From a virus, in the IMG/VR virus record IMGVR_UViG_3300009177_000038, positions 1 through 62,628 of that record: a DNA stretch of 62,628 nucleotides; one strand, given 5' to 3'. The notes beneath the pieces were generated by a model. The model was not told where the DNA came from and did no database searches. It was given only the letters and a program-made list of their open reading frames with translations. Positions within the stretch are counted from its first letter, which is position 1; the number at the start of each line of letters is the position of its first letter. Below are positions 1-62,628 of the stretch, piece after piece. The position numbers were made by a program, and so were the translations under genes.

Positions 1-870
1 AACGTCACGGGCACGTACGCGGACGTCCAGAAGGACGCCTCGGACGCCATGCAGTCGTTCAGCGTGCAGCTCGAGGTCGTGACTTCAGAGATGAAGGAAG
101 TCATGGCCGACGAGCTGTTCCCGGTGGTCCGGGACCTTGTCCCCGAGATGAAGGAGTTCGTGCCCGTGGTGGGGCGCGCAACGCGGATGCTCATCGACTT
201 CGCCAGCGTCGCAGCCGAGCACCCATTTGCGACGATCGGCACGTACATGGCCGCGCAGGTAGCGGCCGAAATCGGCAAGGCCCAGCTCGCCAAAACCCTC
301 GAAGAGGGCATCTCGAGCCGCCTCGCCGGCGCGGGTCTCGTCGTCGGTACGATCGCCGCGACCATTGCCGCGGCCGAGCTCTTCGTCGCGTCGATGGAGC
401 AGAAGGCCAAGGACGACGTCAACGCAGCCGCGAAGCGCGCCGAAGAGGTGCGGTCGCGCGCCTCGCAGGAAATCGCCACGCAGGGCAAGCTCTCGCCAGA
501 GACGCGCGCCGCGCTCGAGCAAACGGGCGCCGCAGAGTCCAAGTCGCTCGCCACCGCCCATTCGGCACTCCAGAACTACGGCGTTGGCGACTTCATTCGT
601 CGCGGCTTCAACAGCCTCACGGGCGGCGACGAGAACCTTCAGCAGCTCACGACGCTTGGCGAAACCGCCAAGAACGAAGGCTTCAACAAGGGTGCAGATG
701 AGACGAAGCGCCTGCTGATGATCGACGACCTGGCGAAGCGGTACGGTCAGAGCGCGTCCGATGCTTTCAAGCAAGGCGTCGAGGAAGCGGCTGACGCCCT
801 TAAGCAAAAGATCGAAGGCGCGCAAGCTCCACCCAATCGCGGCAACGCTCCCTCCCCCGTCAAGCCATGA
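1..870 (+). CDS. Tail tape-measure protein, C-terminal part (5' end outside window)
   Basis: The reading frame is open from the first base of the window to the stop at 868-870, so the ATG at 49 is probably internal and the gene begins upstream. The visible part (about 289 residues) is Ala/Glu/Lys-rich and helical, with a hydrophobic stretch around residues 105-130 (LAGAGLVVGTIAATIAAAEL) followed by charged coiled-coil-like sequence. This is typical of the C-terminal part of a phage tape-measure protein, which sets tail length and enters the host envelope during infection. The position directly before the Mu gp43- and gp44-like genes supports the call. Its stop overlaps the next start by 4 bases. 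The identification rests on context and composition; no enzymatic domain is visible in this part. Confidence 0.65.
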   Translation, partial: NVTGTYADVQKDASDAMQSFSVQLEVVTSEMKEVMADELFPVVRDLVPEMKEFVPVVGRATRMLIDFASVAAEHPFATIGTYMAAQVAAEIGKAQLAKTLEEGISSRLAGAGLVVGTIAATIAAAELFVASMEQKAKDDVNAAAKRAEEVRSRASQEIATQGKLSPETRAALEQTGAAESKSLATAHSALQNYGVGDFIRRGFNSLTGGDENLQQLTTLGETAKNEGFNKGADETKRLLMIDDLAKRYGQSASDAFKQGVEEAADALKQKIEGAQAPPNRGNAPSPVKP

Positions 871-1766
871 CAGACGTCTTTCGCCTGCTCCCCCCGTTCC
901 AGTGGCGCGGGCGAAAGTACCCGGTCACCGCGCGTTCGGTGTCGTTCGCGCACGACGGCGCAGATCACAAGCTTCAGTATCGCGACGACGAGATCGTCGA
1001 GCAGCTCGGTGCGCAAGGCCTGACGTTTTCATACACGGTCCCGATGCGGGAAGGCATCGCGCGGGGCCCCTACAAGTCGCTCTTCAACGAGGGCTTGCCG
1101 GTCCTTTTCCGCGACGTGCGCAATCGGTCTGCAGACGCGCTGATCGACCCGGTTTACGGCGAATTTCGCTGCGTCCCCAAGTCGTTCAACGACGATTCAG
1201 ACGTCAACAAGCGGGACGGCACAGACATCCGGCTCGAGTTCAAACTGAGCCCCGAGCTCGGCAACGCCGATCCGGAACTCGCGCAAACCATCACGGGAAT
1301 CCAAGGCCTCGTCTCCGACGCCGGCGCGCTCGACGAAGAGGTCAAAGCCGCCGACTGGGCGCAAGAGCCATCGCCCGAGGGCATGACCGACGTCCTCAGC
1401 GCGATCAACGGCATCGGCCAGCAGGGGCTCGCGCAAGTCGACAAGCTCTCGGCTGCGCTCGATGACCTGGCGTTCAAGTGCGAGAAGATCGAAAAGACCG
1501 CGGACCGCGCCGAGAACCCGCAGAACTGGCCGCTCCGCAACAGCGCGCGCCGCGACCGTGAAGCCGCGCTGCGACTGAAGCGCCGGCTCGCCGAAGATCC
1601 GGCGCGCAAGATCGTGCGCGTCACGCGCCGCACCGCCACCACCGTGAGTTCACTTGCGGCCGAGCTCGGCATGAGCGTCGTGGATCTCATTAAGCTCAAT
1701 CCCGCGCTCGCGCGCTCGCCCATCGTGCGCCCCGGGACGCCATATAGCGCCCCACAGGCTCGATGA
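867..1766 (+). CDS. Mu gp43-like DNA-circulation/tail protein with C-terminal LysM-like domain
   Basis: A 299-residue protein starting at ATG 867 inside the stop of the tape-measure gene. The first 130 residues (FQWRGRKYPVTARSVSFAHD and following) resemble the N-terminal domain of Mu gp43 and related 'DNA circulation' tail proteins, a baseplate/tail component encoded just after the tape measure. The middle (residues 135-235) is helical. The last 50 residues (KIVRVTRRTATTVSSLAAEL, then LIKLNPAL) look like a LysM motif, common in baseplate-hub proteins that contact peptidoglycan or other tail parts. The neighbours fit the Mu order tape measure, gp43, gp44. The exact structural role in this phage is inferred from that order. 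Confidence 0.7.
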   Translation: MTDVFRLLPPFQWRGRKYPVTARSVSFAHDGADHKLQYRDDEIVEQLGAQGLTFSYTVPMREGIARGPYKSLFNEGLPVLFRDVRNRSADALIDPVYGEFRCVPKSFNDDSDVNKRDGTDIRLEFKLSPELGNADPELAQTITGIQGLVSDAGALDEEVKAADWAQEPSPEGMTDVLSAINGIGQQGLAQVDKLSAALDDLAFKCEKIEKTADRAENPQNWPLRNSARRDREAALRLKRRLAEDPARKIVRVTRRTATTVSSLAAELGMSVVDLIKLNPALARSPIVRPGTPYSAPQAR

Positions 1767-2950
1767 ACGAGCAGCTCCCTACGCCGCTGCGCGTGCGGTT
1801 CGAAGCGCTCGCGCGGCCCGAAACCGACCGGATCAAAGACTGGAGCATCGACTCCGACTTTTTGGTCAGCACGGACGGCTTCAGCTTCACGCTGTACGAC
1901 GACGATCCGCGGCAGTTGATCGGACTCGAGCTCCAGCCCATCGAGCTCACGGTAGGCGGGCACAGCCAAGGCTTTGGGCGAATCGACGCCACGGACATCG
2001 GCGATGACGGCGGCGCGGTCACGTGCGAGGGCCGCGACTATCTGAGCGACCTCGTCGAGTGCAATACCGACCCCGCGCTCATCCTCAAAGAGGGGATGAC
2101 GCTTGGCGATTTCATCACGCTCGCCGCGTCACCCGTCGGGATCGACGCGGTGATTTCGTCCGACGACGTCGCCATGCAAGACGTGCGGGCCGGCGTGAAG
2201 GTCCGAAAGAAAAAGGGCGGGACCGCACAGCTCAAGCAGCTGAAGCTCGACGACTACAAGCCCAAGCCCGGCCAGGGCATCTACGAATTCTTGAACAACG
2301 TCGTGTCGCGCCACCGGTGCACGATGCAGCCGGGCCCGGATCGACAGACGATCCTGATCGTCGCGCCAGACTACGACCAAGAGCCGATCGGCAAGCTCAT
2401 CCGCACGCGTGACCAAGCGACCGGCACGGCGAACAACATCGTGTCCGGCCGCGCGCGGCGCGACTTCTCGAGCTTTCCGACCTACACGATCGTCCAAGGT
2501 ATCGCGGCTCGGAACGGCGAAAAAGGCGACAACGCCACTCAGTCGTTCGGGACGCCTGAGGGCGTTAAAGAGCTTACGGACATCCTGCAGGCCATCGCGA
2601 TCGACGTGCGGCGCAAACCCGGCGAGGGCGCGGCACTGGGTCTCGCGCTCTATCGGCTGCTCGTTTTCCGTGACGACGAGGCCCGCAACGCCGACCAAAT
2701 TCTTGCCGCGGCAAAGCGCGCGCTCGCCGAACGGCTCAAAGACACGCTCGTCTACACGGCGACACTGCGCGGTCATCAGGACCCCGACACCGGCGCGATC
2801 TACTCGGTCAACACGATGATCCACGTCGACGACGAGATCACCAACGTTCACGAGCCACTGTGGATCAAGCAGCGGACGCTCAGCTACTCCAGGCAGAACG
2901 GCGCGCAGACTCGCATTGTGGCGTGGCGCCCCGGCTCGTTCGTTCTTTGA
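1763..2950 (+). CDS. Baseplate hub protein, Mu gp44/P-like (gp27-like fold)
   Basis: A 395-residue protein whose start overlaps the previous stop by 4 bases. Length, position between the gp43-like protein and the spike, and features such as an early beta-rich region followed by GQGIYEFLNNVVSRHRCTMQ fit the Mu gp44 (P protein)/gpD family. These form the trimeric hub joining the tail tube to the puncturing spike. The C-terminal part (VHEPLWIKQRTLSYSRQNGA near the end) resembles the wrap-around segment of gpD-like hub proteins. No catalytic motif is visible, as expected for a structural ring protein. Confidence 0.7.
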   Translation: MNEQLPTPLRVRFEALARPETDRIKDWSIDSDFLVSTDGFSFTLYDDDPRQLIGLELQPIELTVGGHSQGFGRIDATDIGDDGGAVTCEGRDYLSDLVECNTDPALILKEGMTLGDFITLAASPVGIDAVISSDDVAMQDVRAGVKVRKKKGGTAQLKQLKLDDYKPKPGQGIYEFLNNVVSRHRCTMQPGPDRQTILIVAPDYDQEPIGKLIRTRDQATGTANNIVSGRARRDFSSFPTYTIVQGIAARNGEKGDNATQSFGTPEGVKELTDILQAIAIDVRRKPGEGAALGLALYRLLVFRDDEARNADQILAAAKRALAERLKDTLVYTATLRGHQDPDTGAIYSVNTMIHVDDEITNVHEPLWIKQRTLSYSRQNGAQTRIVAWRPGSFVL

Positions 2951-2959
2951 GGCACACCC

Positions 2960-3613
2960 ATGGGAATGGCTGAAATCGTCGTCTTGGGCGCGAGCGTCCA
3001 GAACGACAACGGCGTGCCGCTCGTGCAAGCGCTGTTGCCCGTCGGCAATAGCGTCGACGACGTCGAGCCGTTCGGCGAAGTCGACATTTTCCAATCGCTC
3101 GGCGTTTCGTCTTTGCCGTGGCCAGCCGATGAGACCGGACACGCCGAGGGCTTGCTGCTCCGCAACGTCGGCAACCGCAATGCGGTGCTGGTCGGCGGGC
3201 GCGACACCCGCACCGCCAAGGCGATCGGCAAGCTACATCCCGGTGACACGGTCCTGCATTCGACCGGGCCGAACCAGGCCGCGCAGGTCCAGTGCAAGGA
3301 AGATAAGCGCCAGGTCGTTCTCTACACCGTCGACAACTCCGAAGAAGGCGTTGTCGTGATGGTCGACGGCAAGAACGACAAGGTGCAGATCCTCGGTTTC
3401 GGGATGGTTTGGGAAATGTCGAAGGAACACGGCTTCACGATGAGCAACGGTGAAGCGTCCTTTCTCCTGCAAGGCAACAAGCTCTACTTCAACGGAGAGA
3501 TATCGCTACCCGGGATGCTACCCGGGATGTGCCTGATGCAGGGTCCAGCCACCGGATCCCCTGGCGGCGCGGCCTCCGTGCCGCTGCTTCCCGTGCAGGG
3601 CGTCGGCAAATGA
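2960..3613 (+). CDS. Baseplate spike protein, Mu gp45/gpV-like
   Basis: A 217-residue protein following the hub gene. The N-terminal 90 residues are likely an OB-fold-like base (VNAVLVGGRDTRTAKAI region). Next comes alternating-polarity beta-rich sequence (QVVLYTVDNSEEGVVVMVDG, then MSNGEASFLLQGNKLYFNG) like the triple-stranded beta-helix of Mu gp45 and P2 gpV, which pierces the outer membrane. The C-terminal tail is Gly/Pro-rich. No clear HxH iron-binding tip motif was found, so the apex may come from another protein. The next gene encodes an unusual Leu/Pro repeat protein that could be a tip or plug. Confidence 0.7.
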   Translation: MGMAEIVVLGASVQNDNGVPLVQALLPVGNSVDDVEPFGEVDIFQSLGVSSLPWPADETGHAEGLLLRNVGNRNAVLVGGRDTRTAKAIGKLHPGDTVLHSTGPNQAAQVQCKEDKRQVVLYTVDNSEEGVVVMVDGKNDKVQILGFGMVWEMSKEHGFTMSNGEASFLLQGNKLYFNGEISLPGMLPGMCLMQGPATGSPGGAASVPLLPVQGVGK

Positions 3614-3614
3614 A

Positions 3615-3929
3615 ATGAGCTGCAACTTCCGACTGCCAGCGGTGAGCGTTCCAACGCTTGGGCTGCCGATCTTCCGCCTTCCGCAGCTGCCAAACTTAGC
3701 TCTAGACCTCGAACTACCGAGGCTGCCGCAACTTCCGCGCTTGAACCTCGCGGTCCTCGGGCTGCCGCAGTTTCGCCTTCCGAGGCTTCCGACAATCAGT
3801 CTCGATCTGGACCTTCCGCGATTGCCGCGGTTGCCGGTGATTGCGATTCCGACGCTAGCATTGCCAGCATTCCGCCTACCGCGGCTGCCGCACGTCGACG
3901 TCGAATGCCCATTCGATCAAGCAGCCTAG
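3615..3929 (+). CDS. Leu/Pro-rich tandem-repeat protein beside the baseplate spike
   Basis: A 104-residue protein, ATG at 3615 immediately after the spike stop. It is built almost wholly from Leu, Pro and hydrophobic residues in a regular pattern. FRLP occurs at residues 5, 20, 53 and 86; the last two intervals are exactly 33 residues. The unit is roughly FRLPxLPxLxLDLxLPRLPx followed by LPxLxxPxLxLPx. About two and a half units are present, and the N-terminal piece (VSVPTLGLP) matches the end of a unit. There is no signal peptide and no charged core. Regular repeats suggest a rigid beta-structured rod or prism, and the position suggests a spike-associated structural part. Function is unknown. 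Its stop (TAG) overlaps the stop of the convergent lipoprotein gene. Confidence 0.6.
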   Translation: MSCNFRLPAVSVPTLGLPIFRLPQLPNLALDLELPRLPQLPRLNLAVLGLPQFRLPRLPTISLDLDLPRLPRLPVIAIPTLALPAFRLPRLPHVDVECPFDQAA

Positions 3930-4495
3930 GGAACAACAAACGTTACCGTTTTTGCGATGAAGCTCGAGGCTGATGTGCCCGAACCACACCAGGTCGCAAC
4001 CGTGCCGTCATCGCGCAAAAGGAGTTGCGCGCTAGTTTCACTGAAGTATCCGGGCGGAGCGAGAGTGGGAGACCTCTTGGCGATGTCCTCGTCGAAGGTG
4101 AGGACCACGCGAATAGCGGACAGCTCCGCTTTGGTTTTTCCCGGAAAGGCATGATCGGCGAAAAAGATGTGGGAGCCTGGCGCGTACTCGATGTCGATGT
4201 CGCAAGGCTCGTCGAAGCTGGTCGGGCCGGTCGGCTCCGCAGCGTCCGCATCCGGCGTCGGGTCGGTGATGGCGTCCGCGAGCGCATCACGAAGCCCGCT
4301 GTCTTGCGAACTGCCGCCTTGCGACATTCCGCCGGCGCCAACACCCCCACCCAGCGCCATCCCATTCCCGGCGCTCGAAACATCGTTCCCAGCATCGGCG
4401 ACGTGAAGCGGCGCCTTTCCGGGCGCCCCGCTGCACGCCACAACAAGCACGTAGACCAAGACCGAACCACCGAGCCACTCCAGAATCCGCCGCAT
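3926..4495 (-). CDS. Predicted lipoprotein in minus-strand insert within baseplate operon
   Basis: Read from ATG at 4495, the protein has 189 residues. A TTG 12 codons upstream is possible, but the ATG gives a clean signal: MRRILEWLGG, hydrophobic LVYVLVV, then lipobox VVAC-S. After the lipidated Cys comes a Ser/Gly/Ala-rich, low-complexity linker. A folded C-terminal domain of about 100 residues follows (CDIDIEYAPGSHIFFADHAF ... VATWCGSGTSASSFIAKTV) with two cysteines. No family is recognised. It lies on the opposite strand to the baseplate operon with two other small genes, which is typical of phage cargo (moron) genes expressed in the lysogen. Superinfection exclusion or host-surface change is a possibility only. 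Confidence 0.6.
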   Translation of the reverse strand: MRRILEWLGGSVLVYVLVVACSGAPGKAPLHVADAGNDVSSAGNGMALGGGVGAGGMSQGGSSQDSGLRDALADAITDPTPDADAAEPTGPTSFDEPCDIDIEYAPGSHIFFADHAFPGKTKAELSAIRVVLTFDEDIAKRSPTLAPPGYFSETSAQLLLRDDGTVATWCGSGTSASSFIAKTVTFVVP

Positions 4496-4553
4496 CCTTG
4501 CACTGGTATGTCTCGTGGCGTCGGTCAGCAAGCCCGCGCAACCGTTCAGCCCG

Positions 4554-5096
4554 CTAACGGCGGATTCCGCTGGTCTGCTTGTAGAGCACGTCCGCGAAAT
4601 CCGGGTCCACGCCTACGAACGCATCCGTAAAAACCCGCACACCGACTTCGTCCGGCCACTGTTCGACGAGCACGTTCGCGCCCTTGAGCAACCCCTCCTC
4701 CATCGCGCAATAGATCTTCACACCCGAGGCGTAAGGCCACTGACGCACGACGCGATGCTTCCCGAACGCCGCGCAATCCAGCTTGAGTTGCCGAAAGCCG
4801 CAGAAGAAGATCGCCGCATCGGGCACCGACTTCGCGTAGTCGACTGAGTAGAACAATGCAGGGTCGTCGGCGCGGTAGTAGGTGGCTGCGCAGATCTTGT
4901 GCGGCGTGTCGCAATCACGCCTGAGCCGATTGTAGACCTTCGGATCGTGCAGGGCACTCGCCGCCCAGGCCTCGAACGCTTCAACGCGACCGTCGAGCGC
5001 GGTCGGGGTGAGCACGGGAGCTGCGCCCGGCATTGGCGGCGCCACAGCCTCACCCGTGCACGCCACGCAGCAAAGACCCACAACGAGCGCCCGCAT
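4554..5096 (-). CDS. Predicted lipoprotein, Cys-containing
   Basis: An open frame extends upstream, but the ATG at 5096 places a compact type II signal at the N-terminus: MRALVVGLCCVACTGEA, with VAC-T as the lipobox. The mature part (about 165 residues) has six cysteines (for example RRDCDTPHKICAATYYRADD, FFCGFRQLKLDCAAFGK, IYCAMEEG), suggesting disulphides in the periplasm, and a C-terminal VRVFTDAFVGVDPDFADVLY segment. No family is recognised. It is the middle gene of the three-gene minus-strand insert and probably shares a transcript with its neighbours. A secreted product fits a host-modifying cargo role. Confidence 0.6.
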   Translation of the reverse strand: MRALVVGLCCVACTGEAVAPPMPGAAPVLTPTALDGRVEAFEAWAASALHDPKVYNRLRRDCDTPHKICAATYYRADDPALFYSVDYAKSVPDAAIFFCGFRQLKLDCAAFGKHRVVRQWPYASGVKIYCAMEEGLLKGANVLVEQWPDEVGVRVFTDAFVGVDPDFADVLYKQTSGIRR

Positions 5097-5187
5097 GACC
5101 GGCAAGGCTACGAGCGCTCCGAGCCAACAAGCAACCCCATGCCCTCCCACACCTTGAAGGCGCGTTTCGCCACCCACAATGCCCGCG

Positions 5188-5481
5188 TCAGCGCCGCGCT
5201 CTCGCGAAGAACGCCTCCTGGAATACCTTCCAACGCTGAGGCGTCGGGAGCTCGTTCAGAAGCTCCAACGCAATCCCGAACAGATACGCGGCCTGCGCGT
5301 CCCCGGGGTAGTGGGCCGAAACATCCTCGATGACGACCAGCGCCTCCGCGGCCGCGTGGTCGTACTCGATCGCCGTCTCGGTCGCGCCAAGCATGCGCTC
5401 CTGGATGGCTGCCAGTAGGGCGGCCTGGAGTCGCAAGGCCTCGGCGTTCACGCCCTCAACCTGACCAATCCTCGACTGCAC
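5188..5481 (-). CDS. Small helical protein, first gene of minus-strand insert
   Basis: The frame stays open to 5604, but anything beyond about 5485 would lie antisense to the gp46-like gene starting at 5486. The GTG at 5481 is therefore taken as start (97 residues); a further GTG or an ATG (MLGATETAIEYDH) lies inside. The sequence is Ala/Leu/Glu-rich and helical, with AAYLFGIALELLNELPTPQR near the end, suggestive of a short TPR-like or helical-bundle protein. No signal peptide is seen. No family is recognised. A divergent start only a few bases from the gp46-like gene implies that the promoter lies within one of the two coding regions. Confidence 0.45.
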   Translation of the reverse strand: MQSRIGQVEGVNAEALRLQAALLAAIQERMLGATETAIEYDHAAAEALVVIEDVSAHYPGDAQAAYLFGIALELLNELPTPQRWKVFQEAFFARARR

Positions 5482-5485
5482 CGCA

Positions 5486-5932
5486 ATGGCTGGCTTCGGA
5501 CAGACGCCCTTTGGGCTCACGCCGTTTGGCATTGGCACGCCCGCCGACGCTCCCGGGCAGCCCACAGGGCCCGCCGGCTGCCGGTACATCAACCCGGCGA
5601 CCAAGGACTATCAGGTCAACCCCGCGACCCGGCAGTTCGCGCAGATGCCCGCACTGCGGCAGCGCGTGCTGCTCGCGCTTTCGACTGACTACGCCTCGAT
5701 CACCGTCAACCAGACCTTCGGACTCAAGAAGCCGCGCAAGATGGGCGACACCTTCGTCGCCGAAATGAAGGCGTGGGTCCGAGCGGCGCTCAAACACCTG
5801 ACCGATGTCGAGAAGGTTATGAGCCTCGACGCGGTCATCGTCGAACGCGGCTCGGGTGGACGCTCACGCACCACCGTCGTGTTCACAGATCTTGCGACAG
5901 GCGCCCAGGACACCGCCACCACGACCAGCTGA
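5486..5932 (+). CDS. Baseplate protein, Mu gp46-like
   Basis: A 148-residue protein starting at ATG 5486. After a Gly/Pro/Thr-rich N-terminus (MAGFGQTPFGLTPFGIGTPA) it has the layout of Mu gp46/gpW-like baseplate wedge proteins: a region with YQVNPATRQFAQMPALRQRV, a helix, then a beta-rich end (DAVIVERGSGGRSRTTVVFT). Such proteins (DUF2635/GPW_gp25-like in function) link the hub to the wedge. Placement immediately before the baseplate J-like protein supports the role. No ribosome site is obvious, because upstream sequence is shared with the divergent minus-strand insert. Confidence 0.6.
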   Translation: MAGFGQTPFGLTPFGIGTPADAPGQPTGPAGCRYINPATKDYQVNPATRQFAQMPALRQRVLLALSTDYASITVNQTFGLKKPRKMGDTFVAEMKAWVRAALKHLTDVEKVMSLDAVIVERGSGGRSRTTVVFTDLATGAQDTATTTS

Positions 5933-5935
5933 CGC

Positions 5936-7438
5936 ATGGCCGATCTATTCCAACCCCCGAACGCGGCCTACCTACGCGATCAGTTTCTGCGCGATCTGCG
6001 CCTCGGAGCCATCGATGCGAACCTAGCGGAGCCGCCTACGCAGCCCGGCACCGATTGGTATCTCCTCGGCGACGGCGTCTCGAACATTTCGATCCTCGGC
6101 TTTGCCAACCTCGAGCAATCCGAGTCCGCGCAGAACATCCTGACCGCGACTGGCGACGATCTCGAAGAGCTCAGGATCGCCGAAGGCTTGCCCGAAGTCC
6201 CACCGGCACCCGCGACCGGCAAGATCGTGATCACGGTCTTGGGCGCGACGACGCTCGCCGACGGGCAAAAGTTCCTCTATCCGAACGGCAAAACGGGCAA
6301 GGTCGTGGGCACGTACGTGGGCCCGGCGAATGGCACCGAGGTAAACGCCATCGCGATCGACACCGGCTCGGTCACGAACCTCGGCGCCGGTGAGACGGTG
6401 CGTTTCATCTCGCCCCCCGTGAACATCGCCATCGAGGCCAAGGTCTCAACGAGCGCGCCACTCACGGGCGGTACAGACGAGGAAAAGGACGACCGTAAGC
6501 GCGACCGCATTCTCAACTCACGGCGCAACAAGCCGGCGGGCGGCAACTGGGCGCACCTCCGCCAGATGGCCCTCGATGCGCTCGGCAGCGTGCAGGATTG
6601 CTACGTCTACCCGGCGCTCGGCGGTCCGGGCTCGGGCAAGGTCGTACCCGTCAAGGACATCGACCCCGACAACCTCGACTTCTCGCGCACGCTATCGAGC
6701 ACGGCGCTAGGCCTGATCCGCGCGGCCATTCAGTCGCAGATGCCGAATCCCCAGCAGGTCGTGATTCAGGCCGCGAACGACTCACCGGCAGACTTCACGC
6801 TTCAGCTCGAGCTTCCCGCGAGCGCGCTTTCGGGCGGCAATGGCGAGGGCTGGACCGATGCGACGCCGTGGCCACCGCTCGTCGTTGGCGACGCAGGGCG
6901 CGTCAGCATCTCGTCCGTCGGAGCGAACCTCGATGCCCTGACGCTCACCGCCGGCACAAGCACAGCGCCCGTCGACGGCCTCACGCACGTGTCTTGGTTT
7001 TCGAGCGCGGACCGCAAGGTCTATACGGCGCTCGTCACCGGCCATTCCGGCTCCGCGGGCGCGTGGGTCGTGAACCTCGATCGTCCCCTCGTCGACAAGA
7101 CCGGCGCCGGACCGACCATCGGCGATTTGGTCTCGCCGACCGCGCAGAACATCGAGCACTACGCCGCGACTTGGATCGACATCATGCGCAAGCTCGGTCC
7201 CGGCGAGAACACCGCGGATCCGGCGCGGCTTCCCCGGGCCAAGCGCCATCCGTTCACGAATGACGAAGACCCGTCGTCGATCACGCGTGCGGTGCTGGGC
7301 AAGTTCACGAGCGCGCACCCGGAGATGAGCGACATCGCGATCGCCTATGCATCGCCGAGCGCTCCCGCCGTGCCCGCGAACGTCAAGACCGCGCCCAACA
7401 TCCTGATCCCGCGCAGCTTCGCGATCTACTCCGTTTGA
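5936..7438 (+). CDS. Baseplate wedge protein, Mu gp47/gpJ-like
   Basis: A 500-residue protein starting 3 bases after the gp46-like stop. The N-terminal half contains the baseplate-J pattern: an early helical part (QFLRDLRLGAIDANL), LGDGVSNISILGFANLEQ, and TATGDDLEELRIAEGLPEVP, where a 'dLdrla..Gl' motif is normal. A beta-rich region with TADGQKF-type sequence (TLADGQKFLYPNGK) follows. Next are LTGGTDEEKDDRKRDRILNS and NWAHLRQMALDALGSVQDCY, which match the conserved 'GGtdaEsDe.yR.R.l' and 'a.P.gvg' sections of J proteins. The wedge ring connects the hub to the fibres and triggers sheath contraction. A C-terminal insert (residues 280-390) is likely an added surface domain. Confidence 0.85.
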   Translation: MADLFQPPNAAYLRDQFLRDLRLGAIDANLAEPPTQPGTDWYLLGDGVSNISILGFANLEQSESAQNILTATGDDLEELRIAEGLPEVPPAPATGKIVITVLGATTLADGQKFLYPNGKTGKVVGTYVGPANGTEVNAIAIDTGSVTNLGAGETVRFISPPVNIAIEAKVSTSAPLTGGTDEEKDDRKRDRILNSRRNKPAGGNWAHLRQMALDALGSVQDCYVYPALGGPGSGKVVPVKDIDPDNLDFSRTLSSTALGLIRAAIQSQMPNPQQVVIQAANDSPADFTLQLELPASALSGGNGEGWTDATPWPPLVVGDAGRVSISSVGANLDALTLTAGTSTAPVDGLTHVSWFSSADRKVYTALVTGHSGSAGAWVVNLDRPLVDKTGAGPTIGDLVSPTAQNIEHYAATWIDIMRKLGPGENTADPARLPRAKRHPFTNDEDPSSITRAVLGKFTSAHPEMSDIAIAYASPSAPAVPANVKTAPNILIPRSFAIYSV

Positions 7439-7445
7439 GTACACG

Positions 7446-7994
7446 ATGATCATTCCCGCTGGAGCACCGCCGTGGCTGCGGTCGAACGACCTCACGCACT
7501 ACGGCGGCGACGTCAATAAGCAGAATTACCTCTCGCGCGGAGTGATCGATGCCCTGACGGACGTCGGGGCAGAGCAGTTCTCCCGGATGGCTGCCGATCT
7601 CGCAGCTCTGCAGCGCACCGCGGCGTTCTGTGAAATCACACTGCGCTGCAACGATACCTCGCCAGCTGCGCCGACGTTCGAGTTCGTCAACATGATGACG
7701 GGCGTTGTTTCGCTGGCTTACGCGGGCGACAACGCCCCGTCGGGGTTCCCGTCCGGGGCTCGAGTCGGCGACGGTGATGTCACTGTCACGTTCGCGAGTG
7801 CGTACGCGGATCCATACGGCGTCAGCGCGGCATTTGGGCTCACACATGTCACTACTGAGGTGATTGCAGCCTCGGAAGCGGGCCCGCGCGCGAAGCCGTT
7901 CTACACGATCGGTGACACGTTGCTGGAGCTCAAGGCTACGGACAACAGCGGTACACCGATCCAAAACGCCCGTATCGTGCTTGTGGTCTACTAA
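7446..7994 (+). CDS. Phage tail-associated protein of unknown function
   Basis: A 182-residue protein starting at ATG 7446. It begins with a short polar region containing HYGGDVNKQNYLSRGVIDAL and a helical part (EQFSRMAADLAALQRTAAFC). It continues with beta-rich sequence containing many Thr/Val/Ala/Asp (VGDGDVTVTFASAYADPYGV). It lies between the baseplate J-like and gp48-like genes, with its stop overlapping the next start (TAATG), so it is translated with baseplate parts. It is probably a baseplate or fibre-attachment component. No family is recognised. Confidence 0.5.
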   Translation: MIIPAGAPPWLRSNDLTHYGGDVNKQNYLSRGVIDALTDVGAEQFSRMAADLAALQRTAAFCEITLRCNDTSPAAPTFEFVNMMTGVVSLAYAGDNAPSGFPSGARVGDGDVTVTFASAYADPYGVSAAFGLTHVTTEVIAASEAGPRAKPFYTIGDTLLELKATDNSGTPIQNARIVLVVY

Positions 7995-9184
7995 TGCCCT
8001 TCGGCGCGCTTGCACCGCTCCCGATCCGCCTTGGCGGGTCACCGACAGAGGGCTGGGCAGCACGACAGCACGCACGTGCTGCGGCCGAACTGGTGATGCT
8101 GTGGCGCACGCTGCCGTTGGCGCTCGTAACCTTCGAACGCTCGACAGCCTACCCGGACGGCGCGGTCGTACGGTACAACGGGCGCAATGGTGTCGGGCCC
8201 CTGCACGCGCCAACGCTCACGCAAACTGATTCGCCCGACGGGTTCCTTTGGGAGCTCGAATGGGCGCGCAGCTACGAAGATGCCTTCGGTGTCCAACAGC
8301 GTTGGACGCTCCGACACGCGAACACGACCGGTCACTTTCTGCTGCCAGGGTTCGCCAACACCTTCGACTCACAAGTCGTGCCCGGGACAACCGGGAAGGT
8401 CTCGTTCAAGCTCGGCACCAACGCGACGCCCTGGCGAGCCACGTGCGTCGTGTACGGCTCATGGGGCGACGACCGCCAAATCGGCACCTACGGCGGCGAA
8501 CCCGACAAGCGCGACAACACGACCGAGGCGGACGAGCCCTACGCGGCCCAATGGCTCCGCGAAATCCAGGCGATGCGGGGCTCCGCGTATACGAAGGACC
8601 GCGGCTCCCTCGTCGACGTCGAGAACGTGGCGCTGGCCCGTCACTTCGCAGCTGTTTGGAGCCGAACGCCCGAGAAGTTCCGCGCGAACGCGACGCCACG
8701 GCGCGCTGATGAGCGGCTCGAGTACTGGCGTAAGGTGCTTGGCGTAGCGCGACGCGCCACCGATCCGGACTGGAAGCTCCGGCAGAACTGTTCCGCTCAC
8801 TACCAGGCCGCGCAGGGACCGCGCCTCGACGTCATCGAGTCATCGCTGCGGACGCTGCTCGGCGAAGCCTTCGTGGCTCTGCACACGCAGACCGGCAACG
8901 ACCTCGACGCGCCGCCCACGCTGACGTTCTGGCCAATCATCAACCCCGGCCCGGCCGCGTACGACATCGGTGGCGGGTGCTGGTCGAGCGAGCGCTCGCA
9001 CCTCACGGTGGAAGTCCGACAACCCAGTGGGATGTCGAATAGCGACTTCTCGAACCTGCTCAACGTCCAGATGTTCCAGCTCCTCGACGGGCTCTTGCCC
9101 GCGTGGGCGACGTTCGATTGGACGACCGGTGACGGGTTCCTGCTCGACATCTCGCAGCTCGACTTCGCAGGCATGACGACATGA
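7994..9184 (+). CDS. Mu gp48-like (DUF2313-type) baseplate/tail protein
   Basis: A 396-residue protein. The first 200 residues are unfamiliar. The second half resembles gp48/YmfQ-type proteins that close the baseplate: RADERLEYWRKVLGVARRA, LDVIESSLRTLLGEAFVALH, then beta-rich HLTVEVRQPSGMSNSDFSNL and FQLLDGLLPAWATFDW near the C-terminus. The last matches the 'L...l.pa...v.f.y' end seen in the family. In Mu the gene after gp47 is gp48, consistent with this position. It probably contacts the fibre proteins encoded next. The extra N-terminal domain makes it longer than Mu gp48 (about 190 residues). Confidence 0.55.
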   Translation: MPFGALAPLPIRLGGSPTEGWAARQHARAAAELVMLWRTLPLALVTFERSTAYPDGAVVRYNGRNGVGPLHAPTLTQTDSPDGFLWELEWARSYEDAFGVQQRWTLRHANTTGHFLLPGFANTFDSQVVPGTTGKVSFKLGTNATPWRATCVVYGSWGDDRQIGTYGGEPDKRDNTTEADEPYAAQWLREIQAMRGSAYTKDRGSLVDVENVALARHFAAVWSRTPEKFRANATPRRADERLEYWRKVLGVARRATDPDWKLRQNCSAHYQAAQGPRLDVIESSLRTLLGEAFVALHTQTGNDLDAPPTLTFWPIINPGPAAYDIGGGCWSSERSHLTVEVRQPSGMSNSDFSNLLNVQMFQLLDGLLPAWATFDWTTGDGFLLDISQLDFAGMTT

Positions 9185-10257
9185 GTCTTCTTTCGCTCTA
9201 CCGCGATCCCAATCCGCTCGGCTTTGGCTTCGGCGCTCGCTTGCCGAGCGCGACCGAGAACGAGCAGCTCCGCGGGCTCCGCCAATACAAGCGCGCCATT
9301 CAGGGCATGGTCGCGAACAATTTCGGCGTGCCGTCGATCGCGACCGCATCGTCGAAGCCCGTGCTTGCCGTCGCGTACGACGCGAAATTAGGCCTCTACA
9401 TCGCGACTTATGAAACTGCGAGTGGCGTCCCGGCGCTCAAGAGCAGCGTGGGCGCTCAACTGTGGGCGTCGCGCTCCCTGCCCGTGAGTTCGAACTTCAC
9501 GCCCGGCATTGCTGCAAGCTCAGGCGCGGGCCTTTTCGTGATCGGGGCAGGAATCCCGGGCGCCGCGACGGCCACGAAGTACCTGACCAGCCCGGACGGC
9601 ATCACATGGACCGCGCGCTCGAGCGCGACGTCGAGCGTCGACCAGATCCGAGCTTTGACTTGGGCGCCGTCGGCCAGCAAGTTCATCAGCGGATTCGGGC
9701 TGGGCAAGATCGAGACGTCTCCGGATGGCGTCACGTGGACGAGCCAGACGTCACCCATTGCCGCGAGCGCGGGCAATGGCTGGGTCGACTCCGCGGTGAG
9801 CGAGTCGCTGATCGTCATGATGGGGCCGCAAGACGGCACTTACGCGACCAGCCAGGACGGCGTGACGTGGACGCTTCGCCACTTCCCCAACAACGATCAT
9901 GTCCTGCAAGTCGTCTACAGCGCGGACCTGCAGCTTTGGATCGCGATCGGATTGAACGGCTCCACGAATGAGCTCTACACGCGCCCCGACGCCATCACGT
10001 GGACGCTGGGCACGATGCCCGCGGATGCGACCGACGTGATCACGGGCCTCGTCGAGCTCTGCGGCGCGCTTGTGCTCGCTTACTGGAACTCATCGCTTTC
10101 GAGCATCCAGAACATGGCCGTTTCGTTCGATGGCGGCGCGACCTGGACTTCGTCCCTGCATCTCTCGAGCTCGACGAGCAACATCGCGACGTACCTGTGT
10201 GATCGGCGCATCGCGCTGACCCTCGACGACACCGTGATTTTGGGCATCGGCATCTGA
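9181..10257 (+). CDS. Beta-propeller-like tail protein with Asp-box (BNR-type) repeats
   Basis: A 358-residue protein overlapping the previous stop by 4 bases. Five repeats of the form S/T-x-DG-x-TWT occur: SPDGITWT (about residue 137), SPDGVTWT (180), SQDGVTWT (225), RPDAITWT (268) and SFDGGATWT (315). They are about 44-47 residues apart, each followed by a beta-rich stretch. This is the Asp-box pattern of sialidase-type beta-propellers. No sialidase catalytic set is seen, so receptor or glycan binding is more likely than hydrolysis. Its place after the baseplate genes suggests a receptor-binding or fibre-linked protein. Confidence 0.6.
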   Translation: MSLLSLYRDPNPLGFGFGARLPSATENEQLRGLRQYKRAIQGMVANNFGVPSIATASSKPVLAVAYDAKLGLYIATYETASGVPALKSSVGAQLWASRSLPVSSNFTPGIAASSGAGLFVIGAGIPGAATATKYLTSPDGITWTARSSATSSVDQIRALTWAPSASKFISGFGLGKIETSPDGVTWTSQTSPIAASAGNGWVDSAVSESLIVMMGPQDGTYATSQDGVTWTLRHFPNNDHVLQVVYSADLQLWIAIGLNGSTNELYTRPDAITWTLGTMPADATDVITGLVELCGALVLAYWNSSLSSIQNMAVSFDGGATWTSSLHLSSSTSNIATYLCDRRIALTLDDTVILGIGI

Positions 10258-11360
10258 TGACCGAGCTGCGGACGATTCCTCAGTTTCCCGTGCCGAAGCG
10301 GGAAACGCAGCTGATCTTCAGCCTGGCAAGCGGTGCCAATTTCGCACGCATCTGGGTCACGGAGGCCCCGACGGGATCCGCTCTCAAACAGCAGCTCCTG
10401 AAGGCCACGCTGAACCGCGTTGAGGTCGCGACCACGAATGGCGGCGAAGCGTTCCCTTGGAAACAGATCTTCGACGTTGGTGGCAAATACACGCTGATCG
10501 TGCAGGAGTATCTGAAGGGGAGCGGCTACGGCGGCGGCTACGAGGGCGATCCCAACGGCGCAGAATCTGAGACCAAGATCGGTGGGGAAAACACCATCGC
10601 GCTGTTTATCGGACAACGTCTGACGCAAAAGATCGGGCCGGGCTCGGACAGCGCGACACTCGTGCTCTGGGTGTGGGACACAGTGATTCGCCGCACGACG
10701 CTGGCGTTTCATGGCGAGGAATCGCCGGCCATCGTCGCGCAGAGCCCGTCACCCAAGGCCCGCACCGCGATCGAGTCAGCGAGCGTTCGTGCGGCACTCG
10801 TTGCGCTGCGCGACATCGAGGCCTCTGTCGCGGTCGGCTCGATGGGGCCGTTGGTCAGCGACTACGTGATCCGTTGGAACTTCCACGTCACCAACACGGG
10901 CTTTCACGCGAACGGGGACACCAATAACGAATTGCCGGTCGGGCTCGCGAACGCTTCGACGCCCAGTGACCTGCAGACATTCGTCAACACGGCGCTCGCC
11001 AAGATGCGCGCGCACTTTAGCAACGACAACGGACAAGGCGTCGACTCAGCGGATTACCACAATCCGTCGGCGAGCTTGACCGTCGACGACTGGGCCGACA
11101 TGCCGCTCTATCGCAGCGTCGGCTCGCTCGAGGACGCTTACGGCGGCTTCGCAGATCTACATCGCTGCTACGAAGTGCACCGCGCTTCGCTCGCGTACCA
11201 CAGCTCGGCTGACACGACGGCGCTCACGGCGTTGCCGCTGCTGGCGCAGGTGCATGCCGCGTACCTCGCCATTCTCGCGCTCGCTGCACCCGCGACCCCG
11301 CCCGCGCAATCCGACGGTGCGATGGCGCTGATTGGTGTCGCGGGATTCAAGGAGGCCTGA
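10257..11360 (+). CDS. Phage tail/fibre-region protein of unknown function
   Basis: A 367-residue protein starting in the stop of the propeller gene (TGATG). It has an N-terminal beta-rich part (QLIFSLASGANFARIWVTEA), a Gly-rich turn (KGSGYGGGYEGDPNG) and a helical C-terminal half (VRAALVALRDIEASVAVGSM, HRCYEVHRASLAYHSSADTT, LLAQVHAAYLAILALAAPAT). No family is recognised. It is likely a virion protein because it is flanked by receptor-binding genes and shares their overlapping translation signals. An AAGGAGG Shine-Dalgarno sequence for the next gene lies inside its last codons. Confidence 0.45.
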   Translation: MTELRTIPQFPVPKRETQLIFSLASGANFARIWVTEAPTGSALKQQLLKATLNRVEVATTNGGEAFPWKQIFDVGGKYTLIVQEYLKGSGYGGGYEGDPNGAESETKIGGENTIALFIGQRLTQKIGPGSDSATLVLWVWDTVIRRTTLAFHGEESPAIVAQSPSPKARTAIESASVRAALVALRDIEASVAVGSMGPLVSDYVIRWNFHVTNTGFHANGDTNNELPVGLANASTPSDLQTFVNTALAKMRAHFSNDNGQGVDSADYHNPSASLTVDDWADMPLYRSVGSLEDAYGGFADLHRCYEVHRASLAYHSSADTTALTALPLLAQVHAAYLAILALAAPATPPAQSDGAMALIGVAGFKEA

Positions 11361-11361
11361 A

Positions 11362-11817
11362 TTGCCCGGCATACTCGCAATCTCCGCCAGCAAAGTCATG
11401 ACGGGTGGCGACACTGCGCCAGACAACGTCGTCGCCGGCTACATCACGGCCGAGCAGATCGCGCTTTCGACCACGCCGACCGGGACCACGTACGAATGGT
11501 CGCTCGCGAAGCCAACGGGCTCGAGCGCGCGCGCCGATCTCAGCGCGTCGACGGGCGCGTCGGTGTCGTTCACGCCCGATGTTGCGGGCAACTACGGGAT
11601 TGCCTGCACGGTCGACGAGACCACCACGTATACGCTCCTGCTCGCCGTCGCGAACGTCGGGCAGGTCATCACGCTCGGAATCCTTCAGTTCATGCCGCTG
11701 CACGACGCGCAGGTTCCGACGCCCGCGACGGGACGCTCGGTCTACTACTCGATCGAATCCGCGAAGGTCGTCGAGAAGCGACCCGACGGGACCGTGCACC
11801 CATTCACCACGACGTGA
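11362..11817 (+). CDS. Small tail protein, paralogue of the N-terminal domain of the collagen-like fibre
   Basis: The start is TTG at 11362, because AAGGAGG lies at 11348-11354, 7 bases upstream, just inside the end of the previous gene. The 151-residue product is beta-rich. It clearly resembles residues 1-145 of the collagen-like fibre gene at 13042: both start PGILA/AGILA, then share WSLAKPxG/WSIAKPNG, ARADLS/SRSDLS, SFTPDVAGNYG/VFTPDVEGYYV and a PTPATGRSVYYSI/PTPPLGSLAVFVD segment. This suggests an immunoglobulin- or attachment-like adaptor domain used in two copies. It is probably a structural fibre component. Confidence 0.55.
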   Translation: MPGILAISASKVMTGGDTAPDNVVAGYITAEQIALSTTPTGTTYEWSLAKPTGSSARADLSASTGASVSFTPDVAGNYGIACTVDETTTYTLLLAVANVGQVITLGILQFMPLHDAQVPTPATGRSVYYSIESAKVVEKRPDGTVHPFTTT

Positions 11818-11821
11818 GGCC

Positions 11822-13015
11822 ATGGTTTCAGCTGATTTCACGGTAAACGGCGAGTCCAATCCCGCTGCGCACGAGGTCGCGTACGGCGCCGTCGCGACGT
11901 TTGCCCTATTGTCAACGAGCGGCGCGGATAGCATCGAGTGCGAGATCGTCAGCTCGAGCAAGTCCGGCGAGGATTTGCCGACAGTCACGCTCGGCGGCTC
12001 ACCGCTTGGCGCGACCGCTACGTGCACGATGCCGGCCGATCCCGCTGACGGGTTGGGGCGCTCCTTTCGAGTCAAATATGCAGTCTCGACTCGCCAGGTC
12101 GGCGCCGACGGCAAGATCGTCCAGGACGTCCGCTACGCAGTCTTCGGTGCGCTCAATGACGCGGGGCTTTTGCCGATCTGCGTCGGTGAGGAGCTCGACC
12201 GCAACGGCACGCATGGCGTCACCGAGACCGTCAATGAAGCGCTCCGTGGCGTCGGTCAGGGCGGCATTTCGGGTGCACTGCAGTACCACGATACCTCGCT
12301 GTCGCCCGTCGGGCTTTGGCAGCTGAACAAGTCGCTCATCGAGGTAGTGAGTGGCCTCAGCCTGACACTCGACGGTGGAACGATCCAATACGCCCAAATC
12401 CGTCCGTCGGCGTGGGGCTTTGCCTTCAACGGCAACACGCAGCTGCAGCGATCGACACGCGATGCGGCGCTTGCACGCACGGGCGCGCTCAGCTGCTCGA
12501 TGCTGCTGCACATCCCCGACTATCCGTCGGCTCTCTTCACGCTGCTCTCGATGGGCAGCTCGGACTTCAATGCTCCGGCGACGAACTGCCTGTATCGCCT
12601 GAGCGTCGACACGAACCTGAACCTCGTCTATCAGTCCGACAGCGGCAGCGGGCCCACCACTTACACGGGCACGTTCAGTAGTTCCGACGCAACGTTGCCG
12701 CTCGGTGTGCTCTTTCATCTTGGATTTACGCGCTCCGCGGACAACGCGGGCACGCAAACGATCAAGATGTACTTGCAGGGCACGCAGGTCGGCAGTTCGA
12801 TCACCAATGCCACCACTCCGACCGGTGGCACTCAAACGACGGGCGATCCGGTGCGTTTCGGCATCTCGGGCAAGCTCGCCAACAATTCGAGCGATCGCAT
12901 CCCCAAGGGCGTGATCATGCTCTCGCCGAAGATCTATCCGGCGGAGCTCTCGGCCGCGGACATGAAGGCCGAATACAACCGCTGTCTCGAGAACGTGTAC
13001 GGCCATCTCGCCTAA
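11822..13015 (+). CDS. LamG/concanavalin-like tail receptor-binding protein
   Basis: ATG at 11822, 4 bases after the previous stop; an in-frame extension upstream lies over that gene and is not used. The 397-residue product begins with a 60-residue beta domain (ADFTVNGESNPAAHEVAYGA). From about residue 190 it has a jelly-roll LamG/concanavalin pattern: WGFAFNGNTQLQRSTRDAAL, GALSCSMLLHIPDYPSALFT, HLGFTRSADNAGTQTIKMYL, QGTQVGSSITNATT, FGISGKLANNSSDRIPKGVI, then YPAELSAADMKAEYN. Such domains bind carbohydrate. It lies between the two genes that share an adaptor domain, forming a likely fibre module that determines host range. Confidence 0.6.
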   Translation: MVSADFTVNGESNPAAHEVAYGAVATFALLSTSGADSIECEIVSSSKSGEDLPTVTLGGSPLGATATCTMPADPADGLGRSFRVKYAVSTRQVGADGKIVQDVRYAVFGALNDAGLLPICVGEELDRNGTHGVTETVNEALRGVGQGGISGALQYHDTSLSPVGLWQLNKSLIEVVSGLSLTLDGGTIQYAQIRPSAWGFAFNGNTQLQRSTRDAALARTGALSCSMLLHIPDYPSALFTLLSMGSSDFNAPATNCLYRLSVDTNLNLVYQSDSGSGPTTYTGTFSSSDATLPLGVLFHLGFTRSADNAGTQTIKMYLQGTQVGSSITNATTPTGGTQTTGDPVRFGISGKLANNSSDRIPKGVIMLSPKIYPAELSAADMKAEYNRCLENVYGHLA

Positions 13016-13041
13016 GACAAGCCGTCTCCGCGTAGCGCTAA

Positions 13042-14367
13042 ATGGCGGGCATCCTCGCGAACAGCGTCTCGGTCACCATGCTGATCGGGGACGAACTGCC
13101 GACCAACTCCGTCATCGGCTTCGTTGTTGGCGAGCAGATTACGCTGAGTCTCACGCCCTCCGCGATGGTCGCGGATTGGAGCATCGCGAAGCCGAATGGC
13201 GCGACTTCACGCAGCGATCTATCGAGCCGCAGCGACCTATCGGTCGTCTTCACGCCGGACGTCGAAGGCTATTACGTCGTCACCTGCTCGGTCGACGGTG
13301 TGCTCTTTTACGTGCTGCGTCTCGGTGCCGTGCAGGTCGCGCCGATCACGGTCACAGGCGCGTGGCAGCTGACGGAGCGCCAGGCGACGTCGATTCCGAC
13401 ACCGCCACTCGGTAGCCTCGCGGTGTTCGTCGACGCGGCTGACCGAGTCCTCAAACAGAAGGATTCGGCGGGCGCCGTGTCGATCCTGCAGGGCCAGCAG
13501 GGCCCCGTCGGACCAGCGGGACCAGCTGGGCAAAACGGAACGAATGGCGTGGACGGTGCGCAAGGCGTCCAAGGCATTCAGGGACCGGCAGGACCACAGG
13601 GGCCGGCCGGCACGCCGTGGGCGCAAGTCGCGTATGGCACCACTCAAACGGGTGTCGCTGACCCAAGCAACCCCGGCAAGTTCGTCACGCTATTCCGCTG
13701 GGGCACGCTCGGTACGAACGTCCTCTACATCGGCAAGGGTCAGGCGGGCGTCAACGAGATCGCGATTCCGTCGATCGTCCTCGACGCCGACATCGACCAC
13801 AACTTCTACATCAAGGGCGTCCTCGCCGCGAAATTCAGCTACCACGGCGGGTTTCAGGGGCTCCTGCTCTCGCAGCAGCGCGTTCAGTTCGTCAACACGA
13901 TCGGGACGGCCGCGCCAGGCTCGCTCTCGGCACCGAACAAGAACTCGTTCGTCTTCTTCGAAGCTCCCCCGCCAGCCGTCAATGTGACGGCACGCGCGCT
14001 CGTCACGCTCGGGCAGGGTGCGGGCAGCACGACCGGCCAAGCGCGCGCGGGCGCATGGGTTGGAGCCGCCGGCTTCGTGAGCACGACGAGCGGCACCGTT
14101 ATCGGTGCAGACGCGTGGCTCAGCGGTTCCACGAGAAACGGTGTCATCGAGGGCAACCTGCTCTTCTGTCGCCCCGTCAATAGCGACATCGAGAACTTCG
14201 ATTTCGCGCCGTTCCCCGCCAACGGGATGAAGGGCGGCGCCATCTTCTTCCCCGCGCAGGCGGCACCGAACGCAATGCCGTCGACTGAAGCGTACGTCTA
14301 CACAGATCCGACGACGCACAAACTCATGATCTGCCAGCCCGGCGAGCTCGGGCCGCGCGCGCTTTGA
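13042..14367 (+). CDS. Collagen-like tail fibre protein
   Basis: A 441-residue protein from ATG 13042. Residues 1-145 are paralogous to the product of the gene at 11362. Residues about 155-195 are a collagen-like Gly-X-Y run (GPVGPAGPAGQNGTNGVDGA, QGVQGIQGPAGPQGPAGTP), as in many phage fibres where the trimeric collagen rod links an attachment domain to a receptor-binding head. The C-terminal 240 residues are Gly/Ala/Thr-rich and beta-like and may be the trimeric tip. The collagen run is encoded by GC-rich repetitive DNA and may vary in length between isolates. Confidence 0.75.
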   Translation: MAGILANSVSVTMLIGDELPTNSVIGFVVGEQITLSLTPSAMVADWSIAKPNGATSRSDLSSRSDLSVVFTPDVEGYYVVTCSVDGVLFYVLRLGAVQVAPITVTGAWQLTERQATSIPTPPLGSLAVFVDAADRVLKQKDSAGAVSILQGQQGPVGPAGPAGQNGTNGVDGAQGVQGIQGPAGPQGPAGTPWAQVAYGTTQTGVADPSNPGKFVTLFRWGTLGTNVLYIGKGQAGVNEIAIPSIVLDADIDHNFYIKGVLAAKFSYHGGFQGLLLSQQRVQFVNTIGTAAPGSLSAPNKNSFVFFEAPPPAVNVTARALVTLGQGAGSTTGQARAGAWVGAAGFVSTTSGTVIGADAWLSGSTRNGVIEGNLLFCRPVNSDIENFDFAPFPANGMKGGAIFFPAQAAPNAMPSTEAYVYTDPTTHKLMICQPGELGPRAL

Positions 14368-14379
14368 AAGGCATTCCAA

Positions 14380-14523
14380 ATGCTCATCGGAATTGGCGTC
14401 GGCGTCGACTTTGCGATCGTCGACCCTCCGACTTCTTCCGGACCCCCTGACGATAACTCCGTCATCGACGAAGCCGGCAACACGGTGATCGACGAGGCGG
14501 GCAACACGGTCGTGCACGAGTAA
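14380..14523 (+). CDS. 47-residue protein with tandem VIDEAGNTV repeats
   Basis: A small gene between two fibre genes, with GAAAGG about 8 bases before ATG 14380 and stop TAA at 14521-14523, 2 bases before the next start. The product begins MLIGIGVGVDFAIV, has a Ser/Pro/Asp linker, and ends with repeats VIDEAGNTV, VIDEAGNTV, VHE. Proteins of this kind appear beside fibre genes in phages, but I do not recall a proven function. The repeat could form a short beta strand that docks onto a fibre trimer. Size, spacing, ribosome site and repeat make coding likely. Confidence 0.55.
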   Translation: MLIGIGVGVDFAIVDPPTSSGPPDDNSVIDEAGNTVIDEAGNTVVHE

Positions 14524-14525
14524 CC

Positions 14526-15836
14526 ATGGCAACAGTTCATCACAAAGACCTGACCGGCGCAGACCTCCACGTCCCGAAGGCGCACGCATCGAGCCATGTC
14601 GGCGGTTCGGACCCGATAGCAAACGCCAGTGGTGCGACCGCGGGTTTGATGTCCGCGACCGACAAGAGCAGCCTCGACTCGCTCGTCACGAACGGCACGA
14701 CGAAGATCCAAGAGTCGAGCGGCCCGACCACGCTCACGGCGGGCGCTTGGTCTCCTGGGCAGGTGCTCAAGCGCGTCGGCAGCACCATGGTCGGCGTCTT
14801 CGCTGCCCTTGCGCTGCTCGTGTGCGGGGACGGCTCGGACGGTAACGTCACGATCTCGAGCGGCACGACAACGCTGGCGCGCGTCCAGTTCTATCAGAAC
14901 CTGACGATCACAGGCGGGACGCTCGATCTGAGCACCGCCGGTGCCTGTGTTGCCGGCACCTACGACGCCACTGCCGCGCCCACGGGAGCCATCAAAGCAC
15001 TCGCGACACTGGGCGCAGGTGGCAATGGCTCGGGCGCCACGGGTGGCGGCGCGACGGTTCCGGGCACTGCCAAGTTCGTTGGTATCGGCAGCGTCGGCAC
15101 GGCTGGAACAACGGCCACGACTGGCGCCGGCACGACCGCGACGATCGTCTCCCAGATCAACGGCGCGGGCGGAGCTGGCGGAGCCTCGGGCGCAGGCGGC
15201 ACTGCGAATAGCGGCGGCACGGCAGGTGGTGCCAGCGGCGTCGGCACGGCGGCAAACGCCACGTACCTTACTCAATGGGTCGCGCTCTCCGGTCTCTCTC
15301 GTGGCACTGCGCTCATCCAAGGTGGCGTCGGAGGTCGCGGCGGCTCCAGCGGTGCGGGCGATGGCACGAACGTCGGCGGCGGCGGCGGTGGTGGTGGCCC
15401 AGGCGCTCCTGTCGCTTGGTTCGTCTGTAACACGTTCGCGCGTGGTGGCAGCACGGGCGCCTCAATGTTTCAGGCAGTCGGCGCTGCAGGCGGCAACGGC
15501 GGCAACGCCGTCACGGGCAACGGCGGTGGCGGCTCGGGCGCAGGCGGCGGTGGTGGCGGTTGGATCTATTTCGGCTACTTCCAACTCAGCGGCTCGGCGG
15601 CAACGAATTGCTTCGATGCTTCAGGTGGGCAAGGCGGCACTGGCGGCAACGGCGTCGGCACCGGCAAGGGCGGACAGGGCGGGACCGGGGGCGGTGGCGG
15701 CATGATCTTCATCTTCGATCTAGCGAACGGCACCCTCACGCCAACACCAGGCTCCGCGGGCAGTGCAGGTGCGGCGGTAACGACCACGGCAGGCACGACC
15801 GGCGGCGCCGGTGGCGCATGTCTCGCTTCGCTCTGA
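14526..15836 (+). CDS. Gly-rich tail fibre protein
   Basis: A 436-residue protein from ATG 14526. The N-terminus (MATVHHKDLTGADLHVPKAH, then HVGGSDPI, GLMSATDKSSLDSL) matches the standard N-terminal attachment sequence of many phage tail fibres and capsid fibres. The remainder, especially residues 180-430, is extremely rich in Gly, Ala, Ser and Thr (GGAGGASGAGGTANSGG, GGGSGAGGGGGG), as in Gly-rich (polyglycine-II-like) receptor tips of T-even-type adhesins. Repetitive Gly-rich coding could recombine to change host range. Expected to be exposed on the virion surface. Confidence 0.75.
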   Translation: MATVHHKDLTGADLHVPKAHASSHVGGSDPIANASGATAGLMSATDKSSLDSLVTNGTTKIQESSGPTTLTAGAWSPGQVLKRVGSTMVGVFAALALLVCGDGSDGNVTISSGTTTLARVQFYQNLTITGGTLDLSTAGACVAGTYDATAAPTGAIKALATLGAGGNGSGATGGGATVPGTAKFVGIGSVGTAGTTATTGAGTTATIVSQINGAGGAGGASGAGGTANSGGTAGGASGVGTAANATYLTQWVALSGLSRGTALIQGGVGGRGGSSGAGDGTNVGGGGGGGGPGAPVAWFVCNTFARGGSTGASMFQAVGAAGGNGGNAVTGNGGGGSGAGGGGGGWIYFGYFQLSGSAATNCFDASGGQGGTGGNGVGTGKGGQGGTGGGGGMIFIFDLANGTLTPTPGSAGSAGAAVTTTAGTTGGAGGACLASL

Positions 15837-15843
15837 GTTTCCC

Positions 15844-16464
15844 ATGAAACACACCATTGAACTGGTCGACACTGCAGAATTCACGGGCGATGCGTCCGGC
15901 GTGCGCGCGTACGCGAAAGTGCACTTCGACGTGCCAAAGGACGAGGTTCTCGTTCTTTCGGGATGCACGCACACGGGCGGCCGCATCACGCTCGGCACAC
16001 ATGTCGAATTGCGCAAGCGAGACGACGGCACGCACGAGCTCGCAGGCGAGCACGACCACCACAATCATGCGGCGTCGTTCAATCGCCACCTCGAAGCATT
16101 CGATCCCGAGCTCGCGCGCGCGATCAAGGGCGAGCTCGAACAGAAAGCGATCCCGCGCGCCAATGCCGACGAGGTGAAGCGCGCGACGCGGCGAGCTGAG
16201 AAGGCAAGACTGGCAGCTGAGGAGGCCGCGCGCTTCGAAGCTGAACAGAAGGCAGCCGCTGAAGAACAAGAGCGCGTCAGCACCGCGATCGCAGCCCAAG
16301 AGAAGGCCGAAGCGGAAGCGTACGAGCGCCGTAAAGCGGAGACCAAAGAGGCGGCCCGCCTCGATGCCGCTAAGAAGGCCGAAGCCGAAAAGGCTCTGCA
16401 TCAGCGCATCGCCGACCTGGAAGCCAAGGTCGAGGCGCTCACCGCGCAGAAGCCCGCTCAGTAA
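15844..16464 (+). CDS. Tail-associated protein with long C-terminal coiled coil
   Basis: ATG at 15844 is chosen over the in-frame extension that overlaps the fibre gene. The 206-residue product has a beta-rich N-terminal domain of about 70 residues (HTIELVDTAEFTGDASGVRA, VHFDVPKDEVLVLSGCTHTG) and a His-rich turn (GEHDHHNHAA). An uninterrupted Ala/Glu/Lys coiled coil follows (RLAAEEAARFEAEQKAAAEE and so on) to the C-terminus. The last gene of the fibre block, it may be a fibre chaperone or trimerising structural part. The His cluster could bind metal. No family is recognised. Confidence 0.5.
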   Translation: MKHTIELVDTAEFTGDASGVRAYAKVHFDVPKDEVLVLSGCTHTGGRITLGTHVELRKRDDGTHELAGEHDHHNHAASFNRHLEAFDPELARAIKGELEQKAIPRANADEVKRATRRAEKARLAAEEAARFEAEQKAAAEEQERVSTAIAAQEKAEAEAYERRKAETKEAARLDAAKKAEAEKALHQRIADLEAKVEALTAQKPAQ

Positions 16465-16481
16465 CCGACAGATCAACTCGT

Positions 16482-16564
16482 CGAAGCCCTCGCGAGAGGG
16501 CGGCACGTCAGTGCGCGGTCCCCCTCCCGCTGCGCCGGCGTCTCGCCTTCGCTCGAGGGCTTCG
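16482..16564 (+). repeat. Inverted repeat between tail and lysis genes
   Basis: CGAAGCCCTCG at 16482-16492 is mirrored exactly by CGAGGGCTTCG at 16554-16564, giving an 11-base-pair stem around about 60 bases that include the small palindrome CTCGCGAG. The element fills the 119-base gap between the tail operon and the lysis region. It lacks a T-run, so it is not an ordinary terminator. It may slow or modulate readthrough into lysis genes or protect mRNA ends. Confidence 0.4.
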
Positions 16565-16583
16565 GTGCATTCGGAGACAATCA

Positions 16584-17402
16584 ATGATCCAATTCATCAA
16601 AGCCGCATGGGCGTGGCTGCTCGCCATCGACCCCAACGTGCCATTCGCGCTGATCACCATCGCGGTGTTCGCGACCATCTACCTCGTACGCAAATTCGCA
16701 CCGCGACAGTGGGAATGGTTTGCCACTCTGCCCTTCCCGTTTCTGCAGAGCGATTCAGCGCTGCTCTGGAGCATTCTCAGCAAAGCTTGGCAATCGCTAC
16801 CCGGCCAATTGCTCGGCGCCGTCATGGCCGCGGTCTCGAGCGGCGTGAGCATCAAGACAGCGATTCTCGGCGTTCTATCCGGCGTCGTCGCTGCAGTCGC
16901 GCACGAAATCGCCAAGAACTACCGAGGCAACGTCGGCAAGGCCGCACCGAAGATCCCGCCCGCGCTCACGCTCGCGTTCCTCGCTGTGCTGCCGTTTTGC
17001 GTGGCGTCCTGCGCGGCGCTATCGGCCGTCGTCCCAATCCTCGCCGAGGTCGCGACCGTGGCCACCAATGCCGAGGCGGCGCTGGATGTCGTGTCGCAAG
17101 CGGCTGACACCTGGTTCATCTCGCATCCCGATGCAGCCAGGCAGGCCGCGATCGACCGCGCGATCGCCGAGTGTCGGCTCGCGCTCGTCGCAGCGACCGA
17201 AACCGCGCAGGGCGCCAAGGACCTCGACGAGCGCCAGGCTGACGCGGCCTTCGACGAGTTTCGAAAGGCCTATGCGGACCTCACGAAGCTTCTCACCGAT
17301 GCTGGCGTGCTTCGCGGAGGACGCTTCGCTGCATCGATCGACGGGCGCGCGCCACCCATCCCGCAACCACTTGCAATGCGGCACTTCGGAGGTGCGCGTT
17401 GA
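16584..17402 (+). CDS. Membrane protein at start of lysis region (holin candidate)
   Basis: A 272-residue protein with GGAGA before ATG 16584. Hydrophobic segments occur near residues 8-38 (AWAWLLAIDPNVPFALITIA), 75-105 (LLGAVMAAVSSGVSIKTAIL, then GVVAAVAHEIA) and 125-155 (LTLAFLAVLPFCVASCAALS, AVVPILAEVATVA). A helical, soluble C-terminal domain follows. It is the first gene of the block that encodes the lysozyme, so a holin role is plausible, although 272 residues is long for a holin and the C-terminal domain is unusual. Its stop overlaps the TTG start of the peptidase gene, so the two are translated together. Confidence 0.4.
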   Translation: MIQFIKAAWAWLLAIDPNVPFALITIAVFATIYLVRKFAPRQWEWFATLPFPFLQSDSALLWSILSKAWQSLPGQLLGAVMAAVSSGVSIKTAILGVLSGVVAAVAHEIAKNYRGNVGKAAPKIPPALTLAFLAVLPFCVASCAALSAVVPILAEVATVATNAEAALDVVSQAADTWFISHPDAARQAAIDRAIAECRLALVAATETAQGAKDLDERQADAAFDEFRKAYADLTKLLTDAGVLRGGRFAASIDGRAPPIPQPLAMRHFGGAR

Positions 17403-18226
17403 AACAGCTTGCCGCCCACCAGCGCCGCGAATGCCGGGGCTACAAGCCCGACGGTCCGAACGTCCAGAAGCGCGACTTCGCGCACTTGCGCGCAACGTTC
17501 GCGGCCTCCCTCCCCACCACTGTCGACCTTCGAGCGTTCGCGCCGGACGTGTTCGACCAAGGGCAAACCGGGAGCTGCACGGGTCACGCGATCGGCGGCG
17601 CGGTCACGTGCGCATTAGCGAAGGCAGAGATGCCGCTGGGCTTCGTCGCGAGCCCCGACTTCATCTACAAGCTCGAGCGGTGCCTCGAGCGAGTGAGTCG
17701 TGAGCCACTCACCGATTCCGGCGCCATGCCCGATGACGGCATCCGGGCGATCTCTCGCTACGGCGTGGTGCGGATGCGGGGGCCAACCTCCGACGGCCGC
17801 AACTCGGACGTCGAACTGGACGGCGTGAACGACGAGCCCGACTTCGGCTCTTTCGAGGCCGGCGCCAAGAAGCTGATCGTGGGCGCGTACGCGATTCTGT
17901 CGACGGGTAAGCAACGCGCGCGTGACGTCGCGTGGGCGCTCGCGCACGGCTTCACGGTGCCGGTCGCGGTCAGTGCGTCGAACGACACCTGGCAGGGCTG
18001 GGAACCCAGCGACGGCCCGCTCGGCGCGCAGCATCCGGTCGAACTCGATCACTACGTCTACATCGTCGGGTACCGGATGGACGCCGAAGGCAACTTCACA
18101 TTCATCATCCGGAACTCGTGGGGCACCGAGTGGGGCGACGGTGGCGACATCGAAACCACCGAAGCGTTCCTCGACCAGTGCGGGGACCTATACGCCATGC
18201 AAATCACCACCGAGGAGGCAGCATGA
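17399..18226 (+). CDS. Papain-family (C1) cysteine peptidase in the lysis region
   Basis: Start TTG at 17399 overlaps the previous stop (TTGA) and has GGAGGT a few bases upstream. All catalytic positions of C1 papain-like peptidases are visible in the 275-residue product: Q54 and C60 in DQGQTGSCTGHA, H218 in LDHYVYIVGYR, and N239 in IIRNSWGTEWGDGGD. No signal peptide or propeptide is evident. In a lysis cassette it could cut host envelope proteins or protein links in the matrix, or mature a virion protein. This is rare among phages, where lysis enzymes normally attack peptidoglycan. The fold assignment is firm; the role is inferred from position. Confidence 0.8.
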   Translation: MKQLAAHQRRECRGYKPDGPNVQKRDFAHLRATFAASLPTTVDLRAFAPDVFDQGQTGSCTGHAIGGAVTCALAKAEMPLGFVASPDFIYKLERCLERVSREPLTDSGAMPDDGIRAISRYGVVRMRGPTSDGRNSDVELDGVNDEPDFGSFEAGAKKLIVGAYAILSTGKQRARDVAWALAHGFTVPVAVSASNDTWQGWEPSDGPLGAQHPVELDHYVYIVGYRMDAEGNFTFIIRNSWGTEWGDGGDIETTEAFLDQCGDLYAMQITTEEAA

Positions 18227-18537
18227 AACTCGCTCTCGTAGTCATCGCGCTCGCGATGGCGTCGCAGTGCTCGCGCGCGCCAAACCCACCTGATCCCGGT
18301 CCGTCCCCAGCTCCAACACCGACGCCGAGCGGAGGCTCGGGGCCGACGACGCCGTGCGAGCAATACTGCGCGGCCCTGCTCGCAGTTGACTGCCCCGAGG
18401 GCCAGGCCGACAACTGCGTCAGCGCGTGCGAACGCGTGCGCGAAGACGACATCGTGGACCTGCGCGTCGACTGCGTGGTCTCGGCACACAGCCAGAGCGC
18501 GGTGCGCGCCTGCGGCTCGGTGCGGTGCCGACAATGA
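18223..18537 (+). CDS. Small Cys-rich lipoprotein
   Basis: ATG 18223 overlaps the peptidase stop (ATGA), with GAGGAGG before it. The 104-residue product has a type II signal (MKLALVVIALAMASQC-S), a Pro-rich spacer (PNPPDPGPSPAPTPTP) and a C-terminal domain with regularly spaced cysteines (CEQYCAALLAVDCPEG, DNCVSACERV, VDCVV, RACGSVRC). The Pro-rich linker after a lipobox resembles outer-membrane spanin subunits (Rz1-like), but the large Cys-rich domain is not typical. It is probably an envelope protein acting in lysis or exported with it. Confidence 0.6.
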   Translation: MKLALVVIALAMASQCSRAPNPPDPGPSPAPTPTPSGGSGPTTPCEQYCAALLAVDCPEGQADNCVSACERVREDDIVDLRVDCVVSAHSQSAVRACGSVRCRQ

Positions 18538-18749
18538 AGCGCGTGCTCTCGCTCCTGGCATTCGTCGCACTCGTCATCGCGATCGCCGCGGTGGTCGTCG
18601 CTTGTCAGCATCGAGACCCCACCTACCCGGGCCCAGGCTGGCCCGACGGCGGTCTCGGCCCCTACGAGCCGGGGCCGCTCGAAGGCCAGAAGCCCGACGC
18701 CGCGGCACCAGCTCCGAGTTCGAGCGCGGACGCGGCTGCACCGCGATGA
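18534..18749 (+). CDS. Small Pro-rich lipoprotein (outer-membrane spanin candidate)
   Basis: ATG 18534 overlaps the previous stop. The 71-residue product has a long hydrophobic signal (MKRVLSLLAFVALVIAIAAV) and lipobox VVAC-Q. A short Pro/Gly/Asp-rich mature part follows (YPGPGWPDGGLGPYEPGPLE) and ends in Ala/Pro. Short, Pro-rich lipoproteins beside an endolysin are typical Rz1-like outer-membrane spanins. The partner inner-membrane spanin could be the coiled-coil membrane protein at 20362, though that gene is not overlapping as usual. Confidence 0.5.
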   Translation: MKRVLSLLAFVALVIAIAAVVVACQHRDPTYPGPGWPDGGLGPYEPGPLEGQKPDAAAPAPSSSADAAAPR

Positions 18750-18859
18750 AGCCCTGGATCGCCGCCGTCGACGCCGTCGTGATTGGCGGCTGCGCGCTCT
18801 ACATCGGAGTGCTCTGGGTGCGTGGTGCGGTGCTGCGCGCTCGAGATCTCATTCGGTAA
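18746..18859 (+). CDS. 37-residue single-span membrane protein
   Basis: ATG 18746 overlaps the previous stop (ATGA). The product has one hydrophobic span (AAVDAVVIGGCALYIGVLWV) flanked by a short N-terminus and an Arg-rich C-terminus (RGAVLRARDLIR), so it is probably inserted with the C-terminus inside. A single-span protein in a lysis cassette may be a small holin, antiholin or pinholin. It is short, but overlap coupling and the clear membrane span support expression. Confidence 0.5.
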   Translation: MKPWIAAVDAVVIGGCALYIGVLWVRGAVLRARDLIR

Positions 18860-19009
18860 GTGGCCAGCGGCGGAGCTCACGCGACGCGCGAGGGCTATCC
18901 GGACACCGGGACTCGCACCGCTGGACCTCGCGTTAGTCACGGCTTGCCGCCGCGGCCGCACACCATTCGACCGGCATCGCTGCTGGTTGCGGAGAAAAGG
19001 AAAGAAACC

Positions 19010-19210
19010 ATGGGAAACTGGAACATCACGATCCGCGGAGTCGGCCGCCACCACAACGCAGATAAGCACCCGCACGACGCGAACATCATGACGGCGGAGT
19101 TCGTGCGCGCGCTCAAGGCCGCGGGTCACACGATCGTCGCCGCATCGATCACGCATGGCGGCGAGGATGACTTGACCAACGTGAAGCCGGAAGACTCGCC
19201 GAAGGGTTGA
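19010..19210 (+). CDS. Small protein of unknown function before the lysozyme gene
   Basis: The ATG at 19010 follows GGAGAAAAGGAAAG, a strong ribosome site, and is preferred over an open GTG-initiated extension from 18860. The 66-residue product (MGNWNITIRGVGRHHNADKH ...) is His/Asp-rich in the first half and contains a helix (AEFVRALKAAGHTIVAASIT). No family is recognised. The 150 bases before it (18860-19009) contain no other convincing feature. Confidence 0.5.
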   Translation: MGNWNITIRGVGRHHNADKHPHDANIMTAEFVRALKAAGHTIVAASITHGGEDDLTNVKPEDSPKG

Positions 19211-19302
19211 ACGCGGGCGCCGACCGCCTCGGGCAGCGCGGGCAGCTGTTCGAGGCGAACGCGCCCATGCAACGCGATGCCGCCCTCGAAGGGAATTGTC
19301 AC

Positions 19303-20100
19303 ATGCTGAATCAACCCGCTCGCCTACACGGCGTCGACGTCTCGCACCACCAAACGAGCGTCGATTGGGACAAGATCGCCAAGACGTCGCAATTCGCGTT
19401 CGTGCGTGCCACGTACGGCCGCACACGCGACCACCTGACCGTCCAGCACTGCGCGCGCGCTCGAGCGGCGGGACTTGCGGTCGGTCTCTACGCGTTCTTT
19501 CGCCCGAGCGAGCCCGTGCTAGACCAGTTCGACGCCATCTGCGCGCAGGCCGACGCAGCGGGCTACGGGGTGGGCGATATCATCCCCGCGCTCGACGTCG
19601 AGCTCGACCCGGTGCCGAAGTCGCAACCTGTGAGCCCGGACTGGCAGGCGGCCGTTCGCGAACTCACGACGTCGCTGGCGCGCTCGTTCGGTGACTGCCT
19701 GGTCTACATCACGCAGCGCGACTTCGGGCTGCTGGGCAAGCCCGCGTGGCTGCTCGAGCGGCCGCTGTGGGTCGCGCATTGGGGTGTCGGCTCGCCGGCA
19801 ACGCCAGCGGGGCGGCCGTGGGCGATTTGGCAGTATGCGGTCGGTCACTATGCGCCCGGGATTCCCGCCGTGCACCCCGAGGTCGTCGGCGCGATCGACC
19901 ACAACTACGCGATCGCTCCGCTGCCGCTCATCAAAGCCCCGAGCGTGAAGCCGCCGGACCCCGCGGATCCGAGCGTCGTCGCGGCCAGGCAGCTGCCGCT
20001 CGACGAGGGCATCAGCGGGCGCGCGGCCGAGAACATCCACGAGGACGAGGCCATACCCGATACCGAGCCCGGCAGCCCGCGTGGAAAGGGGCTCGCGTGA
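19303..20100 (+). CDS. GH25-family lysozyme (endolysin)
   Basis: ATG 19303 with GAAGGG at a suitable distance is preferred to an upstream TTG at 19207. The 265-residue product shows the glycoside hydrolase 25 pattern: GVDVSHHQ with D12, VDWDKIAKTSQFAFVRATYG, a TIM-barrel strand ending in ALDVELD (D98, E100, D102; the DxE pair is catalytic), GDCLVYI, WVAHWG and AIWQYAV, then DHNYAI near the end. These enzymes cut the MurNAc-GlcNAc bond of peptidoglycan. The last 45 residues form a polar tail. There is no signal peptide, so export needs the holin. Confidence 0.85.
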   Translation: MLNQPARLHGVDVSHHQTSVDWDKIAKTSQFAFVRATYGRTRDHLTVQHCARARAAGLAVGLYAFFRPSEPVLDQFDAICAQADAAGYGVGDIIPALDVELDPVPKSQPVSPDWQAAVRELTTSLARSFGDCLVYITQRDFGLLGKPAWLLERPLWVAHWGVGSPATPAGRPWAIWQYAVGHYAPGIPAVHPEVVGAIDHNYAIAPLPLIKAPSVKPPDPADPSVVAARQLPLDEGISGRAAENIHEDEAIPDTEPGSPRGKGLA

Positions 20101-20375
20101 GCGACGAGCGCGATCCGTCTGAGCGCGACACGGAGCCGCCGCGGCCCATCACGCTCGAAGAAGTCGAGGACAAGCTCATCGCGCTGTCAGAGGCATTGCA
20201 CAGCCCGGATGGCGTCGCGGCACGCCGGCACCGCGAAGTCATGCACGCGCTCGAGACGCTGAGCGACGGCGTGCTCGAGCTCACGCAACGCGTGTCCGCT
20301 ACCGAGGAGTGGCAGCGCAAGCGCGATGCAGAGCGCGAACTCGGACTGAACGGCAACGGACATGGCCCCACCTGA
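20097..20375 (+). CDS. Small coiled-coil protein of lysis region
   Basis: GTG at 20097 overlaps the lysozyme stop (GTGA), with GGAAAGGGG upstream. The 92-residue product is charged and helical (EEVEDKLIALSEALH, HREVMHALETLSDGVLELTQ), likely a coiled coil, and ends in a polar tail. No membrane segment is seen. It resembles the cytoplasmic partner proteins seen near phage lysis genes, but no family is recognised. It overlaps the next gene by 14 bases. Confidence 0.5.
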   Translation: MSDERDPSERDTEPPRPITLEEVEDKLIALSEALHSPDGVAARRHREVMHALETLSDGVLELTQRVSATEEWQRKRDAERELGLNGNGHGPT

Positions 20376-20889
20376 GCGACCACCGCGCCCGCCGCGCATC
20401 CCCGAGCCGCCCGCGCAGTCGAGCGGTCTGCCGCCCGGCGAGGCCGAGGTGATTTACCAGACGCTCCTCACGGTGAAGCGCGATCTCGGCGGTCAGGTCG
20501 CCGCGCTCGAGGGCAAGATGCTCGCCGGGCAGTCGGAGACGCGCGAGCAAGTCGCCGAGCTCGGTCAGCGCGTGACGACGCTCGAGAACACCGCTGCGGA
20601 CGCCCGTGGCCTCGCTGGCGACGTGCGCGCGCTCAACGCTGACGTGCGGCAGGCCCTCCAGCGCGATGTTGGGCAAGAACAGCGGCTCGGTGCGCTCGAG
20701 GCCGCCAGCAAGGCCGGCAGCGCAGCCGGGCATGAAGCCGCCCTCGTCGTCGGTCAGAGCCAGAACAAGCGCACCGCGATTGTCTCGCTCATCATCTCGG
20801 CTGTCGTCGCTGGCGCGCTCGAGTGGCTCTCCGCTCACGTTCACCCAACACCCGACAGGCCCGAGCCTACCTACCCTGCTCACAGCTGA
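20362..20889 (+). CDS. Coiled-coil protein with C-terminal membrane anchor (XhlA/i-spanin-like)
   Basis: A 175-residue protein starting inside the previous gene. It has a Pro-rich N-terminus, a long coiled coil from about residue 28 to 125 (VIYQTLLTVKRDLGGQVAAL, EQVAELGQRVTTLEN) and a hydrophobic span near residues 140-158 (IVSLIISAVVAGALEWLSA). Coiled coil plus a membrane segment at one end is the general design of inner-membrane spanins and XhlA-like proteins, though here the anchor is C-terminal. It is the last gene before the terminator, so it closes the late transcript. Confidence 0.5.
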   Translation: MAPPERPPRPPRIPEPPAQSSGLPPGEAEVIYQTLLTVKRDLGGQVAALEGKMLAGQSETREQVAELGQRVTTLENTAADARGLAGDVRALNADVRQALQRDVGQEQRLGALEAASKAGSAAGHEAALVVGQSQNKRTAIVSLIISAVVAGALEWLSAHVHPTPDRPEPTYPAHS

Positions 20890-20925
20890 TCGGTTACGAT
20901 CGAGCTTCCCTGGCCCGGATAGGCC

Positions 20926-20961
20926 AAAGCCCCTTCACCTTCGCCGGTGACGGGGCTTTTT
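20926..20961 (+). terminator. Rho-independent terminator after lysis region
   Basis: AAAGCCCC (20926-20933) and TCACC pair with GGTGA and GGGGCTTT (to 20959) around a TTCGCC loop, followed by a T-run interrupted once (TTTTTGCTTTTT). The hairpin is nearly perfect and very GC-rich. It lies 37 bases after the last lysis gene and marks the end of the rightward late operon. The sequence beyond is lower in GC and starts a new unit. Confidence 0.85.
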
Positions 20962-21080
20962 GCTTTTTGTGCGCTCAATCCGCGCGAAACCATTCCGAAA
21001 GGATGTGGGACGCACTCGATAGGTATTGGCAAAATGCCACAGATGCGTCTATCCACGAGCCAACAAGTAAGTCTATTCGG

Positions 21081-21518
21081 ATGGCGAAACCGACTGGCAC
21101 TAGAGGGGGCGGCAAGAAGGACGCTGAAACACAGCGACAAATCCCGCCCCTTCAAACCCAAATCACGTTTCAGGTATTCGACTTACTGAACCGAATCACC
21201 GATAGGTTTGGGATTCCCGCGGCCACACTGGTCCTTTGCCTTGGAACGGTATGGTTCTTCGGTGATGGGAAAACGCGAGTGGACTTTATCCGCGAAGTCC
21301 TGTTCGCAGATGTTACACAACATCGATATCTAAGCTGTTTTTTCGGCGGGCTCGTATTGTTCTGCATCTACGCAGCTCACGCAGCGAAGGCGCGCGCTGA
21401 TGCACAAGAGCAGGCAGAAATGCGTCGGGTTGCAAACGAAAAGAGTAGGCTCCAAGAACAGGCGCTTGGAACACCGCTTGGCCACTCAGTGCAGGAACCG
21501 CCGCAACTCCCGGAGTAA
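21081..21518 (+). CDS. Two-span membrane protein in low-GC cassette
   Basis: The frame is open from well upstream; ATG 21081 (or ATG 21003, which has GAAAGG with no spacing) is the likely start. The 145-residue product has a polar N-terminus, a span near VFDLLNRITDRFGIPAATLV/LCLGTVWFFG, and a second span YLSCFFGGLVLFCIYAAHAA. A charged helical C-terminus follows (AKARADAQEQAEMRRVANEK). No family is recognised. GC content is visibly lower (about 53% by eye) than in neighbouring genes, and it sits just after the late terminator. This suggests a recently acquired cargo gene. Confidence 0.5.
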   Translation: MAKPTGTRGGGKKDAETQRQIPPLQTQITFQVFDLLNRITDRFGIPAATLVLCLGTVWFFGDGKTRVDFIREVLFADVTQHRYLSCFFGGLVLFCIYAAHAAKARADAQEQAEMRRVANEKSRLQEQALGTPLGHSVQEPPQLPE

Positions 21519-21521
21519 CCC

Positions 21522-22040
21522 ATGACGTTTGCACTTGCTGCAGTCGCATCGATGTTCATGGCGTTTGCGTTGCGCCGTTGGCAGCGCGCGGAGATGAATG
21601 CTGCACGCTGGGCAATCTATCGCCTGCGCGATGAACTACGTTGGGACGCCATCACGAACCCTGGGCAGTTTTCAGAAGCTCTCTTCAAAGAGCTCGATGA
21701 AGCGCTCACTTCGTTCTGTGGGCTTTGCCAAGACGAATACGTGTCGCTTTGGATGTTCATCCCGGCTTACCTTAAGGTTCGTAAGCGAGACCGCAACGTA
21801 GCTACCGAATTCCAGCGGCAGCTCGGCACGGAGCGTAACCGCGAGCTCGCGCGTATCTACAATGCGGCGGCCACGCAAGTGACGCGCGTACTACTTTGGC
21901 GACACGTAGTTCTAGTGTGCGTGGCAACGCCAAGCATCGTAGGTGTGTACTTCTTGCTCCGGTGGTTTTCGGATCTTGGTCGACTCATGCTCGCCGCGCC
22001 CCGCAACGACTTCGCAAGCCGTTCTCACGCGCCCGCTTAA
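21522..22040 (+). CDS. Membrane protein with N- and C-terminal spans, low-GC cassette
   Basis: ATG 21522 follows the previous stop by 3 bases. The 172-residue product has an N-terminal hydrophobic helix (MTFALAAVASMFMAFALRRW), a soluble helical middle rich in aromatic residues (FCGLCQDEYVSLWMFIPAYL, with a CGLC pair), and a C-terminal span (HVVLVCVATPSIVGVYFLLR). No family is recognised. It shares low GC with the previous gene and may form a two-gene membrane system. Membrane cargo genes after the lysis operon often block superinfection, but no homology shows it here. Confidence 0.5.
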   Translation: MTFALAAVASMFMAFALRRWQRAEMNAARWAIYRLRDELRWDAITNPGQFSEALFKELDEALTSFCGLCQDEYVSLWMFIPAYLKVRKRDRNVATEFQRQLGTERNRELARIYNAAATQVTRVLLWRHVVLVCVATPSIVGVYFLLRWFSDLGRLMLAAPRNDFASRSHAPA

Positions 22041-22079
22041 AACGAGCAACTGCGACGCGGTGGCGGCCGAAGAGCGCGC

Positions 22080-22289
22080 ATGCACCACCTGATTTCGCTC
22101 GCCGATCTCGGCAACGGCAAATGGCGGCTCTTGCTCTGGCGCTCCGAGGCCCCGACCGCGTCCCCTCTCGAGCTCGACGCCGAGACCAGCGTCATCGTCG
22201 AGTTCGTGCAGCGGCTCCTCGATCCCTGCGAAACCCTGGCGATTCTCGAGCAGCGTTGCCCGCCGGACCCGGACGCTCTACCGAATTAG
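22080..22289 (+). CDS. Small unknown protein
   Basis: A 69-residue product from ATG 22080 (MHHLISLADLGNGKWRLLLW ...). It is acidic in the middle, helical (TSVIVEFVQRLLD), with two cysteines and a Pro-rich end. No ribosome site stands out. It stops 1 base before the next GTG, so it may be translated with that gene. No family is recognised. Confidence 0.4.
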   Translation: MHHLISLADLGNGKWRLLLWRSEAPTASPLELDAETSVIVEFVQRLLDPCETLAILEQRCPPDPDALPN

Positions 22290-22290
22290 G

Positions 22291-22671
22291 GTGCCGATCA
22301 ACACCCGCGACCAGCTGCCCCTGGAGTCATTGCGGGATTTGCTAGGCATCGTGCGCGCCATGTACGCGGCGTGGTGCGAGGCCGGCGCGGGACCGATCGA
22401 GCTCGACGAGCTGCTCGAGGTCGGCAAGCAGCTCCGCACGGCGCTCGACCTCGCCAGTAAGACGAAGCCCGGCACACTCGGGCACCGCGCAGCATGGCGA
22501 CACGCCGAAGCCGCGACGGAGCGCCTCGGCAAGCTCGTCGACCACCGGAGCTCAACGCAGGAACTCGTCGAAGCGGCGTCTCGGCGCGCGCTCGCGGGCA
22601 AGCCAGCACCGAAGCCAACAGATCCGACAGCGCGCGAGCAGAAGGCCGCTCATCGGCGCTCACGCGGCTAG
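22291..22671 (+). CDS. Helical protein of unknown function
   Basis: GTG 22291 starts 1 base after the previous stop. The 126-residue product is largely helical (LESLRDLLGIVRAMYAAW, IELDELLEVGKQLRTALDLA) with a basic, Ala/Pro-rich tail (KPTDPTAREQKAAHRRSRG) that may bind nucleic acid. It runs convergently into the leftward operon, sharing 4 bases with its last gene. No family is recognised. Confidence 0.45.
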   Translation: MPINTRDQLPLESLRDLLGIVRAMYAAWCEAGAGPIELDELLEVGKQLRTALDLASKTKPGTLGHRAAWRHAEAATERLGKLVDHRSSTQELVEAASRRALAGKPAPKPTDPTAREQKAAHRRSRG

Positions 22672-22856
22672 CGCCTCTTGCGTTTGCGCTTTGGCTTGCC
22701 GGCTTCACTGTCCGCGCGGCGCAGCGTCGCCTCAGCTCTGTCGAAGATCAACGCGAGAAGCGGCGAGACCTTGGCGCGCGATACGTTCAGGTGCGTGCCG
22801 TCGCCGAGTAGCACCATCAGATCGCCGGTCGTCGGATCCGCGTACCAGTAACCCAT
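22668..22856 (-). CDS. Small basic-tailed protein, last gene of leftward operon
   Basis: A 62-residue product from ATG 22856 (MGYWYADPTTGDLMVLLGDG ...) with a compact beta-like N-terminus, a helix and a strongly basic end (KPKRKRKRR). It sits 9 bases after the ParB-like gene and ends the leftward operon, overlapping the end of the convergent gene. A basic tail suggests nucleic-acid contact. No family is recognised. Confidence 0.45.
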   Translation of the reverse strand: MGYWYADPTTGDLMVLLGDGTHLNVSRAKVSPLLALIFDRAEATLRRADSEAGKPKRKRKRR

Positions 22857-22865
22857 GGAAGCGGC

Positions 22866-24668
22866 CTACCCCGCCGCTTTCTGCGCCGTTGCCGGGGTCG
22901 CCTTCTCACGCGACCTCTTGCGGCCGCGCTGAGGCCTGCCCTTGGAGTTGCACTTGCTGCACAAGTCGTCCTCGACCCATGTGCAACCGCCCTCGCAGGC
23001 CTCCATATCGGTGCAGCCGCACACGCGGCACGTGCTGACGTCGTCGGCGCCGTCGTCATCAACAGGCGTGACGGCGGTTCGCTTGAGCGCCCGCTTGCTC
23101 TTCCCGCGCGCTTTCACCGCCGCTCTGAACTCAGCCGCCACCGTTTCGCGAATCGCCTTCGCGTCGACCTTCAGCGCCGTACAGGCGTCGACCCACAGGT
23201 CGGCACCGTCATTCCACGTCGAAGGCGCCGAGCGACCGATGAGCAGCTCGAACACGAGTCCAAGCAGCTCGGCGGGCGGCTTACCCTCCGCGTACTCATT
23301 GAGCAGCTCCTCGACGGGGCGGCGCATCGAGCCATTCTTCGCCTTCTTGGGGTCGAGCCCACGGCGCTCGCAGAGCTTCTTGCCGACGTCGCTCCAGGTC
23401 GAGGACACCGTGCAGCGCGCGAGCAGCTCGGCGGCGGCAGCAGACACTTTGCCGTCGGCACAACGTTTCTGGAACGCCTCGACAAGCTTCGCTGTGATGC
23501 GCTTGGTGGTCTCGATGCGAATGCGCTGCTTCAGGCGCTCGCGCTTCGCGGCCGCCTCGCGCGTGCGCTCCGCCGTGGTGGTCGGCACCGACTTCTTTTC
23601 TGCCGGCTCCGCCTTGCGGATCGCGGCGTCCGCGTCCTTGCGCGCGACGAGCTCGACGGGAAGGCCCGAGTGCTTGTCGCGAGCGAGCACGATCGGTGGC
23701 GGCTCCTTGCCGAACAGCTGTTTGATGGTGCGCGCCTTGCCACCACCGCGCGGGTAGTGCTTGGAGTCGAGCCGAACGTAGTCGGAGCCGGTGTAACCCA
23801 CCCGATGCAACACTTCCTCCGCGTCCTTCTGGCTCAGCACCTCGCCGCCGGCGTCCTTGTGCCGCTTGGTGCGGATCTTCCAGAGCGCGTCCAGCTTGCC
23901 GCGGTAGCAAACCGGGTCAGTGCAGAGGTCTGGGCTCGAGGCATCGCCGAAGAGCTCGGTCTGCATTCCAGTGCGTTTCGGGCACGTCGTGCAGGGCCCC
24001 GCGCTCGGCACGAGCTCGCCATCGGCGCGATCGAATGGCGCCTCGCCGAGCTTCAGCATCACGTATTGCTCGATCTCCTCGCGTGCATCCGCGACGGACA
24101 TCAGCCCTTCCACACCGAAGCTCCGGCCACCACCGACACGATCGAGCGCCTCCGCTTGGATCTTCGCCGTCGGTAACTTCGCGATCAGGAGCGCGACGCC
24201 GAGCGAGATGCTCTCCGCGTCGAGAGCCGCGCGCGCTTCTTTGGACAGGCTGCAGAGCTTCAGGCGCTGCGCCACGTAGGCGACGGGACGACCAATCTTG
24301 CCGGCGATCCGCGCGACGTCGTAGCCGCGTTTGATGAGCGAGGCGAAACCGTCGGCCTCGTCGAGCGGGTGCATGTCTTCCCGTTCGATGTTCTCGATGA
24401 GCTGCGCCTCGAGCACCTGGTCATCGCTCAAGTCGCGCACGATGCACGGCACCGTGTCGACGCCGGCGCCGACGGCGGCGAGCTTGCGCCTGTGCCCGAA
24501 TACGCACTCGGGCAGGCCGTTCACGATGCGCACGAGCAACGGCTCGAGCACGCCTTTTTCGCGCACGCTTTCGGTCAGCGTCTCTAGCCCCTTGTTCGCA
24601 TTGCGGCGCCGTGGCTGTGTCGGCGAGTCGAGAATGTCGGCGGGGTTCAATAGGCGAAGTTCGGTCAT
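22866..24668 (-). CDS. ParB/Spo0J-family DNA-binding protein with C-terminal zinc finger
   Basis: A 600-residue protein with ATG 24668. The N-terminal 200 residues carry the ParB N-domain and HTH: ILDSPTQPRRRNANKGLETL, the nuclease/CTP-type box FGHRRKLAAV, EAQLIENIEREDMHPLDEA, and IAGKIGRPVAYVAQRLKL. The middle is Cys-containing (CTTCPKRTGMQTELF, CTDPVCYRGK), then Lys/Arg-rich. Near the C-terminus is a Cys cluster (CRVCGCTDMEACEGGCTWVE, CSKC). It is much longer than partition ParB (about 300 residues) and no ParA lies nearby, so a role in phage DNA replication or gene control is more likely than plasmid-style partition. Confidence 0.8.
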   Translation of the reverse strand: MTELRLLNPADILDSPTQPRRRNANKGLETLTESVREKGVLEPLLVRIVNGLPECVFGHRRKLAAVGAGVDTVPCIVRDLSDDQVLEAQLIENIEREDMHPLDEADGFASLIKRGYDVARIAGKIGRPVAYVAQRLKLCSLSKEARAALDAESISLGVALLIAKLPTAKIQAEALDRVGGGRSFGVEGLMSVADAREEIEQYVMLKLGEAPFDRADGELVPSAGPCTTCPKRTGMQTELFGDASSPDLCTDPVCYRGKLDALWKIRTKRHKDAGGEVLSQKDAEEVLHRVGYTGSDYVRLDSKHYPRGGGKARTIKQLFGKEPPPIVLARDKHSGLPVELVARKDADAAIRKAEPAEKKSVPTTTAERTREAAAKRERLKQRIRIETTKRITAKLVEAFQKRCADGKVSAAAAELLARCTVSSTWSDVGKKLCERRGLDPKKAKNGSMRRPVEELLNEYAEGKPPAELLGLVFELLIGRSAPSTWNDGADLWVDACTALKVDAKAIRETVAAEFRAAVKARGKSKRALKRTAVTPVDDDGADDVSTCRVCGCTDMEACEGGCTWVEDDLCSKCNSKGRPQRGRKRSREKATPATAQKAAG

Positions 24669-24847
24669 CGGAGGGCCTTTCGAAGCTTCTTCATGGCGTT
24701 GTGGTACGTGCGCTGGACGGACGACTCTTGCGCGCCGATACGCTCCGCGATGACGCTGAAGGGCACGACCTCGTCGACCGTCGCGCGGTCGATCCGAGTG
24801 CCATTCTTTCGACGATGAGAACGGCGGCGCTCGAGCTGTTCGCTCAC
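24665..24847 (-). CDS. Small HTH (sigma region 4-like) protein
   Basis: GTG 24847 overlaps the upstream stop (GTGA); its stop overlaps the ParB-like start (ATGA). The 60-residue product is basic and has an HTH resembling sigma-factor region 4: VVPFSVIAERIGAQESSVQR followed by TYHNAMKKLRKAL. It may be a small DNA-binding regulator acting with the ParB-like protein. Size alone limits certainty about function. Confidence 0.55.
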   Translation of the reverse strand: MSEQLERRRSHRRKNGTRIDRATVDEVVPFSVIAERIGAQESSVQRTYHNAMKKLRKALR

Positions 24848-25194
24848 AGTCGCTCTCCAGCGAGCAGCGCGTTCAGGCGGTCAATGACGTGCTCGAGCGT
24901 GGTGATCTTGCCGGTCAGGCGCTCGTAGTCGACCCGGTCGCCAATCCGCGAGGCGTCTTCACGAGACCCGCGCGCCGCCTCGAGCACTTCGGTGAAGATG
25001 CGCACTTCGGCGGTCAGCCCTGCGCGAAGCGTCTCGGTCGCGACTGGAGGCTGAATGGGCGCATCCGGCGCCCCGGGTAGACTAAGCAGCCAGCGGACCT
25101 GGTAGCCGCCATCCAACCATCGTGAATGCCTCCCCAAGTGCCCTCTGTCGCGGTCGCAGCGGCCATGCTCGGGATGCACAGAATCGCACTTCAC
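24844..25194 (-). CDS. Small protein with N-terminal Cys/His cluster
   Basis: GTG 25194 overlaps the upstream stop. The 116-residue product starts MKCDSVHPEHGRCDRDRGHL GRH, a compact Cys/His cluster that may bind zinc. It continues with a Pro-rich linker and ends with helices (GLTAEVRIFTEVLEAARG, LTGKITTLEHVIDRLNALLA). No family is recognised. It probably shares the leftward transcript with its DNA-metabolism neighbours. Confidence 0.5.
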   Translation of the reverse strand: MKCDSVHPEHGRCDRDRGHLGRHSRWLDGGYQVRWLLSLPGAPDAPIQPPVATETLRAGLTAEVRIFTEVLEAARGSREDASRIGDRVDYERLTGKITTLEHVIDRLNALLAGERL

Positions 25195-25715
25195 TTAGGT
25201 TGCTCCTGCCCGAGCTCTTTCCAGGCCCGCTTGGTCGCTCGATATGTCTTCGGCGGCGAGGTCTTCGCGAGATCGAGCCAACGCCGGTGCACGAGGTCCT
25301 GCAGCTTCACGTTGCGATGCGCCACGCGCCGGAGCTCGAGCCCGCTGATCGGCTTGCCGAGCGTGCGCTCGTGCGCCATCACCACCACGACGGTTCGCAG
25401 CTCCGTGACGCTCAGTCCGAACTCGTTGTTACAGCGCTCGGGGTCGATCACGAGATTACGAGCGAGCGGGCTCTCGTTCTGCTGCTTGCACGACTCGCAG
25501 ACGACCGGGCGCCCGCGGCTCTTCGCGCTATTGAAGTCCGCGGCGCCATAACGGCGTCTCGCGCCACAGAGCCGGCACTGAATCTCGACGTCCGCGCCCT
25601 TGCCATGGCCCGGCATCATGCGGAGCACGACCTGATTCGAGTGCACGAGGCCTGTCAGGTCGAACGAGCGGTCGCGGGTCGGGGCCCACCAGTAGCCGGC
25701 CGTGATGCGGGCCAT
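25191..25715 (-). CDS. Zinc-finger/HTH protein of unknown function
   Basis: ATG 25715 overlaps the upstream stop (TGATG) and is preferred to a longer start. The 174-residue product has a treble-clef or zinc-ribbon region (CRLCGARRRYGAAD ... CESCKQQ), a helical region (SVTELRTVVVVMAHERTLGK, LELRRVAHRNVKLQDLVHRR) that may be an HTH, and a basic end. Probably nucleic-acid binding. No named family is assigned. Confidence 0.5.
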   Translation of the reverse strand: MARITAGYWWAPTRDRSFDLTGLVHSNQVVLRMMPGHGKGADVEIQCRLCGARRRYGAADFNSAKSRGRPVVCESCKQQNESPLARNLVIDPERCNNEFGLSVTELRTVVVVMAHERTLGKPISGLELRRVAHRNVKLQDLVHRRWLDLAKTSPPKTYRATKRAWKELGQEQPK

Positions 25716-26002
25716 CAGTCGACCGCCTTTCGCAGCCTGCGCGCCGTTCGGCGCGAGAGCATCCGGCGACACGCGATAATGCTCTCCCGCGCCTCGATGC
25801 GGGCGTCTTCGTCGTAGATGCTGCGACTTGCCAACTTGACCAATTTGTCAAACTGCCACCGCGGCAGCTTTTCGAGGCACGGCCGGCAGAACGGCAACTG
25901 AAAACCGTTGGTCCCGGAAGCGACTGCCGGGCGAACGCAATCCGCCTGACAGTCGAGGCCGCTCTCTGCTTCCTTCAGTTCGTGCTCGGCGATCTTGCAC
26001 AT
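25715..26002 (-). CDS. Small Cys-rich protein next to sbcC-like gene
   Basis: ATG 26002 overlaps the sbcC-like stop. The 95-residue product has cysteines at MCKI, LDCQADC, FCRPCLEK and IACRR, a likely zinc-binding arrangement, and helices at the end (RIEARESIIACRRMLSRRTA). Probably a small nucleic-acid- or protein-binding zinc protein. No family is recognised. Confidence 0.5.
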   Translation of the reverse strand: MCKIAEHELKEAESGLDCQADCVRPAVASGTNGFQLPFCRPCLEKLPRWQFDKLVKLASRSIYDEDARIEARESIIACRRMLSRRTARRLRKAVD

Positions 26003-28440
26003 CAGGAAGCGCCCCCGATGTCGATCCGCGCGTCCGCGAGCTCCTGCACTTCAGCGGAGTGCGAAACGAAAAGAACCTTGTCGGCGCCTACGAGCTCGGC
26101 AGCACGGCGCAGCATCGCGACGTAGACACGCGCATTCTCGGGGTCGAGGGCGGCACCGGACTCGTCGCGCACAATGGTTGGACGTTCGACGCCTTGACGG
26201 CGAATCGCCAGCATCGAGAGCGCGAGCGAAAGGGCCTCACCAATCACGACGCGCTCACCCCCGCTGAACGTTTCTCCCGATGCCTCACGCCCGTTGCGCG
26301 TGTCGAGCACGACAACGTCGCAGCCTTCGAGCATGCGCTTGCCGTCGCTCGCCAGGCGTTGCGTGTCGACGCGCACCGTGAAGCGCGGCCCGTGGCACGA
26401 GTGCAGCAGGTCGTTCACCAGCGCGGTGAGCTCAGGCCCGGCGGCGTCAATCTCGAGCGCCTGCAGGCCATCCTTGCCGAGGTCGGCGGAGAGGCGGTTC
26501 CAGTCCGCGAGCTCGGCTTCCGCCCGTGTCCGTTCGGGCTCGAGCTCCGCAAGACGGGCGGCGCCGGCCTGAGCTTGCTCGAGGCGCTGTTCGGCCCGTG
26601 CGGCCTCGGCGTGCGCCGCCTTCGCTGTCTCCACGGCAGCCGCCTGCGCGCGTTGCCACGGCTCGAGCGATGGGTAGGCCGGAAGGTTTTGACCGGGAGT
26701 GGCTAGCAGCTCCTCGACGCCCATGCGCAACGCCTCTTGCGCGGTCGCTAGTTGCGGCTCGAGCTCGGCGATACGGGCCTCGGCCTGCGCGAGCCGCGGT
26801 GCCTTGGAAGCCAGGTCTTCGAGCCCGACGAGGCCTCGTCGGAACTCATTCGCCTGCTCGCGCGCGGCGGTCGCTCCGGTTGCAAGGGCGGCGCGCTGCG
26901 GCTTCAGGTTGGCAATGGAGCTCTCGACGGTCCGGCGCTCCTCGAGGTCGGTCACGCGACGCTGCTCGATGTCGTCGAGTTCTGCGCGATCGCGTGCGAT
27001 GCCTTGGGCGCGGTCGGCTTTGCGCTCGGCGGTCGCAAGTGCAACTTCCGCCGCGATCTCGGCTTTGCGCAGGCGATCGCGTTCCGCGTCCAGCTCGCAG
27101 ATGCGGCGCGGCAATTCCGCGGCTCGTGAGACGGCATCGTTGTCGGTATCGAGCGCTTGCTGCGCGACTACGTCGACCGTGTCCGGATAATCGGCGACGC
27201 TCTCGATGACGTCGATGAGGCCCTTTCGCAGTCCAGCGATGCGTGACTCGGCGCCGGCGATCGTGGTGCCACGAAGCTCTTTCAGCGCATCGTCTGCCAT
27301 CTCGACGTCGGCGCGAGCCTGCTCGAGCGCCATTCGGAGCTGTGGCAACTGTGCGGTCGCGGCTAGGATCGCGGGCTCTTCGGTGAGCTGTGTGCGCAGC
27401 ATCTCGGCGCGAGCCGCACTTCGGCGCTCTCGCTCCTCGATCTGGGCAAGCATCGACTCGAATTGCTTTATGTCGCTCTCGAGCCCCGCAACCTTCAGGT
27501 CCGCGACACTGGCCTTTTTGGTCAAGGTATCGAGGGCCAGCCGCACTTCAGCTACATCCGCGATGGCGCTCTCGATTGCGTCCTTGTCGACGATCAGGGC
27601 CCGGTTGTTCGCGATCCGCGTTTCGAGATCGGCAATCTGCTGGCGGGCCGTGGCTTGCGCAGCGGTGAGCCGCGCTCGCTTCTCGGCCACGGCTCGAGCC
27701 TCTGCCTCTTTCGCCTCGCTATCCCGTACCTGGGCCTCGACAAACGCGAGCTTTTGGTTCGCCTTGTCGAGCGCCGCATCGGCTTCGGCCGCGCGCTGGC
27801 GGGCCGCTTCGATATCGCGCTCTGCCGCCGCCACGTCGCCGCACCGGGCTTGCTCATCCGCGAGCCTGGCCACGGCAACATCGAGCGCCGAGCGCGCCGT
27901 GCGGCCACGTTCTCGCGCGAGCTCGGCCAGGTGCTCGAGTCGCTCCACGCCGAGGATCCGGAGCAACAGCGCCTTCCGCTCCGCTGGCTTGGCGCCCAAG
28001 AAGCCGGCCGCGCCCTGGGCCTGGAACACGGTCGAATAGAGCACCTCGGGCGAGGGCAGATGCGCGGCCGCCCAGGAGTCGTAACTCTTTACCTTGCTAT
28101 CTGGCAGCACGGGCGCGCCGTCGGCGTCGAGCACCACCGATTCGCCCTTTCCAGAGACAACGTCGACGACATGCCGAATCGTCCACGCCTTGCCGTTAAC
28201 GATGCGGGTTTCGAGGCAAGAGTCGCGCGCCGTGGCGAGCGCAGCGAGCGTGCCGCGAGTAGGCGTCGAACGGTACATTCCACCGGGTAGCCCGAGCTCG
28301 AGCAGCGTGGACTTCCCCGCCCCGTTGGCCCCGCAGATCGCGACCACCTTCGCGTCGCGCAGGGCCGCCGACTGAAAGTCGACGGTGAAGTCACCGCGGA
28401 ACGGACCGAGATTCCGAATCGTCACTTGTTCAAGCCGCAT
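26002..28440 (-). CDS. sbcC: SbcC/Rad50-like SMC-family ATPase
   Basis: ATG 28440 overlaps the end of the sbcD-like gene by 11 bases. The 812-residue product has Walker A GANGAGKST (residues 37-45), long coiled coils (about 170-360 and 400-640), then signature FSGGE (725-729), Walker B-like PTIVRDESGAALDPENA (754-770) and a His switch LFVSHSAE (near 792-799). This is the Rad50/SbcC order. It is shorter than E. coli SbcC (about 1050) and no CxxC zinc hook is visible in the middle, so pairing may use another contact. With SbcD it would open hairpins and process double-strand DNA ends, similar to T4 gp46/gp47. Confidence 0.85.
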   Translation of the reverse strand: MRLEQVTIRNLGPFRGDFTVDFQSAALRDAKVVAICGANGAGKSTLLELGLPGGMYRSTPTRGTLAALATARDSCLETRIVNGKAWTIRHVVDVVSGKGESVVLDADGAPVLPDSKVKSYDSWAAAHLPSPEVLYSTVFQAQGAAGFLGAKPAERKALLLRILGVERLEHLAELARERGRTARSALDVAVARLADEQARCGDVAAAERDIEAARQRAAEADAALDKANQKLAFVEAQVRDSEAKEAEARAVAEKRARLTAAQATARQQIADLETRIANNRALIVDKDAIESAIADVAEVRLALDTLTKKASVADLKVAGLESDIKQFESMLAQIEERERRSAARAEMLRTQLTEEPAILAATAQLPQLRMALEQARADVEMADDALKELRGTTIAGAESRIAGLRKGLIDVIESVADYPDTVDVVAQQALDTDNDAVSRAAELPRRICELDAERDRLRKAEIAAEVALATAERKADRAQGIARDRAELDDIEQRRVTDLEERRTVESSIANLKPQRAALATGATAAREQANEFRRGLVGLEDLASKAPRLAQAEARIAELEPQLATAQEALRMGVEELLATPGQNLPAYPSLEPWQRAQAAAVETAKAAHAEAARAEQRLEQAQAGAARLAELEPERTRAEAELADWNRLSADLGKDGLQALEIDAAGPELTALVNDLLHSCHGPRFTVRVDTQRLASDGKRMLEGCDVVVLDTRNGREASGETFSGGERVVIGEALSLALSMLAIRRQGVERPTIVRDESGAALDPENARVYVAMLRRAAELVGADKVLFVSHSAEVQELADARIDIGGAS

Positions 28441-29626
28441 TGGACTCTCCCTCCAACTCGTTCACCTTGGCCATCAATGGCGTGCGGCGCTCGCCAGGCT
28501 CGAAGCCTTTTGAATCCCACAGCGCCTCTAGCTTCTGTTCGACCGTGGCCGCCTTCGCGACTGCGGGCGCGCGCGCACGCGTTTCGGTGCGCACGACCTC
28601 TTCGACCTTCACATTCACGGCGCCAGCTGCGCGAACCGACTCCGCAAACTCAGCGGCTCCGGCCTTCGCGGCCTCACGCTGATCGGCGGCAACTGCGTAG
28701 CGCACCCGCACCTCGGCGCCACGCATCATCACCAGATCGTTTTCGTGCGGCTGCCTGCCGTCGTCGAGGAGGAGGATGCCTCCCTCGGCCCACGTCAGGC
28801 CGACGTGCAGCATCGGCGTGCACGGCGTCTCGACTCGCCTCCAGCCGATGAGCTTGCGCCCATCGAACTCCGCGATGATGTAGCCCTTGGGCTCGAGCTC
28901 ACCGAAGGACGTGCGCCGCGGGCTACCCGGATACACTGCCGGCGCACCGGCGATGTCCCAAGCGTTCTCCATGTGGATGTGTCCGAGCGCATAGAAATCG
29001 GCCTTGGCCAGAGCCAGATCTTCGAGCCCGAGCTCGAAATCGCAGCCTACGAGCGGCTGCCCTGTCGAGACGCGTGAACCGCGCACCATGGCATGCGCGA
29101 GCAGGATGCGCGGAACCTCGGGGGGCTGCGCGTCGAGCCACGTCCCCAGCCCCCGGAGCACGTCACGCAGTGCATCGCCGGCGGCGAGTTCGACCTGCTC
29201 CTTTGAGGCGAGCGGCAGCATCGCGTGGAGGTGCGCGCGCTGCGGCCAACCGAGCATCGCGATAGCAACCCTTGAGTCGGTCTCGGTCTCGATGTCCTGC
29301 ACATCAATCTCGAGCTGGCCAAAGCGCTCGTAGACGTGAACGGGAAACTCGGTATCGAGCCGCTCGAGTAGCGGCAGGTCGTCGACCGCGTCGTGATTGC
29401 CGCGCACGAGCACGACAGGGGCCGCACTCGCCAGGCGCTGCACCCAGCGCGCAACGGCGCGGCGCTCGAGAGGAGTACTCTTACGCTCGTAGACGTCGCC
29501 GGCGTGGAGCCAGAGGGCTACGCCACGCGCCTCGCCGTCTTCGGCGATCCAGTCGTGGATCTCCACGCACTCGGCGAAACGCGAGTGCTCGTCGAAATGG
29601 CTGTCAGCGACGATTCCGATCTTCAT
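28430..29626 (-). CDS. sbcD: SbcD/Mre11-like nuclease subunit
   Basis: ATG 29626 with TGAGG upstream; a longer reading frame into the previous gene is ignored. The 398-residue product shows the Mre11 metallophosphoesterase motifs: GIVADSHFDEH (D8, H10), LHAGDVYE, VRGNHDA, ILLAHAMV, and YALGHIHM, ending in a catalytic His pair. The C-terminal third lacks catalytic motifs and probably binds SbcC. Adjacent sbcC confirms the pair. Likely roles are DNA end resection during recombination-dependent replication, or protection from host RecBCD-type enzymes. Confidence 0.85.
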   Translation of the reverse strand: MKIGIVADSHFDEHSRFAECVEIHDWIAEDGEARGVALWLHAGDVYERKSTPLERRAVARWVQRLASAAPVVLVRGNHDAVDDLPLLERLDTEFPVHVYERFGQLEIDVQDIETETDSRVAIAMLGWPQRAHLHAMLPLASKEQVELAAGDALRDVLRGLGTWLDAQPPEVPRILLAHAMVRGSRVSTGQPLVGCDFELGLEDLALAKADFYALGHIHMENAWDIAGAPAVYPGSPRRTSFGELEPKGYIIAEFDGRKLIGWRRVETPCTPMLHVGLTWAEGGILLLDDGRQPHENDLVMMRGAEVRVRYAVAADQREAAKAGAAEFAESVRAAGAVNVKVEEVVRTETRARAPAVAKAATVEQKLEALWDSKGFEPGERRTPLMAKVNELEGESNAA

Positions 29627-29633
29627 GGGCGCC

Positions 29634-30839
29634 TCAGTACTTATTTGGGTCTGCGCCGCGGTCCTGGTCCGCTGGCAAGCCTTCGAGCTTCTGTTGAGGC
29701 AGCGGCGTCGCTGTTGCCGGTGACGTCTGCGCGGCCGGGCTCTCGTCGAACTCTGGCGCGTCGTAGTCGTAGCCGCCCGGCTCATCGAGCGATTCCGCGA
29801 CCGTGCCAATCGGCGGCGGATTGTGTCCCTGAAAGGACGGCAGACGCGGCTCCTGCTGCTCAACACGACGCGGCGCAAGCGCCGGTGCGGCACCGCGACC
29901 GTACAACGAGGCCGCACCGTCAAGCATGCGCTCGGCATGCATGCGTGCGAACTCGCGCTTCAGCTCCGGATCGTCCGTCTCGCCCGTCCACATGATCCGC
30001 GCGACCGCGAACGGCTTGTTCAGCTCGTGCTTGGCGTAGCTGCGCTTAACGCCCATGTCGGCGATCGCGCGGTTCTTCGCTTTGCTCTCCGCGTGCCGTA
30101 GCAAGAACTTGCGTAGCTCGAGGATTTGACTGGCCCCGTCCCCGCCCTTTTTCTTCGCCTTCGTGCGAATCTCGTCAATTTGTGGCGAGCCGTCGCGCGC
30201 ATCCATTTCGACTTCACCGGTGAGGACCCGAATGCTGCCGTCGAAATTCCGCACCGAGCCGACGGCGCGATAGTGGCAATAATGGGGGTCGCTGCCGTCG
30301 TCGAGACGACCGCTCTGCGTTGGGTCCCAGCTGATCGCTGCCGCGGCCGCGATGCGCTTCAGCGTGTCGCCGCTAAGCCCGAGGCGCCCGCCGACTTCGT
30401 AGACCTCTTTCGGCCCGTTCGATCCGGGGTCCGGGTTTACGTGCACCATGCTGATCGCGACGCCACAGCCGGGCGGTAGAGCATCCACGCTCGTCGCTGG
30501 TGACACGAGGTGGAACTGTTCCGAGAAGTCGCGCAGCCGTTGCGTGACCAGCGTGGGCTCGTGGATGGCTTTCTCGAGGGAGAGCTCCGATCCGCTCGAC
30601 GCCTTCTGAATGCCGGTCTGCGGAGCGCGCTGCGCTGGCGGCGCCTGGCGCTGCTGTGGCTGTGACGAGCCCGCCGCCGCGTTGCCACCCTGGCGCTTCC
30701 GCCGCTCCGCCTGCGCGGCTTCACGCATACGCTCGCTCCTGCACTCGTCGGCGTACCAGTTGAGGTTGCGCTCATCGAGCTGCGCTGCCGTCACCTGGCG
30801 TTTGTTGTCGCCTTTGCCGATCGTGAACATCGTTTCCAT
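29634..30839 (-). CDS. Probable phage recombination-associated protein (family not certain)
   Basis: ATG 30839 with GAAGGG 7 bases upstream. The 401-residue product has a short N-terminal part, a Gln/Pro-rich linker and a conserved-looking core from about residue 95 to 315 (CGVAISMVHVNPDPGSNGPK, RLGLSGDTLKRIAAAAAISW, YRAVGSVRNFDGSIRVLTGE). Near the end is KAKNRAIADMGVKRSYAKHE followed by LNKPFAVARI, reminiscent of phage ssDNA-annealing or recombination-associated proteins. The C-terminal region is disordered and Pro/Gln-rich. Location directly upstream of sbcD/sbcC supports a recombination role. This is inference from context and a remembered motif, not a proven family. Confidence 0.45.
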   Translation of the reverse strand: METMFTIGKGDNKRQVTAAQLDERNLNWYADECRSERMREAAQAERRKRQGGNAAAGSSQPQQRQAPPAQRAPQTGIQKASSGSELSLEKAIHEPTLVTQRLRDFSEQFHLVSPATSVDALPPGCGVAISMVHVNPDPGSNGPKEVYEVGGRLGLSGDTLKRIAAAAAISWDPTQSGRLDDGSDPHYCHYRAVGSVRNFDGSIRVLTGEVEMDARDGSPQIDEIRTKAKKKGGDGASQILELRKFLLRHAESKAKNRAIADMGVKRSYAKHELNKPFAVARIMWTGETDDPELKREFARMHAERMLDGAASLYGRGAAPALAPRRVEQQEPRLPSFQGHNPPPIGTVAESLDEPGGYDYDAPEFDESPAAQTSPATATPLPQQKLEGLPADQDRGADPNKY

Positions 30840-30933
30840 GCTGCTGCCCTTCCCTTGTTTGGACGTGAGCCGAAGTTGGCGGCCGAGCCGGGCGCGGGGG
30901 GAACGCCACAGAGCTGAGCCGCCAGCTTCGCGA

Positions 30934-31188
30934 TCAGGTCCGTTTCGCGCGAAGCTCCGGGAAGCTGGTGAGCAGCTCGTGCTCGAACTCTTCGGCTTCC
31001 TCGATCTTGGCCTGGTAGACCTTGCCCTCGGGCGTGCTCTCGCCCTCGACGAGCCGACGGCGCATGTGGTCGCGCTTGCGGTTCTGTAGCTCCTCGAGCA
31101 GCCCGCGAAGGCGCTCGGGATAGGCGGCGGCGCGCTGCTCGGCGTCGAGCTCCTGGGCGCAGTCGCGGCAGCGCTGGCTCTCAGCCAC
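30934..31188 (-). CDS. Small helical protein with CxxC near N-terminus
   Basis: GTG 31188; 84 residues. It starts MAESQRCRDCAQELDAEQRA, with one CxxC pair, and continues as a charged helix or coiled coil (RLRGLLEELQNRKRDHMRRR). No family is recognised. About 95 bases separate it from the next gene (30839), with nothing notable there. Confidence 0.5.
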   Translation of the reverse strand: MAESQRCRDCAQELDAEQRAAAYPERLRGLLEELQNRKRDHMRRRLVEGESTPEGKVYQAKIEEAEEFEHELLTSFPELRAKRT

Positions 31189-31243
31189 GACGCCCCCACC
31201 ACATCAGTCGGAAAAACAGGTTCCAAACGATACGGTCCCGCAT
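31181..31243 (-). CDS. Possible 20-residue hydrophobic peptide
   Basis: ATG 31243 lies 3 bases after the stop of the preceding small gene, and its stop overlaps the start of the next by a few bases. The peptide is MRDRIVWNLFFRLMWWGRRG, an amphipathic sequence rich in Trp/Phe and flanked by Arg. Continuous stop/start coupling in the operon is the only support; it could equally be a spacer. Confidence 0.2.
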   Translation of the reverse strand: MRDRIVWNLFFRLMWWGRRG

Positions 31244-31246
31244 GGT

Positions 31247-31414
31247 TCATCCCTTCGTGAGTAGGTCTTTTGCCGCGCCGATCTTTTCGATCGCGTGATT
31301 GAGCGCGCGCCATAGCTCCACAGTTGCCGGCGCGGGCGTCTCGAGCTCGAGCAGACCGAGCAGCAGTTCTTGCTGCGCGCACAGGAGCGCGTGACGGGCT
31401 TCGTGGCGTTTCAT
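31247..31414 (-). CDS. 55-residue helical protein
   Basis: ATG 31414 overlaps the stop of the upstream gene (31411-31413). The product (MKRHEARHALLCAQQELLLG ... AIEKIGAAKDLLTKG) is helical with one Cys and His residues near the start. No family is recognised. Operon position and start/stop overlap support expression. Confidence 0.45.
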   Translation of the reverse strand: MKRHEARHALLCAQQELLLGLLELETPAPATVELWRALNHAIEKIGAAKDLLTKG

Positions 31415-31605
31415 TCGAACACCCGCAGTGCGCGCGCAAGGTCGTCGCGGCTGACCTCGATGCTTACGGGCCCGGCATTGATTCGCACCATGCCGGACTC
31501 GATGTCGTCACGCGGATAGCCGATGACTGTGGCGGTGCACGTCTCCGGGTTGTCCTCGTCCTGGTAGACAACGACGTCCGGAATATCGACGCTGACGTAA
31601 GTCAC
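31411..31605 (-). CDS. Small beta-rich unknown protein
   Basis: GTG 31605 overlaps the upstream stop. The 64-residue acidic product (MTYVSVDIPDVVVYQDEDNP ...) has alternating beta-like sequence and a terminal helix (SRDDLARALRVFE). No family is recognised; it belongs to the leftward early operon. Confidence 0.45.
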   Translation of the reverse strand: MTYVSVDIPDVVVYQDEDNPETCTATVIGYPRDDIESGMVRINAGPVSIEVSRDDLARALRVFE

Positions 31606-31919
31606 CGCGCCCTCGCTTCCGTGCAGTGTTGGCTCGTCTCGAACTGCACCTGGGCGACCGCGCGACGTAGCCGATCGGATGCAGCAAGCCGCGTCGCAAC
31701 GTCACCGCCGAAGAACAGCGTGCGGTCAACCTCGCGGGTTGCGGCCTCGAGCTCGCTAAGCGCAGCGGCTACGCGCTCGGGAACTCGGGTGCTCTTGTTG
31801 GAGTCGATGGTGGCGAACGATGACGCATCGACCATTCCGCCCGGGAATGCGAGCGACACGCCGGCCACGTTCGCGACGAACGCAGCTTCAGTGTCCGAGG
31901 GACCGAGCCCATCAGCCAT
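31602..31919 (-). CDS. Small helical unknown protein
   Basis: ATG 31919; 105 residues. The first third is Gly/Ala/Ser-rich and the rest is helical (RVAAALSELEAATREVDRTL, DRLRRAVAQVQFETSQ). It overlaps its downstream and upstream neighbours by a few bases. No family is recognised. Confidence 0.45.
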   Translation of the reverse strand: MADGLGPSDTEAAFVANVAGVSLAFPGGMVDASSFATIDSNKSTRVPERVAAALSELEAATREVDRTLFFGGDVATRLAASDRLRRAVAQVQFETSQHCTEARAR

Positions 31920-32178
31920 TGCCCACCCCCGCCAGCTCGGGGTTTTCGGTTACGAAGCGCTCGCGCCCCTCGTAGGTCGCAAGCACGAGCGCGCGCGTCT
32001 CAGCGCTCGGCGCGTCCTTGCCGGCGATGAGAGCCGCCATGCGCCAGTCCAGCTCCGGCATGCTGCGCACGTGGTCGGCAGCGCGCTCCGGGTCGACGCC
32101 GATTTCGCGGAACGTGCGGTCCAGCACCGCCACAATGGCCGCGGCCTTGCGCTCGCGGTTGATGGCGAGGGAGCTCAC
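31912..32178 (-). CDS. Small helical unknown protein
   Basis: GTG 32178; 88 residues, mostly helical (KAAAIVAVLDRTFREIGVDP, DWRMAALIAGKDAPSAETRA). It overlaps the next gene by 8 bases. No family is recognised; leftward early operon. Confidence 0.45.
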   Translation of the reverse strand: MSSLAINRERKAAAIVAVLDRTFREIGVDPERAADHVRSMPELDWRMAALIAGKDAPSAETRALVLATYEGRERFVTENPELAGVGNG

Positions 32179-32387
32179 AGCATGCCTCCTCGGTGGGCGA
32201 GCTCGCCGCGTCCAGCAGCCAACCGAACGGCGAACGCCTTAGCGCCTTCGAGCGTCAGAGCGCCGCTGAGCGCCGTTTCCGGGTCCCGCGAGTCGACGAC
32301 GTAATAGAGCTCTCCGAAGCTCGGAATGACTTCCAGCGTCGTGTTGCCAAGACGGTACGTGGTCCTCTCGATCCACTGAGGGTTCAC
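32175..32387 (-). CDS. Small unknown protein
   Basis: GTG 32387 overlaps the upstream stop by 4 bases. The 70-residue product (MNPQWIERTTYRLGNTTLEV ...) has a beta-rich start and a helix (ALTLEGAKAFAVRLAAGRGE). No family is recognised. Confidence 0.45.
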   Translation of the reverse strand: MNPQWIERTTYRLGNTTLEVIPSFGELYYVVDSRDPETALSGALTLEGAKAFAVRLAAGRGELAHRGGML

Positions 32388-32794
32388 GACGCCACCCCCA
32401 GTCCCGGGTCAATCCACCCGCCACCCGCAGCCGCCGTGAGCATGAACACCTCGACGGCCGCGAGCGGGACGGTGCGGCTCGGCTCGAGCACGGCGCCGCC
32501 CTCGACGGCGCCGTCCACCGTTTCGATCCGGAGCGTGAGACCGGACACCAGCATCGGCGCGGCCCAGGTGCGCGGGCGAATGCGACGCGGGCCGGCTGCG
32601 ATGCGCGCGGCGCGGTCCGTGAACGTCTCGACGCTGAAGCAGCCCTCGCACTGAGTGCGGCCGCGCGCGTCGACGAAATCATCGGTGCACGCGCAGCCGC
32701 AAGTCACGCAGCGCTCGGTGCCTTGGTTCGGGTCGCGCCAGCACGACGCGCACACGTCGTTGCCGCACAGCCGGAAGCAAACTTCGCAGTACAT
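32384..32794 (-). CDS. Double zinc-ribbon-like protein
   Basis: ATG 32794 with GAGGG upstream is chosen over a longer frame. The 136-residue product opens MYCEVCFRLCGNDVCASCWR, then ERCVTCGCACTDDF and RTQCEGCFSVETF: nine or more cysteines forming at least two zinc sites. A beta-rich C-terminal domain follows (VSGLTLRIETVDGAVEGGAV). Probably nucleic-acid or protein binding. It is the second gene of the leftward operon, so it is made early. Confidence 0.55.
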   Translation of the reverse strand: MYCEVCFRLCGNDVCASCWRDPNQGTERCVTCGCACTDDFVDARGRTQCEGCFSVETFTDRAARIAAGPRRIRPRTWAAPMLVSGLTLRIETVDGAVEGGAVLEPSRTVPLAAVEVFMLTAAAGGGWIDPGLGVAS

Positions 32795-32808
32795 GCCCCC
32801 TCGCCCTC

Positions 32809-32997
32809 TCACGCGCTCTTGCGCAGCTGGACGACGGGGGCGACGGGGCCGCACTTGGCGACCGGGCGAAGGGATTCGAGTTCAACGCCCGTGGTCTCGA
32901 CGACCGGGCGAGGCGGGATTTCGGAGCGGTGCTCCGTCCTGGTCAGACGGACAACGCCGCCGAACCAGGGGATTTCGAGGGAGGTGACGCAACGCAT
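32809..32997 (-). CDS. First protein of the leftward early operon
   Basis: ATG 32997 is close to the leftward promoter/operator element. The 62-residue product (MRCVTSLEIPWFGGVVRLTR ...) is beta-rich and ends in basic residues. It may be an antitermination or host-takeover factor, as first genes often are in lambda-like left operons, but no family is recognised. Confidence 0.45.
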   Translation of the reverse strand: MRCVTSLEIPWFGGVVRLTRTEHRSEIPPRPVVETTGVELESLRPVAKCGPVAPVVQLRKSA

Positions 32998-33001
32998 ATG
33001 A

Positions 33002-33033
33002 CTATCAGTAGCCAATCGGCTTCTAGTAGTCAA
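33002..33033 (-). promoter_or_regulatory. Leftward early promoter with operator (PL/OL-like)
   Basis: On the minus strand, TTGACT (33033-33028) is followed after 17 bases by a weak -10 region (TACTGA/GATAGT). Within it, plus-strand GTAGCC (33008-33013) and GGCTTC (33018-33023) form a palindrome with a 4-base centre. The element matches the rightward promoter at 34454-34487 almost base for base (TTGACT, spacing, AGCC, TGGCTA). This implies that one repressor binds both. Confidence 0.6.
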
Positions 33034-33096
33034 GCGGCGACCGTGAGAAAAGTCAGCTAGCCAAACAATGTCCGATGGGTCGTCAAATACCCCTGA

Positions 33097-33768
33097 ATGT
33101 CCACAGCCCGATGGAGCTTCCATAAGCGGATGGCGGGCTGGTGCAGCGCTGATATCGAGGGTGAAGCGGAAGCTCTCTACAAGGCAGCCGGAATCGATAG
33201 CTCTCAGGGGGCAGCCCCAGCGTGGCTAGCCGTGCGAATTCTTGGGCCCGGTTCGGTTGTGCGAGTTCACTCGCTAATGCATGCGGGCGGGGGCTGCCTT
33301 ACCCGAGTGCTCGGTGCGCCGCGCATCTACTACCGAAGTAGCCTTGCGCCGCAGCGCGCGGACTTCGTTGTCGCTCACGAGTTGGCCCATTGGGCGTTGG
33401 GCACGAGGCTCACTGAAGACGAGAATGACATCGAGTCTGCGTGCGATGCTCTCGCGGCCGCCCTGATCGCTCCGCGTCGCGCGTTCCTCGACGCGGTCCG
33501 GGCTTATGGCACGCGACTCCCTCGTCTTGCGCGAGCGTTCCAGACCACCGAATCGCTGACAGCTTTGCGGCTTGGCGAAACCACTGGCGAGCCGCTTGCG
33601 CTCGTCGCGCCACGTTCGGTGCGGGTTCGTGGCGCGATGTATTCCTGGCCTGGCGAGTCGCAACTGCGAGCCCTCGCGGCTGCGCGGCGAAGCGGTCCTG
33701 GTTTGCGCAACACGAGGCTGCGCGACGATCCGAGGCGAACGGTTCTACGTGCTGTTGGCGAGTTCTAG
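33097..33768 (+). CDS. ImmA/IrrE-family metallo-endopeptidase
   Basis: ATG 33097 (an internal ATG at 33130 is possible). The 223-residue product has the zinc motif HELAHWALG (H94, E95, H98), with DENDIESACDALAAALIAPR just downstream as the third ligand and helix. This is the standard ImmA/IrrE arrangement (HExxH...E..A..FA..LL.P). A C-terminal region of about 75 residues follows. In ICEBs1 and many prophages ImmA cleaves the partner repressor on induction. Here it is encoded convergently with the repressor, their ends overlapping, inside the immunity region, which supports that role. Confidence 0.8.
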   Translation: MSTARWSFHKRMAGWCSADIEGEAEALYKAAGIDSSQGAAPAWLAVRILGPGSVVRVHSLMHAGGGCLTRVLGAPRIYYRSSLAPQRADFVVAHELAHWALGTRLTEDENDIESACDALAAALIAPRRAFLDAVRAYGTRLPRLARAFQTTESLTALRLGETTGEPLALVAPRSVRVRGAMYSWPGESQLRALAAARRSGPGLRNTRLRDDPRRTVLRAVGEF

Positions 33769-34406
33769 CGCTTGCCCGGCAAACCGCGCGGAGCGGGCGG
33801 CTCCGAAAAGGCCACCGCGGTTTCGCCCACGATTTTCTCGGGATGAATAAGGGCCAGGACGCGCTGCGCGAGCACGATGCTCACATCGGCGATGCTGCTG
33901 ATTGGCTTGCCGATGTATTCCGACTCGCCGACGACCTGGTTCACGAAGCCAGGATGATTGGGAAACTGACGGTGGAGCGCATCCCGTACGATCGTGATCG
34001 CGCCGACTTCATCCTCACGGATGAGCCCGACCTGTCGGAGTCGAGCCTCGGTGTCCTTGGTGGCGATGCGCAGCTGCTCTTCGATCGGCGGCTCCACCGA
34101 CTCGTAGATCGGGGCTGGCAGCGCTTTGGTGCCATCGTGCGTGATTCGACGCTGCGGCACAGTCCCGGTAGCCTCCGGCCAGGGTCCGCGACCAAGTAAA
34201 AGCCATTCCTCGGATACATTGAGGGCCGTCGCGATCTTGGCAGCGACTTCCGGGCGCGCGCTGCGGCGCTGGCCGCTGAAGAGCTTTCCGAGGTTCCCGT
34301 TCGAGATGCGGTGCTCCTCCTCAAAGTCTTTCACAACCGGCGGCCTGCCCCGGCCGTCACGCGGCAGACAATGGAAAGCGTACCAAGCGCGGGCGCCGAT
34401 GCTCAC
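33765..34406 (-). CDS. CI-like repressor with N-terminal HTH (probable ImmA target)
   Basis: GTG at 34406; no clear ribosome site upstream, so it may be translated from a leaderless or weak message. The 213-residue product has an HTH near residues 25-75 (VKDFEEEHRISNGNLGKLFS, GQRRSARPEVAAKIATALNV, SEEWLLLGRGPWP), typical of XRE repressors. A linker and a C-terminal domain without a LexA-type Ser/Lys site follow. Lack of self-cleavage residues fits control by the ImmA-like protease. It would bind the GTAGCC/GGCTAC operators on both sides and hold lysogeny. Confidence 0.75.
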   Translation of the reverse strand: MSIGARAWYAFHCLPRDGRGRPPVVKDFEEEHRISNGNLGKLFSGQRRSARPEVAAKIATALNVSEEWLLLGRGPWPEATGTVPQRRITHDGTKALPAPIYESVEPPIEEQLRIATKDTEARLRQVGLIREDEVGAITIVRDALHRQFPNHPGFVNQVVGESEYIGKPISSIADVSIVLAQRVLALIHPEKIVGETAVAFSEPPAPRGLPGKR

Positions 34407-34425
34407 GGTGGGGAGGTTGCCATAT

Positions 34426-34487
34426 GGCTACCTATGTAGCGACAGGTTACCGGTTGACTTCCTGTAGCCCTTTGGCTATTCGTAGCC
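34426..34487 (+). promoter_or_regulatory. Rightward early promoter with operator cluster (PR/OR-like)
   Basis: TTGACT at 34454-34459, 17-base spacer, and TATTCG at 34477-34482 form a promoter for the cro-like gene at 34490. Half-sites GGCTAC (34426-34431), GTAGCG (34436-34441), GTAGCC (34464-34469), GGCTAT (34474-34479) and GTAGCC (34482-34487) form three overlapping palindromic operators covering the -35 to +1 region. The gap 34407-34425 also holds the repressor start, so the element probably controls both directions. See the matching PL element at 33002-33033. Confidence 0.7.
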
Positions 34488-34489
34488 GA

Positions 34490-34729
34490 ATGAGATTGGC
34501 GCGAACGCCTAGCCTGTCGAGCCGTGCGCTCCATGAGGAGCTGAAAGCCGAGGGCGCTGTTGCGCGCATGTCCGAAGCGACAGGGATCCATCGCACGCAG
34601 CTCTGGCGGTACGCCACGGGCCGCCGCAAACCAAATGCGGAACAGATCGCCAAGCTTCATCGCGCGACGGGTGGGCGTGTTGCGGCCGATGGTTGGGAGA
34701 CGACCAGCGAGCTCGGAGCCGCCGAATGA
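34490..34729 (+). CDS. Cro-like HTH regulator
   Basis: ATG 34490 directly follows the operator cluster; a longer in-frame start would sit inside the operators. The 79-residue product has an HTH of the YdaS/Cro type: KAEGAVARMSEATGIHRTQL followed by WRYATGRRKPNAEQIAKLHR. As the first gene of the rightward operon, it likely represses the repressor promoter and helps commit to the lytic path. Its stop overlaps the next ATG (ATGA). Confidence 0.65.
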   Translation: MRLARTPSLSSRALHEELKAEGAVARMSEATGIHRTQLWRYATGRRKPNAEQIAKLHRATGGRVAADGWETTSELGAAE

Positions 34730-35451
34730 ACGCGCTCGCTCTCACTCAAGTCGAGGGTTGGACGCTCGCCACGTCGGGCTTCGACGACGGCGAGCCGCGC
34801 GTTCGTGATCTCGAGCTCGCCGAGCACCTCGGCTACGAGAGGCCGCGCGGCATTCGGGACTTGATCACCCGGCTCGTGCGCGAGCAAAAGCTGAGCGATT
34901 CCGACGTACGCCGCACCGTGCGGCGCACGCGCATCGGCGTCACCGAACGTGATGTGGAAGAGTTCTGGCTCACCGAAGCGCAGGCGCTGAAGGTGGTCGC
35001 CAAGAGCGAGACCGCGCGCGCCGATGCGATCCTCGACGAACTTATCCGCGTGTTCGTCGCCGTACGTCGCGGCGAGATCCTCAACTCCGCGCGCTTCGCC
35101 GACATGGCCACTCGCATTGAACGCATCGAGTCGATGATCGCCAACGGTGCGAGCGGCTGCATCGGTCCCGCGAACAGCTCTTGGATCAAGACGACTGTGC
35201 GCGAACTCGCCAAAAGCATGGTGCGCCGCAAGGAAGCGAAGAGCGAGCACTCCGCCCGCCGACGTATCTACAACGCGCTCGGCGCCCTTGTCGGCTGGGG
35301 TGGCCCCGCGCGTCCTTGGATCGCGCTGCCCGCGTACAAGTTCGGCGATGTGCGCGCAGTGCTGATTCAGCTGGTGCGCGATGCAGACGACCGCGCGAGT
35401 GCCGCGCAGCTGACCTTGCTGCCCGGCGGGAAGGGCGACCATGCCCAGTAA
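34726..35451 (+). CDS. Antirepressor/Rha-like phage regulatory protein
   Basis: ATG 34726 overlaps the cro-like stop. The 241-residue product starts with a domain seen in phage antirepressors: VRDLELAEHLGYERPRGIRD, IGVTERDVEEFWLTEAQALK, VVAKSETARADAILDELIRV. The second half is helical and basic (ARRRIYNALGALVGWGGPAR). The N-domain fits the P22-AR/BRO-like group, which inactivate or compete with repressors. The promoter-proximal position in the right operon fits this function. Precise family is uncertain. Confidence 0.55.
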   Translation: MNALALTQVEGWTLATSGFDDGEPRVRDLELAEHLGYERPRGIRDLITRLVREQKLSDSDVRRTVRRTRIGVTERDVEEFWLTEAQALKVVAKSETARADAILDELIRVFVAVRRGEILNSARFADMATRIERIESMIANGASGCIGPANSSWIKTTVRELAKSMVRRKEAKSEHSARRRIYNALGALVGWGGPARPWIALPAYKFGDVRAVLIQLVRDADDRASAAQLTLLPGGKGDHAQ

Positions 35452-35944
35452 GCTGCGCACCCCTCTCCCGCCGACCAGGCGGGCCGCTGCCGCCCATATC
35501 CGCCGACTCCGTTGCGCACTCGGCTGGACGCAGGAAGACGTCGCAGAGCGGTGCGTCGGCGTGTCGGTGCGCACGGTGCGCGAGCTCGAGTCGGGCCGCG
35601 TGCGCATGACGGCGCTCGAGCTCGTCGAGCAAATGGAGGCGGACCTAGCCGCCAAGGATTTCGGTGCTGCATCAGCACGGCGAGATGACGTGCATCGCCT
35701 TCCTCGAGAGGCGAGCCGGGCGAACCCCGGTGCAAAAGGGCCGGTAGCGGGGGCAGGTCCCGCATGCAGCACCGGAGCTACTGCAGGCACGCCGCGAGGC
35801 GGCGACTGGGCTCATAACCCGGGACTAGCGCGGTGCGACTCCGCGGCCTGCAACCAGGACGGGCGCCATGGTGCGCAGCGAGATGCTGCGACAAGTGGTC
35901 CTGAAACAGCGCCCGCTCCTTCCGCTCGAAAAGAGGCTGCCTAA
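35441..35944 (+). CDS. XRE-family HTH protein with disordered C-terminus
   Basis: A 167-residue protein overlapping the previous gene by 11 bases. Residues 12-70 hold an XRE HTH (RRAAAAHIRRLRCALGWTQE, then SVRTVRELESGRVRM, TALELVEQMEADL). The last 90 residues are low-complexity Ala/Gly/Arg/Pro (GAGPACSTGATAGTPRGG). It may adjust early transcription or act as a second Cro/CII-type regulator. The C-terminal composition is unusual for this family, and the true protein may end with another structure. Confidence 0.55.
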   Translation: MPSKLRTPLPPTRRAAAAHIRRLRCALGWTQEDVAERCVGVSVRTVRELESGRVRMTALELVEQMEADLAAKDFGAASARRDDVHRLPREASRANPGAKGPVAGAGPACSTGATAGTPRGGDWAHNPGLARCDSAACNQDGRHGAQRDAATSGPETAPAPSARKEAA

Positions 35945-36202
35945 ATGCCGATGGTCGGTCGCCCCATCGTCATCGACGGCAAGGTCGTAGGCATTGCGTG
36001 CAGCCGCGAGCAGCGCCGCACGTGCTCGACGCCAGGCTGTCACAACACCGCGCCCCTGCTCTGCGACTACCCGGTGACCCGCAAGGGTAAGCCGGCCACG
36101 TGCGACCGGCCGACGTGTAAGAGCTGCGCGCTCCACGTCGGCAAGGACGTCGACTACTGCGCGGTGCACGCGCGGCAGCACAAGCCCGCCACTTCGCGCT
36201 GA
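35945..36202 (+). CDS. Small zinc-finger protein
   Basis: ATG 35945 follows the previous stop directly. The 85-residue product has a Cys/His-rich core (CSREQRRTCSTPGCHNTAPL, CDYPV, ATCDRPTCKSCALHVG, DYCAVHAR) with ten cysteines/histidines suited to two zinc sites. Such small phage zinc-finger proteins often modify host functions. No specific family is recognised. The 75 bases after it hold no gene. Confidence 0.5.
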   Translation: MPMVGRPIVIDGKVVGIACSREQRRTCSTPGCHNTAPLLCDYPVTRKGKPATCDRPTCKSCALHVGKDVDYCAVHARQHKPATSR

Positions 36203-36277
36203 TTCTGCGGGCCCCGCGCCCGGTCCCGGTTTTCGTCTCTCGTTCGTGGTCTCGGTCTGCTGGTCTTGGAGGTCGGA

Positions 36278-36655
36278 ATGCCTGCTCACAGGATGTTCGC
36301 GCTCGCTGGCATCGTCGTACTCACGCTCCTACTCATTGCGTCGTTCATGGTCGGCGAGCTGGGATGGCTCGGCCACGTGCCGCGCTGGCTGACCATCAGC
36401 CGTGTGGGCTGGAGCTTCGCGTTTGGCAGCATCGCAGCCGGCTTCCTGCTCGGCGAGGCCTATGATCGCGCGGTAGCGGTCGCCAAGCGCTTCTGCATCG
36501 AGCGCGAACAGCTCGCTCTTCTGCTCCGTGACGCGCGTCGCGAGCTCAACGGGCGGAGCGGCATCCAACCGGTAGAGGACGGCGCGGACGATTGGGCGCT
36601 ACGCGAACGCGCGGCCCGCGGGGGCAATACGCGGTGGCCGGAGGAAGTGTCGTGA
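36278..36655 (+). CDS. Membrane protein with cytoplasmic coiled-coil-like tail
   Basis: ATG 36278 with GGAGGT 4 bases upstream (a TTG at 36266 is less likely). The 125-residue product has two hydrophobic segments: LAGIVVLTLLLIASFMVGEL and the region VGWSFAFGSIAAGFLLGEA. A helical charged C-terminus follows (VAKRFCIEREQLALLLRDAR). It is probably an early inner-membrane protein. No family is recognised; exclusion or membrane control is only a possibility. Confidence 0.45.
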   Translation: MPAHRMFALAGIVVLTLLLIASFMVGELGWLGHVPRWLTISRVGWSFAFGSIAAGFLLGEAYDRAVAVAKRFCIEREQLALLLRDARRELNGRSGIQPVEDGADDWALRERAARGGNTRWPEEVS

Positions 36656-36729
36656 GTGAGCAACTCTGGGCCGCGCTGCCGGTGGTCGGCATGTGCCTTG
36701 TCCTCCTCCTCGGGGTGAAGTGGCCATGA
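36652..36729 (+). CDS. 25-residue single-span membrane peptide
   Basis: GTG 36652 overlaps the previous stop (GTGA) and its own stop overlaps the next ATG. The peptide (VSEQLWAALPVVGMCLVLLL and four more) is one membrane helix. It is small, but tight coupling on both sides supports translation. Function unknown. Confidence 0.4.
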   Translation: MSEQLWAALPVVGMCLVLLLGVKWP

Positions 36730-36962
36730 CGCCCGGCCTGCAGTGGTACACGGACCCCGTCACGAAGGTGCGCTCGCGCCGCTGCGTGACGCCGCACGGT
36801 AGCGTCGGGTGCCACGGCTCGCGGGTGCTCAGCGGCAATCGCTGCGCGTTCTGCGGCCACCCCGCCGACAAGCCCGCACCCGAGGGCACCACCGACGTGC
36901 CGCCCGAGGCGCAGGCCAAGAGCTCCGGCGCACTCCGCGCCTTGCATCCGGTGTCCCGATGA
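36726..36962 (+). CDS. Small Cys-rich protein
   Basis: ATG 36726 overlaps the previous stop (ATGA). The 78-residue product has a Cys/His pattern (RRCVTPHGSVGCHGSRVLSG then RCAFCGHPAD) fitting one zinc site, and a disordered Ala/Glu end. No family is recognised. Confidence 0.45.
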   Translation: MTPGLQWYTDPVTKVRSRRCVTPHGSVGCHGSRVLSGNRCAFCGHPADKPAPEGTTDVPPEAQAKSSGALRALHPVSR

Positions 36963-37141
36963 TCACGGAGATGCGCAAGCGCCAGCTCAAGTCGCACGCC
37001 GCGTTTCTGCGCGAGTGCTGGCAGCCACTCGGCACTGAGGGGCAAACCGTCCACGACGCGGCGAACGGACTGGAAGAGCTCTTGCGCGAGAACGCGCTGC
37101 TCGAGCGGAAGCTCGCGGACAGAAAGCAGGCAAGCGAATGA
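36959..37141 (+). CDS. 60-residue helical protein
   Basis: ATG 36959 overlaps the previous stop, and the stop overlaps the next ATG. The product is a basic helix followed by a Leu/Glu coiled coil (HDAANGLEELLRENALLERK). Unknown function; early right operon. Confidence 0.45.
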   Translation: MITEMRKRQLKSHAAFLRECWQPLGTEGQTVHDAANGLEELLRENALLERKLADRKQASE

Positions 37142-37473
37142 AGTGCGAAGCGTGCGACCATGGCGTCCATCGGGGCTATCACTTCTTTGCAGCGGCATAC
37201 CGCGACCCCCCGAAGGGCTTCGAAGATGTTCATCGCGCACCTCTTTGCGATGTCTGCGGTTCGGGGCGCCTAACGTGGGATCAATTGGCCCAGGCGATTC
37301 GCGATCGCCGCGCGGCTAAGTCCACGCCTGATAATCCCGTGGACCCCGTCAACGGCTCGGTGAGCACGCCGTGTGACCTCACCCCGCAGGTTTGCGCGTG
37401 CGGCTGCCCGACGCTCTACGCGCGGGGGCTTTGCGGGGACTGTTTCGCGAGTGAGCAGCGAGGCGCGCGATAA
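37138..37473 (+). CDS. Zinc-binding protein with four CxxC motifs
   Basis: ATG 37138; 111 residues. Motifs are CEACDHG, CDVCGSG, CACGCPTL and CGDCFASE, suggesting two zinc ribbons joined by a helical/Pro linker. Likely binds nucleic acid or a host protein. No specific family is recognised. Confidence 0.5.
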   Translation: MKCEACDHGVHRGYHFFAAAYRDPPKGFEDVHRAPLCDVCGSGRLTWDQLAQAIRDRRAAKSTPDNPVDPVNGSVSTPCDLTPQVCACGCPTLYARGLCGDCFASEQRGAR

Positions 37474-37766
37474 TGGGCCGCTTCATCTGCAAACTCGAGG
37501 GCAAGTACTTCGAGTATTCAACCATCGTCGACGCGCCGATCACGCGGCCGATGACGCTCGAGAGATTCTCGGCGTATTACCGCGATGAGTACGGGGCGAG
37601 CGGCTCACAGGACTTCGCCGAGCGTCTGGCTCGCGCAGATGCCAAGGGCACATCATCGCATCTCGCTGATTCATTCGAAGAAGTGATCCTACTGAACCGT
37701 GCCGGTGATGGTGAGACGGCCTGGACGCTCGACCAGTTCAAGCGCTGGGCGCGAGGTGAGACGTGA
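37473..37766 (+). CDS. Unknown early protein
   Basis: ATG 37473 overlaps the previous stop (TAATG). The 97-residue product starts MGRFICKLEGKYFEYSTIVD and resembles a small alpha/beta domain (PMTLERFSAYYRDEYG, FEEVILLNRAGDG, DQFKRWARGE). No family is recognised. Confidence 0.45.
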   Translation: MGRFICKLEGKYFEYSTIVDAPITRPMTLERFSAYYRDEYGASGSQDFAERLARADAKGTSSHLADSFEEVILLNRAGDGETAWTLDQFKRWARGET

Positions 37767-38227
37767 CCGAGCCCAACACGCGCCAGGTCGAGGTCTTCGT
37801 CGAACAGCTGCACGACGAGATCGCGGAGATGCTCCAGCACGCGCCGGCGGTCGACGTCGCGCATGCGCTTTTGTTCCACGCGCACACGCTCGCCGCGCAG
37901 CACGGGTTTGCTCAGGAGCTGATGGCCGCGCACGAGGCGCTCGTCGAAGAGACCGAGACCGAGGAGCCGCGCGTGCCGGGCACGTACGGCGAGGTCGTGC
38001 TCGCGCGCGGCGCGGTCACGCCTGCAGCTTGCCGCCGGTGCACCGAATGCGAGGGCGAAGAGCACCACTTCAGCGCCGCGATGGTGAATGAGGCTGGCGA
38101 CTACGAGTGCAAGCATTGCGACGCGACCGCGGTGCCCTGCGATGGGTGCGACGCAGCGGTGTGGCCGCCTCAGCCGGAGGATGTGTGCCGGGAGTGCCTT
38201 GCCCAGGAACCGGAGGTGCCCGCGTGA
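37763..38227 (+). CDS. Cys-rich protein with helical N-terminus
   Basis: GTG 37763 overlaps the previous stop. The 154-residue product begins with a helical domain (VEVFVEQLHDEIAEMLQHAP, ALLFHAHTLAAQHGFAQELM). It ends in zinc-ribbon-like motifs (ACRRCTECEGEEHHF, YECKHCDATAVPCDGC, DVCRECL). Probably binds nucleic acid or proteins. It lies just before xis and int. Confidence 0.5.
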   Translation: MTEPNTRQVEVFVEQLHDEIAEMLQHAPAVDVAHALLFHAHTLAAQHGFAQELMAAHEALVEETETEEPRVPGTYGEVVLARGAVTPAACRRCTECEGEEHHFSAAMVNEAGDYECKHCDATAVPCDGCDAAVWPPQPEDVCRECLAQEPEVPA

Positions 38228-38403
38228 ACGACATTCTCACAGTCGAAGACGTCGCCAAGCTGCTCCGCGTGAGCAAAGTCAAGGTGACGCGCATGTGTCG
38301 GACGGAAGAACTGGCCGCTTTCCGTGTCGGTCGCCTCTGGCGTCTGCATCGCGCCGACGTCGAGAAGTGGCTGGCGTCCCAAACCTCACCGAAGGTGGCT
38401 TGA
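38224..38403 (+). CDS. xis: Excisionase-type (MerR-like HTH) protein
   Basis: GTG 38224 overlaps the previous stop (GTGA). The 59-residue product matches the excisionase/MerR helix-turn-helix: ILTVEDVAKLLRVSKVKVTR, then MCRTEELAAFRVGRLWRLHR, ADVEKWLAS. Such proteins bend att DNA and direct the integrase to excision. Its place 1 base before the integrase gene supports the call. The small size is normal. Confidence 0.75.
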   Translation: MNDILTVEDVAKLLRVSKVKVTRMCRTEELAAFRVGRLWRLHRADVEKWLASQTSPKVA

Positions 38404-38404
38404 G

Positions 38405-39766
38405 ATGGCGGTTGTTGAACGAAAGCGCGCGCATAAAACGGTCTTCTACGTCGTGTTCACCTGGCAGCGAAAGCGCGTATGGGAGCACGCCGGCTCGGAC
38501 CGGCGCGAAGCTGAGCGGCTCGATGCGCGGCGCAAACGCGAGGTGAAGAACGGCAGCTACACACCGCCCGCCGAATCCCGCGCCATCACTGTCGGACAAT
38601 TCGCCGCCGAGTGGCTGGCGAAGCGGACGAACCGCAGCGCCGATCACGATCGCAGCATCGTCAGTCGGCACGTGCTCACGCGTTCCTTTGCAGAGCTGCC
38701 GATCGCCGAGACGCGTCCGCGCCACCTGATCGCTCTCATCGAGGAGCTGAAGCGCGAAACGAAGCTATCCGGCAAGTCGATTCACAACATCTGGGGCGCG
38801 CTCCGGACGATGTACCGCGAGGCGACGATCCGCGACCTGATTGCGAGTGACCCCTGCGTGTTGCCGCGCGGGCTCATCGACCGCCGCCCCGTGAAGCCGC
38901 GGGTTGCGTACGAGCGCGATGAGGTCGAGGCCGTGTTCAACGCTCCCCTGCCCGCGCGCCTGTACGCTTTCGCCACGGTTCTGTTCCTCACCGGGATGCG
39001 CCTTGGCGAGGTTTGCGGGCTCCGCTGGGGGGACGTCACTGGTGCCGCGGTCACGGTGCTGCGCCAATACGATGGGCAGCCGCTGAAGACCGACCGCCCG
39101 CGGGTTGTGCCGGTCCACCGGCTTGTAGCGGCCGCGCTCGACGAATACCGCGAAGAGTGGCGGCTCGTCTTCTGCCGCCAGCCGGGCAAAGACGACGTCA
39201 TCTTCGCTGGCAAGGATGGCACGGCGGTCACGCGCTCGATGGGCTACAAGCTCTGGCGCCAGTGCTGCGCTGTGGCAGGCGTTGCGAACCGCTCAGTACA
39301 CAGCACGCGACACACGTTCATCACGATGGCTCGCCAAGCCGGCGCGCCAAAGGATGTCGTCGAGCGCATCACGCACAATGCGACCGGTGATATTGTTGAT
39401 CGGTACACGCACTCGCTGTGGGAGCCGATGGTCGCAGCCGTTGCTGCAATCACGGTTGATGCGCGGCGCGATCCGCGGCGCACCAATGGTTCCGGCGGAG
39501 AAAACGGGGGTTCTAGCGGAACGTCGAGTACGTTCGAGAATCAGAAAGCCGCCGTAGACGCGAATCTTTCGGTGGTTCGAGTCCTAGCGCCGGAGCCAGG
39601 AAACCCGCCCGTTGCCGCGTCTGATCAACGCGGGAGTCAACGGGCGGAAGAAGCATCCGCCGGGGTTTGGGCGCTCGCCCTAGCGGCAGAGACGGTCCTA
39701 CGTCGTCGTGTTTTCGTTGTGCCCGGCGTCGTGGTCGGTCGCAAGCGGGTGCGCGATGCCGGCTGA
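38405..39766 (+). CDS. int: Tyrosine recombinase integrase
   Basis: ATG 38405 begins 1 base after the xis stop. The 453-residue product has an arm-binding N-terminal part, a core-binding domain (VGQFAAEWLAKRTNRSADHD) and the catalytic domain with TGMRLGEVCGLRW (R199), HSTRHTF (H299, R302) and DRYTH (Y334). About 120 residues follow the Tyr, far more than needed. The last 64 are encoded downstream of a tRNA-like attP core at 39573-39598, so integration would replace the end of the protein. Catalyses integration/excision at a tRNA 3' end by inference. Confidence 0.9.
   Translation: MAVVERKRAHKTVFYVVFTWQRKRVWEHAGSDRREAERLDARRKREVKNGSYTPPAESRAITVGQFAAEWLAKRTNRSADHDRSIVSRHVLTRSFAELPIAETRPRHLIALIEELKRETKLSGKSIHNIWGALRTMYREATIRDLIASDPCVLPRGLIDRRPVKPRVAYERDEVEAVFNAPLPARLYAFATVLFLTGMRLGEVCGLRWGDVTGAAVTVLRQYDGQPLKTDRPRVVPVHRLVAAALDEYREEWRLVFCRQPGKDDVIFAGKDGTAVTRSMGYKLWRQCCAVAGVANRSVHSTRHTFITMARQAGAPKDVVERITHNATGDIVDRYTHSLWEPMVAAVAAITVDARRDPRRTNGSGGENGGSSGTSSTFENQKAAVDANLSVVRVLAPEPGNPPVAASDQRGSQRAEEASAGVWALALAAETVLRRRVFVVPGVVVGRKRVRDAG
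39573..39598 (+). other. Putative attP core resembling a tRNA 3' end
   Basis: GGTTCGAGTCCTAGCG is followed by CCGGAGCCA, i.e. a T-loop (TTCGAGT), a T-stem 3' half (CCTAG), an acceptor 3' strand (CGCCGGA), discriminator G and CCA. The T-stem 5' half (GGTGG) does not pair well here, as expected for an attP that copies only the 3' part of a tRNA. G73 and a GGA-G-CCA end are compatible with tRNA-Asn. It lies in the int reading frame near residue 390. Confidence 0.55.
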
Positions 39767-39983
39767 CGTGGTCGAGCTCGACCAGGCGCGCCGTGCGGCC
39801 GTCTCGCGCGCTGAGCGTCGCGGGCTTGCGCTCGTCATCCAGGCCGAGCCCGGAGCGGTTCGCGTGCTGGTTGGCACCGAAGACGACGGGGTCGAGCTCG
39901 GGCTTACCCCGGAGCTAGCGGACTCGGTTGCGGACGAGCTGCGCCGCGCCGCTGCGGACGCGCGGAGGGGTGGCCGTGGCTGA
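39756..39983 (+). CDS. Small unknown protein overlapping int end
   Basis: ATG 39756 overlaps the end of int by 11 bases. The 75-residue product (MPADVVELDQARRAAVSRAE ...) has a helix and an acidic beta region (VLVGTEDDGVELGLTPELAD) and a basic tail. No family is recognised. If attP lies in int, the gene's distance from attP in the lysogen would also change. Confidence 0.45.
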   Translation: MPADVVELDQARRAAVSRAERRGLALVIQAEPGAVRVLVGTEDDGVELGLTPELADSVADELRRAAADARRGGRG

Positions 39984-40497
39984 GCGTTCAACCGAGCGCT
40001 TCCCCGCTGACCGCGGCTTCGTGACCGGCGAGCTCCCGAAGGGGCCGAACGGTCGCAACTGCTGCCGGAAATGCGGCAAGGAGTGCGAGAAGAAGCGCCA
40101 GACCTTCTGCTCAAAGGAGTGCGTGCACGAGTGGAGGCTCCGCACGGACGGCGGCTACCAGACCAAGCACGTGCTCGCGCGCGACAAGGGCGTGTGCGCG
40201 CTGTGCGGGCTCGACTGCTTGGCGCTGCGGGAGGAGCTCGTGCGGGCGATGCGCGAGCTCCGGGCGGTCGAGTGGTGCGCGGAGCGGGGCATCCCGCGGC
40301 ATCTGTGGTCGCGTCGCCTCTGGGAGATGGACCACACGATTCCCGTCGTCGAAGGCGGCGGTGCGTGTGGGCTCGAGAACCTGCGCACGCTTTGTTGGGC
40401 GTGCCACCGTGAGCAAACCACGCAACTAGCGAAGCGCCGAGCTGAGCGCCGACGCGGCCCGCTACTGCCCGGACTCGGAGGGGCGGATGGCAGCTGA
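39976..40497 (+). CDS. HNH endonuclease
   Basis: GTG 39976 with GGAGGGG upstream. The 173-residue product has an N-terminal zinc knuckle (CCRKCGKECEKKRQTFCSKE) and a C-terminal HNH: CALCGLDC, then LWEMDHTIPVVEGGGACGLE and NLRTLCWACHREQTTQLAKR, with the catalytic DH pair and CxxC zinc site. Free-standing HNH proteins in phages cleave DNA in packaging, recombination or homing. No adjacent intron is visible. Confidence 0.8.
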   Translation: MAERSTERFPADRGFVTGELPKGPNGRNCCRKCGKECEKKRQTFCSKECVHEWRLRTDGGYQTKHVLARDKGVCALCGLDCLALREELVRAMRELRAVEWCAERGIPRHLWSRRLWEMDHTIPVVEGGGACGLENLRTLCWACHREQTTQLAKRRAERRRGPLLPGLGGADGS

Positions 40498-40738
40498 GCA
40501 CCCCCTCACCCGGCACCGCTTGCAGCACCTCGAGAAGCTGCTCGGTCGCGGCACGTCGTACACGACTCGCGAGCGTGAGCTCATCCTGAGCGGTGCGGTG
40601 CCCGAATGGGTTTTCCGCGCAACGCGTCTCGAGGGCGAGCTCGGCGAGCGGTCGAAGAAGGCCGCAGACGCGCTCGAGAAGCTGTTCCGCGACGTCTGGC
40701 CGAAGGTCGCAACGCCGGAGGACGACCGTGGGCACTGA
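40487..40738 (+). CDS. Small helical protein
   Basis: ATG 40487 overlaps the HNH gene end by 11 bases, with GGAGGGG upstream. The 83-residue product is helical with basic and acidic ends (HRLQHLEKLLGRGTSYTTRE). Unknown function; operon position between HNH and winged-helix proteins. Confidence 0.45.
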   Translation: MAAEHPLTRHRLQHLEKLLGRGTSYTTRERELILSGAVPEWVFRATRLEGELGERSKKAADALEKLFRDVWPKVATPEDDRGH

Positions 40739-41438
40739 GCTCGCCGAGGCCTTCGAGGCGTTGTCAGCGGCTTGTGCGCGCGTCGCGAAGGCGCTGCGTG
40801 CCGCAGAGCTGAAGTCGGCCAAAGTCGCCAGCGCTGAAACCACTGAGCCGCGCGCTCGCAAGCCCGCACGCGTCCCGGCGGTTGTCACGGCACCCGCTCG
40901 GAAAGCGCCGGCGCGTCGCCGGATTCTCGTCGCGCTCGCGCAATTCGGTCGCCCGATGAGCGCCGCACAAATCGGCGCGTACACGGGCCTCGCCCACAAG
41001 GGCGGCGCCTTCGTGAAGGAGCTCGCGCGACTGCGTGCCGAGGGCTGCGTCGAGGGACCGGGCGGCGCGGTGCGGATTACGTCCGCCGGGCTCGAGGAGC
41101 TCGGCGATTTCGAGCCGCTGCCCATCGGTATCGCGCTGTTCGAGTTCTGGTGCAGCAAGCTCGGTACCACCGCCGAGCAGATTCTGCGCGCGCTGCGACG
41201 CCTCGAGCATGCCTCGCTGGACGAGCTCGGCGCCGAGACCGGTCTCGCTTGTCGCGGCGGCGCGTTCACGAAGGCGCTCGCGCAGCTCCGCAAGATGGAG
41301 CTCATTGTCGGGCGCGGTTCCGGCATGTCGCTCGCGCCGGCGTTCAAGGCTGCGAGCGCGCCGACCGTTGGGGTGTTCGATACGAGTAGCGGCAAGAGCG
41401 TGAAGATCGATGCGCGTACGGGGACGGTGCGCCAGTGA
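40728..41438 (+). CDS. Protein with two winged-helix-like repeats
   Basis: GTG 40728 overlaps the previous gene. The 236-residue product has a helical N-terminus, a basic linker (RARKPARVPAVVTAPARKAP) and two repeats of the form RILVALAQFGRPMSAAQIGA/YTGLAHKGGAFVKELARLRA and QILRALRRLEHASLDELGAE/TGLACRGGAFTKALAQLRKM, each followed by a short beta wing (CVEGPGGAVRIT; LIVGRGSGMSL). These are tandem winged-helix DNA-binding domains. It may regulate or assist replication. Specific family not recognised. Confidence 0.55.
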   Translation: MGTELAEAFEALSAACARVAKALRAAELKSAKVASAETTEPRARKPARVPAVVTAPARKAPARRRILVALAQFGRPMSAAQIGAYTGLAHKGGAFVKELARLRAEGCVEGPGGAVRITSAGLEELGDFEPLPIGIALFEFWCSKLGTTAEQILRALRRLEHASLDELGAETGLACRGGAFTKALAQLRKMELIVGRGSGMSLAPAFKAASAPTVGVFDTSSGKSVKIDARTGTVRQ

Positions 41439-41698
41439 ACCGTTGCGAACACGGCTTCGTCGCGCCGCTTTGCGTGGTCTGCCACGTCCCGACGCGACTC
41501 CTGCGCAAGACGCGGCCAATCGGCAACGCCGAGCCGGTCTCGCGTGCGGGCGCGTATCGGTGCCGCTTCTGCGGCCAAACGAAGCCGCTGTCCGAGTTCT
41601 ACATCATGCGCAGCTCGAGTCTCGGCCATCAATCGCGCTGCAAGACGTGCGACAACCGGACGCGCGGGCAGCGGATGCGTGGCGAGGTGGAGCGGTGA
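41435..41698 (+). CDS. Small protein with two CxxC zinc motifs
   Basis: GTG 41435 overlaps the previous stop. The 87-residue product has CEHG...CVVCH near the start and CRFCGQTKPLSEFYIMRSSS then CKTCDN, the zinc motif often at the front of phage HNH nucleases. No catalytic HNH is present, so it may be a stand-alone zinc-binding partner. Confidence 0.5.
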   Translation: MNRCEHGFVAPLCVVCHVPTRLLRKTRPIGNAEPVSRAGAYRCRFCGQTKPLSEFYIMRSSSLGHQSRCKTCDNRTRGQRMRGEVER

Positions 41699-42192
41699 AC
41701 CCCACCCGCCGAGAACGACAGCCACGTACCCGGAGCCGCACGCTCGGCACGCGGTACACGCTGCGCGAGGTCGAACGCCTACGCGCCGAGACGGCGGTGT
41801 TCGAGCAGCTCATCCCGACGGCTCACATCGTTCGTCCGCGCACCCGCGGCGAATGCGTGGAGGCTTCGCGCCCCTGCCCGTTCGTGAGTTGCCGGTACCA
41901 TCTCTATCTCGACGTCACTCCCGCGGGTGGACTGAAGCTGAATTACCCGCTCGCTGAGCCCTGGGACCTGGCCGAGACGTGCGTACTCGACGTCGCCGAT
42001 CGCGGCGCTGCGACGCTCGAAGACGTCGGCGCCTCTCTGAACATCACGCGGGAACGCGTGCGGCAGATCGAGGACGCGGCCGTTCTGAAGCTCTCGCGCC
42101 CGAGCACGCTAAAGGCGCTCATTGATTACCGTGACCATGAGTCGGCCCAACCCATCAGCACGCTTTCGGAAGCAGGACTGGAGAACGAATGA
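41695..42192 (+). CDS. Sigma-70 region-4-like DNA-binding protein
   Basis: GTG 41695 overlaps the previous stop. The 165-residue product ends in a region-4-like HTH: ATLEDVGASLNITRERVRQI followed by EDAAVLKLSR, as in sigma factors contacting -35 elements. The N-terminal two thirds (TRYTLREVERLRAETAVFEQ, CPFVSCRYHLYLDVT) do not match sigma regions 2/3. It may be an anti-sigma or transcription regulator of late genes. Confidence 0.6.
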   Translation: MNPTRRERQPRTRSRTLGTRYTLREVERLRAETAVFEQLIPTAHIVRPRTRGECVEASRPCPFVSCRYHLYLDVTPAGGLKLNYPLAEPWDLAETCVLDVADRGAATLEDVGASLNITRERVRQIEDAAVLKLSRPSTLKALIDYRDHESAQPISTLSEAGLENE

Positions 42193-42992
42193 GCGCAGCT
42201 GCCACGGTCTTACAATTGGTGCGTGCGCACTATCGCCGCGATGAGAGCGCTTTCGCTGGTGCTGCAGCCGCCCTCGCGCGCAGCGCCAAGACGCAGCTGA
42301 TCCGCAACGAGATCACTGACTTGATCCGGCGCGGCTTCCAGCAGCCGGCCGGCGCAACAGCCCCGACTGGCCGCGGCTTTGAGCCGCTGCCGCCTGCACA
42401 GCGACCGCGCCCAATTGGACCGCTCAATCCGCTCCCAACTATCGGTTTCGCGGAGCTGCTGCTCGAGCCGCAATTGCAGGCTTTTCTCGACGAGATCGTT
42501 CTCGAGCTCGAATATAGGGACGAGCTAGCGACGCGCAAGCTGCGCGCCCGCAATCGGTTCCTGTTTCACGGGCCGCCCGGCAACGGCAAAACGAGCTCGG
42601 CCGCGGCGCTCGCTAATGCGCTGGGCGTCGACGTGAGCACGCCCGCTCCATCGGAGGGCACGTGGGCCGTGGTCGAGCTATTCGGCCACGTCGCTTACGG
42701 TGCCTTCGTCGTCGAAGTAGAGCGCTACGGCGCCACCCTCGCGCGCCTGCACGTGCCGCTGCTCGAGCAAGCAGGCTGGCGCCTCATCACGGACGTGAGC
42801 GGCAAGTCGTTCTACCGCTTCACCGAGTGCTCCGAGGCCCACGCGCGCGAGTTCGAACGCCAGCGGCACTCGTGGCGCACGGATCCGTTGCCGCGCCTTC
42901 CAGCTGCTGAGTCCGACGACGAAGAGGATGACGAATCGGAAGACGATGAAGACGCTCCGGAAGAGCCCAACGAAGGGGACTTCGGCGTTTGA
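42189..42992 (+). CDS. Chimeric AAA-like protein: Walker A domain joined to a small phage domain
   Basis: ATG 42189 overlaps the previous stop. The 267-residue product has a helical lid-like N-terminal region, NRFLFHGPPGNGKTSSAAAL with Walker A at residues 128-135, but no Walker B, sensor or arginine finger follows. Instead residues 158-230 (WAVVELFGHVAYGAFVVEVE, ARLHVPLLEQAG) recall a short phage protein domain otherwise found alone, and an acidic tail (DDEEDDESEDDEDAPEE) ends the protein. It looks as if an internal deletion joined half an AAA ATPase to the next gene. ATP binding may remain; hydrolysis is unlikely. Confidence 0.55.
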   Translation: MSAAATVLQLVRAHYRRDESAFAGAAAALARSAKTQLIRNEITDLIRRGFQQPAGATAPTGRGFEPLPPAQRPRPIGPLNPLPTIGFAELLLEPQLQAFLDEIVLELEYRDELATRKLRARNRFLFHGPPGNGKTSSAAALANALGVDVSTPAPSEGTWAVVELFGHVAYGAFVVEVERYGATLARLHVPLLEQAGWRLITDVSGKSFYRFTECSEAHAREFERQRHSWRTDPLPRLPAAESDDEEDDESEDDEDAPEEPNEGDFGV

Positions 42993-43477
42993 AGGCGTCG
43001 ATCCTTCCCACGGGTTTTGTGGTCCGCGACGCGCTCGCGTTTGCGGACCACGTCCTTTCCTCGCCGCCGGCGCGCGCACACATCGAACGCCCCGCGCCTC
43101 GCGGTGAGCGGTGGGCTCGCTTCGCGCTGCCACTTGAGTTCTGCAAGCCGCAGAACCGCATGGCGCGCGCGGGCACGCAGGCTGCTGGTTGGGCTATCGG
43201 CAAGCTCAAGGAATCAATCCTAATCGCCATGCTCCTGCAGAACGGACGCGTGCGCGAGCCGCTGCCAGGGCGTCCGCAGGTCCTCTGTCTGCGCCTCTCG
43301 AGCACCGAGCCCGACAAGTACGCTGATTGGGCCAAGCACGCGATCGACCGTCTGACCGTCAAACATCGCGGGCTAGGGTTCCTGCGCGACGACCGCCCGC
43401 AGGACGCCGAGATCCACCAATGGTGGGAGCCGGCGCCGCGCGGCAAAGGCTGTGTGGTGATTGAGGTGCGCTCATGA
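42989..43477 (+). CDS. RusA-like Holliday-junction resolvase candidate
   Basis: TTG 42989 overlaps the previous stop (TTGA) with AAGGGGA upstream. The 162-residue product has a N-terminal beta region (RWARFALPLEFCKPQNRMAR) and a C-terminal core with EPDKYADWAKHAIDRLTVKH then GFLRDDRPQDAEIHQWWEPA and GKGCVVIEV. The layout 'D..nw.Ka..D.L....g...DD..i......' matches RusA-type resolvases, though the first acidic site is not typical. Likely resolves replication or recombination branches before packaging. Confidence 0.55.
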   Translation: MKASILPTGFVVRDALAFADHVLSSPPARAHIERPAPRGERWARFALPLEFCKPQNRMARAGTQAAGWAIGKLKESILIAMLLQNGRVREPLPGRPQVLCLRLSSTEPDKYADWAKHAIDRLTVKHRGLGFLRDDRPQDAEIHQWWEPAPRGKGCVVIEVRS

Positions 43478-43695
43478 AGTCCGAGAAGGCTCTAGCTCGC
43501 GAGCTGGCCAACGACGCCCTGCGCGTCGGCAAGAAGATCGCCCGCTCGCACTATCGAACCACCCGCGAGGTGTTCAGCGACGACCTCGCCGGCGATGTCG
43601 CGCGCTTCGCCGCCTTCCGCGTGCTGCGTCGGCGTCACCAGGAAGCGCGCCGGGAGCAAATCGAGTTTGCGATCGAGGAGGCGCTTACGCCGTGA
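43474..43695 (+). CDS. Small basic helical protein
   Basis: ATG 43474 overlaps the previous stop (ATGA). The 73-residue product is helical and Arg-rich (AARFAAFRVLRRRHQEARRE). No family is recognised; probably nucleic-acid binding by composition. It overlaps the next start. Confidence 0.4.
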   Translation: MKSEKALARELANDALRVGKKIARSHYRTTREVFSDDLAGDVARFAAFRVLRRRHQEARREQIEFAIEEALTP

Positions 43696-44009
43696 GAGAG
43701 CCAATGGGTTACACGACGGGCTTCGTCTACTTCGCGCAGGGGCCGGGTGATCTCGATCCGATCAAGATCGGATGGTCTACGAATCCCTGGGTGCGGCTCC
43801 TCGAAATGCAGACGGCTAATTGGGCCGTCCTGCGACTGATTGGATTGATCGAAATACCGGTCAAGGACCCCGCAGCCGGAAGTGGCTACCAATCTTTGGA
43901 GCGCCGCTTGCACGAGCATTTCGCCCCTTTTCGAATACGCGGCGAGTGGTTCAGAGCTGAGACTGAACTATTCGCATACATCGACCAGCACACGAGGCGT
44001 GCGGCATGA
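43692..44009 (+). CDS. GIY-YIG-related (T5orf172/MUG113-type) protein
   Basis: GTG 43692 (or ATG 43704). The 105-residue product has the family pattern: GFVYFAQGPGDLDPIKIGWS (in place of yiY..g...yKIG.t), then VRLLEMQTANWAVLRLIGLI and LERRLHEHFAPFRIRGEWFR with the E(R)xxH..F...r..gEwF motif. Members are GIY-YIG-fold nucleases or nucleic-acid-binding proteins in phages. GC content is lower than in the flanking genes. Confidence 0.75.
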   Translation: MREPMGYTTGFVYFAQGPGDLDPIKIGWSTNPWVRLLEMQTANWAVLRLIGLIEIPVKDPAAGSGYQSLERRLHEHFAPFRIRGEWFRAETELFAYIDQHTRRAA

Positions 44010-45079
44010 GCTGGCTGAAGATCGACGACGGTTTCGAGGATCACCCAAAGGTGGAGCCGCTCAGCGATGCGGCGCACCGACTTTGGTCCCGCGCGGCATG
44101 CTGGTGCAAGAAGCCCACGAACGCGCACACGAACGGCTTCGTGCCGCGCGCGATGCTGCGCACGATTGCCAAGAACAGCGCGCCGCAGAAGAAGCTCGAG
44201 AAGCTCGCGCAGGAGCTCGTCGATGCGAAAGCGGGCGGCATGTTCGAGGTGGGCCTTTGGGAGCCCGAGGAAGGCGGCTGGCGCTTCCACGATTGGGCCG
44301 AGTACCAACCGGGCAGCGGAGAGACCGGCGAGCCCTCGGGGGGGATGAGTCGCAGTGAGGCGGCTCGAGTCGCGGGGCTCCGTTCCGCCGAGGTGCGTCG
44401 AGCGAAACACGGAACGGCGCAACCGCGTTCGAACGACGTCCCCTCGAACGTACCCGAACGACCGCCGAACGACTCCGGCACGTTCGAGCGAACGTCACCG
44501 ACGACGTTCGACGATGTTCGACCGAACGACGTTCGCCGAACGGCTTCCGAACGTCCCGAACCTCCCGATCCCGATCCCAGATCCCGATCCCAGATTTCTA
44601 AAGAAGACGGACGTAAGTCTGAAGATCTAACAGGTTTTCCGCGCGAGGAGCCTGCAGACACGTACGTACGTACGCCCGATGTTCCGAGCGAGTGGGACGG
44701 CAGCGGCAGAGAGCAATCGTGCCCGCTCGACCTGCTCGACCGCGCTCGACGCCTGGGCGTCGTCGCGCAGCTCGCCGACAAGCTCAAGCAGCCCGAGGCG
44801 GTCATCGAGGACGCGTTCCGGGAGTTCGTGAGCTACTGGACCATCGGCGCCGGCATGGGCCGCACCAAGCGGTTCTGGATGCGCGAAGCGCGCGAACGGA
44901 TCCGTCGGCGGGCGAGCGATGGGCAATTGAAGCCGCCTGGCGCCGTCGAGCACGAGTCACACAGCGAGCCCGCGCAGCGCCTCAGCGAGAGCTACCTCGC
45001 GGCCGCCAGGGCCCGCGTCGACGCGCGGATCGCCAAGGCGAAGGAAACCCAAACCGAGGACGAGGCGAAACATGGCTGA
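44006..45079 (+). CDS. Replication initiator/replisome-organiser-like protein containing the origin
   Basis: ATG 44006 overlaps the previous stop. The 357-residue product has an N-terminal winged-helix-like domain common to phage replication proteins (SWLKIDDGFEDHPKVEPLSD, GGMFEVGLWEPEEGGWRFHD, WAEYQPG). A disordered Pro/Arg/Asn/Ser linker of about 90 residues follows (residues 130-215), then a C-terminal helical domain (LLDRARRLGVVAQLADKLKQ, FWMREARERIRRRASDGQLK). The linker DNA carries 12 CGAACG-type sites and an AT-rich tract. This matches the lambda-O design of an initiator that binds iterons in its own gene and recruits helicase loader or DnaB. Confidence 0.75.
   Translation: MSWLKIDDGFEDHPKVEPLSDAAHRLWSRAACWCKKPTNAHTNGFVPRAMLRTIAKNSAPQKKLEKLAQELVDAKAGGMFEVGLWEPEEGGWRFHDWAEYQPGSGETGEPSGGMSRSEAARVAGLRSAEVRRAKHGTAQPRSNDVPSNVPERPPNDSGTFERTSPTTFDDVRPNDVRRTASERPEPPDPDPRSRSQISKEDGRKSEDLTGFPREEPADTYVRTPDVPSEWDGSGREQSCPLDLLDRARRLGVVAQLADKLKQPEAVIEDAFREFVSYWTIGAGMGRTKRFWMREARERIRRRASDGQLKPPGAVEHESHSEPAQRLSESYLAAARARVDARIAKAKETQTEDEAKHG
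44426..44640 (+). other. Putative replication origin: CGAACG iterons plus AT-rich DUE
   Basis: CGAACG occurs at 44430, 44445, 44455, 44466, 44489, 44523, 44537 and 44548, and its complement CGTTCG at 44426, 44481, 44505 and 44530; several are 10-11 bases apart (one helical turn). A GATCCC direct repeat lies at 44567-44590. It is followed by a strikingly AT-rich stretch (about 44591-44640) in an otherwise GC-rich genome. Iterons beside an AT-rich unwinding region inside the initiator gene are the lambda-O/P layout. Confidence 0.75.
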
Positions 45080-45629
45080 GCCCGCGCTGGACGACTTCGT
45101 GGAAGCGTTTGCGGACGAGGCACCGTGGTACGACGAGCCGGCGGAAGAAAGCGCGCCAGCGAGCCTGCCAGGCGCCGGCGTGCCACCCGAGCGCTACGGC
45201 GCGGCGCTCGCCGACGGCGTACCCCTCCCCGCGGACGAGCAGGCCGCGCTGCTCGTCGAGGTGAATCGCGAGTACCCGTACAACCCGCGGCTTCACATCG
45301 CGATGCAGGTCGACCTCGACAAGCTCAGGACGTTTAAAGACCGCAAAATGGCCGCGATGCTCCTCGGTTTGTGGCGCGCCATGCACCCGCGCTGGGCCTC
45401 GGAGGAGTTCAAGCAAGAGCGTGCGCGCGAGGCCGAGAAGAAGCGCGCCGCAGAGCACGCGCGCCTCGACAAGCTCGCCAACGACGCGCTCGCAAAGCGC
45501 TACGGCGAGGCAGCCGAGCAGCTCGCCAAAGCGGTGCTGTACGACGAGTGGCACAAGCGTCGTACGGACGAGCCCGCGCTCCGCGAGTTCGAGCGGGAGC
45601 TGCGGAAGCTTCGGAGGGCCGGGCGGTGA
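45072..45629 (+). CDS. Protein after the initiator, possible helicase loader or replication partner
   Basis: ATG 45072 overlaps the initiator gene end. The 185-residue product has an acidic N-terminus, a short motif region (QAALLVEVNREYPYNPRLHI, FKDRKMAAMLLGLWRAMHPR) and a long charged coiled coil to the end (EEFKQERAREAEKKRAAEHA). In lambda-like phages the gene after the initiator encodes a helicase loader; this protein lacks a Walker A, so it would be a non-AAA partner if at all. Function unproven. Confidence 0.4.
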   Translation: MAEPALDDFVEAFADEAPWYDEPAEESAPASLPGAGVPPERYGAALADGVPLPADEQAALLVEVNREYPYNPRLHIAMQVDLDKLRTFKDRKMAAMLLGLWRAMHPRWASEEFKQERAREAEKKRAAEHARLDKLANDALAKRYGEAAEQLAKAVLYDEWHKRRTDEPALREFERELRKLRRAGR

Positions 45630-45997
45630 AACGGATCATTGTCTGCGGCTCCCGTGACTGGAGCGACCGAACGCGCGTAGTGACCGTGATCGGCGAATTG
45701 GAGCGTCGGCACCAGGTGGAAGGCTGTGTGATCGTGCACGGCTGTGCTGCTGGTGCTGACGCGATGGCCGCGCAGCACTGCGCGACGCTCGGCATCGCCA
45801 CCGAGGAGCATCCAGCCGACTGGAGGACGCACGGCAGCGCGGCGGGTCCGATTCGGAACAGCAAGATGGCCGAGCTTGGCGCCGACGAGTGCATCGCGTT
45901 TTGGGACGGGAAGAGTCGCGGCACGCTCGACATGATTCAGAAGGCGGTGCGGCACGGCATTCAAGTGCGCGTCATTGCGCCGAGGAGCGGCGAGTGA
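45626..45997 (+). CDS. DUF2493/SLOG-family protein
   Basis: GTG 45626 with GGAGGG upstream. The 123-residue product follows the SLOG/DUF2493 pattern: KRIIVCGSRDWSDRTRVVTV, VIVHGCAAGADAMAAQHC and THGSAAGPIRNSKMAELGAD, with the GSRdW and HGxxxGAD nucleotide-binding loops. SLOG domains bind nucleotide derivatives. In phages the DUF2493 members are near replication genes, but their targets are not known. Confidence 0.75.
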   Translation: MKRIIVCGSRDWSDRTRVVTVIGELERRHQVEGCVIVHGCAAGADAMAAQHCATLGIATEEHPADWRTHGSAAGPIRNSKMAELGADECIAFWDGKSRGTLDMIQKAVRHGIQVRVIAPRSGE

Positions 45998-46218
45998 CCG
46001 GCGACGCGCGGATCCTCTGCACGTGCGGCGAGCCCGTGGCGGTTATTCCGTGGACCGATGAGGGCTGCGTGCGTCGGTATCGTTGCTGCGCCTGCGAGCA
46101 AGAGTCGGAGTTCTACTCGATCCGGATGCCCGACGGCTTGAAGGCGATCCGGCTTCGGCGCGTCGGGGTGCAGGGTTGGTACGACGTCGGGTACGTCGAA
46201 AGGAGTGAGGCGTCATGA
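45994..46218 (+). CDS. Small zinc-ribbon-like protein
   Basis: GTG 45994 overlaps the previous stop (GTGA). The 74-residue product has ILCTCGEPVAVIP and YRCCACEQESEF cysteine pairs, one zinc site, and a beta-rich end. No family is recognised. Confidence 0.5.
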   Translation: MTGDARILCTCGEPVAVIPWTDEGCVRRYRCCACEQESEFYSIRMPDGLKAIRLRRVGVQGWYDVGYVERSEAS

Positions 46219-46988
46219 ATGAGCGTTGGCATTTTCACTGGCAAAACTTGAACGAGAAGCGCGGCGGTAGGCTCGGTTCACCGCTGCGGCACGGCCGCGC
46301 CTGGTTGCGGATCTTCGGCGGAACCCTGAATTGGAGTTGGCACCTACTGGGTCCCTTCTGTGGCGCATCAGTCAGCGCAACGCAGGCAGACGATCTTGGT
46401 TTCAAGCTGCACGCAGCCGTTCCGGGAGTCGCAGTATGGCTAACCGTCTCCGAGTTCGGCCCGATCAAATCAGCCACACGTTGGCTACTTCGCGATGCAC
46501 GATACGAAGATCGCGAACTCTCGATCGGTGTGCACGATTGGACCGTCTTCTGGCGAGTATGGCGCGATCCGATGAGTTGGAGCAGCAACGTCCCGCGCTG
46601 GCGTCAGGGTGGTTTCCGAATCTTAGACGCTTTGCTTGGCCGCCAGAGGCATAGCGAACGGGAGATTTCGCGAACCGCGGTCAAGATCGCATTGCCCGAA
46701 GCTCAGTACGACGCCACCGTGCGCTTGTACGAGTCAACGTGGAAGCGCCCCCGCTGGTTCGCGCTACACCGCCTCGGATCAGAAGTCGAAATCGCGAAAG
46801 GCATTCCGGTCCCGGGCAAAGGTGAAAATAGCTGGGACTGTGATGGCGATGCCCTCTTTAGCCAGAGTGGTCCGCACTCCACGGTCGAGGCGGCGATAGC
46901 AAGCGTCATTGAATCGGTGCTGAGGTCTCGACGTCGACATGGTGGATCCGTCGAATGGCAACCGGAGCAGCCTGCGACAGCGACGTAG
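46215..46988 (+). CDS. Conserved phage protein of unknown function
   Basis: ATG 46215 overlaps the previous stop. The 257-residue product resembles a family I recall in diverse phages by segments such as DWTVFWRVWRDPMSWSSNVP, WRQGGFRILDALLGRQRHSE, ESTWKRPRWFALHRLGSEVE and IPVPGKGENSWDCDGDALF. No function is established. GC is somewhat lower than the surrounding genes. It is the last gene before the terminator of the rightward early operon. Confidence 0.55.
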   Translation: MNERWHFHWQNLNEKRGGRLGSPLRHGRAWLRIFGGTLNWSWHLLGPFCGASVSATQADDLGFKLHAAVPGVAVWLTVSEFGPIKSATRWLLRDARYEDRELSIGVHDWTVFWRVWRDPMSWSSNVPRWRQGGFRILDALLGRQRHSEREISRTAVKIALPEAQYDATVRLYESTWKRPRWFALHRLGSEVEIAKGIPVPGKGENSWDCDGDALFSQSGPHSTVEAAIASVIESVLRSRRRHGGSVEWQPEQPATAT

Positions 46989-46994
46989 AATGCA

Positions 46995-47026
46995 AAAAAC
47001 CCGCCGGGGTGAGCGGCGGGCCTTTT
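46995..47026 (+). terminator. Rho-independent terminator of rightward early operon
   Basis: AAAAAA precedes CCCGCCG (47000-47006), a GGGTGAG loop, CGGCGGG (47014-47020), then CCTTTT. The hairpin is compact and GC-rich with A-run on one side and T-run on the other, so it could act in both directions. It separates early from packaging genes. Confidence 0.8.
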
Positions 47027-47069
47027 CGAGATCGCTGACCGGCAGACCTCGGAAGGGAACGTAGCACAG

Positions 47070-47945
47070 ATGGCAGCGGCATTTCGAATTGGTCGTGAGA
47101 GCGTCCTCGAACAGGTGTCGTGCGTGCTCAGCAACGACGACGCGAAGGAGCTGAGGTGGCATCTACGAGGCGACGTCTTGTTCATGCCACAGGGCAGCAC
47201 ATTCGGTGCGCAGCTCGAGCGCGCTGCGATGACGTTCGGGTCGAAACCGTGCCGGAAGTGCGGTGGTAGACCCGACCGAGCGGGCAAACCCGGTCGTCCC
47301 GGAACGGGGTTCGTGCCCATGAACGGCAAGGCCTACCACCTGGAGCTGCGCGTGTTTCAGAAGTCGGAAGCGGAGCGGCTAGGCCTAACGGTGGTAGCGG
47401 CGAGCCAGTTGGAAGTCGCACGTCTGCTCGACATCAACGCCGTGACGCCCGCTCAAGTGCGGGAGTTCTTTCCCGAGCTCCCTGCGCTCGCATGTCGGGA
47501 GTGCCCGCGGTGTCGCGGCTGCGGGGTAATCGTCCGTAGTACCCGCGCGAGCGCTCGTCGTCCCATCACCGCCAGACCGACAGGCAGCAGCAAGCGGCCT
47601 GGAGGCGGGGGGGTCGAGCTGAACGAAGGCGACATCGCGCGGCGCGGGAAAGTGTCGCGACGGCTCGCCTACGCTCGCGCACGCAACGCGCAGGCATGCA
47701 TGGCGCTCACGATCTACTACTCGCCGAACGGGTCCCTCGGGCGCATCTGGGTGCTGACGTCAGCAGGGCACAAGATGCTGCGTACGAATCCGCTCAGCCT
47801 AACCCCCGACGTGCTGTTCGCGAACGAACGCGAGGCGCAGCGGCTAAGCCCTAACGACCGCCGGCGCGCGCTGCTCGAAGCCGCGGACGAGCAAGCGCGC
47901 GCGCTCCTGTACGAAGGGGGCCGACTGTACAACGAGGCCCGATGA
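47070..47945 (+). CDS. Zinc-containing protein before terminase (possible late regulator)
   Basis: ATG 47070 with GGAAGGG upstream. The 291-residue product has a zinc-ribbon-like region (CRKCGGRP ... CRECPRCRGCGVIVRSTRAS) and DNA-binding-like stretches (SQLEVARLLDINAVTPAQVR, RRGKVSRRLAYARARNAQAC). Position after the early terminator and before terminase fits late-gene activators of RinA/Q type, but no family match is certain. Confidence 0.45.
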   Translation: MAAAFRIGRESVLEQVSCVLSNDDAKELRWHLRGDVLFMPQGSTFGAQLERAAMTFGSKPCRKCGGRPDRAGKPGRPGTGFVPMNGKAYHLELRVFQKSEAERLGLTVVAASQLEVARLLDINAVTPAQVREFFPELPALACRECPRCRGCGVIVRSTRASARRPITARPTGSSKRPGGGGVELNEGDIARRGKVSRRLAYARARNAQACMALTIYYSPNGSLGRIWVLTSAGHKMLRTNPLSLTPDVLFANEREAQRLSPNDRRRALLEAADEQARALLYEGGRLYNEAR

Positions 47946-48361
47946 GCGCCGGGCACGGTGAGCAGCTCTGGACATACCGGCAAACCGCTGCGTGGCTGGG
48001 CTGGGGCGACACAGCAGCGGCAGGACGGAAGCTGAAGCGGCGCGTGCTCGCGCGGGAGCGTGCTCTACGTCGTCGAATAGCCGTACGGCTCGACGGCGCC
48101 AAGGCACCCAAGCACCGCCTCACGCGTTCGTTGGTGATGCGCTACCTCCCGGAGCTCCGCCGCTCGATCGTTGACGAGCTGTCGAGTAGTCTGAAGTCGT
48201 ACCTCGACGAAATCGACGAGCGCATAGAGGACCGAACTGCCGCGTACGTCTCGGAACACGTCGACCCGCGCCTCGAGCAACTGTGGGAGCGAGATGAGCG
48301 CATCGCAAAAGCCGTCGACGAGTTAAAAATGCGTGTGCGTCGCCTCGTCGAAAAACGGTGA
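47942..48361 (+). CDS. Helical/coiled-coil protein before small terminase
   Basis: ATG 47942 overlaps the previous stop. The 139-residue product has an HTH-like start (LWTYRQTAAWLGWGDTAAAG), a basic helix and a long coiled coil (SIVDELSSSLKSYLDEIDER, RDERIAKAVDELKMRVRRLV). It may act in packaging or transcription. No family is recognised. Confidence 0.45.
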   Translation: MSAGHGEQLWTYRQTAAWLGWGDTAAAGRKLKRRVLARERALRRRIAVRLDGAKAPKHRLTRSLVMRYLPELRRSIVDELSSSLKSYLDEIDERIEDRTAAYVSEHVDPRLEQLWERDERIAKAVDELKMRVRRLVEKR

Positions 48362-48362
48362 G

Positions 48363-48387
48363 AATCGGTCACAATCGCCCAGAATCG
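48363..48387 (+). repeat. Three AATCG repeats at exact 10-base spacing upstream of terS
   Basis: AATCG at 48363, 48373 and 48383, each one helical turn apart, with a fourth copy at 48514. The 171-base gap before the small terminase otherwise holds no convincing gene. Phased direct repeats at this position are what a small-terminase binding (pac/cos) site would look like. Confidence 0.45.
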
Positions 48388-48532
48388 ACAGGGGGTGAGC
48401 GCGTATGATCAGAGACACCGACGCGCGGGATCTGGGAGGGTTCAGCACGGCGCGTCAACGAGAACAAAACCAGCAAGCGCAGCCCAAGCGCTCCCACGCC
48501 TCGACCGGGCGACAATCGGTCGTAGGGAGACC

Positions 48533-49048
48533 ATGGCACGCGGATCGAAGACGCCCGACGACATCGAGGCGCGGTTCCGGACGCACTTCCTCGCAAGCGG
48601 CAACGCGAGCGCGGCAGCGCGGGCAACGAAGATTCCGGTCGGGACAGGGCTCGACCTGGCCAAGAGAGCGCTGGAAGATCCGGCGTTCCTGAAAGCCCGG
48701 GAAGAGCTACGCGCACTGAACCTCCCTGAGGCCGAGGCGCTCATGATGTCGGCCATGCGAGCCGCACACGCGCGAGTCCTCACCGCGGACCCGACGCCCC
48801 AGCAGCTCGCAAAGCTCGCCGTCAAGCACGGCCTGAAGTCGTTCTCGTACCAGAACCCGAAGCCACAATACCTCCGAGGCATTGTGGATGGGTTCGGGAA
48901 GCTGACGGCACACCGACGCTTCGAGGCGGAGAAGACTGGCGAGATCGCAAATGGGCCCGCGGTCGTGATCGTCACGACACCGGAAGAGCCCGCGAACGAT
49001 GCGGCGCCGACGCCCGAACCCGAGACGCGCGATGACGTTGCGTCTTGA
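48533..49048 (+). CDS. Terminase small subunit
   Basis: ATG 48533 with AGGGAGA upstream. The 171-residue product has a start HTH (DDIEARFRTHFLASGNASAA, ARATKIPVGTGLDLAKRALE) like TerS proteins and a helical middle with KPQYLRGIVDGFGKLTAHRR. It lies directly before the large subunit and overlaps it by 17 bases. The acidic tail (DAAPTPEPETRDD) may contact TerL. Recognises viral DNA for packaging. Confidence 0.65.
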   Translation: MARGSKTPDDIEARFRTHFLASGNASAAARATKIPVGTGLDLAKRALEDPAFLKAREELRALNLPEAEALMMSAMRAAHARVLTADPTPQQLAKLAVKHGLKSFSYQNPKPQYLRGIVDGFGKLTAHRRFEAEKTGEIANGPAVVIVTTPEEPANDAAPTPEPETRDDVAS

Positions 49049-50378
49049 GTTCGACCGGCATCAGTCGAGAGCTCTGCGGGAGGCGCAACCCGGAACGATC
49101 TGCACTTACCCATGGGGTCGTGGCTCTGGAAAAACGTTTTTCGGTCGCGGGCTGATTCACCTCAAGGCGCTCGAGCAGCCGGGTCGACACGTCGGCCTAT
49201 TGCTCCCAACGCTCAAGCAAGCGCGGCAGGTGTTTTGGCCGGCGCTGTTTGCAGACTTCGAGGGACCGCTTCGGCGGCGCATTCGCGGCCGCGCAAATCG
49301 CACACTCCTCGAGGTCACGTACGAGAACGGCTCGCGGCTTACCACGTGGGGCGCCGAGAACGCCGGCGGCATCCGCGGACAGCGCTTCGATGTCCTGATC
49401 GAAGACGAGTCCGACGATGTCGATCCCGACGTCGAGCAAGCCGTCGTTCGACCGACGTTCAGTCGGGCGGGCATGAAAGCCCTGTGGGTGAAGTTCGGGA
49501 CGCCGCGTCGCGGTCGTTCAGGCTCGCTCTATCGCTCTTACCGCAAGGCGCTCGCTCGAGTGCCGGGCTATCGCGGGTTTCGCGTCCGCTCGAGCGAATC
49601 GCCGCAAGTCGATCAAGCGTGGCTCGCGCAGGTCGCGGCGGACACGCCGCCCGATATCCTGAAGCGCGAATACGAGGTCGACTTCGACGCCGCCGGCGGT
49701 CTCGTCTACGGCGAGGTCTTCAACGAACCTTTTCACGTTCGCGAGCCCCCGCCGGGCGCTGTCGCGAATCTCATCCTGTTCGGTGGCGACCACGGCTGGG
49801 AAGATCCGGGCGTCCTACTGAACATCGCGCTGTTTGGCTCTGGCCGCGAAGCGGTCGGCTACGTCGTCGACGAGATCTACGAGCGGCACCGCACCGAAGA
49901 CTGGTGGACGGAACGCGGTCGCGAGTGGTTCGAGTGGTATCCCAATCACCGTTTCTTCGCTGACCCGTCGCAGCCCGCACGCGTCGAAGCCTTTCGGCAA
50001 AAAGGCGCGCGCGTCCAAGACGTCGACAACTCGATCGACGACGGCGTGAGCGCGGTTGCCGATCGGTTCTTCACTCGCCATCGCCTTGACGCGGAGGGCA
50101 ACCGAGTCGGCGAGCCATTCTCGCGGCTCTACGTGAGCCCGCGCTGCATCAATCTCCTGACCGAACTCGGCTGCGATGCCCGCACCTACGAGGGTCGCAA
50201 GCCGCTCGACGGCATCGGGCCGTACATGCGGAAGCGTGACCCCGACAACCCCGAGCGCTTCCTCGACGAGATCGTCGACAAGAACAACCACGGCTGCGAC
50301 GCGCTTCGCTACGCGATCTTCAACCACTTCGGCAAACCGGACCGCAGCGCCGCGGGCATGCCGCACGACGCGATTTGA
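49032..50378 (+). CDS. terL: Terminase large subunit
   Basis: ATG 49032 is within the small-terminase gene. The 448-residue product has the packaging ATPase motifs: Walker A GRGSGKTFF near residue 29, Walker B VLIEDESDDVD near 130, and the coupling region with VKFGTPRRGRSGSLYRSYR. The RNaseH-like nuclease part contains FGGDHGWEDPG, FADPSQPARVEAF and DGVSAVADRF, with acidic metal ligands. Drives DNA into procapsids using ATP and cuts it at the end. Confidence 0.85.
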   Translation: MTLRLEFDRHQSRALREAQPGTICTYPWGRGSGKTFFGRGLIHLKALEQPGRHVGLLLPTLKQARQVFWPALFADFEGPLRRRIRGRANRTLLEVTYENGSRLTTWGAENAGGIRGQRFDVLIEDESDDVDPDVEQAVVRPTFSRAGMKALWVKFGTPRRGRSGSLYRSYRKALARVPGYRGFRVRSSESPQVDQAWLAQVAADTPPDILKREYEVDFDAAGGLVYGEVFNEPFHVREPPPGAVANLILFGGDHGWEDPGVLLNIALFGSGREAVGYVVDEIYERHRTEDWWTERGREWFEWYPNHRFFADPSQPARVEAFRQKGARVQDVDNSIDDGVSAVADRFFTRHRLDAEGNRVGEPFSRLYVSPRCINLLTELGCDARTYEGRKPLDGIGPYMRKRDPDNPERFLDEIVDKNNHGCDALRYAIFNHFGKPDRSAAGMPHDAI

Positions 50379-50384
50379 TGTCCG

Positions 50385-51032
50385 ATGGCCGAGCTCCTCC
50401 CCGAGTACTTCTGCGAGCTGCCGCGCTACAAGCGCCTGAGCAAGCTCCGCGCGTACTACGAAGACAAGCAGTACGCGGGGCGTGCTGACTTCTTCACGGG
50501 CCTGAAGGGCAACGAGGGCGGAAAACCGGTCCCGCTCCGTGAGCGCGCGCCCTGCATCATCTATCCGCTGCCCAAGGGCGCGGTAAACCAAGTCGTCAAG
50601 TTCACGTTCGGGAGCAAGCGCTTCCCCGCGCTGAAGGTCGAGGCCATCGAGCCCGACGAAGCGGTCGCGGACGAGCAGCTCAGCGAAGACGACGCGGCGA
50701 CGCTCGAGAAGTTCCTCGCGGCGCTCGTCGACCGTTGCCACATCCGGCCGCTCATGCGCCGGCTCATGCGGCCAGGCCTCGCTGTCGGGGGCGTGTGCGC
50801 GATTCTCGAGCTCAAGGCGGGCCTCTTCCGCGTTCGGAGCGCAAACGTCGAGGACGTCAAGCCGACGTTCCGCGACGGCGACCCCACGCAAGAAGTCCTC
50901 GCGGTTACGTGGGTCTACCAGTACACGAAGTCCATTCCGGACGAGCAGGGCCGCCCGACATCGAAACGCTTCTGGTTTCGACTCGACGTTGACGCCACGG
51001 CGTACCGGGAGTTTGCAGAGGTCGAGGTGTAG
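50385..51032 (+). CDS. Portal protein, N-terminal part before an in-frame amber codon
   Basis: ATG 50385, 6 bases after terL. The 215-residue piece matches the N-terminal half of a long portal (YKRLSKLRAYYEDKQYAGRA, VPLRERAPCIIYPLPKGAVN, VVKFTFGSKRFPALKVEAIE, VYQYTKSIPDEQGRP), ending EFAEVEV at TAG 51030-51032. The same frame continues with PNTAMVWRESKVTEHGLG and is open to 52118, so the full portal would be about 577 residues with codon 216 being amber. TAG (rather than CAG) differs by a single C-to-T change. It could be a lethal mutation, a suppressed stop or a sequencing error. Confidence 0.8.
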   Translation: MAELLPEYFCELPRYKRLSKLRAYYEDKQYAGRADFFTGLKGNEGGKPVPLRERAPCIIYPLPKGAVNQVVKFTFGSKRFPALKVEAIEPDEAVADEQLSEDDAATLEKFLAALVDRCHIRPLMRRLMRPGLAVGGVCAILELKAGLFRVRSANVEDVKPTFRDGDPTQEVLAVTWVYQYTKSIPDEQGRPTSKRFWFRLDVDATAYREFAEVEV

Positions 51033-51044
51033 CCGAACACTGCG

Positions 51045-52118
51045 ATGGTTTGGCGCGAGTCGAAGGTCACCGAGCACGGGCTCGGCTTCTGCCCGGTACT
51101 CTGGATTCGCAACGTCGAAGACGAGGACAACGGCGACGTCGACGGCCAATCGCTCTACGAGGGGCTCGAGGACGAGTTCGACGCCCTGAACTTCGCGCTC
51201 TCGCAGCGCCATCGTGGCATCAACTTTTGGGGCGTTCCGCAGCCGTGGGAATCCGGGGTCGAGGACGACGACGGACCTGACGCTGGCGGCCGCAAAGCCC
51301 GCACGGTGCCGTTCAGCGCGGCCGCGTCGACGGGGCAGAAACCCGTCGAGGCAACGGCGCCCGCGCGTCCGATCAGTCCCGCGAACACGTGGCGGTACCG
51401 GAGCAAGGACGCGAAGATCGGGCTCCTCGAAACGACCGGCAAGGCCTTCGAGTCCGCGTCGCTTCACGTCAACGACATCCGCTCGCGCGCTCTCGAAGCG
51501 ATGTCGGTCGTGCTCGTGAACGTGTCCGAGATCATGAATCGGACCAGCCAGGGGCAGATGAGCGCCAAGTTCTTGGAGCTCGCCTATGAGCCCTTGCTCG
51601 CGCTCGTCGACGAAATGCGCGAGTGCTGGTGGCCCAACGGCCTCAAAGCTCTGCTCTCGATGATGCTCCGCATGGTCGCGGTCCTGAAGGGCGCGAACAT
51701 CTGGATCCCCGGCGCCAAGAAGGCCGCCGAGATCCTTCAAGGCTTCACGATCGAGACCACGGTAGGGCCGATCTGGATGTGCCCGCCCATCGCTGCACAG
51801 TGGGGCGACTACTTCTCGGCTGACCAGGACGAGATCGGCAAAGCGGTCGACAACGCCGTCAAGGCCAAGGACGCGGGGCTCGTTCCCGAGGACGACGCCG
51901 CCCGCTCGGTGCTCCCGTACTTCGATCGCCACGACGTCAGCGACGCCCTCGAAGAGCTCGAGGACGAACGCGACGAGAAACAGGCGCTCGAAGCAGAGAA
52001 GCGCCAGAACGAAGCCCTGCTGTTGCACGGGCTAGCGACCGGCAAGGGCAATGCTCCGCAACAGCCAGGACCGCCAGGAGCAGGCGGAAAGAAACCGCCG
52101 ACGCCTCCTGGCAACTGA
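51045..52118 (+). CDS. Portal protein, C-terminal part after amber codon
   Basis: Same frame as the piece ending at 51032, only 4 codons later (ATG 51045; no ribosome site). The 357-residue part has the portal core: NVEDEDNGDVDGQSLYEGLE, DEFDALNFALSQRHRGINFW, a stem/clip-like region, LHVNDIRSRALEAMSVVLVN, MSAKFLELAYEPLLALVDEM and IETTVGPIWMCPPIAAQWGD. A Pro/Gly tail ends it. It is complete and conserved, so selection has kept it despite the stop. Forms the dodecameric DNA gate of the head if joined with the N-terminal part. Confidence 0.75.
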   Translation: MVWRESKVTEHGLGFCPVLWIRNVEDEDNGDVDGQSLYEGLEDEFDALNFALSQRHRGINFWGVPQPWESGVEDDDGPDAGGRKARTVPFSAAASTGQKPVEATAPARPISPANTWRYRSKDAKIGLLETTGKAFESASLHVNDIRSRALEAMSVVLVNVSEIMNRTSQGQMSAKFLELAYEPLLALVDEMRECWWPNGLKALLSMMLRMVAVLKGANIWIPGAKKAAEILQGFTIETTVGPIWMCPPIAAQWGDYFSADQDEIGKAVDNAVKAKDAGLVPEDDAARSVLPYFDRHDVSDALEELEDERDEKQALEAEKRQNEALLLHGLATGKGNAPQQPGPPGAGGKKPPTPPGN

Positions 52119-54498
52119 AGCGGCGGCGCTTCTACTGTTTCGCGGCCGCAAACGCGCGGCCGTCACGGATTCGCTCAAGGGAGGGCGAAGCCTTGAGAAC
52201 ACGGCGGAGACACTCCGTAGCACGGTCGCGCAAAGCATCGTGGTGGTGCGCGGGATGGGTCGCGCGGCGGGGCTCGACCAGCTCAACACCGAGCTCGGTA
52301 GCCTCGATCTCGACGCCATCGCGGCATCGGATGCGCTCGGCTCTTACGACGCCGCGCGGGCCGCGGCGATCGCCAACCGGTATGCGACGCGCTGGCTCGA
52401 GCTCGCGCGCGACGTAGCCGGGCAGAGCGCTGCCGAGCGGGTGCTCGCCGGCCACGCCGCAAATGAGTCCCTCGACTCGCGCGATCGCATGATCGCCGCG
52501 ACCGAGACGGCGGGCGGCTTCAACGACGGGCGCTCGCAGGCGATTGCGGGTGCGCACGAGGGGCTGACGCTCCTCAAAGTCTGGGACGCGCAACTCGATG
52601 CGTGCCCGATCTGCGCGGCCGCGGACGGCACGATCGTCGGTATCCACGAACGCTTCGCGCTCGGTGAGCCCGGCAGCGTGCATCCGTGGTGTCGTTGCGT
52701 CTGGACCCTGCTCACGATGGCCGAGCACGGCACGGACGCGCTCATTGAGCCCGCGCCCGTTCAACCGGTGTTCGCGCCAGCGGCGAGGCCTGCCGCGGCC
52801 CCGAAACCATCGCCGTTCCGCGGCGAGCAGGTAGAAGGCGGCCGACTCGCCGTCACGCCCGAGACGAAGGCGTGGGCCAAGAAGCTCGACATCTCGCTTG
52901 GGTCCCTCGGCAAAGACGGCGGCAAGGCCGCGCGCGAATCACTTCGCGAAATCGTCGAGTCGCACGGCTTCATCAGCCGGGACTTCGAACGCGGCGCCCC
53001 CGACGCCCTGCATGTCGTCGACATGCCGTTCGCGGGTCTCCATCACTGGGACGGCAAGATCGAGATTGCGCCGAAGACGCTCATGCGTTCGCGCGCGGGA
53101 CTTCGAAAGCTTCAGCTCGGATTCAGCCCCTCCAAAGAAGAACAAGATTGCATCGCGGCTCTCATCCACGAAGAGCTGCACGGCACCTCCCCGCTCCGCG
53201 GCTCTGCCTATCAGGGCGTAGGGGCGGCACTCGAAGAGGCCACGACCGAGCGCGCCGCGCAAACGATCGCGCGCCAGCTGTTTGGCAAATACGAGAGCAG
53301 CATCTACGGCGACGAAATCGCCGGTCTCCGAGAGGTGCTCGGCACGCAAGCGACTGAAGCTCAGATTTCCGAGCTGCTCGACGCCGGCATTCTGCGGCTC
53401 AAGCGCCTCGACCGCATGGCGGAGACGCCCGACCAGCATGTCGCGAACTTCGTCCGGGGCCTGAAGCTCACGCCCGCGCAGCGCACGCGAGTGCAGCGCG
53501 AGCTCATGACCACCGAGTGGTGGAAGCCGGGTTTCAAACCCAAGGCTCTCCCCAAGGTCACACGCACCCGACCAGCGCTCACCGCTGAAGCCAAGGCCGC
53601 GAAGCTCGCTCAGCAGCGGGCCATCAAGGAGGCCGAGCGAGTCCGCAAAGCTGAAGAGCGCGCGCAGATCGCAGCGGAAAAGAAAGCCGCTCGCGAAGCC
53701 GAGAAGGCTGCCGCGAAAGCGAAGCGCGAAGCGGAACGCGCGGCTGCCAAAGCCGAACGAGAAGCGGCCAAAGCCGCCGCCAAAGCGGAACGCGAGCAAG
53801 CGCGACTTGCGGCCCGCGAAGCCAAGAAGCGAGAGGCCGAAGAAAACAAGGCCATCGCCAAAGAGCTTCGGCGGCTCAAGATCGAAATCAATGCACCGGT
53901 GCCGCGTCTACGCGAACATTGGCGCAAGACCTTTGCGGGGGCCGAGTTCAAGCCGAGCGATGTTCGAGAGATCCTCGGGCTCCCGGCGGAGTGGAACGGC
54001 AAGCCACTCAAAGTTCGTTCACGGGTCAACGTCGGACTCGGCGGCGGCGGACTCAGCGTCGACGGTAGCAGCGCCGGGATCTCGATCAGTCGTACGTTCC
54101 GACCGGGCCGCGCTCACCACGATTACTTCTTCCTGGACAAGAAGCTCCAAGGCAAAGGCCTCGGCAACGCGGTGCTCCGCGGTCAGGCTAACGCCTACAC
54201 GCGACTCGGAATCAAGACCGTCGATCTCGACGCGGCGGAAGTCGGCCGATACGTTTGGCCGACGATGGGCTTCGAGCCTGACGCTGCGGGCCTCGCGAAG
54301 TTCAAGAGTGAGTTCGCGCTCTTCCTGGCGAAGGAGGGGCTGCGAGTTCCGCCACTCAGCAAGGTCACATCGCTCGAACAAATCGCGCGCATGCAGCATA
54401 AGGGCCGCAAAATCGGCAAGGAATTCCTGCTCGGCCCCGCCCACCAGATGGAGCGTTTGACGCAATCTCTCGACAGCCTCATAGATCATCTGAAGTGA
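52051..54498 (+). CDS. MuF-type head protein fused to metalloprotease-like and GNAT-like domains (polyvalent protein)
   Basis: ATG 52051 within the portal end. The 815-residue product begins with a helical SPP1-gp7/MuF head-morphogenesis domain ending in LDACPICAAADGTIV and VHPWCRCVWTLL (about residues 175-222). A second part (285-400) has HEELHG (H373, E374, H377) with EEATTE (395-400) downstream, a zincin-type site. A long Lys/Ala coiled coil (512-613) follows, then a C-terminal domain (650-750) with FFLDKKLQGKGLGNAVLRGQ, where QGKGLG (700-705) matches the GNAT acetyl-CoA motif, and VWPTMGFEPDA. MuF polyvalent proteins are packaged in heads and can be injected as effectors. Confidence 0.7.
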   Translation: MLRNSQDRQEQAERNRRRLLATEAAALLLFRGRKRAAVTDSLKGGRSLENTAETLRSTVAQSIVVVRGMGRAAGLDQLNTELGSLDLDAIAASDALGSYDAARAAAIANRYATRWLELARDVAGQSAAERVLAGHAANESLDSRDRMIAATETAGGFNDGRSQAIAGAHEGLTLLKVWDAQLDACPICAAADGTIVGIHERFALGEPGSVHPWCRCVWTLLTMAEHGTDALIEPAPVQPVFAPAARPAAAPKPSPFRGEQVEGGRLAVTPETKAWAKKLDISLGSLGKDGGKAARESLREIVESHGFISRDFERGAPDALHVVDMPFAGLHHWDGKIEIAPKTLMRSRAGLRKLQLGFSPSKEEQDCIAALIHEELHGTSPLRGSAYQGVGAALEEATTERAAQTIARQLFGKYESSIYGDEIAGLREVLGTQATEAQISELLDAGILRLKRLDRMAETPDQHVANFVRGLKLTPAQRTRVQRELMTTEWWKPGFKPKALPKVTRTRPALTAEAKAAKLAQQRAIKEAERVRKAEERAQIAAEKKAAREAEKAAAKAKREAERAAAKAEREAAKAAAKAEREQARLAAREAKKREAEENKAIAKELRRLKIEINAPVPRLREHWRKTFAGAEFKPSDVREILGLPAEWNGKPLKVRSRVNVGLGGGGLSVDGSSAGISISRTFRPGRAHHDYFFLDKKLQGKGLGNAVLRGQANAYTRLGIKTVDLDAAEVGRYVWPTMGFEPDAAGLAKFKSEFALFLAKEGLRVPPLSKVTSLEQIARMQHKGRKIGKEFLLGPAHQMERLTQSLDSLIDHLK

Positions 54499-54635
54499 CC
54501 GAACCGAAGCGAAAGCCCGTCGAAGAAGACTTGGTCGGCGATGCCGATCGGGCCGTCGAGCAGGCGCCGCTCGAGCTCGAGGACTTGTACGATGACGACG
54601 AGGCCGACGAGTCCCTACGACATAGCGCGGAATGA
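54495..54635 (+). CDS. 46-residue acidic protein
   Basis: GTG 54495 overlaps the MuF stop (GTGA). The product is very acidic (VEQAPLELEDLYDDDEADES). Tight overlap supports translation. It may be a small head or assembly peptide; no family is recognised. Confidence 0.4.
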   Translation: MTEPKRKPVEEDLVGDADRAVEQAPLELEDLYDDDEADESLRHSAE

Positions 54636-54783
54636 CATCGCCGCCGCGCTGCGCGTGCTCCGCGAGCATGCCGCGGTAGGGCCCGTGGCTCCGACGGTGC
54701 TCCGTACACTCGCGATGCTCCAGGACCAGCCCAAGCGCTTCCTCGATGCCGCCAAGTCGGTCCCGCACACCGTCGCGGACTGA
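54592..54783 (+). CDS. Small unknown head-region protein
   Basis: ATG 54592 with GAGGA upstream is preferred over 54541. The 63-residue product has a Pro/Thr-rich start and a helical part (IAAALRVLREHAAVGPVAPT). It overlaps the previous frame by 44 bases. No family is recognised. Confidence 0.4.
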   Translation: MTTRPTSPYDIARNDIAAALRVLREHAAVGPVAPTVLRTLAMLQDQPKRFLDAAKSVPHTVAD

Positions 54784-54807
54784 CCACACCGTACAAGGAA
54801 ATCACGA

Positions 54808-55251
54808 ATGACCGCAGCTCACTTCTGCGACAAGACGGGTGCGCGCATTGCCGCGCCCGGTGTGTCGCTCGCCGTCGACAGCGATAAGGGACACCACGAG
54901 GTCGATACACCCGATGACGTGCATCCCGCGGAGCCCAGCGAATCCGATGTCGGCGCGATAATCGATAAGTTTCACGCGGGCATCAAAGCAGCCCACGAGA
55001 AGCTCGAAGCCGTCACTGCCGAGCTCGATGCCGCCAAGGCCGACGTCGCGAAGCTCACGGCCGACAACGAGAGTCTCGCTGGCGCCAACAAGGCCCTGAA
55101 TGCCGAGCTCGATGCCGCCAAGGCCGACGTCGCGAAGCTCACGAGCGCCCTCGACGCCTACAAGTCCACCGCTCCCGCGCCGACGGCGCCGGCAGCTACG
55201 CCCGAAACCCCGCCCGCGCCCACCCCAGGCCCCAAGGCGAAAGCCCGATAA
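54808..55251 (+). CDS. Coiled-coil head-region protein with internal repeat (scaffold-like)
   Basis: ATG 54808 with AAGGAA upstream. The 147-residue product has an N-terminal polar domain (HFCDKTGARIAAPGVSLAVD), a coiled coil from about residue 48 to 118 with AELDAAKADVAKLT occurring twice, and a Pro/Ala tail. The two coiled-coil copies come from an exact 43-base DNA repeat. It may be part of a scaffold or a head accessory protein. Confidence 0.5.
   Translation: MTAAHFCDKTGARIAAPGVSLAVDSDKGHHEVDTPDDVHPAEPSESDVGAIIDKFHAGIKAAHEKLEAVTAELDAAKADVAKLTADNESLAGANKALNAELDAAKADVAKLTSALDAYKSTAPAPTAPAATPETPPAPTPGPKAKAR
55017..55143 (+). repeat. Exact 43-base direct repeat inside coiled-coil gene
   Basis: 55017-55059 and 55101-55143 are identical (TGCCGAGCTCGATGCCGCCA...). 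The 84-base period is 28 codons, a multiple of seven residues (4 heptads), so copy number can change without disturbing the coiled-coil register. Exact identity suggests a recent duplication. Confidence 0.8.
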
Positions 55252-55263
55252 CGGAGAGCCACC

Positions 55264-55662
55264 ATGGCAGTCGTAAACGGAACCGTCCACAGCGTGCACA
55301 CCATGAAGTCCGACTACATCGGCTCGGCCGTGCCCGTCCAAATCGCCGAAGTCTTGTTCACGCTCCCGACAGCCAGCACCTACGCGCAGGCCGACAACGC
55401 GCAGCTGCAGGGCATCGCGACGCTCATTCAGAACAGCCGTCGCAACGGCAAGACTGTGAACTTGCTTGGCGCGATGATGAGCCAATTTGCTTCGCAAGAC
55501 TCGGATCGTACCAAGTACTTCGGTCTCAAGACCGTAGCGGTCTCGGGTGCCGACGTGACGTTCGAGGTCACGGACAACAGTACCTCGACCGAACTCGCGA
55601 ACGGTGCCGTGCCTGCGCAAGACCGCCCGTTTGGGCTCGCGATCGCCTTCTACGAGTCCTGA
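55264..55662 (+). CDS. Head decoration-like protein candidate
   Basis: ATG 55264 with GGAGA upstream. The 132-residue product is beta-rich (AVVNGTVHSVHTMKSDYIGS, VFEVTDNSTSTELANGAV) with no long helix. Between scaffold-like and capsid genes, this fits a decoration or head-completion protein. No family is recognised with certainty. Confidence 0.45.
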   Translation: MAVVNGTVHSVHTMKSDYIGSAVPVQIAEVLFTLPTASTYAQADNAQLQGIATLIQNSRRNGKTVNLLGAMMSQFASQDSDRTKYFGLKTVAVSGADVTFEVTDNSTSTELANGAVPAQDRPFGLAIAFYES

Positions 55663-55672
55663 GCGGTAGCCC

Positions 55673-55939
55673 ATGAACGTCGCGCTCTGGTTCAGGCGAG
55701 CCGGGCGCGCCGATGGGCTTTGGTGGACGCTGTCCGTCGACGGTGTCGAGCGGCACGCGAGCTCTGTGCTCGGCGCCGCCGCCTTCAAGACAGATTGTCT
55801 GCCGGGGCCAAGCCCGGATACGCCGCTGGATGAGCGGCGCAACGTCGTAGTGCTCGTCGCCATCGATCGCATTGAATGGCGCGGCACCGAGGCGATCATC
55901 CATTCGCTACTCGGCGGTCAAAGCGACGCCGCCGAGTGA
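55673..55939 (+). CDS. Small unknown head-region protein
   Basis: ATG 55673; 88 residues (MNVALWFRRAGRADGLWWTL ...). Beta-rich with a helical end. No family is recognised; part of the head operon. Confidence 0.45.
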   Translation: MNVALWFRRAGRADGLWWTLSVDGVERHASSVLGAAAFKTDCLPGPSPDTPLDERRNVVVLVAIDRIEWRGTEAIIHSLLGGQSDAAE

Positions 55940-55998
55940 CGTAGTCCGAGTCGCAATCTCCACGGCTCTCGCGGCCGACAATCGCGAGTAGGAGAGCA

Positions 55999-56718
55999 AT
56001 GCTACGCAGAATCGTAATCCTCTTCGCCACTGAAGTCGGCGCGGGGGGCGGTGGTGGTGCGCCTGCGCCTACGCCCACGCCAGCGCCCGCCAATCCGCCC
56101 GCACCCGCGACCCCCTCCCCAGCTCCAGCGCCCACGGCGGCTGAATCGGTGTCGATGACGCCGGCACAGCTGAAAGAGCGCCTCGCCGAGGAGCGCGGCA
56201 AGGGTACGGCCGCGCTGCTCAAGGATCTCGGGTTCGAAAAGCCCGACGACCTCAAGGGCGCGCTCGGCAAACTGAAAGAGCTGCAGGACGCGTCGCTGAG
56301 CGAGAAAGAGCGTTCCGACAAGAAGCTCCAAGAGCTCACGACTCGCACGACGCAACTCGAGGCGACCGACAAGCTGTTTCGACAAGTCGTCGATCAGCAG
56401 TTCGCGAAGCTGCCCGAAGCTGCCCAGCAAGCCATCGACGTTGTCGCGAACGGTGATCCTGTACAGCGCTTCACGCTCATGCAGGTCGCGGCAGCGATGC
56501 AGACCGCGCCGACGCCGGCAACGCCGACAACCCCGCCGGGTCCCGCGCCGAAGCCGCCGCCTGCCAGCAGTGGGCCCGGCCCCAATCCGGCGCCAAGCGC
56601 GGCGGCGCAAACCAAGTTTCAGGAGTGGGAAGCCATGAAGGCTCGCTCTCCGATGCTCGGCGACATTTTCTACCAAAACAATCAGCGCGAGATCGAGCGC
56701 ACACGCCCGACCGCCTGA
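55999..56718 (+). CDS. Scaffolding protein
   Basis: ATG 55999 with AGGAGAG upstream. The 239-residue product has Pro/Ala-rich ends and a central coiled coil (LKDLGFEKPDDLKGALGKLK, QELTTRTTQLEATDKLFRQV). It ends in a short structured part (QEWEAMKARSPMLGDIFYQN). Highly charged helical proteins directly before the capsid gene are usual phage scaffolds. It guides assembly of the procapsid and leaves before packaging. Confidence 0.7.
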   Translation: MLRRIVILFATEVGAGGGGGAPAPTPTPAPANPPAPATPSPAPAPTAAESVSMTPAQLKERLAEERGKGTAALLKDLGFEKPDDLKGALGKLKELQDASLSEKERSDKKLQELTTRTTQLEATDKLFRQVVDQQFAKLPEAAQQAIDVVANGDPVQRFTLMQVAAAMQTAPTPATPTTPPGPAPKPPPASSGPGPNPAPSAAAQTKFQEWEAMKARSPMLGDIFYQNNQREIERTRPTA

Positions 56719-56785
56719 ATCAACAGCGCGAGCCAACGCCGCGCACATGAAGGTTCGACGCCCCATCGGGCGAAGGAGTATCTAA

Positions 56786-57955
56786 ATGGGACTCATTAGC
56801 CGAAGTTCTCTTCCGCAGAACTTCCTCGATTCTGCATCCACGGGGATGCGGCTTCCGACGCCGGAACCGCAATACTTCTTCGCCAAGATGGCGATCGGCA
56901 TGCGCATCACGCTGGCGGCTCTTGCTGCAGGCGTCTCGACAGCGCAGCAGTTCGTCACGATCGCTGGCGGCGGTGCGCAGTTGCCGCCCGAGCTCGACGA
57001 CATGGCGCGTGCCGCGGACGCCTATCCCGAGGCGGTGATTGCCGTCGACGAGTTCGGCAAAGACGCTGGCGACACCGTCAAACTCTGGCGCGACGTCTAC
57101 GAGGGCGGCTTGTATACGCAAGCCGGGCGTCTGCTCGGTGAGGACGTCGCGATCAGCACGACGGGGCAGAACATCAAGGCCGAGGAAGTGCCTGTCGTTC
57201 TGAAGGAGTTTTACGGACCTTCGAACGCCGCGGGCACGTCCGTGCAGCCCTACGCGATTAAAGACTTCGATGCGAAGTATCGTCGCAACAAGGAGCAGCT
57301 CGCCGGCAAGGTCACGCGCTATCTGCGTCGAGACTACGTCAAGTGGCTCGATGCCGTGATCCGGGATCTGTTCCGCTGCAACGGCGCGAACACGAACCTG
57401 ACCTTCCCCGACGGCATCACGCAGGGCAGCGACTTCGTCGCGAACGGCACCGCGTATATCTCGCTCCAGCAGATCCTGAACGCCCGCAAGGCGCTGAGCG
57501 ATCGCGAATGGCGAAAGTTCTCGAACGGGCGCTACATGTGTATCGTCCCGACGTCATTCAACACGCAGATGGTCGGCGACGTCGACTATCGTGAACTGAG
57601 CAAACTGCAGGCTCAGGGCCGAAACCTGATCTACGGCTACATCGGGTCGATCCAGGACATCGACTTCTTCGAGTGCACGACGCTCGCAACCTACGCGGCA
57701 AGCGGTGCGACCGACACCGCTCTGAACAGCTCGAACGTGGCCGCAAACGTGACGCTCAATGAGGCTCTGCTGATCGGCCCCGGCGCCGTCGGCATGGGCA
57801 CGGCGGTCAACGAGCAGAGCGGATCGATCGGACCCGAAGTGCGCTTCGCGGACGACACCAACTACGGCACGCTGGCAAAGATGATCTGGTACGTGATGCA
57901 CGCGTTCCAGACCCTCGACATGCGCGGCGTGCAGCGCATCCCGTTCCAGATCTGA
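56786..57955 (+). CDS. Major capsid protein
   Basis: ATG 56786 with AAGGAG at a good distance (strong translation expected). The 389-residue product follows the scaffold. It has an N-terminal helix (ISRSSLPQNFLDSASTGMRL), a beta-rich E-loop-like region and a conserved P-domain-like helix (KYRRNKEQLAGKVTRYLRRD, YVKWLDAVIRDLFRCNGANT). The HK97-like fold is inferred from gene order and size. Forms the head shell. Confidence 0.75.
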   Translation: MGLISRSSLPQNFLDSASTGMRLPTPEPQYFFAKMAIGMRITLAALAAGVSTAQQFVTIAGGGAQLPPELDDMARAADAYPEAVIAVDEFGKDAGDTVKLWRDVYEGGLYTQAGRLLGEDVAISTTGQNIKAEEVPVVLKEFYGPSNAAGTSVQPYAIKDFDAKYRRNKEQLAGKVTRYLRRDYVKWLDAVIRDLFRCNGANTNLTFPDGITQGSDFVANGTAYISLQQILNARKALSDREWRKFSNGRYMCIVPTSFNTQMVGDVDYRELSKLQAQGRNLIYGYIGSIQDIDFFECTTLATYAASGATDTALNSSNVAANVTLNEALLIGPGAVGMGTAVNEQSGSIGPEVRFADDTNYGTLAKMIWYVMHAFQTLDMRGVQRIPFQI

Positions 57956-57961
57956 GGACCG

Positions 57962-58342
57962 ATGGCAAGTCAAGCCCCCAACAGGAATGCGGTCGCGCGC
58001 GCTTCTGCCGTTCTCACGACCGGCGAAGTCGCGGCGGCAAAGTTCGATCTCAACGAGGCCTTCGATTCGCAGGTCTCGGTGCAGGTCGACTTCACACTGG
58101 GCATGCTGACCAATGTCACGCTCCGCGGCTACGTGTCGATGGACGGGACGACTTGGTACAACCTGTCGAGCATTCTCGGTGGCGCGACGAGCGCCGCCCT
58201 CACGGCCGACGCCGCGATCGGATACGTGTTCCGTGCGCCGGGCTGGAAGTGGTTCCGCCTGACCGCGCAAGGCTCGGGCACGGTCACGAACTCGCTGCTG
58301 GCGCTCACGTATCGCTGGCTGCGTCGCGGCACGCAGATGTGA
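57962..58342 (+). CDS. Head-associated beta-rich protein
   Basis: ATG 57962; 126 residues, rich in Thr/Ala/Ser with beta-like sequence (VSVQVDFTLGMLTNVTLRGY, SMDGTTWYNLSSILGG). Possibly a capsid decoration or head-tail adaptor protein. No family is recognised. Confidence 0.45.
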   Translation: MASQAPNRNAVARASAVLTTGEVAAAKFDLNEAFDSQVSVQVDFTLGMLTNVTLRGYVSMDGTTWYNLSSILGGATSAALTADAAIGYVFRAPGWKWFRLTAQGSGTVTNSLLALTYRWLRRGTQM

Positions 58343-58401
58343 GGACGGGCGCGTCCACGTGGCGCGCCCTCTCCTACTCGTAGCTCTGGAGCGCTGAAAC
58401 C

Positions 58402-59016
58402 ATGTCGATGTCAGACGAGGAGATCGAGAACACTCGATTCCACCTCGGCTACGGAAACTTGGACTTCGGCGCCTATCCGTATACTGCGGACGGATTCAAG
58501 TCGCTGTTCGAGCAGGTCGTGGCGCCGAATCTCACGGTCGGCGACGAGACCACCGCGACGACAGCGGTCGCGGCGGGCAGCACGACGGCGGTAACGCCTG
58601 TCTCGATGACGGGGATCGGCCTCCACACGAGGCTGGTCGTCGACGTCGGAGACGCGGTCGAGACCGTTGTCGTGCGGTCGGTAACGGTGTCGTCGTTCAC
58701 GGCGACGTTCCGATTCGCGCACGCCGCGAGCGGTTACCCGGTCTGCGTGCAGAGCGGGCACACGCGTCTGCGGCTCCTGCTCGCGCAGGCCGACAAGGCG
58801 TGGGAAGCGATTCTCAGTCCCGATCTCGGCGCCGCTGCAGGCATCAAACAGGTCGACAAGGGCGACGTCGTTTGGTTCGAGGGCTTCCCGATCCTGCGCG
58901 ACCGCACCTCCCACTACAAGGCGATCGTTCGCCAAATCTCTTTGCTGACTCGCGTGCCGCCGCAGTGGGAATCCGAAGGTGGCGGCGGCGGTAACGCGGC
59001 GCTCGAGGTCTACTGA
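58402..59016 (+). CDS. Head-tail connector protein candidate
   Basis: ATG 58402. The 204-residue product has a short helical start (MSDEEIENTRFHLGYGNLDF), a beta-rich insertion of about 60 residues (TTATTAVAAGSTTAVTPVSM) and helical/beta ends (RLRLLLAQADKAWEAILSPD, YKAIVRQISLLTRVPPQWE). Similar to HK97 gp6-like adaptors that sit below the portal. Next to capsid and connector genes. Confidence 0.45.
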   Translation: MSMSDEEIENTRFHLGYGNLDFGAYPYTADGFKSLFEQVVAPNLTVGDETTATTAVAAGSTTAVTPVSMTGIGLHTRLVVDVGDAVETVVVRSVTVSSFTATFRFAHAASGYPVCVQSGHTRLRLLLAQADKAWEAILSPDLGAAAGIKQVDKGDVVWFEGFPILRDRTSHYKAIVRQISLLTRVPPQWESEGGGGGNAALEVY

Positions 59017-59444
59017 TGTCGCTCAAGGAATATCTGCTCAGCGACACGTCGCCAGCTGCGCCGGGGACCGTTGTAAGCTCAGCTGTTACGGGCGGGCTCT
59101 CGCAGTTCGACTGGTTCACGCTCGACGCCCTGCTGACCCAGGCCACTGGTGGGACGCTCGACGTCTACCTGCAGCGTTTCGTCGCGACCCTAAACGAGTG
59201 GCGAGACTGGGTGCATTTCACGCAGCTGGCAGCCGGCTCGGCCTCGTTCCGCTACACGCTCGACAGCCGCATGGCCTCGACTTCGATCGTCGCTGTCGGC
59301 CAAGGCTCGAGCCCCGCGATCGCAGCCGGCACGATCGTCTGCGCCCATCCTGGCGACAAGGTGCGCCTTGCATTCACGGCGGGGGCGAGTACGAGCGCCG
59401 GCGCGGGCCAGAAAGTCGTGCTCTCGGGCTGGAGACGGCGGTGA
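59016..59444 (+). CDS. Structural protein of head-tail region
   Basis: ATG 59016 overlaps the previous stop (TGATG). The 142-residue product has a beta-rich core with repeated Thr/Ser (ALLTQATGGTLDVYLQRFVA, ASTSIVAVGQGSSPAIAAG). Probably a small virion or adaptor protein. No family is recognised. Confidence 0.45.
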   Translation: MSLKEYLLSDTSPAAPGTVVSSAVTGGLSQFDWFTLDALLTQATGGTLDVYLQRFVATLNEWRDWVHFTQLAAGSASFRYTLDSRMASTSIVAVGQGSSPAIAAGTIVCAHPGDKVRLAFTAGASTSAGAGQKVVLSGWRRR

Positions 59445-59890
59445 CGCTGGCCGAATCGCTGCGTCCGGCCCTCACCCAGGCGCGGTCGATCGCAGGCACG
59501 CTTGGGCTCCGGCCCCACGCCGTCGAACTCGTGACGGTCTCGTCGTCGGGCTCCCACGTCGGCGACGGCACGGTGACACGCGACGCAACTCCAATCACCG
59601 AAGCGAACGGGCAGCCTCCGAAAGTCCGCTGGCTCTCCAACGAAGAGATCGCGGTCGGGCAGTTGCCCTCGGGCTCGATCGAAATCGGGCCGATTACCCA
59701 CGCTTTCGCGTTCGGAGGCACGGACATAGCATCGCTCGACGGCAGCCAGCTCCAAGCCATGCAGGGGCGGCAACTGAGGATCACGGGGCCGCAGCACCCG
59801 CACGGCGCCCGCTACGAGATCACGAACGTCAACGCCGAAAGCGCGCTGCATATCACCCTGCAGGCCAAACCGATCGCCGAATCGCCGTGA
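59441..59890 (+). CDS. Structural protein of head-tail region
   Basis: GTG 59441 overlaps the previous stop. The 149-residue product (VTLAESLRPALTQARSIAGT ...) has helical and beta regions (EEIAVGQLPSGSIEIGPITH, YEITNVNAESALHITLQAKP). Fits head-tail joining proteins in position, but not assigned to a family. Confidence 0.45.
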   Translation: MTLAESLRPALTQARSIAGTLGLRPHAVELVTVSSSGSHVGDGTVTRDATPITEANGQPPKVRWLSNEEIAVGQLPSGSIEIGPITHAFAFGGTDIASLDGSQLQAMQGRQLRITGPQHPHGARYEITNVNAESALHITLQAKPIAESP

Positions 59891-59893
59891 CCA

Positions 59894-60685
59894 ATGTCCC
59901 GCCAGGACTCGATCTTCCAGGGCTTCGGGGCCCTGAAGTTCCCGCTCAATTCTGACGACATCACGGATGGGCTCACACCGCTCGATCCGGCGCGCAAGAT
60001 CCTGATCGACCTCTTCGAGGCTGCGATCAACGCCGAGCTCGGAAACGTCTGGCAGAAGGTCGTCGGCCGTAGCGCCGCACCGGCCATCACGGGCCAGCTC
60101 GACGGCGGCAACGCTCATCCGTTCTTCGATACCCTTCCCGTCGCGTTCAAGCTCGAGCTCGAGCCCAACGCCACGACGCTCCTACAACTCAAACCCAAGT
60201 TCCCGATGCTGTGCGTGCACCGCGCGGGCACGGGCACCTTCGAGCCGCACACGCTCGAGGAAGATCGGCTCGTCCAGCCCTGGGACGTCCACTACGTGCT
60301 CGGGCCGCTCGACGTCGCGGACCTCCGGAAGGTCGCGGATATCTGCGTGCCGATCGCCAAGCTCCTCCGCATGGTGGTCCGGCAGCGCGGCCACAAGTCC
60401 TACCAGAGCGGCGCGCTCCAGTTCTTTCCCGGCGCCGGCGGGCTGATGGCCGTCGACCTCGAGTCGTTCGAGGGTCCCGGGCAGGCGCGTTTCGCCGGCG
60501 ATGAGAGCGGGACGCTCTACTACGCGATGACCGCGCACCTCAAAACGAGCGAACTCACGAGCGACGATAACTCGGTGTTCCCGGACGCTGAAGGTACCGA
60601 CTTCCAGATCGGAGTCGGGAACCAACTCGAGATTCTACCGGGTCTCATCTACGCCAGTTCGGACGTTCCACTCCAACAAGGCTGA
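59894..60685 (+). CDS. Tail-connector/tail-completion protein candidate
   Basis: ATG 59894; 263 residues. It has a helical first part (PARKILIDLFEAAINAELGN), beta-rich middle and FPGAGGLMAVDLESFEGPGQ, then SGTLYYAMTAHLKTSELTSD. Located just before the gp10-like and sheath genes, it may be the tail terminator or head-completion protein. No precise family. Confidence 0.45.
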   Translation: MSRQDSIFQGFGALKFPLNSDDITDGLTPLDPARKILIDLFEAAINAELGNVWQKVVGRSAAPAITGQLDGGNAHPFFDTLPVAFKLELEPNATTLLQLKPKFPMLCVHRAGTGTFEPHTLEEDRLVQPWDVHYVLGPLDVADLRKVADICVPIAKLLRMVVRQRGHKSYQSGALQFFPGAGGLMAVDLESFEGPGQARFAGDESGTLYYAMTAHLKTSELTSDDNSVFPDAEGTDFQIGVGNQLEILPGLIYASSDVPLQQG

Positions 60686-60690
60686 TTCGA

Positions 60691-61149
60691 ATGCGCGGGC
60701 CGATCGTCAATCTCGATGAGATCCGGCGCGCGCATCAGCACTTCCTCGCCGCTAACCAGCGGATGATCGTCGAAGCTGCGGACCGCGCGGGCGATCACGC
60801 CGAAGAGCACGTCCAACGCTACGCGACGTTCAAGCGCCGGACCGGCAAGCTCCAGGACGCAACGCGACACCGCGTCGTCCGCACGCGTGGCGGGCACCTG
60901 CTACGCATCCAGAACCCCGCGAAGTACGCAGCCGCGATCGACAGTGGTGCGCGGCCGCACCGCATCGTGGCGCGACGCGCGAAAGCCCTGCGCTTCATCG
61001 GACGCGCGGGCGGCATCGTGTTCCGGCAAGCCATCAATCACCCTGGCAACAAGCCCTACAAGTTCTTGTACCGCGCCACCAATGCCGCCTACCGCGTGCT
61101 CGGCGCAGACCTCGCAAAGCACATGACCGAGCTCGCGGCTCGGTTCTGA
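60691..61149 (+). CDS. HK97 gp10-like head-tail joining/tail-completion protein
   Basis: ATG 60691. The 152-residue product follows HK97-gp10-type pattern: helical N-term (FLAANQRMIVEAADRAGDHA), YATFKRRTGKLQDATRHRVV, then NPAKYAAAIDSGARPHRIVA, RRAKALRF, FRQAINHPGNKPYKFLYRAT. This 'yA.yvefGT..H.I.pr..kaL.f......v.HPG....pF' core is diagnostic. It helps close the tail end that attaches to the head. Confidence 0.7.
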   Translation: MRGPIVNLDEIRRAHQHFLAANQRMIVEAADRAGDHAEEHVQRYATFKRRTGKLQDATRHRVVRTRGGHLLRIQNPAKYAAAIDSGARPHRIVARRAKALRFIGRAGGIVFRQAINHPGNKPYKFLYRATNAAYRVLGADLAKHMTELAARF

Positions 61150-61159
61150 GGAGCAGTCG

Positions 61160-61531
61160 ATGAAATTGCGCTTCTACGCGCGAGGCACTGACCTCGTGTA
61201 CGACCCGCGTGTGCCCCGCGCCTACCAGCAGCGGCCGCATTACGTGGGACGCGACTTCGTGCCCGGTAGCAAGGGCGTCGGAGCCCAGCACCCGGCGACC
61301 AAAGAGCCGTTCGAAATCGACGACAGCGAGCCCGGTGCCGAGCACCTGATTCGCCTGACGTTCATCGATTCGTCGCTTTGGCCCGCTGATGAGGCCACCG
61401 CAAAACGTTGCAACGTGGCCTTCGTGCCCGTCGAGCTCCGTAACGGCGTGTACGTGGCGAAGGACCAGGCGCAGCTCGAAAAGGCCGCGGCTCCCAAGGC
61501 CGCAAAAGCTTCCGAGCAGGGGAATAGCTGA
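61160..61531 (+). CDS. Small protein before tail sheath
   Basis: ATG 61160; 123 residues (MKLRFYARGTDLVYDPRVPR ...). Beta-rich with a helical Ala/Lys/Glu end. Placed directly before the sheath gene, overlapping its ATG by one base (TGATG). Unknown structural role; similar small genes precede the sheath in Mu-like phages. Confidence 0.5.
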   Translation: MKLRFYARGTDLVYDPRVPRAYQQRPHYVGRDFVPGSKGVGAQHPATKEPFEIDDSEPGAEHLIRLTFIDSSLWPADEATAKRCNVAFVPVELRNGVYVAKDQAQLEKAAAPKAAKASEQGNS

Positions 61532-62628
61532 TGAGCGCGATCATTCCGATCACGGGCATTGCGGCTGACTTCCGCGTGCCCGGCACGTACGCCGAGATCC
61601 TGTTTGCGCAGGGCCCGTCTACGGCCTCGGCGCCGGCGCGCGAAGTCGTGTTCGTGATGCCGAAGCTCTCGACGGGCTCTTGGACCGTCGCGACCCTGTA
61701 CCCGGTCAACAACGAGCAGGACGTCATCACGGGCGCGGCTTCGGGCTCGCCCTTGCATCGGGGAATCCGCAAGTTCCTGCAGGCCAACAAGACCTCGAAG
61801 GTTTGGGCATTGCCGGTCGCTGAGACCAGCGGCGGCTCGCCTGTGGCCGCAACAGCGACGGTCACGCTCACCAACAACGCGACGGCCACCGGTGCGCTCA
61901 CGGTTCGCGTGTGCGACGAGGATTGCACGTGCGTCTTCGCTACCGGCGCCACCCCCACCCAGATCGGCGATCTCATCGTCGCCGTCATCAACGGGAAGAC
62001 GTGGCTGCCCTGCACGGCCGTGAACGTCACCGGGACGATCACCCTGACCGCGAAGCTCAAGGGCGTCTCGCAGGGCACGGCAACGATCGGTGTCATCCGA
62101 CTTCGAACGTCGATCACCGCCGGCGTCGGGACGACCGTCGCGCAGAGCGGGCTTTTCCTGGGTACCGGCGCCGCAGGTGTCGAGGGCTCGACCACCGAAG
62201 CCGCGAACCTCGCTACCGCGCTCGCTAGCCTGGTCTCGACTCGCAAGTACTACATCGTTTCGTCGGCCAACGACGCCACGAGCCTCACCAACATCCAATC
62301 GCACGTCGCGACGAAGTCGGAGCCCAAGCAAGGGCTACGGAGCGTGGCGATCACGGCTTGGACCGGGAGCCTCGCGGCTGGCCAAACACTCGCGACGTCG
62401 CGCAACTACGAGCGTCTGCAGATTGCGTGGCAGCGCAACAGCGACCACGACTGCGCGGAGATCGCGGGCAACGTGGCGGCGATCCGCCAGAAGTACGAAT
62501 CCCTGGATTCGGCCTTCAATTTCGCCAGCTACAGCGATTCGGACTGGCTCATCAACCCCGCCTACCTCAACGCCGATTGGCCAACCCCCGACGAGCAGAA
62601 CGACGCAATCACGGACGGGCTCATGCCC
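61531..62628 (+). CDS. Tail sheath protein (3' end outside window)
   Basis: ATG 61531; 366 codons are visible before the window ends. The N-terminal region (IITGIAADFRVPGTYAEILF in slightly different order: ITGIAADFRVPGTYAEILFA) and SGSPLHRGIRKFLQANKTSK, VWALPVAETSGGSPVAATAT match Mu gpL-type sheaths. An inserted beta domain (residues 105-180) follows, then TTEAANLATALASLVSTRKY, YIVSSANDATSLTNI and LQIAWQRNSDHDCAEIAGNV, NPAYLNADWP. Contracts to drive the tube through the host envelope. The rest of the sheath, tube and chaperone genes are not in the window. Confidence 0.8.
   Translation, partial: MSAIIPITGIAADFRVPGTYAEILFAQGPSTASAPAREVVFVMPKLSTGSWTVATLYPVNNEQDVITGAASGSPLHRGIRKFLQANKTSKVWALPVAETSGGSPVAATATVTLTNNATATGALTVRVCDEDCTCVFATGATPTQIGDLIVAVINGKTWLPCTAVNVTGTITLTAKLKGVSQGTATIGVIRLRTSITAGVGTTVAQSGLFLGTGAAGVEGSTTEAANLATALASLVSTRKYYIVSSANDATSLTNIQSHVATKSEPKQGLRSVAITAWTGSLAAGQTLATSRNYERLQIAWQRNSDHDCAEIAGNVAAIRQKYESLDSAFNFASYSDSDWLINPAYLNADWPTPDEQNDAITDGLMP

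Follow-up and report, generated by a model that had tools for sequence, protein, structure and literature searches.

Phages of Gram-negative bacteria have to break the outer membrane as a third step of lysis, after the holin and the endolysin. A published census of 677 phages detected no spanins in 91 of them (PMC6139136). Papain-family peptidases of the xylellain type are already known in tailed phages: their transfer to Myoviridae and Siphoviridae and their presence in Caudoviricetes have been reported (PMC10380794). In addition, a predicted cysteine protease lies beside the holin/antiholin genes in transposable prophages of Leptospira, which is a double-membrane host (PMC8705779). In the excerpts of that report, the protease is labelled a putative endolysin and no lipoprotein partner is described (PMC8705779). 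Here, we analysed a 62,628-b stretch of phage DNA (the window), which is one IMG/VR virus record and encodes a peptidase of the xylellain type together with a small lipoprotein.

The window comes from a contractile-tailed, integrase-bearing phage with genes for TerL, the major head protein, the baseplate wedge and hub and the integrase. No tRNA was found in the window. A TerL search gave six records, including one 11-kb fragment with an identical TerL, and there was no TerL match in 395 Gemmatimonadota genomes. We infer that the host has a double-membrane (Gram-negative) envelope. Elsewhere in the window, the tail-region proteins encoded at 11362-11817 and 13042-14367 have N-terminal domains that are related to each other, as the two proteins match identical sets of genes in relatives; a collagen-like repeat (Pfam Collagen) is present in the latter. 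On the minus strand, inspection by eye suggested an ATPase-nuclease pair resembling SbcC/SbcD at 26002-29626 and a ParB-like protein at 22866-24668.

The original prediction, made from the window alone, was that a papain-type cysteine peptidase with the catalytic residues Q54, C60, H218 and N239 is encoded in a lysis cassette (Table 1). This enzyme assignment was borne out by the Peptidase_C1 family (PF00112; score 41.5 bits, cut-off 20.7 bits, E 2e-10), by the structure of xylellain (PDB 3ois) and by 18 homologues. The gene is the sole C1 match within the 62.6-kb record. The catalytic set is Gln/Cys/His/Asn, in which Gln is the oxyanion-hole residue, and the motifs are DQGQTGSC, LDH and NSWG. 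The closest PDB sequence is xylellain 3ois (E 7e-13, aligned residues 7-249), and the alignment contains a common N-terminal GY.PD...RDF motif. AlphaFold predicted a papain fold (pLDDT 88.8, pTM 0.89); in a Foldseek search, the top PDB match of this model was again 3ois (E 2.5e-15), followed by Lpg2622 and procathepsins. Judging from the predicted fold and the catalytic residues, the peptidase is a xylellain-type C1A member of the papain family. Pfam detected only Peptidase_C1 in it, with no muralytic or cell-wall-binding domain. A hydropathy scan of the N-terminus found no signal peptide, as expected of a cargo that awaits a holin. The second part of the prediction, a TTG start tightly coupled to the preceding membrane protein, also held: the TTG at 17399 is the earliest possible start in this frame, and it overlaps the upstream stop codon as TTGA behind a GGAGG ribosome-binding site.

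Table 1 Features of the peptidase cassette in the window
Feature	Position	Strand	Basis
Membrane protein, 272 aa, holin-like by topology	16584-17402	+	Hydrophobic segments
GGAGG ribosome-binding site of the C1 peptidase	17388-17392	+	DNA reading
C1A (xylellain-type) papain-family cysteine peptidase, 275 aa	17399-18226	+	Pfam, PDB, AlphaFold
Partner lipoprotein, 104 aa	18223-18537	+	ATGA overlap with peptidase
Second lipoprotein, Pro/Asp/Ala-rich, 71 aa, VVVAC	18534-18749	+	ATGA overlap
37-aa peptide, one hydrophobic segment	18746-18859	+	ATGA overlap
66-aa protein, function unassigned	19010-19210	+	ORF translation
GH25 muramidase endolysin, 297 aa with the called TTG start	19207-20100	+	Domain match

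The first five genes in Table 1 form a chain in which each gene overlaps the next. The product of the most upstream gene begins with hydrophobic segments; towards its C-terminus, there is another such segment, with a VASC that resembles a lipobox, and then a helical tail. The search against holin families gave no family match; the only match was a sub-threshold one to QueT. From its sequence, this protein looks as if a holin-like part had been joined to a helical part with a lipobox. In the relative L016, two separate genes (13162-13359 and 13356-13610) are found in its place, and the counterpart in L014 is 10420-10893. For the second lipoprotein, the family search gave only a sub-threshold lipoprotein-signal match. 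The GH25 domain begins at residue 43 of the called endolysin, and therefore its true start may be internal. Small Cys-rich lipoproteins of a different type, with a CC...C pattern, are also encoded in the cassettes of relatives (L014:12169-12468, L016 near 14700 and L024:7046-7384).

A C1-like peptidase gene is present at the same position in all three longer TerL relatives; one-off acquisition by the window phage was thus ruled out. Identities of these peptidases to that of the window are 24-39%, and Q54, C60, H218 and N239 are invariant in them. The peptidases of L014 and L016 fall below the Pfam cut-off, yet match the profile of the clade. Single-sequence scans of the viral and genome collections found nothing. 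The wider peptidase set was obtained by profile-guided patterns, which gave two overlapping sets of viral loci, 27 in the first and 35 in the second, as well as 16 bacterial loci. Named phages with a C1A peptidase are Burkholderia phage FLC9, Lak phages, THSA-485A, MMB025 and Streptomyces phages. All 18 homologues keep Gln, Cys and His, although identity goes down to about 21%, and 15 of them keep the catalytic Asn. In the otherwise conserved pair-bearing peptidases of L044, L045 and L039, Asn is replaced by Gly, Gly and Ser, respectively. Because the catalytic residues are kept across such divergent homologues, their presence is not due to chance. A second, partial C1-like match (E 8e-7) was observed in one pair-bearing record at G012:C1:55493-55666.

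The peptidase gene lies directly beside a lipoprotein gene in 21 otherwise varied records. In all 18 records in which both ends are readable, the lipoprotein family adjoins a clade-specific C1A peptidase. The lipoprotein gene starts at -3 to +18 from the end of the peptidase gene in 17 of these pairs; in the remaining one, L015, it is directly upstream and overlapping. The two genes overlap in 12 of the 18 pairs. A lipoprotein profile was built on fourteen aligned sequences, and in leave-one-out tests 13 of the 14 outranked every other gene of their locus (E 6e-16 to 3e-4), with L015 failing. When 104 loci (18,485 open frames) were scanned with the profile, matches occurred only beside C1 peptidases, and L014, L016, L022 and L039 were added. 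A whole-record scan covered 16 virus records besides the window and one MAG of 4.1 Mb. Each record gave one match, which was the neighbour of the peptidase in every case, including the window; the short fragment G001 gave no lipoprotein match. The idea that Cys-rich lipoproteins are simply common was ruled out by the single match per record, even in the MAG. Because the full alignment was too divergent, scans of the collections were seeded with closer lipoprotein subsets. The pairing was also tested prospectively: with the lipoprotein as the sole seed, the scans yielded three new viruses (L114, L116 and L117), and a peptidase is encoded directly upstream in all three. Among 395 Gemmatimonadota genomes, there were four weak matches, which covered only the N-terminal signal and Pro-linker and had no peptidase nearby.

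The pair-bearing peptidases cluster in a 45-member IQ-TREE phylogeny, with three label changes against 14.3 in shuffles; the tree is midpoint-rooted and support at the deep fork is weak (76/79). The only lone peptidases in the pair-bearing group are those of L025 and L057, and both contigs end at the gene. Peptidases outside this clade are without the lipoprotein partner, and some of those from phages are located away from lysis genes. In L029 and L033, which are T4-like viruses by appearance, the gene of a related C1A peptidase (near 5983-6765) lies amid replication and recombination genes without the lipoprotein partner. In Streptomyces phage Sycamore, the gene is within a tRNA cluster. Taken together, the gene arrangements mark the lipoprotein as a partner that is dedicated to the peptidase and coupled to it in translation. 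Tailed phages were already known to carry xylellain-type peptidases; what seems to be new is the coupled pair.

The partner lipoprotein comprises a signal with the lipid-attachment residue Cys16, a Pro-rich tether (residues 17-40) and a helical Cys-rich domain (residues 41-104). In the alignment, Cys16, C57 and C84 are invariant, and C49 and C65 are nearly so; the window protein possesses eight Cys residues besides the lipid Cys. The AlphaFold model has low confidence up to residue 40, the tether being modelled as disordered; the helical domain beyond it is compact, at a pLDDT of around 92. A PDB fold search with this model found no match, including none to a solved inhibitor. No family match was obtained in Pfam, NCBIfam or PADLOC and none above noise in PHROGs, and tblastn against the phage collection found no relative. 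Thus, the lipoprotein family is undescribed in the libraries and open-access literature searched. The lipobox of the window protein, ASQC, is atypical at -1, and most relatives have canonical boxes. None of the 18 lipoproteins has Asp at lipobox position +2, which, under the Lol rule of E. coli, fits outer-membrane sorting. The protein is probably anchored by its lipid in the outer membrane.

Distances between the pair and muralytic genes were evaluated in the eight virus records with a located GH25 or DUF1906 (PF08924) domain, so that the test is a partial one. In six of the eight, a muralytic domain is within 1.5 kb of the pair, a result reached by none of 200,000 random placements. The exceptions are G009 and G015, in which GH25 is 6.0 kb and 14.3 kb away, respectively. 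The pair has a GH25 gene as its neighbour in L117 and in the contig of the MAG as well, it is followed by genes for PG-binding proteins in L028 and L114, and in L015 a muralytic gene adjoins it; in L022 and L066, none of the neighbours was recognised as muralytic. The endolysin is of the GH25 type in the window and L016 but combines Amidase_2 with PG-binding in L015. The peptidase thus stays while the muralytic enzyme is exchanged; overall, the muralytic partners vary (GH25, Amidase_2, DUF1906 and PG-binding) and the pair is constant. In L043 (5956-7727), which is of the Gram-positive phage type, a C1 peptidase is fused to Cu_amine_oxidN1, and an Amidase_3 endolysin with an S-layer-homology (SLH) domain comes directly after it. 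The original prediction placed the peptidase beside a holin, lipoproteins and a lysozyme. Two lipoproteins and the GH25 endolysin were indeed found there, whereas the holin is identified by topology only. As a check, it had named a homology search of phage C1 peptidases; this search showed that many phages have such a gene next to muralytic ones. The comparison across phages thus supports the proposed role as a lysis-cassette protease, but the prediction had missed that one of the lipoproteins is dedicated and coupled to the enzyme. The putative target may be a protein layer, a protein-bound wall or an outer-membrane tether, and the adaptation to an unusual host envelope that the prediction also put forward is conjectural.

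We propose that the peptidase attacks envelope proteins at the last step of lysis and has the lipoprotein, in the outer membrane, as its dedicated partner, a reading that we consider about as apt to be right as wrong. What the sequence itself shows is the enzyme family with its catalytic residues, the lack of a signal peptide, the architecture of the lipoprotein and the gene order, namely a cassette in which the two genes are coupled and exclusively paired. The peptidase, having no signal, would be made late in the cytoplasm along with the endolysin, and its conserved xylellain-type N-terminal segment may keep it inactive there. The upstream membrane protein would then open the inner membrane, and the peptidase and the GH25 muramidase may be released into the periplasm. 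The muramidase would cut the sugar backbone, and the peptidase may cut proteins that hold the envelope, either tethers between the outer membrane and the wall or a surface protein layer. The lipoprotein would be exported separately and anchored by its lipid, probably in the outer membrane, where the Pro-rich tether would hold the small disulfide-rich domain in the periplasm. With the peptidase made in the cytoplasm and the lipoprotein exported, the two would not come together until the inner membrane has failed. The domain may then recruit, activate or restrain the peptidase. Less likely than not is the wider proposal that the pair is a spanin-independent means of outer-membrane disruption, in which a holin-released protease is recruited or switched on by a tethered cofactor, in varied tailed and jumbo phages of double-membrane hosts.

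Papain-fold lysin domains of the CHAP, NlpC/P60 and C39-like types cut stem or cross-bridge peptides of peptidoglycan. The peptidase might likewise be an accessory peptidoglycan endopeptidase, namely a second endolysin, and the lipoprotein an unrelated lysis lipoprotein. In other phages, C1A peptidases are fused to or lie beside muralytic and PG-binding domains, and the viral fold matches include proteins named "peptidoglycan binding-like", "N acetylmuramidase" and mycobacteriophage Lysin A; the excerpted Leptospira report also uses the name putative endolysin (PMC8705779). However, the window peptidase stands alongside a GH25 endolysin and has no PG-binding domain. It is related most closely to true C1A proteases rather than to CHAP or NlpC proteins, and a second endolysin would leave the exclusive coupling to one lipoprotein family unexplained, so we regard this explanation as unlikely. 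A small disulfide-rich domain is a common design of protease inhibitors. Together with the strict adjacency and translational coupling, this would suit a periplasmic inhibitor or safety catch, in a protease-inhibitor module comparable to staphopain and staphostatin, in lysis or elsewhere. Such a module is rather improbable, given that the catch and its enzyme would be in different compartments until the inner membrane fails, and that the lipoprotein matches neither the fold of a solved inhibitor nor an inhibitor family.

Gene order leaves a similarly small chance that the enzyme is a virion-associated or maturation protease, which processes tail fibres or helps the particle pass through surface protein at entry. 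The peptidase gene comes just after the tail-fibre genes, which include that for the collagen-like protein, and the pair is amid structural-looking genes in L026, L028, L031, L044, L045 and L117. In contrast, neither this position nor such a function calls for a coupled exported lipoprotein, and the steady neighbours of the pair are muralytic genes. Small phage lipoproteins with roles in receptor shielding or superinfection are known, and the product of the lipoprotein gene would sit at the outer membrane. The pair might therefore remodel the surface, shielding or destroying the phage receptor late in infection, like Llp of T5, to spare progeny from debris, or excluding superinfection. This is very improbable, because it does not explain a cytoplasmic peptidase in a lysis operon with muralytic neighbours, and the lipoprotein has no match in PADLOC, PHROG or Pfam. 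A role in anti-phage defence was rejected, as there was no PADLOC match.

The locus thus contains a known enzyme type within a conserved two-gene, lysis-associated module that is previously undescribed in the libraries and open-access literature searched. This module, in which a protease is translationally coupled to its own envelope lipoprotein, offers a concrete candidate for an alternative outer-membrane step, and the pairing suggests a new way to break the protein parts of a bacterial envelope. Enzymes against outer-membrane or S-layer proteins could also be drawn from the pair, provided that it does act on proteins of the envelope.

Among the known systems, the Leptospira protease can be likened to that of the window by its description in the excerpted report (PMC8705779). 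In Thermoanaerobacterium phage THSA-485A (NC_018264), a C1A peptidase gene directly follows that of a GH25 endolysin, which resembles the window cassette; in Alicyclobacillus phage MMB025 (PV686781), the annotated endolysin is a fusion of C1A, DUF1906 and PG-binding domains. These phages differ in having Gram-positive-type hosts and in lying outside the pair-bearing clade, where the tree also places the THSA-485A peptidase. No lipoprotein partner was found in either phage, although MMB025 has a C1 match. The presence of C1A peptidases beside or in endolysins of Gram-positive-type phages fits an attack on protein surface layers but is not a proof of it.

The window pair resembles the two-component spanins Rz/Rz1 in that a small lipoprotein with a Pro-rich tether is encoded in a lysis operon of overlapping genes, probably in a Gram-negative phage. 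The o-spanin of T4, with its C-terminal helix and essential Cys, offers a further likeness (PMC6139136). In contrast to Rz/Rz1, the overlapping partner is a soluble protease and not an inner-membrane coiled-coil i-spanin. No overlapping or embedded i-spanin gene was found in the cassette, in which the other coupled product with one transmembrane segment is the 37-aa peptide without a coiled coil, and the lipoprotein had no spanin family match in PHROGs or Pfam. Furthermore, o-spanins in the census contain at most four Cys residues, against the eight non-lipid Cys residues here (PMC6139136). The enzyme itself is like the xylellain-type short bacterial C1A peptidases (MEROPS C1A; 3ois) in its full-length sequence match, fold, catalytic residues and N-terminal GY.PD...RDF motif. 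What distinguishes the phage clade of the window from the xylellain type is the exclusive coupled lipoprotein and the location in a lysis cassette.
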